Assembly (NCBI GenBank): GCA_016188495.1
Contig: JACPHU010000027.1
Coordinates: forward strand, 1-36,469
DNA length: 36,469 bases
Direction: 5' to 3'
DNA from: Candidatus Uhrbacteria bacterium
Lineage (GTDB): Bacteria > Patescibacteriota > Patescibacteriia > UBA9934 > GWF2-40-263
Under the pieces are notes generated by a model that did no database searches, had not been told where the DNA came from, and worked only from the letters and a program-made list of their open reading frames with translations. Positions within the stretch are counted from its first letter, which is position 1; every line of letters starts with the position of its first letter. The translations under genes and the position numbers were made by a program. Of this stretch, positions 1-36,469 are shown one piece after another.

Positions 1-2
1 TT

Positions 3-92
3 GCGAACAAACAGGTTACCAAACCAGCGATCGACCATCCTTGGAGAAAACAAATCGCCAAAGACTGTACCCTCTCACAACTCACTCACTAG
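3..92 (+). CDS. C-terminal end of an insertion-sequence transposase (truncated by window edge)
   Basis: Frame 3 reads ANKQVTKPAIDHPWRKQIAKDCTLSQLTH*; the KPA.DHPWR tail resembles C-termini of some IS transposases. It is followed by IS-end-like repeats AGGACATTTCTA. Confidence 0.45.
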   Translation, partial: ANKQVTKPAIDHPWRKQIAKDCTLSQLTH

Positions 93-127
93 GACATTTC
101 TAAATCCCTGGAAGTAGGACATTTCTA
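91..127. repeat. Tandem direct repeat AGGACATTTCTA (91-102 and 116-127), probable IS end
   Basis: Exact 12-mer twice, 25 bp apart, directly after the transposase-like tail. Confidence 0.5.
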
Positions 128-156
128 TTTCCCGTTGACAAATAACTCCGAATTGA

Positions 157-185
157 TTGACAAAATCGTCTTTTTTTTGTACATT
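157..185 (+). promoter_or_regulatory. Sigma70-like promoter for the M23 peptidase gene
   Basis: TTGACA (157-162), 17-bp spacer, TACATT (180-185), 27 bp before the ORF. Confidence 0.5.
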
Positions 186-211
186 ATTGATCAAAATTAA
201 CCCAGATTCTT

Positions 212-1522
212 TTGAATCTTACGTTTAAACAATTCATCGTTCGTTCGCTCTTGGGCTTTTTGCGCGGGCTTATTTTTATAAAACGCCACAGCGGACCTCT
301 TTTGAAAAAACTGGCCACACCTATAAAAAAAACGGGTTTGTTTTTTGCCCGTTGGGTAGGGATTCCCTCTTATCGTTTACTTTTTTTTGTTCGCCGTTAT
401 ATCAATAAGGTGTTACTTCCGGCAAAGCATCGTATTGTTTTTGTTATTTCTAATCGTTACACCGTCCATGTCATGATGAGTTTTATTGTGTTGGGCGTGG
501 CTTGGGTGAATTTGTCTGCCCGCGACGTACGGGCAGAAACATTTGGACAGCAGAGTTTGTTGTACCATTTGGTTGTGCAGGATGACTCTGCGGTATTGGA
601 AGTGGTAGAGGCAGGCACAGTGACGGTCAATACATCTTCAACCTCTTCTTATCTTGCGGATGCTGTTTTAGATGCTCAGCGACAAGTCGATCTTGATTAC
701 TTAGAGGAAACTTTCACTTCCCTTACGGGAGAAGAGGCACCTGCGAGCGAACCGTTGGTTTCTACACGGACACAAGTGGAAACGTATACTGTTGCCGATG
801 GGGATACCCTTGGAAAGATTGCTCAGTCTTACGGTTTAAGTTTAAGTACGCTGCTTTGGAGCAACGGATTAACCTATGCCAGCACGATTCGTCCCGGACA
901 GGAACTCAAGATTTTGCCAGTGGATGGGTTACTTTATAGTGTAAAAAGTGGAGATACCCTTTCACGTATTGCCAAAAATTATTCGGTGGATGTTGAGACT
1001 ATTTTGAAGCAAAACGGCCTGACAAGCGCAAACACCCTTTCTATAGGTGATGAGTTGCTGCTTCCAGGAGGCGAACCGCCTGCGCCTGTGACAACCGCTC
1101 GTGCAAGCGCTTCTATCACCAATCTTTTTGTCGCTCCACAGGTTAGTGCTCCAAGCGAGGTTGTTGGCGGGTGGGTATGGCCAACGGATTGGCACAGTAT
1201 CACTCAATATTACGGATGGAGGCATACAGGGATAGACGTTGACGGAGATTATTCAACCTATAGTTATGCTGCACGGGATGGTGCCGTGATTTACAGCGGT
1301 TGGCGAAACGGATACGGGTTTACTGTAGAAGTAGATCATGGAGACGGATACGTTACCCGCTACGCTCACCACTCGAAGTTGTTTGTGTCTGTTGGGGATG
1401 TCGTTACAGCCGGACAGGCTCTTGCTCAGACAGGTTCCACAGGAAGATCTACCGGAACACACTTGCACTTTGAAGTGATTCGTAACGGAAAATTCCAAAA
1501 TCCACTTGATTATATAAGATAA
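212..1522 (+). CDS. LysM-domain M23 family metallopeptidase (murein hydrolase, NlpD/EnvC-like)
   Basis: Two LysM repeats (YTVADGDTLGKIAQSYGLS; YSVKSGDTLSRIAKNYSVD) and an M23 core (HTGIDVDGDY...GNGY..VEVDHGDGYVTRYAHHS...GTHLHFEV). Confidence 0.92.
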   Translation: MNLTFKQFIVRSLLGFLRGLIFIKRHSGPLLKKLATPIKKTGLFFARWVGIPSYRLLFFVRRYINKVLLPAKHRIVFVISNRYTVHVMMSFIVLGVAWVNLSARDVRAETFGQQSLLYHLVVQDDSAVLEVVEAGTVTVNTSSTSSYLADAVLDAQRQVDLDYLEETFTSLTGEEAPASEPLVSTRTQVETYTVADGDTLGKIAQSYGLSLSTLLWSNGLTYASTIRPGQELKILPVDGLLYSVKSGDTLSRIAKNYSVDVETILKQNGLTSANTLSIGDELLLPGGEPPAPVTTARASASITNLFVAPQVSAPSEVVGGWVWPTDWHSITQYYGWRHTGIDVDGDYSTYSYAARDGAVIYSGWRNGYGFTVEVDHGDGYVTRYAHHSKLFVSVGDVVTAGQALAQTGSTGRSTGTHLHFEVIRNGKFQNPLDYIR

Positions 1523-1567
1523 AAAAACAGGCTTTGATTTTTTAAGAAAATCTTAGGCCTGTTTTTG
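1523..1567 (+). terminator. Rho-independent terminator
   Basis: AAAAACAGGC...GCCTGTTTTTG inverted repeat ending in a T-run, directly after the M23 stop. Confidence 0.6.
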
Positions 1568-1582
1568 TTATACTGTTTTTAT

Positions 1583-1966
1583 ATGAATCGTGTTTGTGTT
1601 TCTTGTAAAAAACAGATGGATGATTGGAATGAACACTGTGGAAGGTGCGGCTTTCATGTGGAATTGGTTCCTGACGATACAATAAAAGCGAGGTATTTGC
1701 GCGGACCATCCCTTGGGGCCGTGCTGTTTACTCAAGGATGGGCTTTTGGAGCGAGACTTTATCTATGGTTTCTCCTCTCTCTTGTTCCTGTCTTTGGTAT
1801 TATCGTGTTATTCATTTGTTTATTTTTTGGACGTCGTTTGAGTTGGAAACAAGGAGGGTGGGCCAGTTGGGAAGATTTCGTCCGTCGGATGAAGATGATG
1901 GATATTTTGGGTGGATTTTGGATTGTGTTTTGGATGAGTATTTATCTGTACGCGCGTTTTATTTAA
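1583..1966 (+). CDS. Small membrane protein with N-terminal zinc-ribbon-like CxxC...CxxC
   Basis: MNRVCVSCKKQMDDWNEHCGRCGFH followed by two hydrophobic segments; ATG at 1583 inside ORF 1565..1966. Confidence 0.6.
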   Translation: MNRVCVSCKKQMDDWNEHCGRCGFHVELVPDDTIKARYLRGPSLGAVLFTQGWAFGARLYLWFLLSLVPVFGIIVLFICLFFGRRLSWKQGGWASWEDFVRRMKMMDILGGFWIVFWMSIYLYARFI

Positions 1967-1980
1967 TGACTATAACGTTT

Positions 1981-3495
1981 TTAGGATGTTCTTTTTGTTT
2001 GTTCTCGATATTGGAGAGCTTCCGCCAGGTGTTCAACGGTTATCTCCTGGCTTTGAGCAAGATCTGCAATGGTTCGAGCTACTTTTCGGACCCGAGAGAA
2101 ACCGCGCGCAGAGAGATGATTTGATTGGAGAGCTTTTTGTAAAAGAGCTTTCGTTTCATTTGTCAGAGGGCATAGTTCATCCAATTGAGAAGAATAAAGT
2201 TCATTATTGGTAAACAATCCAAACGGTTTGAGACGATGGGCTTGTTGCGTTCGTGCGCTCTCTATTCGATGGCGAATCTGTTGTGAAGATTCGGGTTTTT
2301 GATCTGAAAGAAGTTTGTCATATTCAACAGAAGGCACTTCGACAATAAGATCAAACCGGTCTAGAAGTGGTCCAGAGATTTTTTTCTGATAATGAGCTAT
2401 TTGATAATCCGTACACGTACAAGGACGATGGGGATTAGTAAGATGACCACAGGGGCATGGGTTCATGGCCGCGACCAAAAGGAAACGAGCTGGAAATTGA
2501 ATAGAACCTAACGCTCTTGAAATAATAACGGTTCCATCCTCCAGGGGTTGTCTGAGTTGTTCTAAGACATGACGAGAAAATTCAGGAAATTCATCCAAAA
2601 AAAGAACTCCCCTATGGGCCAAAGAGACTTCTCCTGGTTTGGGCCAGGTACCACCTCCAACGAGCGAGGCTGCAGAAGAGCTATGGTGCGGGGATCGAAA
2701 CGGACGCTGTTCTATAAGACCGGCGTGAGAGGCAAGAATACCTGTCACCGAGGCAATCGCCGTGACCTCTATGGATTCCTCATGCGTGAGCGGAGGAAGA
2801 ATAGATGGGAGCGAGCGGGCAAGAAGGGTTTTTCCTGTTCCGGGAGGCCCTTTGAGAAGAATGTTATGTCCCCCCGCGGCAGCAATTTCTAAGGCTCTCT
2901 TGGCTCCCTCCTGACCTTTGATATCGCAGAAATCATTCAAGGAAGATATGTGTGAGGACGCGGTTTTTTCCGTTTCTTTTATCAAGTGAGTTCCCTTGAG
3001 GTGATCCACAAGGATTTTGAGGGAAGAAACGCCAAAGACATGTAATTCTTCGATCGCAACGGCTTCTTGTGTGTTGAATTCAGGAACAAAAATAAATGGT
3101 TTATGTATTTTTTTTGCCATGATCGCGCTCGTGAGCGTTCCTTGAATAGCACGCACAGATCCGTCCAAAGCGAGTTCTCCTAAAAAAACACAATCTTGAA
3201 TGGAAGAACGGCTAATTTCTCCCGTGGCAACAAGGATCGAAAGGGCGATCGGCAGATCATAGAGCGGTCCTTGTTTGCGTACATCCGCAGGAGCCAAATT
3301 CACCGTTACCTTCCCTCGTGGAAACGTGTAGCCGCTATTTTTGATTGCCGCTCGGATACGATCGCGAGCTTCTTTGACAGAGGCGTCCGGTAAACCAACC
3401 AGACAGAATGTCGTTAGGCCAGAAGAGATATCCGCCTCAACCGTCACAGGAATAGAAGTAATACCAATGGTCGCACTTGTAGTGATGTGAAACAT
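1981..3495 (-). CDS. YifB/ComM family Mg-chelatase-like AAA ATPase
   Basis: 504 aa with Walker A GPPGTGKTLLARSLPSILPPL, FRSPHHSSS, GEVSLAHRGVLFLDEFPEF, and AAMNPCPCG. Confidence 0.95.
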   Translation of the reverse strand: MFHITTSATIGITSIPVTVEADISSGLTTFCLVGLPDASVKEARDRIRAAIKNSGYTFPRGKVTVNLAPADVRKQGPLYDLPIALSILVATGEISRSSIQDCVFLGELALDGSVRAIQGTLTSAIMAKKIHKPFIFVPEFNTQEAVAIEELHVFGVSSLKILVDHLKGTHLIKETEKTASSHISSLNDFCDIKGQEGAKRALEIAAAGGHNILLKGPPGTGKTLLARSLPSILPPLTHEESIEVTAIASVTGILASHAGLIEQRPFRSPHHSSSAASLVGGGTWPKPGEVSLAHRGVLFLDEFPEFSRHVLEQLRQPLEDGTVIISRALGSIQFPARFLLVAAMNPCPCGHLTNPHRPCTCTDYQIAHYQKKISGPLLDRFDLIVEVPSVEYDKLLSDQKPESSQQIRHRIESARTQQAHRLKPFGLFTNNELYSSQLDELCPLTNETKALLQKALQSNHLSARGFSRVRKVARTIADLAQSQEITVEHLAEALQYREQTKRTS

Positions 3496-3533
3496 AAAAC
3501 CCCCAACTTATTTTTTAAGTAGGGGGTTTTCTC
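3496..3533. promoter_or_regulatory. Inverted repeat upstream of yifB (AAAACCCCC...GGGGGTTTT), terminator- or attenuator-like
   Basis: aaaacccccaacttattttttaagtagggggtttt. Confidence 0.4.
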
Positions 3534-3578
3534 TTTTTAGAGTAATGCCTTTTTTATTTTTTTGTCAACGTATTATCC

Positions 3579-3775
3579 GAGACTGTTGAAATACTTCTCA
3601 TATTGCCTGAGCCTGTCTGCGGTGAGCTGCCTGCCATGAGCTTGTCGAATGGTCGAATCCGTCGAAGGCCGCAGATGATTTAGCCAAATTTTGCCCCTTC
3701 GATCGTTCGACTAGCTCACGACGAACAGTTCAGGGAATAAAATTTGGCATGATATTCGAGTTTTTCAACGGTCTC
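3579..3775 (+). repeat. Divergent copy of the nested palindromic element (E7), flanked by TATCC direct repeats
   Basis: Left arm GAGACTGTTGAAATACTTCTCATATTGCC; reverse complement of the right arm GAGACCGTTGAAAAACTCGAATATCATGCC; TATCC at 3574-3578 and 3776-3780. Confidence 0.65.
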
Positions 3776-4271
3776 TATCCTTATCGTTTTTCGCTCGCCT
3801 TGAGAGCCAGAGAAGAAAAAAGACCCCAGTGACAATGACGATATCGGATAGATTGATCGCAGATCTTTCAAAAAGGATGATGTAGTCCACGGTGAAACCG
3901 TAAACAATTCGATCGTAGAGGTTGCCTAATGCTCCAATTAAAATTATGAGCGTTGCAACCGTAATATCAGGATGTCGTTTCCAGTTTTTGTATGCGGCAT
4001 GGAATAAGCCTAATCCAATCAGAAAAGAAAAAAAGATAACGAATTCCAGTTTAAAGGGAATATCAAAAGCAATGCCCCAATTTTTGTGGATAGCAAATTG
4101 GAGGATACTGTGATTAACAACGTTTCCTTCTTCTGGAAATGTGTTTAATCCGTAGTATTTAAGGAATTCATCCAAAAGAACAATAGCTGTTACCGGAATC
4201 AAGGACCAATAGATGTGATTTGAAAATGATCTCACACTTCCTGTGTCAGAGTTTTTTTGCACTGAATACAC
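3765..4271 (-). CDS. lspA: Lipoprotein signal peptidase (signal peptidase II)
   Basis: GNLYDRIVYGFTVDYI catalytic motif and four hydrophobic segments. The 3' end lies inside repeat E7. Confidence 0.88.
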   Translation of the reverse strand: MYSVQKNSDTGSVRSFSNHIYWSLIPVTAIVLLDEFLKYYGLNTFPEEGNVVNHSILQFAIHKNWGIAFDIPFKLEFVIFFSFLIGLGLFHAAYKNWKRHPDITVATLIILIGALGNLYDRIVYGFTVDYIILFERSAINLSDIVIVTGVFFLLWLSRRAKNDKDRDR

Positions 4272-4606
4272 GAACTTGAGGTGGGGCGAGCCATGAGGCG
4301 GCGTTCATCAATTTTTTGTCCGCAATATTTGCAAGTTCCGTATGTTCCCTTTCTGATTAGTTCAAGGGCAGATTCAATGTCTCTGAGACCTTTTTCAAGT
4401 TCATCTTCTAATGAAAGATTATCTGAAAATTGAGCGACTTCAGAGGCGTTTTCGTCCTCTTTATCTCCCATATTTGGGAAATTCGTTTCGAATTCCGTAA
4501 TAGTTGCTTTTGAATTTCTATGTGCAAATTGAGAGAGTTCTTTTTCAATGTGTTTTTTTTCTTCCTCTAATTCCTGTTGCATTTTCTGGATAAAATCGAT
4601 TCCCAT
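4232..4606 (-). CDS. DksA/TraR family C4-type zinc finger protein
   Basis: RKGTYGTCKYCGQKIDERRLMARPTSSSCIQCKK motif. Confidence 0.88.
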   Translation of the reverse strand: MGIDFIQKMQQELEEEKKHIEKELSQFAHRNSKATITEFETNFPNMGDKEDENASEVAQFSDNLSLEDELEKGLRDIESALELIRKGTYGTCKYCGQKIDERRLMARPTSSSCIQCKKTLTQEV

Positions 4607-4710
4607 ATGAATGTCTTTTAAAAACGAGCAACTCCTAGACTACACCAAAAATGACAAGAAAACAAGCTTAAAAAGAAAAAGAGGGCACTGCCCGCTATAA
4701 TAAAATTTTC

Positions 4711-5060
4711 GGGTGACCCTCATAGGGACTGGAGTGTTGACCTGTTTAGGCATTGGGTTTTGAAATCAACGAAAGTTAATTTTAAAACTCAACGCCCTTA
4801 AGGCACAAACAAGGTCCAGTCAAGAGTGATTTGCTCTGCCGTTTTTACCATTCATTGGTTTTGCTCACAAACGCGCCATAAGGCACGTTATAGGTGTGTG
4901 CTAACCTAGAATTCGCTTTTGTTTTTGTTTTTACTTTCAGAACAGTAAAGACGGTAAGACGTTCCCCGAAAATTCGCACGGGCGTGGGGTGCCCGTAACA
5001 CAAGGTTAATGCGGGTTTCGGAAAACCTCCCAAGAGTTGGTGTAAAAGAACAACTTACCC
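4711..5060 (+). ncRNA. Candidate structured non-coding RNA, family not recognised
   Basis: TATAAT at 4696-4701. A long hairpin GGGTTTTGAAATCAAC-GAAA-GTTAATTTTAAAACTC with G-U pairs and a GNRA loop only on the + strand; long-range GACTGG/CCAGTC; end pairing GGGTGA (4711) / TTACCC (5055-5060); hairpin ACGGGC...GCCCGT. No convincing CDS. Confidence 0.45.
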
Positions 5061-5174
5061 AAGTAGTGTATCAAAAAAATGACCTCTGGTCAATCTATAT
5101 AATATTCTCTAAAATTAGCCTATTTTTAGGATATTATAATAAATTTTGTGTTCATGTATACAACTGCGTAATGA

Positions 5175-5219
5175 TAGTTTATCCACAGTTTTACTTAATT
5201 ATGAATAGTTTATCCACAG
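5175..5219 (+). promoter_or_regulatory. Pair of perfect DnaA boxes (TTATCCACA at 5179-5187 and 5210-5218)
   Basis: 14-mer TAGTTTATCCACAG repeated with 31-bp periodicity in AT-rich DNA. Confidence 0.55.
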
Positions 5220-6503
5220 CTAATCAGTACAGAGACGAATTTCCATTGAATACTTTTTAGTTTCAAATGAAATTAAGCCAAATTTAGAGAATATTTTTTC
5301 GTATCCTGAAATAAGACGGTTAAAGGATTCTAATTGAATTTGTGAAAGGAGGACTTCTGGATTTAGGTAATCATGTGCCTTACAAGAATCTTTTTTGCCA
5401 TCAGATAATGGTGTTAGATACTCTTCTATGAAGGTTTGATTGTTCGAGAGGAGAAGTTCGTCATTTTTGAACAGTGCAAGGATAAACTCGTTAGCCCCTC
5501 CCGCGACGCGATACAAGGTTTCCTCGCCTAGTGAGATTTGTTCTACGGGAACCAAATCGGGAGAGACAACAATTTTGTCATATGACGTTCCGTCAGGGAG
5601 TGGAATATTTATAAAGGAAGGTTTTGACAAAGCACCGATGATTTGAAGATTCCTAGTAATATCTTCGTTGGTAAATGAGTGATTTTTGAAAATAAGGAGT
5701 GTGTCTGTAGATGTTTCAGTTTGTCTAAACAGAACACTCATTTCCTGGTTGTTAAGTAATAATGGTTTTTCCCCGCTGTTCTCCTTTAAGAATGAAGCAA
5801 ATAAACGACGTATTGATTCAAAAGAAGAGAGTTCTCCCTCATCCATCACAAGATGGTTGAGGTAAAGGTCGGCATTTTCAACAGTTTTTTGTTTAATATC
5901 GGTTTGTTTGTCGGTTTTAAACTGTATGACTAGGGAAGAATCATTATAATAAATCACCCCTTCTTGATGCTCTTTAGGAAGCACGACTTTTCCGAGCCAT
6001 AGGTTTTTGAACGATGGAAGGAAAGATCTTCTGGTAGAGGTTGGAATCCCGGTAATGGGTAATAATTTTTCAGACAAAAGAATAAAATCTCCCTTTTCTT
6101 GAATAGAGACGTGGTATTTTTCCAGGATGGTTTCAGGTAATTCATTTTTAGTTGCCCTCAATGCCACTGCCTGATCTCCTTGTTGGGTGATGAAAATGGC
6201 CAAATCACCATGGGTGAATGGAAGGAGATCTTCAATGTCTAAGCTTCTTTTTGAAATGAGTGGAACAGAATGAAAAAAATGTTGCCAATGAAGCAGTGTT
6301 TTTTTGGTTAGTTGAAGTTCGATAGCAAAGACCGTTTCCTCAGGCGCCAGGGACAAGAGTGTATCTGCACTAAACCAGATAACGCCTATACGAGAGAGAA
6401 TAAATAAAAAAAATACCAAAACGGCTCCTAATACCCAAACAACCCACCTTTGCCGGCGGGTTGTTTGGGTATATCGAGAAAATGGGATGCGGAGTCTCTC
6501 CAT
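5220..6503 (-). CDS. Hypothetical protein with N-terminal transmembrane anchor
   Basis: 427-aa ORF; hydrophobic WVVWVLGAVLVFFLFILSRIGVIWF near the N-terminus. Confidence 0.7.
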   Translation of the reverse strand: MERLRIPFSRYTQTTRRQRWVVWVLGAVLVFFLFILSRIGVIWFSADTLLSLAPEETVFAIELQLTKKTLLHWQHFFHSVPLISKRSLDIEDLLPFTHGDLAIFITQQGDQAVALRATKNELPETILEKYHVSIQEKGDFILLSEKLLPITGIPTSTRRSFLPSFKNLWLGKVVLPKEHQEGVIYYNDSSLVIQFKTDKQTDIKQKTVENADLYLNHLVMDEGELSSFESIRRLFASFLKENSGEKPLLLNNQEMSVLFRQTETSTDTLLIFKNHSFTNEDITRNLQIIGALSKPSFINIPLPDGTSYDKIVVSPDLVPVEQISLGEETLYRVAGGANEFILALFKNDELLLSNNQTFIEEYLTPLSDGKKDSCKAHDYLNPEVLLSQIQLESFNRLISGYEKIFSKFGLISFETKKYSMEIRLCTD

Positions 6504-6506
6504 GTA

Positions 6507-8780
6507 CTACGATGTTGGTTGGGAACGGTTGGGTTCCTGAGGTCTTCGGATCGCTGGTCTGCTAGGAGGTCTGCTATTTCTTGGACCTGTTGGACGTGGT
6601 GTGTGTGGTCGATCGCCCTCTGGTTGAGCAGGTGGACGTTCAGGATAGACGTTACCTGGAGCATCTTTCATAGAAAGGCTGGTGCGTCCTTCTGATAATT
6701 CCACAATTTTTACCATGACCTCATCTCCTACTTTTACGATATCTGATACAGCATTGACGCGCCATGGAGCGAGCTGACTGACATGGACCATTCCATCTCG
6801 TTTTGGGAGATATTCTACAATAGCTCCGAAATCCATGATGCGCGTCACTTTTCCTTTGTAGATTTCACCCACTTTTGGTTCGCGTGTAAGGTTTTGAACC
6901 ATTTCTAAGGCGGTTTGTGCTCCTTGAGCATCAACGGATGTGATCATGACCAAGCCATCGTCATCAATATCGATGGCCTGAACACCGGTTGAAGCAATAA
7001 TACCGTTGATGGTTTTTCCTCCAGGACCAATAACGTTTCCAATGAGTTCCGGATTAATTCGCAGAGAAATAATACGCGGGGCGTAAGGTGAAAGTTCTGC
7101 TCGAGGTTCTGCAATAGCCTTGCTCATTTGATCTAGGATAGACAGACGGGCTGTACGGGCTTGGGAGATGGCTTGGGTAACCATATCTCTCGTAAGTCCT
7201 TTTGTTTTTGTATCCATTTGAATAGCCGTAATTCCTGTTCGAGAACCCGCGATTTTAAAGTCCATTCCTCCCTTTCCATCTTCAAGATCTTGGAGATCGG
7301 TAATGACTTTCCATCGACCTTGTGCATCTGTGGCAATACCCATAGCAATTCCTGCCACAGGAGCCTTGATAGGCACTCCCGCATCCATCAGAGCCAGTGT
7401 CGATCCGCAGGTCGATCCCATAGAACTGGATCCGTTTGATCCAAGAACTTCTGAAACGGCACGGATCGTATAAGGAAAGGTTTCTTTATCCGGCATCATG
7501 GGCATCAGTGCCTTTTCTGCAAGTCCACCGTGCCCAATGTCTCGGCGGGAAGGTCCTCGCATTGGTTTGACTTCACCTACCGAAAAAGGAGGGAAATTAT
7601 AGTGATGGAAATAACGGCGTGTTCCCACGGTTTCCATTCCATCCAGCGTTTGTTCATCTCCAGGAGCTCCGAGGGTCACAACGGTGAGCACCTGTGTTTC
7701 TCCGCGCATGAACAGTCCGTTTCCGTGAACTCTTGGGAGGACCGCTACTTCTGAAACAATCGTTCTCACTTCTTCTATCTTTCGTCCATCTACTCGCTTT
7801 TCTTCTTCGATAATAGCGCGTGAAACTTCTGCCTCGAGAATTGTCTCAACTTTTTCGACTCCATAGCGCAGATCATCTTTTTCCACTCCTTTTTCTGTGA
7901 GAAATGTTTTTGTTCTCGCTTTCACTTCCTTTTTCTGAAGACCTCTTTCTGTTTTGGTTGCGCGTGGGGCGGAATAGAAAAGATCTCTTACTTGTTCAAG
8001 AATGTAAGGAGCAGCCAGGGCTTCTACCTCTTCTCTTCGTTTTTGTGTCAGTTGTTCTTCTGGTGTTTTAGGACTAAGTAAATCACGTTTTTCTTTTCCA
8101 ACAGCCGTACGTACTTCTTCAATCAGTTTAATAGGAGCATCTATCTGTTCCTGACCAAACCAAAAGGCATTTAAAACGGTTTCCTCAGGTGCTTCATTGG
8201 CGCCGGCTTCAACCATGAGAATTTTTTCACTTGTTCCTGCAAAACTGAGATCCAAGAGAGAGTTTTCTCGCTGTGAGTAGGTGGGATTTAACACAAACGC
8301 TTCTTGTTCATGTCCGACTCGTACACATCCAAGAGGTCCGTCCCAAGGAATATCGCTCATGTGCAATGCACAACTTGCGGCAATAAGTCCGATAATATCA
8401 GGATCATTTTCTCCATCAAAAGAAAGTGCGGTGACAATAACCTGAACTTCGTTACGAATACGATCATCAAATAAAGGACGTAGGGCACGGTCGATGAAAC
8501 GTGAAATAAGAACAGCTTCATCGGTTGGACGACCTTCTTTTTTCATGAAACGACTTCCTTTGATACGGCCAGCTGCGTAGAGTTTTTCTTCGTAATCAAC
8601 CATCAGTGGAAAAAAGTCCATGCCCGTACGACTTTCTGAACTCATGGTGGCGGTTGCCAGAACGATCGTTTCGCCATACTGCACCAGACATGATCCGTTG
8701 GCTTGCTGAGCGTATTTACCTACATCGATGGTAAGGGTGCGTCCTCCCCACTGTGTGCTGAATTGTTTGTGTTCTATCAT
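6507..8780 (-). CDS. pnp: Polyribonucleotide nucleotidyltransferase (PNPase)
   Basis: 757 aa: duplicated RNase PH domains, KH domain (INPELIGNVIGPGGKTINGI), S1 domain (VGEIYKGKVTRIMDFGAIVEYLPKRDGMVHVSQL). Confidence 0.97.
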   Translation of the reverse strand: MIEHKQFSTQWGGRTLTIDVGKYAQQANGSCLVQYGETIVLATATMSSESRTGMDFFPLMVDYEEKLYAAGRIKGSRFMKKEGRPTDEAVLISRFIDRALRPLFDDRIRNEVQVIVTALSFDGENDPDIIGLIAASCALHMSDIPWDGPLGCVRVGHEQEAFVLNPTYSQRENSLLDLSFAGTSEKILMVEAGANEAPEETVLNAFWFGQEQIDAPIKLIEEVRTAVGKEKRDLLSPKTPEEQLTQKRREEVEALAAPYILEQVRDLFYSAPRATKTERGLQKKEVKARTKTFLTEKGVEKDDLRYGVEKVETILEAEVSRAIIEEEKRVDGRKIEEVRTIVSEVAVLPRVHGNGLFMRGETQVLTVVTLGAPGDEQTLDGMETVGTRRYFHHYNFPPFSVGEVKPMRGPSRRDIGHGGLAEKALMPMMPDKETFPYTIRAVSEVLGSNGSSSMGSTCGSTLALMDAGVPIKAPVAGIAMGIATDAQGRWKVITDLQDLEDGKGGMDFKIAGSRTGITAIQMDTKTKGLTRDMVTQAISQARTARLSILDQMSKAIAEPRAELSPYAPRIISLRINPELIGNVIGPGGKTINGIIASTGVQAIDIDDDGLVMITSVDAQGAQTALEMVQNLTREPKVGEIYKGKVTRIMDFGAIVEYLPKRDGMVHVSQLAPWRVNAVSDIVKVGDEVMVKIVELSEGRTSLSMKDAPGNVYPERPPAQPEGDRPHTPRPTGPRNSRPPSRPAIRRPQEPNRSQPTS

Positions 8781-8794
8781 AAGAAATAGATATT

Positions 8795-8847
8795 CCTGTA
8801 GAAGCGGGAGATATCGAGTTACCTCGAAATCTAAGGGTTTCTACAGG
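8795..8847 (-). promoter_or_regulatory. Strong hairpin in the pnp 5' leader
   Basis: Minus strand CCTGTAGAA...TTTCGAG-GTAA-CTCGA...TTCTACAGG, about 15 nt upstream of the pnp ATG. Confidence 0.55.
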
Positions 8848-8864
8848 ATTTTAATTATTTTTTT

Positions 8865-9029
8865 AGGACTTTCTCACTTGGATGCAGAGCGCGAAGAAAT
8901 CGAGGCTTTTTGTGAGCTGTATTCATATACAGTGACCCTTCAATAAATTCAGGGTCAATCTGAACTTGTTGAAGATTGAACAAAAAACGTAGATTTCGAC
9001 AAAGCTATGCGCCAAGTGAGAAAGTCCTA
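8865..9029. repeat. Palindromic element between the NYN gene and pnp (E8, possibly a separate family)
   Basis: AGGACTTTCTCACTTGG...CCAAGTGAGAAAGTCCT outer arms; internal TGACCCTTCAATAAATTCAGGGTCAATCTGAAC... module also found inside E5. Confidence 0.6.
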
Positions 9030-9032
9030 AAT

Positions 9033-9695
9033 TTAAAATTCTAATCGTCGCGTTCGGCTTTCCTCCTGATCTGTCACAGAATCTTCAGGATTCATAAAAA
9101 AACTAGAACTGATACTTTCTGTGTCTTCAAAATTTTCCAAGTCTTCATCGTCTTCTTCCGCTTCCTGCGATTTTTCCTGTCCGTGTTCGTTGAGTTTTGG
9201 ACCGATCAAATAACGTCGTCTGTTTTCTGATAAATCGGTAAAGTCATGTACGAGCCCTGTCAGTTTTGACGAGGTTGTCTTTCCAAAGGCCATGAGTTCT
9301 ACCATCCGTCCTCGACTTTGTACGTAATCGACCAACGGTTGAAAGTCTCCATCTCCGGAGACAATGATCACGACGTCGAGCGTATCAAGCATTTGAACCA
9401 CATCAATTGCCAGACCTACATCCCAATCCGCTTTTTTTTGACCGGAAGGATACTCCATAAGCGCTTTTTGGCGCGTTTCGATGCCGGCTTTTTCTAATGC
9501 ATCGAAAAAAGGTCGTTCTTCTCTGCCTTCGGTACTTACGACGTAGGCCATGGCCCGAATAAGTTTTCGGCCTGCAACCGCGTCTTCCACAATGTTTTTA
9601 AAGTTTACTTTGCGTTTGAAAAGATTTCGTGCGGAATAGTACATGTTTTGTGTGTCGATAAAAACGCCGACACGTTGATCTAGATGTTTGAACAT
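9033..9695 (-). CDS. NYN domain (LabA/DUF88-like) putative ribonuclease
   Basis: VGVFIDTQNMYYSAR...KKADWDVGLAIDVVQMLDTLDVVIIVSGDGDFQPLVDYVQSRG: PIN-like NYN acidic motifs. Confidence 0.88.
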   Translation of the reverse strand: MFKHLDQRVGVFIDTQNMYYSARNLFKRKVNFKNIVEDAVAGRKLIRAMAYVVSTEGREERPFFDALEKAGIETRQKALMEYPSGQKKADWDVGLAIDVVQMLDTLDVVIIVSGDGDFQPLVDYVQSRGRMVELMAFGKTTSSKLTGLVHDFTDLSENRRRYLIGPKLNEHGQEKSQEAEEDDEDLENFEDTESISSSFFMNPEDSVTDQEESRTRRLEF

Positions 9696-9740
9696 AAAAT
9701 GATTTTCAGTGGGATTGTAAAAAAGAGAATCCCGTTTTGT

Positions 9741-9950
9741 GAGATCTTCTCAAAACTCGATGAGATTGCCTTGAACGGGCTGCCCGCCCGACCGTCGAAC
9801 GTTCGTTCGGGCGGGTCGAGCCCCGAGAACCCTACTCAGAGTAGGGAGAACGGGGTCGACCCGCCCGAACGACTGAACAGGATTGATCGTCGTTCAGTCG
9901 GGCGGGCGGGCGCCCGTGAAAGGCAAGATCGCGAGTTTTGAGAAGATCTC
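9741..9950 (+). repeat. Nested palindromic element E1
   Basis: GAGATCTTCTCAAAACTCGATGAGATTGCCTTGAACGGGC ... GCCCGTGAAAGGCAAGATCGCGAGTTTTGAGAAGATCTC. Confidence 0.9.
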
Positions 9951-9964
9951 CTTTATAAATTGAA

Positions 9965-9995
9965 AACCTCGTGATAGACACACGAGGTTTTTTGA
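9965..9995. terminator. Terminator of rpsO
   Basis: AAAACCTCGTG-atagaca-CACGAGGTTTTTT. Confidence 0.65.
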
Positions 9996-10259
9996 TTAAC
10001 GTAATTTGAGCTCTTCCTTTATTTTTGTAAGAGCTGCTGAATCCTCGCGCTCTAAATATTTCATGAGGCGGCGGCGTTCATTCACTTTGTTGATAAGACC
10101 ACGACGAGAGGAATTGTCCTTTTTGTGATCTCTCAAGTGCTTGGTGAGATCTTCGATTTCGGCTGTTAAAATAGCAATCTGCACTTGTGGAGATCCGGTG
10201 TCGGAATCGTGAGTGCGAAATTTCTTAATGAGGTTCTGTTTCTTTTGAACGGTGAGCAT
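9996..10259 (-). CDS. rpsO: 30S ribosomal protein S15
   Basis: 87 aa, HDSDTGSPQVQIAILTAEIEDLTKHLRDHKKDNSSRRGLINKVNERRRLMKYL. Confidence 0.97.
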   Translation of the reverse strand: MLTVQKKQNLIKKFRTHDSDTGSPQVQIAILTAEIEDLTKHLRDHKKDNSSRRGLINKVNERRRLMKYLEREDSAALTKIKEELKLR

Positions 10260-10432
10260 AGAGAAAAAATGATTTCACGGCATGGTCCGAGTAACAAGAG
10301 CTCAATCTTAAAACCCAGAGAATGTCCTTTAAATAAAGAGAACACACCAAGCGTAAGGAAAAAGAGAATAAAAGTCAAGAAATGATTCGTTTTTTCAAGA
10401 AAAAAACGTATTGTTGGTATACTAGCGCTTGT

Positions 10433-11653
10433 ATGTCAACGATTCATCCAAATCAATCCTATCCATTCAGGCATCATCGTTACTCCCTTGCCCATACGGG
10501 TCCTCTCCCGCTCTTGGCTTCCAACCGTTTGTTAGCTTTTTGCGCATCAACGATTGTGGGTGTTTTTCTTCCTATCTTTTTTTATGAATTTTTTGATCTT
10601 TCGCTACGTTCTGTGTTGCTCTGGTATATCATTAATTTTTCTATAAAGTTTCCTTTTCAGGTGTGGGGAGCGAAGATTTTTTCACGCATTGGTTTGGTTC
10701 CGAGCATGATTTTTGGAACGTTTGGAATCATGGTCTTTTTTTGGATGTTTTACCTTTTGGATGCAGGAGGCAGTGTGCATCCACATCTTTTAATGGGTGT
10801 GGGAATGCTTGGTCTTATCATTGATACTGCGCTGTATTGGTCTCCTTTCCATATTAATTTTGCTGAATTTAGTTCTCAAAAAACACGAGGGAAACAAATC
10901 GGGATTTTGTATGCGGCACAACAACTCGTAGCAGTGATTGCGCCGATTATGGCGGGATGGATCATCGTGCGTTACGGATTCAAGATCAATTTTTTCATCG
11001 GACTTCTGATTTCTTTTAGTTCGATTGTTCCTTTGTTGTTTTTGCCTCCGTTTCGAGTCACCTACGAATTTGGGTTTTGGCAAAGTTTTCGTGAGCTTTT
11101 TTCTAAAAAATTTCGTTTTATGTCCCTTTCAATGATGGCATACGGTGCGGAAAACATTGTCGGGGTCGTTGTCTGGCCTATCTTTTTATTTACGATTTTT
11201 CAAGGAAAATATTTAGAGATGGGGGCGTTCACTGCCATTATCGTGGTCATGAGTTTTGCCCTTGAAGTGGTTGTCGGGAAAAAAACAGATCAATATTCTC
11301 CGGCGAGATTATTGAAGTTTGGAACGGGAATTTATGCGCTTGGTTGGATATGGAAAGGATTGGTCGAGACGGTCGTCGGAGTTTTTGCTGCCTCTACTTT
11401 TCATAGTATCGGGGCCATCATGCTTCGCACACCTATGGATGTGTTGATGTATGAACAGGCAGCTGACTCAGGACATTACATCGATGAATATACCGTGCTG
11501 CGAGAAATTGCTTTAAATATGGGTCGAGTGATGATGTTGGTGTTTTTATTGCTGGTGACAAACTTCTTTTCGTTAGGCGCCTCTTTTTTTGTCGCGGCTC
11601 TCGCCTCGCTTGGAATCAATTGGCTGGTTGGATATCACTCAAAACAAGTTTAG
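10433..11653 (+). CDS. Major facilitator superfamily-like membrane transporter
   Basis: About 12 hydrophobic segments in the ORF; likely ATG at 10433 inside ORF 10382..11653. Confidence 0.7.
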   Translation: MSTIHPNQSYPFRHHRYSLAHTGPLPLLASNRLLAFCASTIVGVFLPIFFYEFFDLSLRSVLLWYIINFSIKFPFQVWGAKIFSRIGLVPSMIFGTFGIMVFFWMFYLLDAGGSVHPHLLMGVGMLGLIIDTALYWSPFHINFAEFSSQKTRGKQIGILYAAQQLVAVIAPIMAGWIIVRYGFKINFFIGLLISFSSIVPLLFLPPFRVTYEFGFWQSFRELFSKKFRFMSLSMMAYGAENIVGVVVWPIFLFTIFQGKYLEMGAFTAIIVVMSFALEVVVGKKTDQYSPARLLKFGTGIYALGWIWKGLVETVVGVFAASTFHSIGAIMLRTPMDVLMYEQAADSGHYIDEYTVLREIALNMGRVMMLVFLLLVTNFFSLGASFFVAALASLGINWLVGYHSKQV

Positions 11654-11667
11654 TGGTTTTCTTAAAT

Positions 11668-11699
11668 CAAAAAACAGACCGTTTCGGTCTGTTTTTTTA
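11668..11699. terminator. Rho-independent terminator (convergent genes)
   Basis: AAAAAACAGACCGTTTCGGTCTGTTTTTTT. Confidence 0.75.
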
Positions 11700-11705
11700 A
11701 TGACG

Positions 11706-12485
11706 TTATTCCAGAACACTATCGATAGCGGCTTTGACGGAATCGTATGGGAGAGCTCCTTTGATCGGAATGGCATTTCCATTTGCGTCAATCACGAACG
11801 ATCCTGGAGTTCCGCTGACTCCGGCAGCCCCTCCTGCCTGTGCTTGGGCTTCGATTTTATCCTGGTATTTGCTTGAATCGAAACAGTCTTGCCATTGAGT
11901 TGTATTGAGTTTTAAATCAGTAGCGACTTTTGCGTAATACTCTTTGCCAAGACTTCCTTGATTTTTCACGAGGATATCAAGATATTCCCAGAATTTATCT
12001 TGTTCTGCGGCACATTCAGCAGCATTGGCTGCAGGGAGGGCTTCTGGATGGAATGAGAGAGGAAAGTGACGATAGACCCAGCGGACACTGTCTGTGTAAT
12101 CGGTCATGACTTGCTGCATGGTTGGGTGGAATCGTGCACAGTATGGGCACTGGATATCTGAGTATTCGATGATCGTAATTTTTGCATCTTTATTTCCACG
12201 GATGTGATCGTCATCTGTGACCGCAGGAACGCCGGTGGCTGTTGGGGCTGGCACAGCCGCTGCAGCACCTTGATCCTCACCATTCACTTGAACATTGGCG
12301 GCCACTGCCTTCTCGGCAACGGCGACTCGATTAATAGAACAATCTCCCCCTAGAATGCATCCGCCCAGTAAGATAAATCCAACGGTTCCTAATGAAAGGA
12401 TAGCGGTGATAAAGCCAAGCCAGAAGGCTTGTTTTGAAGGAATAGCATCAAAGAAGTTTTTTGTATGATGTAATGGGTTGTCCAT
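11706..12485 (-). CDS. DsbA-family thioredoxin-fold oxidoreductase, membrane anchored
   Basis: N-terminal TM segment; IIEYSDIQCPYCARFHPTMQQV; GVSGTPGSFVID cis-Pro loop. Confidence 0.9.
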   Translation of the reverse strand: MDNPLHHTKNFFDAIPSKQAFWLGFITAILSLGTVGFILLGGCILGGDCSINRVAVAEKAVAANVQVNGEDQGAAAAVPAPTATGVPAVTDDDHIRGNKDAKITIIEYSDIQCPYCARFHPTMQQVMTDYTDSVRWVYRHFPLSFHPEALPAANAAECAAEQDKFWEYLDILVKNQGSLGKEYYAKVATDLKLNTTQWQDCFDSSKYQDKIEAQAQAGGAAGVSGTPGSFVIDANGNAIPIKGALPYDSVKAAIDSVLE

Positions 12486-12533
12486 AGTTATAGATAAAGA
12501 ATCAATTTAAGGTTTTTTCGCTTCATGTAGCGT

Positions 12534-12905
12534 TCACCAATCGTGCGTTGCGAATAAACAAGGAAGAAAGACTCTTGGAGGGGCGGGGCCAAATCGGCTC
12601 AGAGTGGGCGTGTGGCGTGTAATTCCTTTTTGAGGAGTTTTCCGTACGAAGAACCGTTTTATATTGGGCAGTGCTGTGAAGGCAACGAGAATCAATAAGA
12701 GAAATTTCGTTTCTGCCACCAGGGGTTGATGAGCGACTGACCATAGGGTGGGGGAGGTGAGCGCTTCGCCTGCGCAGATTCCCACTGAAGACAGCGTTGG
12801 TTCTCCGGTTGGGCATTGAGAGGTTTCTACAGGAACGAAAAAAACACAAACCAAAGCCACAATAATGAACCAGATGAAGGTTGTAGAAAAACCAACAGTC
12901 TTCAT
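12534..12905 (-). CDS. Small hypothetical membrane protein
   Basis: MKTVGFSTTFIWFIIVALVCVFFVPVETSQCPTGEP...; two hydrophobic segments; sits directly upstream of the dsbA-like gene on the same strand. Confidence 0.4.
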   Translation of the reverse strand: MKTVGFSTTFIWFIIVALVCVFFVPVETSQCPTGEPTLSSVGICAGEALTSPTLWSVAHQPLVAETKFLLLILVAFTALPNIKRFFVRKTPQKGITRHTPTLSRFGPAPPRVFLPCLFATHDW

Positions 12906-12960
12906 AATGGGTACATCCTATCATAGAGCCTTCAATCTCGCGATGATATACTGCTTCCAT

Positions 12961-13890
12961 ATGCCTACTCTTCTTGAGAAGTTGATTGTTGATTTTCTCG
13001 AATATCTTGAGGTGGAACGTGGACGTTCTGAAAAAACGATTCGCAATTATCATTTTTATTTGCGCCGATTCGCACGGTGGGCGAAACAGCCCGCTCCACA
13101 GGATATTTCTGATGAATTGATTCATCGCTATCGTCTCTGGCTTAATCGATCTGTTGAGGGACGTGATGGAGAATCCCTGAAGAGATCAACGCAGAATTAT
13201 CACTTGATTGCGTTGAGAGCTTTTTTGAAATTTTTAGCGCGCAAAGATATTCGTTCGCTTGCTTCTGAAAAAATTGAACTTGCCAAACAAGAACAGCGTC
13301 AGGTTGAGTTTTTAGAAGTTGATGAATTAGATCGGTTACTTCTTCAACCAAAAAAACGAAAAGAGGGTTTGATCGCCTTGCGCGACCAGGCGATTCTTGA
13401 ACTTCTTTTTTCTACCGGCTTGCGCGTAAGCGAACTTTCTAAACTTAAGATCGATCAGATTAATTTGAAACGAGACGAATTTACCGTGCGTGGCAAGGGA
13501 TCAAAATTACGAGTGGTTTTTCTCTCTTCCACAGCTAAAGAAGCATTGAGAGCCTATCTTTCTAAACGTCGAGATTCTTCCACTTATTTATTTGTTGGAC
13601 ATGACCGTGCCAAGGGTGGCCGGCAAACCGTTGAGGGACTCACTCCAAGATCCATCCAACGTCTGGTTGAGTCTTATGCCAAGATGGCCGGCATTACCAA
13701 GCACATCACGCCACATACTTTGCGTCACACCTTTGCCACAGACCTTCTGTTGGGAGGAGCGGATATCCGCTCCGTCCAGTCTTTGTTGGGACACGCCTCT
13801 ATCACCACCACACAGATTTATACGCATATTACCAATGCGCAGATGAAAACGGTGTATCAGACATTTCATGGAAAACAAAGGAAAGAATAG
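12961..13890 (+). CDS. Tyrosine recombinase XerC/XerD-like
   Basis: Catalytic residues in STGLRVSELSKL, HTLRHTFATDLL, LGHASITTTQIYTHI. Likely start ATG at 12961. Confidence 0.93.
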   Translation: MPTLLEKLIVDFLEYLEVERGRSEKTIRNYHFYLRRFARWAKQPAPQDISDELIHRYRLWLNRSVEGRDGESLKRSTQNYHLIALRAFLKFLARKDIRSLASEKIELAKQEQRQVEFLEVDELDRLLLQPKKRKEGLIALRDQAILELLFSTGLRVSELSKLKIDQINLKRDEFTVRGKGSKLRVVFLSSTAKEALRAYLSKRRDSSTYLFVGHDRAKGGRQTVEGLTPRSIQRLVESYAKMAGITKHITPHTLRHTFATDLLLGGADIRSVQSLLGHASITTTQIYTHITNAQMKTVYQTFHGKQRKE

Positions 13891-13990
13891 AAGAATAAGA
13901 GGTTTTTTCCTTGACGAAATCGACTTTTTGGAATAGAGTCGGTTTACTGTTTATGGAAGGTTGGCCCTGGTTTTAGCACAGGAGGCTGTT

Positions 13991-14476
13991 ATGACTTCAA
14001 TCTCGCATTCTCATTCCCACCTACCTCATCTGATGATCCGTGCGGTCGAAGTTCCTCCGCCCGGGGTCCGACGAATAGTCCCGAAGGCTCTTGTGTACAT
14101 GTTTCTTCGAGAGACAAGTCGATTTACTATCGAATCAAGCTGGACTCCGGAATCTGCCTTGGTAGAGTTGACCAGTCAGATCAACCAAGGGAGGTTGGCG
14201 ATCGTCTGGCAGTTAGGCAATCCTTCCATTCCCGTGGGGTTTGCTATTTGCGAGCAGAACGAGTCGGGTCTAGTTCTCTCACATTTTTATATTGAACGTA
14301 GGATCCCAAGAGAGCAGGAATCTCTGGTGACACAAGAGCTTTTTGACAAGGTTGTAAAAGCTCAGATGCGACGGCTGGGTCTCCAGACGGTTTCTGTCAC
14401 AGCTCCTTTGTTTTCTGCACAGCCAATTCAGCTATGTCTGAAAGGGGCTTCTGTATCGCGTGTAGGAGTGTATTGA
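13991..14476 (+). CDS. Hypothetical protein (possibly GNAT-like)
   Basis: ATG 13991 with GGAGG upstream (caggaggctgttatg); promoter-like TTGACG...TAGAGT at about 13911-13940. Confidence 0.55.
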   Translation: MTSISHSHSHLPHLMIRAVEVPPPGVRRIVPKALVYMFLRETSRFTIESSWTPESALVELTSQINQGRLAIVWQLGNPSIPVGFAICEQNESGLVLSHFYIERRIPREQESLVTQELFDKVVKAQMRRLGLQTVSVTAPLFSAQPIQLCLKGASVSRVGVY

Positions 14477-14497
14477 TCTTTTTTTGGGTCGTGTTAT

Positions 14498-14530
14498 CTA
14501 GCGATCAATTCTGATCGCTTTTTCTTTTTT
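14498..14530 (+). terminator. Rho-independent terminator
   Basis: AGCGATCAattcTGATCGCTTTTTCTTTTTT. Confidence 0.75.
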
Positions 14531-14579
14531 CAAAGATTCGTTATCATGCGATTCGTCAGAGTATTATTATGTAGTGCGT

Positions 14580-14706
14580 GAGTTCTCTTTAAAAATCGAT
14601 GAGATTGCCTTGAATGGGGTAATCGACGACAGAGCCGTACTCAGAGTACGGTGACGAGTCGATGGGGCCCCATGAAAGGCAAGATCGCGATTTTTAAAGA
14701 GAACTC
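14580..14706 (+). repeat. Nested palindromic element E2, directly upstream of tRNA-Arg
   Basis: GAGTTCTCTTTAAAAATCGATGAGATTGCCTTGAATGGGG ... GGGGCCCCATGAAAGGCAAGATCGCGATTTTTAAAGAGAACTC. Confidence 0.9.
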
Positions 14707-14711
14707 CTTGT

Positions 14712-14786
14712 GTCCCTGTAGCTCAACGGATAGAGCAGGGCTCTTCTAAGGCCTTGATGCGGGTTCGATTCCTGCCGGGGACACCA
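14712..14786 (+). tRNA. tRNA-Arg (TCT)
   Basis: Cloverleaf: acceptor GTCCCTG/CGGGGAC, anticodon loop CTTCTAA, T-arm GCGGG-TTCGATT-CCTGC, encoded CCA. Confidence 0.95.
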
Positions 14787-14831
14787 TAAAGCAATCTGAA
14801 ACTGTTCGCTTAAACATTGGCATAGATTCTT

Positions 14832-15086
14832 ATGTCAAAGAAAGAGAAAGGCTTTTCAAAAGAAATTAAGAAAGAGATACACGATCATCCTATTTCTCCT
14901 GAAGAACTGTTAAGAGAAAAATTAGGTGACGAAAAATATGTCTTTTTAGAAAAAATGGGATACAACGATGAAATGTCTGGATTTATAGGTGAACGTGAGT
15001 TGACCCCATTAGAGCGATCCGCTTATGTGAATGGAATACTCAGGGCAGTAGAGGAAAAAGAAGATAATGAAGAGACAGAAGAATAA
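14832..15086 (+). CDS. Small hypothetical charged protein
   Basis: 84-aa ORF MSKKEKGFSKEIKKEIHDHPISPEELL..., followed by a terminator. Confidence 0.55.
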   Translation: MSKKEKGFSKEIKKEIHDHPISPEELLREKLGDEKYVFLEKMGYNDEMSGFIGERELTPLERSAYVNGILRAVEEKEDNEETEE

Positions 15087-15116
15087 CGTTTTGGTAATTT
15101 CATGATTAAAGAATTT

Positions 15117-15146
15117 TAAAAAACACCCGTGAGGGTGTTTTTTTCT
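15117..15146 (+). terminator. Rho-independent terminator
   Basis: AAAAAACACCCgtgaGGGTGTTTTTTTC. Confidence 0.75.
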
Positions 15147-15252
15147 TGAATGATGATTGACGGATGAGCAGAAATATGATAAAGAATCAACGATTTATGT
15201 GTGGTGTCAGGGATAGAGAAATAAATCTTTTCCCCAGAAAGGGATCCTGCTC

Positions 15253-15525
15253 ATGAGAATTTTATCGTCTTTGAGTCTACTTATGTTGTTGTCTGTGACG
15301 GGATGTAAAGAACAATCGCCTGAGATGCGCGAATTGGCTAATGTACAACGTCTTCAATTATTCGCTGATCAAATTGTTTATCAGATCCAATATCTCAAAG
15401 ATCCCCGGACCAATCAGTGCTTCGCTTATTTTTGGGACGGAGCAGGCAATGGCGGTCCTGCATTTACTGCGGTCAATTGTGAATCAATCCCCACAGAGTT
15501 GCTGATCGTGGCGACGCAAAAGTAA
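15253..15525 (+). CDS. Small predicted lipoprotein
   Basis: Signal peptide with lipobox LLSVTGC; 90 aa. Confidence 0.6.
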   Translation: MRILSSLSLLMLLSVTGCKEQSPEMRELANVQRLQLFADQIVYQIQYLKDPRTNQCFAYFWDGAGNGGPAFTAVNCESIPTELLIVATQK

Positions 15526-15586
15526 GACTCATTTTTTCTACCATTTTGTGTTAAACAAAGTGGTTTTTCTTTTTTTGGATGTGAAT

Positions 15587-15715
15587 GGGACTGTTCCCAA
15601 TTCGATGAGGTTGCCTTGAACGGGCTGTTGAGCCGCACGAACCCTATTCACAATAGGGAGAGTGTGGTCAACGGGCGCCCGTGAAAGGCAAGATCGCGAA
15701 TTGGGGGACAGTCCC
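15587..15715 (+). repeat. Nested palindromic element E3, flanked by TGAAT direct repeats
   Basis: GGGACTGTTCCCAATTCGATGAGGTTGCCTTGAACGGGC ... GGGCGCCCGTGAAAGGCAAGATCGCGAATTGGGGGACAGTCCC; TGAAT at 15582-15586 and 15716-15720. Confidence 0.9.
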
Positions 15716-15789
15716 TGAATGTCCACAGAGGGATTTGCCAAAAGATCTCATTTTGTTCTACCTTGTCATTAGATATGCGATCCATAATT

Positions 15790-15885
15790 GTGACATCCCA
15801 AATGACGACAACGTCCGCTTAGGTGGGGTGTCTTCTTGTTGGATCGCAACAAAACATCCTCATCTTTGGGGATGTTTTTTTATAC
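15790..15885 (+). promoter_or_regulatory. Candidate structured leader/attenuator upstream of the HAD phosphatase
   Basis: GACATCCC...GGGGTGTC, TTGTTGGATCGCAACAA, then terminator hairpin AACATCCtcatcttTGGGGATGTTTTTTTA ending about 15 nt before ATG 15900. Confidence 0.4.
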
Positions 15886-15899
15886 AATCACAACACATT

Positions 15900-16559
15900 A
15901 TGTATAAACAAATTTTCTTTGATTTTGACAGCACACTGGTAAAACTTGAAACGCTTGATGTTCTTGCGGATATGAAAGGTATTGGTGAAGAAGTGAGGGG
16001 GCTTACTGAGGCTTCGATGAATGGTCTTGTTCCAATTGAAGATGTGTTTGAGAAAAAAGTGGGTATGATCGCTCCTTCGCTGCAAATGATCAGCACGCTC
16101 CATGAACTTCCTCAGGTGTTTGTTGAGGGGATTGAGGAAGTGATAGGGATTCTTCATCATCTTGGCAAAGAGGTTTTTATCTTGACGTCTAACTTTGATG
16201 TCGTCGTAGCTCCCTATGCGCGACGGTTGGGAATTCCTGCTCATCGTGTGGTAGCCAATGAATTGTTTCATACAGACGAGGGGGAATACTTGGGAATGAA
16301 TTCTCGAAATGCTCTCGCGCATACAGGAGGCAAGCGCATTATGATCGATCAGCATATCCGTTCTAAAAACGAAGCGGTGATGATCGGGGACAGTGTGACG
16401 GATTTGGCGTGCCAGCCTTCGGTCCATCGATTTGTCGGTTTTGGAGGAGTAGTCGTACGCGAGACTGTGCGTGCTCGTGCGGACGTCTTTATAGAAGATT
16501 CTCATGCGAGAGCTCTTCTTCCTCACTTGTTATCACAAGAGGAGATGAAGTGCCTTTGA
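15900..16559 (+). CDS. HAD-superfamily phosphatase (SerB-like)
   Basis: FFDFDSTLVKLETLDVLAD (DxDST) and MIGDSVTDL motifs. Confidence 0.82.
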   Translation: MYKQIFFDFDSTLVKLETLDVLADMKGIGEEVRGLTEASMNGLVPIEDVFEKKVGMIAPSLQMISTLHELPQVFVEGIEEVIGILHHLGKEVFILTSNFDVVVAPYARRLGIPAHRVVANELFHTDEGEYLGMNSRNALAHTGGKRIMIDQHIRSKNEAVMIGDSVTDLACQPSVHRFVGFGGVVVRETVRARADVFIEDSHARALLPHLLSQEEMKCL

Positions 16560-16604
16560 GAAAATCTTCTTGAAGGAGAGTCTCCTGTTTCAGTAGATGA
16601 TCCA

Positions 16605-16636
16605 CACGACCCGCTTTTGAGAGGCGGGTTTTATTA
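16605..16636 (+). terminator. Terminator-like hairpin
   Basis: GACCCGCttttgagaGGCGGGTTTTATT. Confidence 0.55.
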
Positions 16637-16696
16637 TTGACCGCTTACCTCCTCAATGAATGTTATATTGTAGAAATAATATAAGTTGTTTTTTCT

Positions 16697-18040
16697 ATGC
16701 AAAAAATATTTATCAAAAAAGGGTGGTTTCTGGTTTTCGTGGTTCTGTGTGTTCTCGCGTTTCTTTTCTTCTTGATGTTAATGGTTCAGCGAACACAAAA
16801 TCTAAAGAGAGATTTGAGTCCTTCCGATGCTTCCTTTGATGGAGATTTTTCAGAAGAAGGTCGTATCGGAACGGTCTCCTACAAGGCTTATTCTTTTGAT
16901 GAGGTTTTAGAACCAGGAACGTATCTTGTGTATGCAAAGACCACTATTGTGGATCGAAAAGATCTTGAAACCTGGGAAGATGATCAGACACAGACGTCTT
17001 TCTACCGATATCGTGTTGGCGATGTGACTTCCAAAAAGATCGCAGACTTTCTGTTTGAGAATGGAGAATCCCCCACGGCTTTTGTTTATAAAGAAGGATT
17101 TCTTGTTGGGAATCTTGTTTCGACAGATGTGCATTCAGATTTGACAGCTCACAATATAGAAGCGTTTGTTGGGCTTACTGGTTCCGTGCAAAGGCCCGAG
17201 GTTGCCAATTCTCAGGTTTTTTTGTCAAAAGATGGAACAACGATTGTCACGTATACCATTCAATATCCCTTCTTGTCCTTTTCCGACGAGATCCCTTATA
17301 CCGTTGATCTCTCTATCACCAGAGGTTCAATGCAGAAAAAAACAGTGACGTACACTCCTCAGGATCTTGGTATACAAATGGGATATGCCCGACCCGTGCT
17401 TCTGAGCGGGAATGGGAAAAATCTCTATCTTGCTCTCACTGTCGATTCTGAAGGTATGGATGATCTAAACCCCGGAAAGCAACGCTTATGGAGGTACAAT
17501 CTTGAAACAGAAACATTTACCGATCTCTCTGGCTTTTTTGAGCAAAACAATATTTTGTTTTATCAAATCAATCCCGATACGCAACAGCTTATTGGAGTTC
17601 AAATGGAAGTAAGCCAAGAGACCAATGAAGTAGGTTTTCATGTTCCTGTTGCTCCAACCACGATTCATCTGTTGGATTTACAAACACAACAGTCAAGAGT
17701 TCTTTTGCACGATGGTGATTGGACGTATGATCGCGTAATGCTTTCTGATGACGGGTCAGAGTTTGCTTTTAATTTAGGTGAGGATGGAGTTTGGATTCTT
17801 CCTGTACAAGATCAAACATACCAAAGTCCCTTTAGACAAAATCCATTGGCGGTCGCCGATATTTCCGGAAGGTTGGTCGATTGGATTGGAGATTCTCTTG
17901 TAGTAGATCGTGCAGGCGAACTTGTGCTGTATACTCCTATTGAACAGAAGGTTTTTTCTCTTGACCGAGATATCGGGAATTACCATGTGGATCAAGATTA
18001 TCAAGGAGTGTGGTATGTAGGATCTGTCATTGTGGATTGA
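16697..18040 (+). CDS. Hypothetical membrane-anchored protein (possible beta-propeller ectodomain)
   Basis: N-terminal TM GWFLVFVVLCVLAFLFFLMLMVQ; repeated beta-rich SxDGxxxxF-type segments. Confidence 0.65.
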   Translation: MQKIFIKKGWFLVFVVLCVLAFLFFLMLMVQRTQNLKRDLSPSDASFDGDFSEEGRIGTVSYKAYSFDEVLEPGTYLVYAKTTIVDRKDLETWEDDQTQTSFYRYRVGDVTSKKIADFLFENGESPTAFVYKEGFLVGNLVSTDVHSDLTAHNIEAFVGLTGSVQRPEVANSQVFLSKDGTTIVTYTIQYPFLSFSDEIPYTVDLSITRGSMQKKTVTYTPQDLGIQMGYARPVLLSGNGKNLYLALTVDSEGMDDLNPGKQRLWRYNLETETFTDLSGFFEQNNILFYQINPDTQQLIGVQMEVSQETNEVGFHVPVAPTTIHLLDLQTQQSRVLLHDGDWTYDRVMLSDDGSEFAFNLGEDGVWILPVQDQTYQSPFRQNPLAVADISGRLVDWIGDSLVVDRAGELVLYTPIEQKVFSLDRDIGNYHVDQDYQGVWYVGSVIVD

Positions 18041-18131
18041 TAAGAAATGAAACTCATTAATCTCTAACCCTCACCTATCTTGATCAAAAATAAGAAATAC
18101 GTTACAGTCTGGTGCGTCAATGACTCTTATG

Positions 18132-18210
18132 GAGACTGTGGTAAAACTCGATGAGATTGCCTTAAACGGGCGCCCGTGAAAGGCAAGATCGCGAGTTTTG
18201 CGACAGTCTC
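18132..18210 (+). repeat. Minimal (un-nested) palindromic element E4, flanked by CTTATG repeats, directly upstream of tRNA-His
   Basis: GAGACTGTGGTAAAACTCGATGAGATTGCCTTAAACGGGCGCCCGTGAAAGGCAAGATCGCGAGTTTTGCGACAGTCTC; CTTATG at 18126-18131 and 18211-18216. Confidence 0.92.
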
Positions 18211-18215
18211 CTTAT

Positions 18216-18291
18216 GGCGGCCATGGTGAAACGGTTATCACAGGGGTTTGTGGTACCTCTATTACGGGTTCGATTCCCGTTGGCCGCCCCA
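18216..18291 (+). tRNA. tRNA-His (GTG)
   Basis: G-1/C73 hallmark, acceptor GCGGCCA/TGGCCGC, anticodon loop TTGTGGT, T-loop TTCGATT, encoded CCA. Confidence 0.95.
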
Positions 18292-18299
18292 CAAAAAAA

Positions 18300-18326
18300 C
18301 TTCCAGGTATTGGAAGTTTTTTTGTT
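18300..18326 (+). terminator. Terminator after tRNA-His
   Basis: ACTTCCaggtattGGAAGTTTTTTTG. Confidence 0.65.
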
Positions 18327-18359
18327 TTTATTCAAAACAAAAACCCAACAGATGTTGGG

Positions 18360-19625
18360 TTAGATTTGATTGATACGCCAGCGTCTCAGACGTCTGTGGG
18401 TTTTTGGAGAATCCCAGTTTACCCCGTAGTGGGGAGAGAGAAAGGTTGGAATATCGGTATATCGGTCGCCTGTGTTAGGAAACCAGATTTTACACAAGAC
18501 GTCATCGATCTGTTTGGAGCGATACAGAAAATGATTCGTTTCTGATCGTGCGTGATTTTCGTTTAGAAAATCTTGAATGGTTGTGATCAGCAGCTCTGTT
18601 GGTCCTGCGATCGTGCGCGAACCTAAATGTCTACAGAATACACCAATGATTTTACAATCCCAGTAATCTACATTTCGGTGTGGATTTTCCGAGCTTATAT
18701 CCTCACGCGGAAGTAGCGGTTCTTTCCATAAGATTTCTTTTACATAAGAGGCAAACCGTTCAGCATCTTGTCGCGTCGCCTGGTGAAGGCGTCCATTCCT
18801 TTCTGTTCCTACAACAACATACTTTGATCCTCTTCTATCAGAGAGTGTTCTTCCGCGTTCCAATTTTAGAAGAGTGGAAAAAGGACTTTTATATCGACTA
18901 TCTACATAGATAATGAAGGTCTCTCCATGTGCATGAACCACACGGCACATCAACATTTCGCCGTCTGTGGAGAGAATATGTGGGTAGGTGCGCTTTTTCA
19001 AACGAGTCGCCGTTTCTTCATCTGGAAAGAATTCTACTCCCACAACTTTTTTTTGTTGTTTGAGATCTTTGAGTCCTACGACCCAGAGATCTCTGGATTC
19101 CTCAGAAGTAAACAGTCGTTCTTGGGAGAGAGCATCAATTTGCTCCAGATCTTCTGAGACTCCTAGTTTGGGATCGTTTTTTTCGATGCTGAAAATTTGC
19201 AGAGCAATGCCCAATTGACGATGGGCTTCAAAGTGCAGACGTTGTTTTAGCGAAGGCGCTTCATTCCCCGGATGAGTGCCGGCATGTTTGAGCATGCGGA
19301 TAGGATCGAGACAATTTTCAATGGTATTGTGCGGCGCCAAACTTTTTCTGAAGGGTTTCAAAAATTCTTTGGTTACCGTTTCAACCATGTTCAATGCTTC
19401 TATGAGCCCGTATGACATTTGCCTATGAAATTCTTGCGCTCCCATTGAGGTGGGAATCTCATCTGTCTGATGAGTTTGGAAAAAGGCGGCATATAGGGCT
19501 TCTGCAGGATCGTAGCCTTTATCTACAAGCTGCTTGAAAATCCGGTACATCTCCTCAATGAGAAGAAATTGCTGTGGAAGTGATCGAAAGACCAGACTGT
19601 CTTCGGGTTGGAACAATGGTGGCAC
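18360..19625 (-). CDS. Hypothetical protein
   Basis: 421-aa ORF without a recognised domain. Confidence 0.65.
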   Translation of the reverse strand: MPPLFQPEDSLVFRSLPQQFLLIEEMYRIFKQLVDKGYDPAEALYAAFFQTHQTDEIPTSMGAQEFHRQMSYGLIEALNMVETVTKEFLKPFRKSLAPHNTIENCLDPIRMLKHAGTHPGNEAPSLKQRLHFEAHRQLGIALQIFSIEKNDPKLGVSEDLEQIDALSQERLFTSEESRDLWVVGLKDLKQQKKVVGVEFFPDEETATRLKKRTYPHILSTDGEMLMCRVVHAHGETFIIYVDSRYKSPFSTLLKLERGRTLSDRRGSKYVVVGTERNGRLHQATRQDAERFASYVKEILWKEPLLPREDISSENPHRNVDYWDCKIIGVFCRHLGSRTIAGPTELLITTIQDFLNENHARSETNHFLYRSKQIDDVLCKIWFPNTGDRYTDIPTFLSPHYGVNWDSPKTHRRLRRWRINQI

Positions 19626-19720
19626 GTAGACTCCGGTTAAATGAAAGGTTCTTTACCCAAGGTTTTGGTAAGCCCTATGGATCTAAACAAGAAATGCTAA
19701 AGACGTCAATAATGGCGTAT

Positions 19721-19757
19721 AAAAAATCACCCTGGGACAATCTCAGGGCGATTTTTT
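19721..19757 (-). terminator. Terminator of the HEAT-repeat gene
   Basis: AAAAAATCaCCCTGggacaatctCAGGGcGATTTTTT. Confidence 0.7.
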
Positions 19758-19762
19758 TAGAA

Positions 19763-20992
19763 TCAGTTATTTTGTGATGAGACGGCTCTATCAAAATCAA
19801 TCACATACACTTTTGGAGGTTTTTCAAGAATGGGTTCATCTTGCTCATCGCGATCAAAATAAACAATAAAGTTATTTTCATGGGTATGTCCGTGGGCAAC
19901 TCCTAAAGTCTCTAAAGCTTTTTTGATTTTTTCAACCTGTTCATCAATTGTCTGTGTATAGAATCCAACGTCTTGCTTCCATATTGCCACAGAAGGAGCT
20001 GGTAACACTCGGGTGACCACATCTACACGATACGTCTGAGGATTAAGAGTTGCTTTCACAATCGGTTCTACAGGGACGTAATCAAACCCCTGATTTTTCC
20101 AGAATTCAACATCTTCATACGCCCGTTTCCATCCTTGGAATGGTCCAAGATCAATATGACGAATGATCGCTCTATTTCGAAGAGATTCATGACCTTCCAC
20201 AAACCCTTGATCTAATAATGTTGTTCCCGAACCTGTTTTTGAAAATGATTCAACAAAGAACGGATCTTGAACATCTTTATAAAGAGGCGTGGTTTTAGCA
20301 AGTGCTTTCCAGTGTTGAAATAATTCTGATCCGGTTTGTTTGATATCTCTTATGAGATTTTGAGCACGCTGAGTCTGGTCAGAATCTTTTAGAGGGGTTT
20401 CAGGAATAACAGTATGATTATCCGTACGATCTTCAAAATCAGTATTTAATAATCCATAAGAAAGATGCTTTTCAAGAGCGTCAGACAGATCTGGATTTTT
20501 CATGTGTCGAGCTTGTTCAATCAGTTCAGGACGATCTTTTTTTGGAACTTTCCAAATATCTACACAAAATTGTTCAGCGGCTCGCTTACGAACTTTCATT
20601 TCTTTATCTTTAAGAGCCTGTTCAAATAATCGTTGTTTATCTTCTTTTGAGACAAGAGAAGTGAATAATCCTATAACTTCACAACGAATAGCGATATTTT
20701 TATCTTGTAAGGCTTGCTCAATTAAACCTAGTCGGTCCATTTCTAAAACGATTTTAATTTGCGAAACAGCAAACAAACGAGCGAGCACATTCTCATCTTG
20801 GAGATCTTGTTTAACACGCTTAAAAAATTCTTTTCTTATTTTTTCTTGTTCATTTTTTGGAAATGTATCAATCAATTCTAAAATAATATTTGGTTTAAAA
20901 TCCTTTTCAGGACTAAGATCAATATCTTCATCCCGAAAAATATTCTCATATAAATCAAAACGTTGTTGTTCCATCAGTTGCGGAATCAACAT
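19763..20992 (-). CDS. HEAT-like repeat protein with C-terminal degenerate kinase-like (APH/ChoK-type) module
   Basis: Repeated helical units (IEQALQDKNIAIRCEVIGLF; FEQALKDKEMKVRKRAAEQF) and C-terminal VAHGHTHENNFIVYF...KVYVIDFDRA. Confidence 0.55.
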   Translation of the reverse strand: MLIPQLMEQQRFDLYENIFRDEDIDLSPEKDFKPNIILELIDTFPKNEQEKIRKEFFKRVKQDLQDENVLARLFAVSQIKIVLEMDRLGLIEQALQDKNIAIRCEVIGLFTSLVSKEDKQRLFEQALKDKEMKVRKRAAEQFCVDIWKVPKKDRPELIEQARHMKNPDLSDALEKHLSYGLLNTDFEDRTDNHTVIPETPLKDSDQTQRAQNLIRDIKQTGSELFQHWKALAKTTPLYKDVQDPFFVESFSKTGSGTTLLDQGFVEGHESLRNRAIIRHIDLGPFQGWKRAYEDVEFWKNQGFDYVPVEPIVKATLNPQTYRVDVVTRVLPAPSVAIWKQDVGFYTQTIDEQVEKIKKALETLGVAHGHTHENNFIVYFDRDEQDEPILEKPPKVYVIDFDRAVSSQNN

Positions 20993-21378
20993 GAGTGCTT
21001 TGTCTCGTGATTCATAACGAATTTTTTTTCTTTGCTATCTTCCGATTCATCCGATGAACGTAAGACTTCTAAAATCGTCGGAATCACATACTGTTGCAAT
21101 TCTTTCTGTTGATCCTCTGGTACTTGAGCTAGAACTTCAATCATTCCCAAGCGTGCAGACAAATCTCCATGTTTTAAACCCTCAACAATAAAGCCGAGGG
21201 TTTCCTTTTGAACGCGTTCTTGGCTTTTTTCGTAACGTTCATAATCTCTTGGTGTGGGTTCTGGATCGCCTGACAGACGATAGAAAGAAGTATGTTTTTG
21301 GAAACGTTTGTACTGTTCAGATGAAGTTCTTCGAAGTTTCTCTGGATTTTCATTTCTAGTAAAACCTTCACGCAACAT
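20986..21378 (-). CDS. N-terminal part of the same HEAT-repeat protein, separated by a -1 frame change at an A8 run
   Basis: Protein reads through as ...SKEKK|IRYESRDKALMLIPQLMEQQ if one A is re-read at 21022-21029. Confidence 0.5.
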   Translation of the reverse strand: MLREGFTRNENPEKLRRTSSEQYKRFQKHTSFYRLSGDPEPTPRDYERYEKSQERVQKETLGFIVEGLKHGDLSARLGMIEVLAQVPEDQQKELQQYVIPTILEVLRSSDESEDSKEKKFVMNHETKHSC

Positions 21379-21496
21379 ACTCTTATAAAAATATTTTTTA
21401 TTTTACGCGTTCTTATTTTATAGGAAGAAGTCATTTTTGATTAGGGTTTGTTGATTTTCTAGCTTTTGTAAGGCCTCGTTGATACACTTTGCTTAC

Positions 21497-24109
21497 ATGT
21501 CTACACAAGAAACAATTCTTTTATTGGATGGGAATGCTCTTTTACACCGCGCTTGGCATGCGATTCCTCCTTTAACGACGAAAAAGGGGGTTGTGGTCAA
21601 TGCTGCCTACGGCTTTGCTATGGTGGTAGAAAAAATGCTTGAGACGTACAAACCTGATTACATGGCGGTTGCCTGGGACTTGCCTGGCAAAACCTTTCGA
21701 CATGAGCTGTACGAAGCCTATAAGGCTCAAAGGGAAAAAAAGGAACAAGAGCTTTATGACCAGATTCCGCTCATTCAGAATATTCTTGAGGCTTTCGGGA
21801 TTCCCAGCCTTCAGACTCCTGGGTTTGAGGCCGACGATATTATTGGAACTCTCTCTAAACAGGCAGCAGAAAGAGGATTAAAAACACTGATCGTGACCGG
21901 AGATTTGGATAGTTTGCAGTTGGTGGATGAAAACACCAACGTTGTCTTTTTTCAAAAAGGGATTAGTGAAACAAAGGTATATGACCCTGTATCGGTCAAA
22001 GAACGGTATGGACTCACACCGGATCAACTTATTGATTACAAAGCTCTTCGTGGAGATCCATCTGACAATATTCCTGGAATTGCCGGTATTGGGGAGAAGA
22101 CCGCAACGATGCTTCTTCAAGAATACGGAACCATTGAGGGAATTTTGGAAGCATTGGATCGGATCGAAGAAAAATATGCGAAAAAATTGCGCGGGCAAGA
22201 ACAGCTCATTACCCAGTCTCTTACATTGGTAAAAATTGTCCGTGATGTTCCTCTGGAATTTTCGTTTTCGTCCGCTGTGGTTGGCCAGCCAAATCTTGAA
22301 CAGCTGTTGCCTTTGTATCGAGAACTCGAATTTAGGACGTTGCTGAAAAAACATCATGATCATTCCCCTGTTTTAGAGAAAAAATCAAAGGAACCAAAAG
22401 CGGTTATTCAGATAACACGTGAGGTGCAGACGTTTGTCGATGCGTTTTCTTCTTCATCGACTCTGGGTGTTCTTGTGGCGCAACAGCCGGCAGATTTGTT
22501 TGGTGCGACGCTTGCTGCCGTGGCTTGTTCTGACGGAGTACAAACACTTGTTCTTCCCAATCCTTCAAAAGAGGCGTTAGAAAAAATAACTTCTCTTCTT
22601 CTCAAAACAGAAAAGGTCGTGAGTCATGATCTTAAACAACTCATGCATCTATTAGGGGCACCTCTTACGGGTGACTTGTTTGATACCATGATCGCTTCTT
22701 ATCTGCTTCATTCTGGCAGTCGCGCGCATGACCTGTCCGGCGTTGTTTTTCAATCGTTAGGTCGTTCTATTTCTGAAATTCCTTCTACGTTTTCAAAACA
22801 AAAGGAGTATGAACAGTTCGGTCAGATTGTCGCTATATTGCCGGAGTTGTCTGAAAAGATGGAAATACAGATGAAACAGATCGGAGCAGAAAAAGTGTTT
22901 GAAGAAATAGAGATGCCTCTCCTTTGTGTGCTCTATCGCATGGAAGTGGAAGGAATTGAGCTTGATACGGCAAGTCTTTCGGCTTTTTCTGTCACTATTC
23001 AAAAACGCATGAGGGAATTGACGGATGCGATCACGAAATTAGCCGGAGTGGAATTTAATCTCAATTCCCCGTCTCAGCTTGCGGATGTATTGTTTGATAC
23101 GCTCAAGATTTCCACAAAAGGCATTAAAAAAACTAAGTCAGGATTTTCTACAGCTGCTCCTGAGTTGGAAAAATTATGGGACGTCCATCCGATTATCCCC
23201 CTATTGAGTGAATATCGAGAGCTTTCAAAATTACAGTCCACGTACGTCGATACTCTACCAAAACTGGTTGATAAAGACGGTCGCGTTCATACGACGTTTA
23301 ATCAAGCCATTGCCTCCACTGGTAGACTTTCTTCCTCTGATCCGAACCTCCAAAATATTCCCATTAAGACAGAACTTGGACGTGAGATTCGCAAGGCATT
23401 CGTGGCTTCCCGAGGGAACATCCTGTTGGCAGCGGACTATAGTCAGATTGAGCTACGTCTTGCTGCTGTCATTGCTAAAGACGAACCGTTCATTAAAGCG
23501 TTTCAAGAAGGGGCGGATATTCATACGTGCACGGCTTCAGAAATTTGGGAAGTTGCTGAGTCAGAGGTGACTAAAGATCAACGACGGGCCGCTAAGGCTA
23601 TTAACTTTGGTATTCTTTATGGCATGGGACCGCGTTCCCTTTCACGTTCAACAGGTCTCACCATGAATGAGGCAAAGCGATTTATTGATCGATACTTTGA
23701 AATTCATCATGCCATTGCAAACTATTTGAATGAAACAAAAGTGAAAGCTCATCAAGATGGTTACGTGGAAACTCTTTTTGGTCGTAGACGATATTTGCCA
23801 GAAATTCATTCCGGAGTCCCTATGCTTGTTGCCTCTGCTGAACGCATGGCGATTAACATGCCTATCCAGGGAACAGAAGCCGATATTATTAAAATCGCGA
23901 TGTTGCGTGTTGACGGTTGGTTGAAGACAAGTGGATGGCCTGCGAAATTGTTATTACAGGTTCATGATGAGTTAGTTCTTGAGGTTCAAAAAGAAGCGAT
24001 AGAACCTGTAATTCTTGGGATACGAGAAATGATGGAAAGCGTGGCATCATTTGAAGTGCCGTTGGTGGTAGATATAGAAGTAGGAAAGAATTGGGGTGAA
24101 CTTAAATAG
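21497..24109 (+). CDS. polA: DNA polymerase I
   Basis: 5'-nuclease domain (TGDLDSLQLV, GDPSDNIPGIAGIGEKTA), polymerase motifs (ASTGRLSSSDPNLQNIPI, DYSQIELRLAA, RRAAKAINFGILYGMG, VHDELVLE). Confidence 0.97.
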   Translation: MSTQETILLLDGNALLHRAWHAIPPLTTKKGVVVNAAYGFAMVVEKMLETYKPDYMAVAWDLPGKTFRHELYEAYKAQREKKEQELYDQIPLIQNILEAFGIPSLQTPGFEADDIIGTLSKQAAERGLKTLIVTGDLDSLQLVDENTNVVFFQKGISETKVYDPVSVKERYGLTPDQLIDYKALRGDPSDNIPGIAGIGEKTATMLLQEYGTIEGILEALDRIEEKYAKKLRGQEQLITQSLTLVKIVRDVPLEFSFSSAVVGQPNLEQLLPLYRELEFRTLLKKHHDHSPVLEKKSKEPKAVIQITREVQTFVDAFSSSSTLGVLVAQQPADLFGATLAAVACSDGVQTLVLPNPSKEALEKITSLLLKTEKVVSHDLKQLMHLLGAPLTGDLFDTMIASYLLHSGSRAHDLSGVVFQSLGRSISEIPSTFSKQKEYEQFGQIVAILPELSEKMEIQMKQIGAEKVFEEIEMPLLCVLYRMEVEGIELDTASLSAFSVTIQKRMRELTDAITKLAGVEFNLNSPSQLADVLFDTLKISTKGIKKTKSGFSTAAPELEKLWDVHPIIPLLSEYRELSKLQSTYVDTLPKLVDKDGRVHTTFNQAIASTGRLSSSDPNLQNIPIKTELGREIRKAFVASRGNILLAADYSQIELRLAAVIAKDEPFIKAFQEGADIHTCTASEIWEVAESEVTKDQRRAAKAINFGILYGMGPRSLSRSTGLTMNEAKRFIDRYFEIHHAIANYLNETKVKAHQDGYVETLFGRRRYLPEIHSGVPMLVASAERMAINMPIQGTEADIIKIAMLRVDGWLKTSGWPAKLLLQVHDELVLEVQKEAIEPVILGIREMMESVASFEVPLVVDIEVGKNWGELK

Positions 24110-24323
24110 AGACTTCTGTAAAAACGCGTCTTTTCGTTTTCCGGCCCATGGCCGGACCCGGCCTTCAGGCCGGGCACTGCGCCCGTCGACCCCACTCTCC
24201 CTATGTGAATAGGGTTCGTAGGGCTCGACCCGCCCGAATGAACGTTCGACGGTCGGGCGGGCAGCCCGTTCCTGTCTGCCGACAGGCAGGCAACGAAAAT
24301 CCATCATTTATACAAAAGTCTCC
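24109..24323 (-). repeat. Nested palindromic element E6 (inverted orientation) between polA and holA
   Basis: Minus strand GGAGACTTTTGTATAAATGATGGATTTTCGTTGCC...AACGGGCTGCCCGCCCGACCGTCGAACGTTC matches the interior of E1; outer end AGAGACTTCTGTAAAAACG overlaps the polA stop codon. Confidence 0.75.
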
Positions 24324-24349
24324 TTACAAAGGATTTTAGAGAAAAAAAT

Positions 24350-25327
24350 ATGCTGATTTTTGTTTACGGAGACGATACCTTTCGGGTACAAGAAAAAATT
24401 CATCAGATGACAAAGGCGTTTCGAGAAAAATTTGATCCGTCAGGATTAAATCTTTCAGAGTATTCCTTTGAAGGAACAAAAAAAGGAATGTTAGGTGAGA
24501 TTGTAGGCTCAGCTCGCTCGCTTCCTTTTTTTGGAAAAAAACGAATGATGATCGTGAAACAATTAATTTCTGAGGTGAAATCTTCTGATGTTCAAGCCTG
24601 GGTGAGCGGATTTACCGATCTTCCTGAATCGAACATCGTGATTTTTTGGGAGACGCTTGAGCCTAAAGCCTTAGAAAAGAAACCGTTATTTAAAAAATTA
24701 TCCGAAATGGCTGAAGTTCATCACTATACGTTTCCCCAACTTCAGGGCAGTGCACTCAACCAGTGGGTTCAAGCGCGTTTTAAGGAACGAGCTGGATTTA
24801 TTGAGATGAAAGCCTTGGTGTCCCTTGTTGAACGCGTTGGTTCTGATTTATGGCGCATGGATCAAGAAATTGGAAAGCTTGTTGGTTATGCCAACGGAAA
24901 ACCAGTCACTCTTGAGATGATTCAAAAACTCGTTCACGAAGATTTTGAAGGAAAAATTTTTACGCTTATCGACGCTATTTCGCAGCGCCGTCCTGTTGAA
25001 GCGATCCGTTTGTTGCAAGAAGAACGTTTGTCAGGTGCGGATGATCATTATTTGCTTACCATGCTTGGTCGACAGGTACGAATTTTATTAGGAATTCGGG
25101 CAATGCTGGAAGAAAATGCTCAAGTGAATAAGCAGGAAATTGCGCTAGCGTTGGGAATACACCCATTTGTTGCTCAAAAAGGAATGAGCCAGGTTCGCGG
25201 ATTTACGCTCAAACAACTAAAGAAGGTGCACGATTTGTTGTTTCAGTTTGATTATCAACTAAAAACAGGTGGTATTGATGCACAAATGGCCGTTGATTTA
25301 ACAACGGTCGAATTGATTCGGTCTTAA
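24350..25327 (+). CDS. holA: DNA polymerase III subunit delta
   Basis: FVYGDDTFRVQEKI...GSARSLPFFGKKRMMIVKQL...; clamp-loader delta architecture, 325 aa. Confidence 0.88.
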   Translation: MLIFVYGDDTFRVQEKIHQMTKAFREKFDPSGLNLSEYSFEGTKKGMLGEIVGSARSLPFFGKKRMMIVKQLISEVKSSDVQAWVSGFTDLPESNIVIFWETLEPKALEKKPLFKKLSEMAEVHHYTFPQLQGSALNQWVQARFKERAGFIEMKALVSLVERVGSDLWRMDQEIGKLVGYANGKPVTLEMIQKLVHEDFEGKIFTLIDAISQRRPVEAIRLLQEERLSGADDHYLLTMLGRQVRILLGIRAMLEENAQVNKQEIALALGIHPFVAQKGMSQVRGFTLKQLKKVHDLLFQFDYQLKTGGIDAQMAVDLTTVELIRS

Positions 25328-25349
25328 TCTCTCGCATAATAGGTATAAT

Positions 25350-25382
25350 AAAAAAGAGATCCATACGGATCTCTTTTTTATT
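25350..25382. terminator. Bidirectional terminator
   Basis: AAAAAAGAGATCCatacGGATCTCTTTTTTA. Confidence 0.75.
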
Positions 25383-25650
25383 ATGCGCTCAAGAGCGTAT
25401 GAAGTTTTTTCATGAGACGGGACTTGTAGCGAGCAACGGTATTCTGTTTAAAAACCTTCTTTTGAACAGCTTTATCAAGTTTTTTCCCTACAAGTTGTAC
25501 AAGATTTTTTGCATCGTCCATCTGTTTGCTTGTGAGAGCTTTTCGTACCTTAACTCGAAGCGAGTGGATTTCTGCTTTTATCACTTTATTGCGCTGAGCA
25601 TTCTTTTCGTTTTGGCGAAGAGCTTTTTTTGCATTGTTGAGCTTTGGCAT
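25381..25650 (-). CDS. rpsT: 30S ribosomal protein S20
   Basis: MPKLNNAKKALRQNEKNAQRNKVIKAEIHSLRVKVRKAL...; likely start at 25650 inside ORF 25381..25692. Confidence 0.92.
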   Translation of the reverse strand: MPKLNNAKKALRQNEKNAQRNKVIKAEIHSLRVKVRKALTSKQMDDAKNLVQLVGKKLDKAVQKKVFKQNTVARYKSRLMKKLHTLLSA

Positions 25651-25763
25651 AGAAAACAGAGGTGTTGAACCAGTGAATGTTGAGCTGTACATTAAGACCA
25701 GATTAGTATAGCGATCTTTTTTAAAATGTCAAAGGAATCATTCCTAAATGCGAGAATTTAAGA

Positions 25764-26915
25764 TTAATCGTCTTGTTCTTCTGCGTTTGAATAGACAAGT
25801 TCAAGCGGATCCATTTGTTTTCCAGAAATTCCTTCTGTCACGCGATAAATGTCCTTATCAATTTTTTTGAGTTCTCGAGAGGAAGCTGAATAGGCTCTAA
25901 CCGTTGTTTCAAGATGTTTCCCTAATTTATTATGGTGGTCTTCGTACGCTTTCATGTGTCGCATGAGATTTTCCGCTTGTTTTTGGATATCTTTGACAGA
26001 TTCCTCAATTTGAAGGGCTTTTAACCCTAAGATAACGGTTTGAAGGTAAGCAAAAAAGGACGTTGGAGAGACGATCATCACCCCTTTTTCAAAGGCGTAT
26101 TCAATGAGATTGCGTGAATTTACTTTTACTGTTCCAACGGTTTGACTAATAAGATTGTGATAAACCCCTTCTGCAGGAATAAACATGAAAGCAAAATTCG
26201 TCGTCCCTTTTTCGGTTTGAATATATTTGGATGTTTCATCAATACGCAATTTTACATCCGATTTAAATTCCTTTTCTAATTGTTCTCGACGTGTAGGGTC
26301 ATTTTCTACCGATATCCTATTGTAATTCTCAAGTGAAAATTTTGCGTCAATAGGTATCAACATTTCTCGAATGAAAATGACAGCATCAGGAATGAGAGAT
26401 TGTTTACTGTTTTCGTCTATTCCTAGTGGGTATTGCATTTGATACTGACCTGGTGGAAGGACTTGATTTAACAAGGTTTCAAGCCAATATTCCCCTAGAA
26501 TTCCTCTTTGTTTGGGATTTTTTAAAATATTTTCTAAGCTTTGAAGCTGTCCTGAAAAATTGAGGACTTGTTTATTGGTTTCATCCAGTTTTGTTAATTT
26601 TTCTGTCACATCTCGAATAATTCCAGAGGTATGGCTGAAATGTTTTTGAAGGGTTGAGGAAGATTCCTGCATGTTTTGAACAAGGCGTTCGTGCATGAGA
26701 TCTAATTTTCCTTCCATTTCTTTTCGTTGTGTGGTGGTTGTCTGCTGGATTTCCTTCCGAACATCGTTGAGTAATCCCAGAAGTTGTGGGTCAAAGGATT
26801 GAGTTTCTTGTTTTTTCCGTACAGATAAGTAAATGATCGTTACGATAGCTAAAAAGAGAGTGATGATAAGAACGAGTTCAGTAGTCATAGGTTTTGACGA
26901 TGTGTTTGTACTCAC
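25764..26915 (-). CDS. rmuC: RmuC-family DNA recombination protein
   Basis: N-terminal TM, coiled coil, then GILGEYWLETLLNQVLPPGQYQMQYPLG...PDAVIFIREMLIPIDAKFSLENY...FMFIPAEGVY. Confidence 0.92.
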   Translation of the reverse strand: MSTNTSSKPMTTELVLIITLFLAIVTIIYLSVRKKQETQSFDPQLLGLLNDVRKEIQQTTTTQRKEMEGKLDLMHERLVQNMQESSSTLQKHFSHTSGIIRDVTEKLTKLDETNKQVLNFSGQLQSLENILKNPKQRGILGEYWLETLLNQVLPPGQYQMQYPLGIDENSKQSLIPDAVIFIREMLIPIDAKFSLENYNRISVENDPTRREQLEKEFKSDVKLRIDETSKYIQTEKGTTNFAFMFIPAEGVYHNLISQTVGTVKVNSRNLIEYAFEKGVMIVSPTSFFAYLQTVILGLKALQIEESVKDIQKQAENLMRHMKAYEDHHNKLGKHLETTVRAYSASSRELKKIDKDIYRVTEGISGKQMDPLELVYSNAEEQDD

Positions 26916-27012
26916 GTACTATTGTGTCGCCTCTTAGTATAGCAAACACGATGTAACTCTTCGCCTTTTATCGTATAAGTTCCTTCTGTAATATTTTACG
27001 ACACTTATTTAT

Positions 27013-27244
27013 GAGATCTCTCAAAACTCGATGAGATTGCCTTGAACGTCATGCCGAAGGCAGATCCGCCTCTGGCGGAGGCTGTCCGCCCGGACTCATG
27101 TCCATTCGGACGGGCTATCTCTGAAAACGTACCCAAAATGTACGTTGACCCTTCGATAAACTCAGGGTCAGTCTGAGTTTATCGAAGACTGAAGAGATAG
27201 CTGGGCGCCCGTGAAAGGCAAGATCGCGAGTTTTGAGAGATCTC
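27013..27244 (+). repeat. Nested palindromic element E5, directly upstream of tRNA-Arg(CCT)
   Basis: GAGATCTCTCAAAACTCGATGAGATTGCCTTGAACG ... GGGCGCCCGTGAAAGGCAAGATCGCGAGTTTTGAGAGATCTC; several further hairpins inside. Confidence 0.9.
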
Positions 27245-27248
27245 CAAT

Positions 27249-27324
27249 GTCCTTGTAGCTCAACTGGATAGAGCGGCAGCGTCCTAAGCTGAGGATGGGG
27301 GTTCAAGTCCCTCCTGGGACACCA
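27249..27324 (+). tRNA. tRNA-Arg (CCT)
   Basis: Acceptor GTCCTTG/CTGGGAC, anticodon loop GTCCTAA, T-loop TTCAAGT, encoded CCA. Confidence 0.93.
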
Positions 27325-27325
27325 C

Positions 27326-27397
27326 CCTACACTCTGGCTGTGTATTTCAGAGCCATAGTGTAGGGTGTCACCCATAGCCTCACAGGCGACGGGTGGC
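27326..27397 (+). terminator. Tandem GC-rich hairpins downstream of tRNA-Arg(CCT)
   Basis: CCCTACACTcTGGCT...AGCCAtAGTGTAGGG, then CACCC...GGGTG; no strong T-run. Confidence 0.45.
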
Positions 27398-27411
27398 GTA
27401 AGTTTAAAAAT

Positions 27412-27427
27412 TGTTTCATGTGAAACA
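27412..27427 (+). promoter_or_regulatory. parS-like site
   Basis: TGTTTCATGTGAAACA: 15/16 identity to the classic parS TGTTTCACGTGAAACA. Confidence 0.55.
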
Positions 27428-27428
27428 T

Positions 27429-28097
27429 ATGTCAGATTTCAATCCGAAAGAAGTTGGTTTCCTGGTTGATATGGATGGTCTTCTGATTAATTCTGAAAAA
27501 ATTGCTCATGAAGTGTTCCTTACACTGTGTAATCAGCACGGAGGTCACTTCAATAAAGAGATTCATTCAAATATTCTTGGGACAGAAAGTGAATTTTGGT
27601 CTAATTATGTTGTTGATCATTGTAAACTTGATATAAATAGCGAAGTTTTTCTTCATGATTTTTATCAAGTCTACAGAGAAATTCTTGATCAGAGAATTGC
27701 TTTGATGCCCGGAGTAAAAGAGTTTTTAGATTGGATTTCAATTAAAGGATATGAAAAGTGTCTGGTCACAAGTTCGGGAAAAGAAAATACTCAAAAAAAT
27801 CTTAAAAAGGTTGGCTTAGATGAATATTTTTTCTATAGAATTACCGCCGATGTTACTTCTCGTGGGAAACCGGATCCAGAGCCCTATCAGTTAGCTGCAT
27901 CCTTGATTAATCGTGATTTAAAATAGTGTTTTGTTTTAGAAGATTCACCCAGCGGAACATTGTCTGGATCCACTGCTGGTTGTACCGTTATTGCGATACC
28001 AACCGAATTTGTACAGAAAGATCGTTTTAATAAGGCAAAATTTATCCTTTCTCATATTAATGAAGCGATTCCGCTTCTTGAAAATATGGGCCTGTAG
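27429..28097 (+). pseudogene. HAD-superfamily hydrolase (beta-phosphoglucomutase-like) interrupted by an in-frame TAG at 27924-27926
   Basis: GFLVDMDGLLINSEKI...TSSGKENTQKNLKKVGLDEYFFYRITADVTSRGKPDPEPYQLAASLINRDLK*CFVLEDSPSGTLSGSTAGCTVIAIPTEF...LLENMGL*: homologous motifs continue in the same frame past TAG. Confidence 0.8.
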
Positions 28098-28163
28098 CTC
28101 AGTTGGTAGAGCGTTGCATTCGCATTGCAGAGGTCAGGGGTTCGACTCCCCTCAGGTCCACCA
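28088..28163 (+). tRNA. tRNA-Ala (CGC)
   Basis: Acceptor GGGCCTG/CAGGTCC with the G3:U70 identity pair, anticodon loop TTCGCAT, T-loop TTCGACT, encoded CCA. Confidence 0.95.
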
Positions 28164-28195
28164 AAAAATATCAGAATTATTCTGATATTTTTTTG
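28163..28195 (+). terminator. Terminator after tRNA-Ala
   Basis: AAAAAATATCAGAATtATTCTGATATTTTTTT. Confidence 0.7.
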
Positions 28196-28209
28196 TTTCA
28201 CATGAAACA
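28194..28209 (-). promoter_or_regulatory. Second parS-like site, exact reverse complement of the first
   Basis: TGTTTCACATGAAACA. Confidence 0.55.
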
Positions 28210-28654
28210 AAAAAAGTTAGAGATATTGGGTCGTAGTTTGAATGCGTATCTTGTCTTTGTTAGACGGTTTCGGTGTATCAAAAGTTTTTATTATGTAGAT
28301 CCACAACACTTAGCTCGGTGCGTAATTTGTTTATACATGAATTTATCGGGATGTGCTCTATCTATTGTAAGTTTATAGAGTGGTGAAATGATTGGATTCA
28401 CAAAAATTTTTTTTCGAAGGATTGTCATTAAATGCTGTTGGATTGTCGCGAGAATTACTTACCTCCAAAGCAGGCTCATAAGTATCGATTTTTTTACTTT
28501 AAAGTATCATTTTTGTCTAAACTAGTGTAGCCAAATATGGTTATTGTGGATAATTTTTCTTTTTTCGAGAGAATTTTTACTTTTTTTCGTAAATTTTAGT
28601 CCAATGACTGTTTTTTAGCTTTATTTTTTTAGCTAAAATTAGATAAAAAATGGA

Positions 28655-28683
28655 TTGACGACATTTGGTATTCATGCTATACT
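28655..28683 (+). promoter_or_regulatory. Sigma70-like promoter of the surface-protein cluster
   Basis: TTGACG (28655-28660), 17-bp spacer, TATACT (28678-28683). Confidence 0.65.
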
Positions 28684-28704
28684 ACTGTTGTAAAGGTTAA
28701 AGAT

Positions 28705-29610
28705 ATGAATAAAAAAGTTTTCACCTTTGCAGTTGTGGGGTTTTTTGTTTGGGGCTCGTTTGCTCAGGCTCAAATGTCCTCAACAAATTTCAAGATTCGA
28801 TGGGACTCTATTAGTACGGGTGGATCCGACACAGCGTCTTCGGCTAGTTACCTCTTAAGGGATACTGCCCAAACCGCTATTGCGGGCTCCTCTACAAGTG
28901 CTTCCTATCGACTTGATCAAGGATATAGATCAGGTGTTGATGAACAAATGATCTCCTTTGATGTATTTGTGCAGGATCTGTCTTTGGGACGTTCTGCCAC
29001 TGCTTTGTCTGGTACAACGGTTTCTGTTGATACAACAGGTCTTTCAATCAACAATTATGTTGGTTTAGTCCAAGATGTTGGATCTGGACAGGTATCGATG
29101 ATCGGCAAAATTCAATCTATCGGATCAGGAACCGTGACGGTTGATGTTTGGAAACATAGCGGGACGTTGGCGGTGGTTGATGGTGTGAATGATTCTCTTT
29201 ATCCCTTGACTGGTTCTGCTATTTCATTCGGACAGTTGAGTTCATCTTCTTTGAAAACGGCACTTATCGCCTTCGAGGTCACATCTGCCAATGACAACGG
29301 GTATGTGGTGCAAGTTTACGAGGATGGAAATCTCCGTAGCGGGAGTAATGAAATTTCTGATGTGGCAGATGGGTCTGTCAGTGTCGGTTCTGCAGAATAT
29401 GGAGCACGATCCTCAGATACTTCTTTGAGTGATTCTACCTTTGACACTTCTGATACGGCTCTAACGTCTGCTTTCCAAACCATTGCTTCAGAAAATACAG
29501 CAAGTTTTGCCAGTCGGAATTTTCTCACTCTCAAAACGGCTGTAGATCCCATTGCCTCTTCCGGAAGTTATGCGCATACGATTTCTTTTATTGCCTCTGG
29601 TAACTTTTAA
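28705..29610 (+). CDS. Secreted/surface hypothetical protein
   Basis: Signal peptide MNKKVFTFAVVGFFVWGSFAQAQ; Ser/Thr/Gly-rich beta-type sequence. Confidence 0.75.
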   Translation: MNKKVFTFAVVGFFVWGSFAQAQMSSTNFKIRWDSISTGGSDTASSASYLLRDTAQTAIAGSSTSASYRLDQGYRSGVDEQMISFDVFVQDLSLGRSATALSGTTVSVDTTGLSINNYVGLVQDVGSGQVSMIGKIQSIGSGTVTVDVWKHSGTLAVVDGVNDSLYPLTGSAISFGQLSSSSLKTALIAFEVTSANDNGYVVQVYEDGNLRSGSNEISDVADGSVSVGSAEYGARSSDTSLSDSTFDTSDTALTSAFQTIASENTASFASRNFLTLKTAVDPIASSGSYAHTISFIASGNF

Positions 29611-29613
29611 GAT

Positions 29614-30603
29614 ATGAAAAATGAGATTTCCCAAACATACGCGCTCAAGGCGATCTCAGTCATATGTGCAAATCGTTTACGTATTTTTTTCATCGGATGT
29701 TGTTCATTTGCTCTCTTGTTGATTGCGTTAGAAGTTCATGCAGCCGTCGTTTCTCCTAGTGTGTTGGAACTGTCTTCCACACGCGGGGCGGTGATTCATG
29801 AAACATTCACGATTCTCAACACGGGATCGAGTGAACAAACGTACTTTTTCGATCGGGTTACTTTCAAACCGATGGAAGAAACGGGAACGCCGTTGTTCTC
29901 TCAGGAAACAAAAGAAGCTGGCGCACTGACCTCCTGGATTTCTTTTCCACAGACCCAAGTGCGAATATCGCCTCAATCAAAAGCAGATGTTCCTTTCCAA
30001 ATAGCTATTCCAGATGACATTGCCTCGGGTGGATATTACGCCGCTATCACTGTTTCACCCACTCCTACAGATATTGTCACAACCAATGGCGCGATTGTGG
30101 ATGCTAAGACGGCCATTTTGGTTTTATTGACGGTCGAAGGTGAGACAACACAACAGCTGCAGCTGCTTGATTTTCACGGAACGCTCTTTTCTTCTTCTCT
30201 TCCTTTTAGTTCTTTTCAATTCAGAGTGCAGAATCAAGGAAACGTGCATGTGGTTCCTCAAGGTCAAATCACTCTCAAGGGGTTTTTGGGACAAACCTTC
30301 CATGTGATTGACGTCAACACGATTGAAGGAAGAGTTCTGCCCTCCTCCACCAGATTATTTGAAGCATCCTATCCCCAACAGGCACTCAGCTGGTTAGGTA
30401 AGGCTGGATATCAATTAAGCCATCTTGCTTTTGGTCCCGTGGCGGCAGATCTGTCATTGCACTATGGATCAGAGGGGACACTTTTCTCATCTTTGACGTT
30501 TTGGATCGTTCCTTGGGAGCTTTTGTGTATTTTCATGGGTGTGATCGTCATCATTCTCACGTTTTATTACCTGATACGGAAAAAAATTAACTCAACAAGA
30601 TAG
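29614..30603 (+). CDS. Exported membrane-anchored protein (DUF916/COG1470-like Ig fold)
   Basis: Signal-like N-terminus, beta-rich ectodomain (VLELSSTRGAVIHETFTILNTGSSEQTY...), C-terminal TM LLCIFMGVIVIILTFYYLIRKK. Confidence 0.7.
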   Translation: MKNEISQTYALKAISVICANRLRIFFIGCCSFALLLIALEVHAAVVSPSVLELSSTRGAVIHETFTILNTGSSEQTYFFDRVTFKPMEETGTPLFSQETKEAGALTSWISFPQTQVRISPQSKADVPFQIAIPDDIASGGYYAAITVSPTPTDIVTTNGAIVDAKTAILVLLTVEGETTQQLQLLDFHGTLFSSSLPFSSFQFRVQNQGNVHVVPQGQITLKGFLGQTFHVIDVNTIEGRVLPSSTRLFEASYPQQALSWLGKAGYQLSHLAFGPVAADLSLHYGSEGTLFSSLTFWIVPWELLCIFMGVIVIILTFYYLIRKKINSTR

Positions 30604-30616
30604 GTAAAAGTCATGT

Positions 30617-33600
30617 GTGCGTATTTTTAGGAGGATCATTCGAACCATCGCAACAGTCGCTGTCATCATTACGGCGTCTGTTGCGGTTGTTCCAACAACC
30701 TTTGCCACGACTCTTTCGGTGGCAAACGATTATCCTTCGACGCTAGAAACTTCGCAGGTTGCCAATCACACGTTGTTCTTTACAACTCCAACAAACATTA
30801 CAGAAGGTTCCACGCTTACCCTCACCTTTGCTTCGGCTTTTGATACCAGCTCTCTTGTTGAGGACGATATCGATCTTGCCGATGATGGCGTTGATCTCAC
30901 CACAGCCGCTGATTGTTCCGGGAGTGAAAAAGCGTCGGTCGCCATTGCTGCTGATGTGGTGACTCTCACGGTGTGTGTTGGTGACGGTGGCACCATTGCC
31001 GCTTCAAGCATTGTGACTGTGGAAATAGGAACCAATGCGACAAGTTCAGGAACAGGTGCCAACAAAATCACTAATCCATCCACCGCAGGAGATTATTTTG
31101 TCTCCATTGCCGGGACGTTTGGTGGTTCTGGATCGATCATCCTTCCTATCGGAGGAGATGATTCTATTGAAGTCACCGCAAATGTTCCTTCCTCAGGTGG
31201 AGGGGGCGAACAAAGGTCAGGTGGAGGAGGTTCTGTTGATACAACGGCTCCAGTGATTTCTCAGATTTTGGTGTCTGGTTTAACGACCGCAGAAGCCACG
31301 ATCAGTTGGGTGACTAACGAGCCAGCCACACAGGCCTTATCCTATGGATTAACCTCCAGTCTTGAGTTAGGTACCAAATCAACGAGTTCGTACTTTAGCT
31401 CTTATGCCGTCACATTGGATGAACTCACCCAAGGAACGACGTATTATTTTCAGATTTTTGCTTCAGACAGTAGTGGAAACGACGGGGTTTCTTCCCTGGT
31501 TACCTTTACGACGTTGGATGAGACATCCCCTCTCATCAGTGATATCCAGGTTCTGGATATCACGACTGTTTCTGCACGAGTTATTTGGACCACCAACGAG
31601 CCTGCCAATAGCGTTGTTTCTTATGGAACGACGACGACGTATTCGAATACTGTTTCAGAAAACAGTTTTGTCACCGCTCATTCCGTTGTGTTGACGGGAT
31701 TGAATCCGGCCACCCGTTATCACTTCCAAGTGTTGTCTACAGATTCCTCATTGAATCAGGCTTTTTCTTCTGATGGTACATTCACCACAGATACCGATGC
31801 CCCTCCGGCAAATGTGTCTGGACTCGCTGCCACACCAGCAGATGCTCAAATTGTTCTTTCTTGGATTAATCCCACAGATGAGGATTTATCAGGGATTCGT
31901 GTTTTGCAATGCGTGAATGGTTATCCAACAGGACCCGCAGATGTCACCTGCGATATTATCGGAAACAGTCTGGAAACTTCATTAATTCAAACAGATCTTT
32001 CCAACGGTACGGTTTATTATTTTGGAGTTTTTGCGTACGACCAATCAGGGCAGTTTGCTTCTGGAGCACTTGTGTCCGCGACACCCAGTGCTTCAGAAGA
32101 AGAGGTGCCCTTACCGGAACCTCCGGAGGAAATTCCTCCTGAGGAACCTCCTCTTACGCAATCAGAACAGACAGAACCTTCAGGATCAGGATCTACGGGC
32201 ACGGAATTTCCACAGGGATCGGCGGTTTCCTGTGGAGACGCTCTTTGCTCGGATACTGAATCGAATGGGTCTTGTCCGCAAGATTGTGGTGAACCTCCTG
32301 AAGAACCGACTCCTTTAGGTGAAGGAGAAGGAATATTCAGTCAGGTTGATCTCCGTTATTTCGTCGCAGATGGATCAATCGCGCTTAAGACCACCAGCTC
32401 CGGTGTGGTTGATGTGCTCCCCACAAGCACTGTGCGCGCAGCGATTCCCCGTTCCGTTTTATCCGACAACGTAAAGACGGTGTTTTTTACCGTAGGGTCG
32501 GACACGTACCTCATGCGTCTTGATGACGCTCTTGCTCTTTATGTATCGGATCTCACGATTCCAATAATGTCTGGTGTTCTTGATGTGACCGTGCTTGTCA
32601 CATTTAAGGACGCTTCGACACACTCTGTTTCTTCATACCTGAACGCTGTCGTGCCCGGTTTCGTGTCTCAGGTCATCGATGGTGAAGAAGCTCCCGTGAG
32701 TTCCGCGATTCTTTCGCTCTTTGAACGTGCTGATGGCGAATTTGTGGTATGGGATGGGTCCCCGTATGCGCAATTTAATCCAACGCACACCACTTCTGAT
32801 GGGTTTTTTGGATGGTATGTTCCAAATGGAACGTATGTCGTCCGAGCCCAGTCCGACGGATATGAGCCTTCTCAAACAGAAGCGCTCATTGTCAGAAACA
32901 ATATTGTAAATCCCCACTTGTTTCTTGCCTTGATCACACAAGAACAAGAAGAAGATTTACAACAGCCTGTCACGGCTCCCGTTACAGAAGAATCCCCTCC
33001 GTCTTCCGTTCAAGCGACGCTGGGCGCGTCCCTTGAGAGTGTACAAGAGATTCTGACCGTTATTCGGGAAGTGCCAGGAGTAGAAGAAGCGGCAGAGATT
33101 TCTCTCCCGGCTCTTGCTATTGTTGCCACAACGAGTCTTATTGTTCTTTCAACTGTTTTCGATCTTCTTCCTCTCCTTCAATATTTTTTCACGGCGCCTG
33201 TTCTCTTTTTTGGACGCCTTCGAAGGAAAGGTTATGGAATGGTCTATAACGGCATTGCCAAAACTCCTGTGGATCTGGCTGTGGTTCGATTGTTTGAGAC
33301 AACCTCAGAAAATGTCGCCCTTGGCAAACAGGATCGGCTTATTCAAAGTCGAGTCACGGACAAGGGTGGTCGATATTTTTTCCTCGTTCAACCAGGAACG
33401 TACCGTATTACAGTCACCAAATCAGGATTTCAGTTTCCTTCAGAGTATCTTCATGGGGTAAAAACAGATGGAAATTATCTAGATGTCTATCATGGCGAAC
33501 TTATTCATGTGACGTCTTCTGACGCTGTGATTACCGCCAATATTCCTCTTGATCCATCTCAAGCAGACAAATATCACACACCAAGTGCGATCGCTCGCAA

Positions 33601-34033
33601 AAATTCATTACGAAAGTTCCAACATATTGTTGCTTTCTCTGGAGTATTCTCCTCTCTTATTTTCGCTGCGATTCGCCCGAACGTTCTTTCTCTCTTGATG
33701 ATTTTGATACAAGGAGTGATTTATCTTTTTGTTCGTAGGTTAGCCACTCCTTATAAACCGATGAATTGGGGAATTGTTTACGATAAAAATACGGGTCGTC
33801 CACTGTCTCAGGTTGTTGCACGTATTTTTGAGCCAAAATATAACAAGCTCTTAGAAACACAGGTCACGGATTCGCGAGGACGTTATGCCTTTTTGCTCGG
33901 TCCAAACCTGTATTACGCCGTCTTCCAAAAATCAGGATTCAAAAAAACAGAGGTGAACCCTATTGATTATTCACATTCACCAGAACCAAAGAGTTTCTCT
34001 GAAAAAGTTTCTTTGGAAACGGAAAATGCTTAG
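30617..34033 (+). CDS. Large surface protein with fibronectin type III-like domains and carboxypeptidase-regulatory-like repeats
   Basis: Repeats TAEATISWVTNEPATQALSYG / TVSARVIWTTNEPANSVVSYG; TM segments; C-terminal repeats GMVYNGIAKTPVDLAVVRLFE...RYFFLVQPGTYRITVTKSGF and GIVYDKNTGRPLSQVVARIFE...RYAFLLGPNLYYAVFQKSGF. Confidence 0.8.
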   Translation: MRIFRRIIRTIATVAVIITASVAVVPTTFATTLSVANDYPSTLETSQVANHTLFFTTPTNITEGSTLTLTFASAFDTSSLVEDDIDLADDGVDLTTAADCSGSEKASVAIAADVVTLTVCVGDGGTIAASSIVTVEIGTNATSSGTGANKITNPSTAGDYFVSIAGTFGGSGSIILPIGGDDSIEVTANVPSSGGGGEQRSGGGGSVDTTAPVISQILVSGLTTAEATISWVTNEPATQALSYGLTSSLELGTKSTSSYFSSYAVTLDELTQGTTYYFQIFASDSSGNDGVSSLVTFTTLDETSPLISDIQVLDITTVSARVIWTTNEPANSVVSYGTTTTYSNTVSENSFVTAHSVVLTGLNPATRYHFQVLSTDSSLNQAFSSDGTFTTDTDAPPANVSGLAATPADAQIVLSWINPTDEDLSGIRVLQCVNGYPTGPADVTCDIIGNSLETSLIQTDLSNGTVYYFGVFAYDQSGQFASGALVSATPSASEEEVPLPEPPEEIPPEEPPLTQSEQTEPSGSGSTGTEFPQGSAVSCGDALCSDTESNGSCPQDCGEPPEEPTPLGEGEGIFSQVDLRYFVADGSIALKTTSSGVVDVLPTSTVRAAIPRSVLSDNVKTVFFTVGSDTYLMRLDDALALYVSDLTIPIMSGVLDVTVLVTFKDASTHSVSSYLNAVVPGFVSQVIDGEEAPVSSAILSLFERADGEFVVWDGSPYAQFNPTHTTSDGFFGWYVPNGTYVVRAQSDGYEPSQTEALIVRNNIVNPHLFLALITQEQEEDLQQPVTAPVTEESPPSSVQATLGASLESVQEILTVIREVPGVEEAAEISLPALAIVATTSLIVLSTVFDLLPLLQYFFTAPVLFFGRLRRKGYGMVYNGIAKTPVDLAVVRLFETTSENVALGKQDRLIQSRVTDKGGRYFFLVQPGTYRITVTKSGFQFPSEYLHGVKTDGNYLDVYHGELIHVTSSDAVITANIPLDPSQADKYHTPSAIARKNSLRKFQHIVAFSGVFSSLIFAAIRPNVLSLLMILIQGVIYLFVRRLATPYKPMNWGIVYDKNTGRPLSQVVARIFEPKYNKLLETQVTDSRGRYAFLLGPNLYYAVFQKSGFKKTEVNPIDYSHSPEPKSFSEKVSLETENA

Positions 34034-34055
34034 ATCTGTTTTGCGGAGTCATTCT

Positions 34056-36469
34056 ATGCTTCATACATGGAGGAAATTCTCAGCCTTCGTGTTCTTGATA
34101 ACGATCCTGTTGGGTGGAGTTGCTGCCACGCAAGCTGCCGCTCCCCCCAACATCGTGACCTATCAAGGACGCGTACTGAACACCAACGGTGTTCCGGTTT
34201 CTGATTCCTCAATCAGTATGAAGTTCGCTCTTTATAATTCGCTTGCGGGTGGAACGTGCGTATGGTCCAACGATTCTTCTACGTGTTTTGGAAACACTCC
34301 CGGTTCGATTGTGGCCCGAAGTGTCACATTGACTTCAGGTTTGTTTACAGAAAATCTTGGAGATACCACAAATTCTTATGCCGCAATTCCTGATACCGTT
34401 TTTGCTGACAACAGCGGCGTGTATTTGGAAGTGATCATTGCAGGAGAGACATTATCTCCACGCCGTCGTTTGACTGCCGCTCCTTATGCTCTCAATGCCC
34501 AACGGTTAGACGGCATTGATTCAACCGGTTTTCTCGCCTCAGATGGCGATACAGCCACGGGCGATTATGACTTGAGTGGTGCTGAGCTTGTCGGCGCATC
34601 ACCTATCGTGTTTGAAGGCAGCTCAAACGACGGCAATACCACGACGTTCGCGTTTACCGATCCCACGGCAGACCGAACGATTACGTTCCAAAACAGCTCT
34701 GGCACCGTTGCGTTCACAAGCGATATCACTTCTAGCCAATGGGAAACAGGGATAAACGGGATTTTTGAAGATGATGCAGCGATCATCATCGGAGCCGATA
34801 CCGCGTTTACCTATGCCACCGGTGGCGTGGGAGATGTTCGCTTGGCAGATGAACTGGAAGTTATGGGCGATGGATTTATCGATAATGATCTGGTGATTGG
34901 CGCCTCGACTTCCTCCACAGAGACGCTTTCCCATATATCTTTCTCTCTTGGTGGCGATGATTTATTCGTGGCTGGTACGTTGGGCGTGGAAGGCGTCGTC
35001 TATTCAGATGGCGGATTTACCGCCTCCACAGACACCACCTTTGGTTCAGGAATTATTACCACCACAGGGACGACAGATCTCCTTTTGACGATTGCAGGAG
35101 GAGATTTGGCGTTCGCGCAAGCGACAACCATTGGCGATGGTGGAGATGCATTGGTTGTAAATACTTCTGATTGGGATATTTCTGCAACAGGAGATCTCAC
35201 CAATATCGGAACCGTCACGATGAATGGATTACTTACCGGCACATCTGGAGCGGCTCTCTCAGGAGCCAGCGTATCTTTTAATGAAAATTCGAATTTTAAT
35301 ACATCCATCAATACAGGAACGTCTAACGGGGTTGTTTCCATTGGAGGAGGTTCCGCATCCATTGTTGTTGATTCCACTTCCTGGGATGTAACCGCAAGCG
35401 GATCGATCAATTTGAATAATTCAGCGGATGTCGTAGGTCTCGTGGTTGCTCCAAGTATTGCCACGACAACAGCCGTCGATCTTTCCGATACGGATATCGT
35501 CACAGCCTTGTCTGTGGGAGCAAACGATATTGTCGGTACCACAGGTCTTATCAACTACACTAATTTCGATGTTGACGGATCCGGAAATGCCATCATCGGA
35601 GGCACGCTTGGTACAACCGGTATCGCCACCTTCTCCGCCAACACCAATGCCAACGGAGGCGTGGATGTTGATGACGCGTTCGTGGTTGCCGACGGCGGAG
35701 TTCTCACAACGTCCCAAACCGCGAACTTCGATGGTACGGTTGATTTTGATTCACTCATCGATGCCACAGCCGGCGTGGTCCAAGGAGCTAGTCCTCTGGT
35801 GTTTGAAGGTCTGACGGCTAACGATTTTGAATCCACCTTCGCCTTTACCGATCCCACTGCAGACAACACCATTACCTTTCAAAACGGATCCGGAACCATT
35901 GCTTTCTTAAGCGATATCGGAGGAGGTAGCTTGTTTACCGACGGCGGTACGGTCACCTATCTCACTTCCACCACGGACGATCTGGCGATCGGAGGTACTA
36001 CCCTTGCAGCGCCCTTCTCTGTAGACGTTGAGACCAATATCCTTCGCGTCGGAGACGCAACCAACGATACAAACGATCCGACCATTACGTTTTATGCCTC
36101 CGATGCCGTTGATAGCGGAAGCATTTCTTTTGTGGATGCCGATGATTTTCTTTTTACTGGCGGAGATCTTACGTTTGCTCAAAATACGATCATAGGAGAT
36201 GGTGGAGATACCTTAGCGATCGATACTTCTGACTGGGATATATCGGCCATGGGAGATATGACCGGTATCGGTTCTATCACTTCCAACGGAGCCATTGTAA
36301 CGACTTCTACCTTTGACGTAGACGGCGCTGCCAACATCGCAGACACCACCGCAGGAGCTGACGTCACCATGGGTAACTCCACAGGTAACCTCACCTTCCT
36401 CTCAGACAACGCTGACTTCACGCTGACCGATGCCACCGACAACGTATTTCAACTTGTTAATGCTACAAA
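34056..36469 (+). CDS. Giant secreted repetitive surface protein, 3'-truncated by the window edge
   Basis: Open from ATG 34056: MLHTWRKFSAFVFLITILLGGVAATQAAAPPNIVTYQGRVLNTNGVPVSDSSISMKFALYNS...; open to the window end, so not in the ORF track. Confidence 0.85.
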   Translation, partial: MLHTWRKFSAFVFLITILLGGVAATQAAAPPNIVTYQGRVLNTNGVPVSDSSISMKFALYNSLAGGTCVWSNDSSTCFGNTPGSIVARSVTLTSGLFTENLGDTTNSYAAIPDTVFADNSGVYLEVIIAGETLSPRRRLTAAPYALNAQRLDGIDSTGFLASDGDTATGDYDLSGAELVGASPIVFEGSSNDGNTTTFAFTDPTADRTITFQNSSGTVAFTSDITSSQWETGINGIFEDDAAIIIGADTAFTYATGGVGDVRLADELEVMGDGFIDNDLVIGASTSSTETLSHISFSLGGDDLFVAGTLGVEGVVYSDGGFTASTDTTFGSGIITTTGTTDLLLTIAGGDLAFAQATTIGDGGDALVVNTSDWDISATGDLTNIGTVTMNGLLTGTSGAALSGASVSFNENSNFNTSINTGTSNGVVSIGGGSASIVVDSTSWDVTASGSINLNNSADVVGLVVAPSIATTTAVDLSDTDIVTALSVGANDIVGTTGLINYTNFDVDGSGNAIIGGTLGTTGIATFSANTNANGGVDVDDAFVVADGGVLTTSQTANFDGTVDFDSLIDATAGVVQGASPLVFEGLTANDFESTFAFTDPTADNTITFQNGSGTIAFLSDIGGGSLFTDGGTVTYLTSTTDDLAIGGTTLAAPFSVDVETNILRVGDATNDTNDPTITFYASDAVDSGSISFVDADDFLFTGGDLTFAQNTIIGDGGDTLAIDTSDWDISAMGDMTGIGSITSNGAIVTTSTFDVDGAANIADTTAGADVTMGNSTGNLTFLSDNADFTLTDATDNVFQLVNAT

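Follow-up and report, generated by a model that had tools for sequence, protein, structure and literature searches.

E4, a probable MITE-like hairpin upstream of tRNA-His in Uhrbacteria, belongs to a family in which the length of the target duplication follows the class of the terminal arms

The 79-bp hairpin E4 is very probably a non-autonomous, MITE-like element that inserted upstream of a tRNA-His gene with a target duplication of about 5 bp and that was likely moved in trans. It occupies positions 18132–18210 on the forward strand of the window, i.e. the whole stretch of 36,469 nucleotides of a Candidatus Uhrbacteria contig that was analysed. This reading is carried by the insertion with its duplications, a link between arm class and duplication length, covariation within the hairpin, empty sites in related genomes and ends that the family has in common with insertion sequences.

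Results

Architecture of E4

E4 (GAGACTGTGGTAAAACTCG...CGAGTTTTGCGACAGTCTC) is flanked exactly by two copies of CTTATG, at 18126–18131 and 18211–18216. The last base of the right copy, G18216, is at the same time G-1 of the tRNA-His(GTG) gene (18217–18291, forward strand), which was located with ARAGORN and matches RF00005; the precise bracketing described in the original prediction, including the G-1, is therefore correct to the base. The tRNA gene is followed on the same strand by a terminator-like hairpin (18291–18325). All parts of E4 are described on the forward strand. The left terminal arm (GAGACTGTGGTAAAACTCG, 18132–18150), a class B terminal inverted repeat, pairs with the right arm (CGAGTTTTGCGACAGTCTC, 18192–18210) in an arrangement that is reflected in arm covariation among copies, and 17 of the 19 pairs in E4 are Watson-Crick. 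The left half of the core (18151–18165) is composed of a bulged A, TGA, GA, the inner stem TTGCCTT and an AA, which is GA in most copies of the family. The right half (18178–18191) consists of GA, the inner stem AAGGCAA, GA and TCG. Between both halves, sequence and fold delineate a minimal apex, ACGGGCGCCCGT (18166–18177). E4 had been described as the shortest form, which holds within the window but not for the genome, where a 72-bp copy (L037) is located elsewhere. An Rfam search of the window at the gathering score returned the tRNAs as sole matches.

A hairpin family with three classes of ends

The right core GAAAGGCAAGATCGCGA matches 44 times with up to two mismatches in the 1.19-Mb genome of origin (G000), compared to none for the reversed control. 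A covariance model was built from an alignment of 27 copies; its structure comprises 19-bp arms, a bulged A, three pairs, a tandem GA/GA, a 7-bp inner stem, a second tandem GA/GA, a 6-bp stem and a variable apex. With this model at least 66 hits were obtained in G000, and the hairpin family was detected in 31 of the 43 genomes that represent the same taxonomic family and in 43 of the 73 that represent the order. When 382 genomes sampled from the phylum were scanned, matches were confined to G000 and G002, both of the same genus; since eight candidates per genome were scored, absence of the element outside the order is a provisional conclusion. A 17-nt pattern scan across the collection gave mainly isolated matches in unrelated bacteria and a few Uhrbacteria contigs and was left out of the distribution. 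The copies range from 72 to 234 bp, have sharp ends formed by 19-bp terminal inverted repeats, and none contains a transposase gene.

Once arms and flanks were visible, three arm classes were defined post hoc: class A (GAGACCTYTGC), class B (GRGACYGTT, including E3 and E4) and class C (YYTTGAATTACG). ATGAGA and GATCG, the conserved motifs of the left and right core, are each found in 148 of 169 copies and in all classes (67 and 66 of 76 copies in class A, 30 and 31 of 34 in class B, 23 and 24 of 26 in class C). The inner stem, by contrast, varies with compensation, as in TTGCCTT/AAGGCAA, TTGCGTT/AACGCAA, TTTCGTT/AACGAAA and TTTGCGT/ACGCAAA. These conserved motifs and the compensating inner stem link the three kinds of ends into one family.

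Several unusual arrangements were observed among the copies. L393 (G448:C29:3700-4500) is a class C element whose apex apparently harbours a class A element. L394 (G448:C11:600-1100) is a remnant of about 40 bp with class C arms and a partial core only, CCTTGAATTACGAAACTCGATGAGATTTTCGTAATTCAAGG. L251 (G003:C15) is situated between AAACACCCCGTGAG and GAGGGGTGTTT, apparently inside the loop of a terminator-like hairpin.

Target duplications and arm classes

Exact junction repeats of at least 4 nt were found at 55 of 170 copies with flanks, where about three are expected, and are missing at the remaining 115. A first set of 130 copies from nine genomes contributed 32 repeats versus 1.8 after re-pairing of the flanks, and a second set of 40 copies, taken from six genomes of which G448 belongs to another family, contributed 23 versus about one. 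The excess is found within each class as well, with 23 repeats observed versus 1.4 expected in class A, 13 versus 0.7 in class B and 15 versus 0.9 in class C. The genome-wide tabulation thus places the flanking repeats far above chance, in agreement with the insertion proposed originally.

The length of the duplication follows the arm class: 4 bp in class A (23 of 23 copies), 5 bp in class B (10 of 13, with two of 4 bp and E4 with 6 bp) and 7 bp in class C (14 of 15). Class and length agree in 47 of 51 cases, versus a maximum of 31 in 20,000 permutations, a test that is uncorrected for the post hoc definition of the classes. Insertion with duplication, as claimed in the original prediction, is accordingly upheld, but the single length of 5–6 bp given there is replaced by 4, 5 or 7 bp depending on the arms. 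Since a length of 5 nt prevails among the other class B repeats and E4 alone has six, the real duplication of E4 is probably TTATG, with the first base of CTTATG matching by chance.

Other copies in the window

Two further copies in the window are precisely bracketed, exactly at the positions originally predicted: E3 (15587–15715, forward strand, class B arms) by the 5-bp duplication TGAAT (15582–15586 and 15716–15720), and E7 (3579–3775, forward strand), a diverged copy recognised from its sequence, by TATCC (3574–3578 and 3776–3780), likewise 5 bp. A clear duplication is absent from E1, E2, E5 and E6, as had been noted, which is normal for a family with 115 of 170 copies in this state. E1 (9741–9950, forward strand) has a long apex. 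E2 (14580–14706, forward strand) lies 5 nt upstream of tRNA-Arg(TCT) (14712–14786), and E6 (27012–27245, forward strand), with a long nested apex, 3 nt upstream of tRNA-Arg(CCT) (27249–27324). E5 (24109–24322, reverse strand) is assigned by sequence to a sister subfamily with the same ends and the core ATGGAT.../AGACG, to which L279 (2249–2376) and L287 (2098–2225) also belong and whose type is present in G009 and G061. Nested palindromic repeats (GACCCTTCGATAAACTCAGGGTCAGTCTGAGTTTATCGAAG) can be observed in the long apexes of E6, L002 and L028 and seem to be insertions into hairpin tips. A separate inverted repeat outside the E4 family, with 35-nt arms 130 nt apart, is located at 8847–8881 and 9012–9046.

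Empty sites in related genomes

Several element-free relatives have a single leader sequence before tRNA-His and not a repeated one, and the comparison of orthologous loci suggested originally thus does not refute the insertion. A single CTTATG is present in G002, G062 and others; G012, with an identical tRNA-His, has a single ATCCAT-G in its leader and G034 a single TTTCAT. Within the genus of E4, both G002 and G003 have no element at tRNA-His. Hairpins upstream of tRNA-His are found also in G004, G022 and G027. The copy in G004 occupies the same position as E4 with a different interior, and because the same site is filled in both genomes, the insertion may be older than the split of G000 and G004, or the site may have been hit twice. 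A direct pair of filled and empty sites is provided by the 3' end of tRNA-Arg(TCT), which reads GGGGACACCA-element-ACCAGAAT in G004 and GGGGACACCATAAAG in G000, with ACCA duplicated.

Placement beside tRNAs and genes

In G000, 17 of 65 copies are located 0–7 nt from the end of a tRNA gene, 15 at the 5' end and two at the 3' end, and in all 17 the right end of the element points towards the tRNA. Across all genomes this orientation is found in 28 of 29 tRNA-adjacent copies, the exception being in G448. A duplication is visible in just two of these 29. The arms of tRNA-adjacent copies are more diverged than those of other copies (7.6 versus 4.8 of 19 positions), but mismatches are not higher (0.88 versus 1.23).

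Among the non-tRNA copies of 15 genomes, 45 have a gene 3' end at -6 to +9 nt from their right end and 14 have one at this distance from their left end, a bias that is less secure than that at tRNAs, the open frames having been called mechanically. The stop codon often overlaps the end of the element. Divided by duplication, the ratio of right to left ends is 34:9 in copies without and 11:5 in copies with a repeat. The stronger bias in duplication-free copies would fit retention rather than a preference at insertion, without being decisive. Flanks of non-tRNA copies were no more structured than controls, which include coding DNA and make this a weak test.

Promoter-like sites are weakly enriched upstream of tRNA-adjacent copies (seven versus 3.4 expected); at E4 the promoter scan gave no site above the threshold of the tool. 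From its position, E4 would be transcribed within the leader of pre-tRNA-His.

Arm covariation and replacement of inner modules

Pairs in arms and core are standard in 98.2% of cases with 126 two-sided changes, a result matched neither by any of 500 shuffles nor by sliding. Six orthologous pairs of copies in G000 and G004 display 18 two-sided changes from one Watson-Crick pair to another versus seven one-sided changes. Among arm mismatches, G.T exceeds A.C by 47 to 12, or by 22 to 11 after collapsing to one count per position, pair and genus, a modest hint that the folded sense strand is under selection. Perfect stems can also be generated and maintained by template switching (PMC8794818), and both processes may be at work on the arms.

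The interior follows a different course. Copies in G000 with an inner identity of at least 0.95 have an outer-arm identity of 0.52, equal to that of unrelated pairs. At the orthologous loci L216 and L239, flank identity is 92–95% and three compensated pairs separate the arms, but identity of the inner parts is only 52%; inner identity is similarly low for L004/L241 (0.41) and L028/L247 (0.36). Inner modules thus seem to be exchanged at the locus itself, with the surrounding arms and flanks retained.

Ends common to insertion sequences

The 18-nt ends of the hairpin family recur at DDE-type insertion sequences in two genomes. G029 harbors a 1341-bp insertion sequence with the ends GAGACCACTGCAAAACTC...GGAGTTTTGCAGTGGTACTC and an interrupted DUF772/DDE_Tnp_1 gene, and in G028 GAGACCGTTGAAAAACTC precedes a DUF772 open frame in an insertion sequence that is cut by the contig end. 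In addition, an IS-like end, GAGACCGTTGCAAAACTC, is found at two contig ends in G027. The nearest NCBIfam families of the G029 and G028 sequences are IS1182 and IS5, below curated cut-offs; with the interrupted gene the IS1182 score is 108.9 bits against a cut-off of 270, and the assignment is limited to 'IS1182/IS5-like'. Because these insertion sequences with DDE transposase domains have the same ends, the best reading of E4 from sequence is that of a MITE-like element mobilised in trans.

The search for a matching transposase in G000 itself returned no intact gene but a diverged trace (G000:C6:331 onwards). Autonomous partners were also looked for in class B (GGGACTGTTCCC) and class C, and none was found. 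Contig ends with class C ends in G448, considered as a candidate partner, proved to be hairpin copies themselves. Single class B ends in G023 are accompanied by ordinary-looking open frames, in which inspection by eye recognised no transposase.

Discussion

Proposed course of insertion and alternatives

In the proposed mechanism, E4 inserted just 5' of tRNA-His and duplicated a target of about 5 bp (TTATG, or CTTATG if six), the 19-bp arms serving as terminal inverted repeats of a non-coding element. The enzyme acting in trans would most likely be an IS1182/IS5-like DDE transposase with specificity for ends of the type GAGAC..TTG. Since the core is common to three classes of terminal repeats that leave 4, 5 and 7 bp, no fewer than two transposition specificities, and probably three, have acted on it. 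Once inserted, the arms stay paired via two-sided changes, which would arise by template switching, by selection acting on the folded strand or by a combination of these. The hairpin is tolerated between the tRNA and upstream DNA, probably as part of a 5' leader that RNase P would cut from the pre-tRNA.

In one alternative, E4 would act primarily as a structured RNA with a function of its own, a leader hairpin selected for expression or processing of the tRNA, with mobility only as its ancient origin. The crowding of uniformly oriented copies at tRNA 5' ends, arms that diverged there without extra mismatches, the G.T excess and several tRNA-adjacent copies common to different species would all fit such a role. 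However, most examined tRNA-His genes of the family have no hairpin, most copies lie away from tRNAs, and the orientation rule extends to the 3' ends of tRNAs and genes, where no sense RNA is expected; together with the strong evidence for insertion this makes a primarily functional RNA unlikely. That the hairpin never moved, being a terminator-like structure between chance or pre-existing repeats, could be argued from the 115 copies without a repeat and from the fact that stable intergenic hairpins are common. Nevertheless, the arm end has no U-tract, and the excess of repeats with class-specific lengths, the link between class and length and the empty sites already refute this idea, to which we give next to no credence.

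Two other modes of movement were considered. Site-specific integration by a tyrosine recombinase would account for the close association with tRNA ends, but an att-like duplication of part of a tRNA is absent, the junctions have no common crossover sequence, the duplications are 4–7 bp long and varied in sequence, the majority of copies lie away from tRNAs, and no integrase is present inside the element; this explanation is extremely improbable. Conserved unpaired bases in a hairpin whose stem sequence is otherwise free are reminiscent of single-strand transposition as in REP/RAYT or IS200/IS605 systems, in which case the mismatched bases of the core would serve for recognition. To our knowledge, these systems leave no target duplication, whereas duplications are present here, and end-specific terminal repeats common to DDE insertion sequences likewise render this route very improbable. 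A MITE-like element moved by a DDE transposase in trans remains the preferred reading.

A mobile hairpin defined by its structure

More tentatively, and with the odds against it, the heritable unit could be the folded core itself: a structure-defined mobile hairpin that has acquired terminal repeats from three or more transposition systems (4, 5 and 7 bp), whose inner module is swapped among resident loci without loss of the local arms and flanks, and which settled in fixed orientation in the pre-tRNA leaders of one lineage and may serve tRNA processing there. MITEs are usually viewed as the degenerating remains of a single insertion sequence, whereas here a core persists across a bacterial order with three kinds of ends, and it becomes testable whether the structured core rather than the ends is the spreading unit. 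Arms and inner module evolve independently at one locus, where template switching or exchange between hairpins can be followed in a natural archive. The recurrent, oriented placement at tRNAs is a test case for a mobile hairpin that is tolerated or used in tRNA leaders of very small genomes.

Comparison with known systems

A search of the available literature yielded no paper joining MITEs with the Candidate Phyla Radiation or Uhrbacteria with transposons. The status as a MITE is in itself ordinary. As far as the searched terms show in the MITE reviews consulted, one core with three end classes and as many duplication lengths, locus-wise arm covariation, replacement of inner modules and oriented residence at tRNAs are not described; a 2024 review contains neither the term tRNA nor compensat-.

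The IS1182/IS5-like DDE insertion sequences (DUF772, DDE_Tnp_1) have the 18-nt ends of class A and of part of the class B arms, but they are coding (1341 bp in G029), while E4 has 79 bp and no transposase, and the hairpin core is not found at their ends. In template-switch hairpins (PMC8794818), multi-base compensated changes preserve the perfect pairing of long stems, a pattern also found for the arms of the E4 family; there the process was inferred for RNA genes, whereas for terminal repeats of a mobile element it is proposed here. Correia/NEMIS elements (PMC2649163) are hairpin MITEs near genes that can act on neighbouring transcripts via RNase III. They are described there for Neisseria and not for Patescibacteria and have TA-type ends, unlike the E4 family, and comparable arm covariation or residence in tRNA leaders was not found in that text.

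Bacterial MITEs such as RUP, Correia/NEMIS, ERIC and QMITE, as portrayed in PMC2229807 and PMC10969869, are likewise small and non-coding, with terminal inverted repeats and target duplications; they give rise to stable hairpin transcripts and share their ends with insertion sequences, RUP with IS630-Spn1. Unlike MITEs in general, as far as these reviews describe them, the E4 family combines one covarying core and conserved unpaired bases with ends of three classes and duplications of three lengths, its arms covary copy by copy, and a quarter of the copies in the genome of E4 abut tRNA genes.
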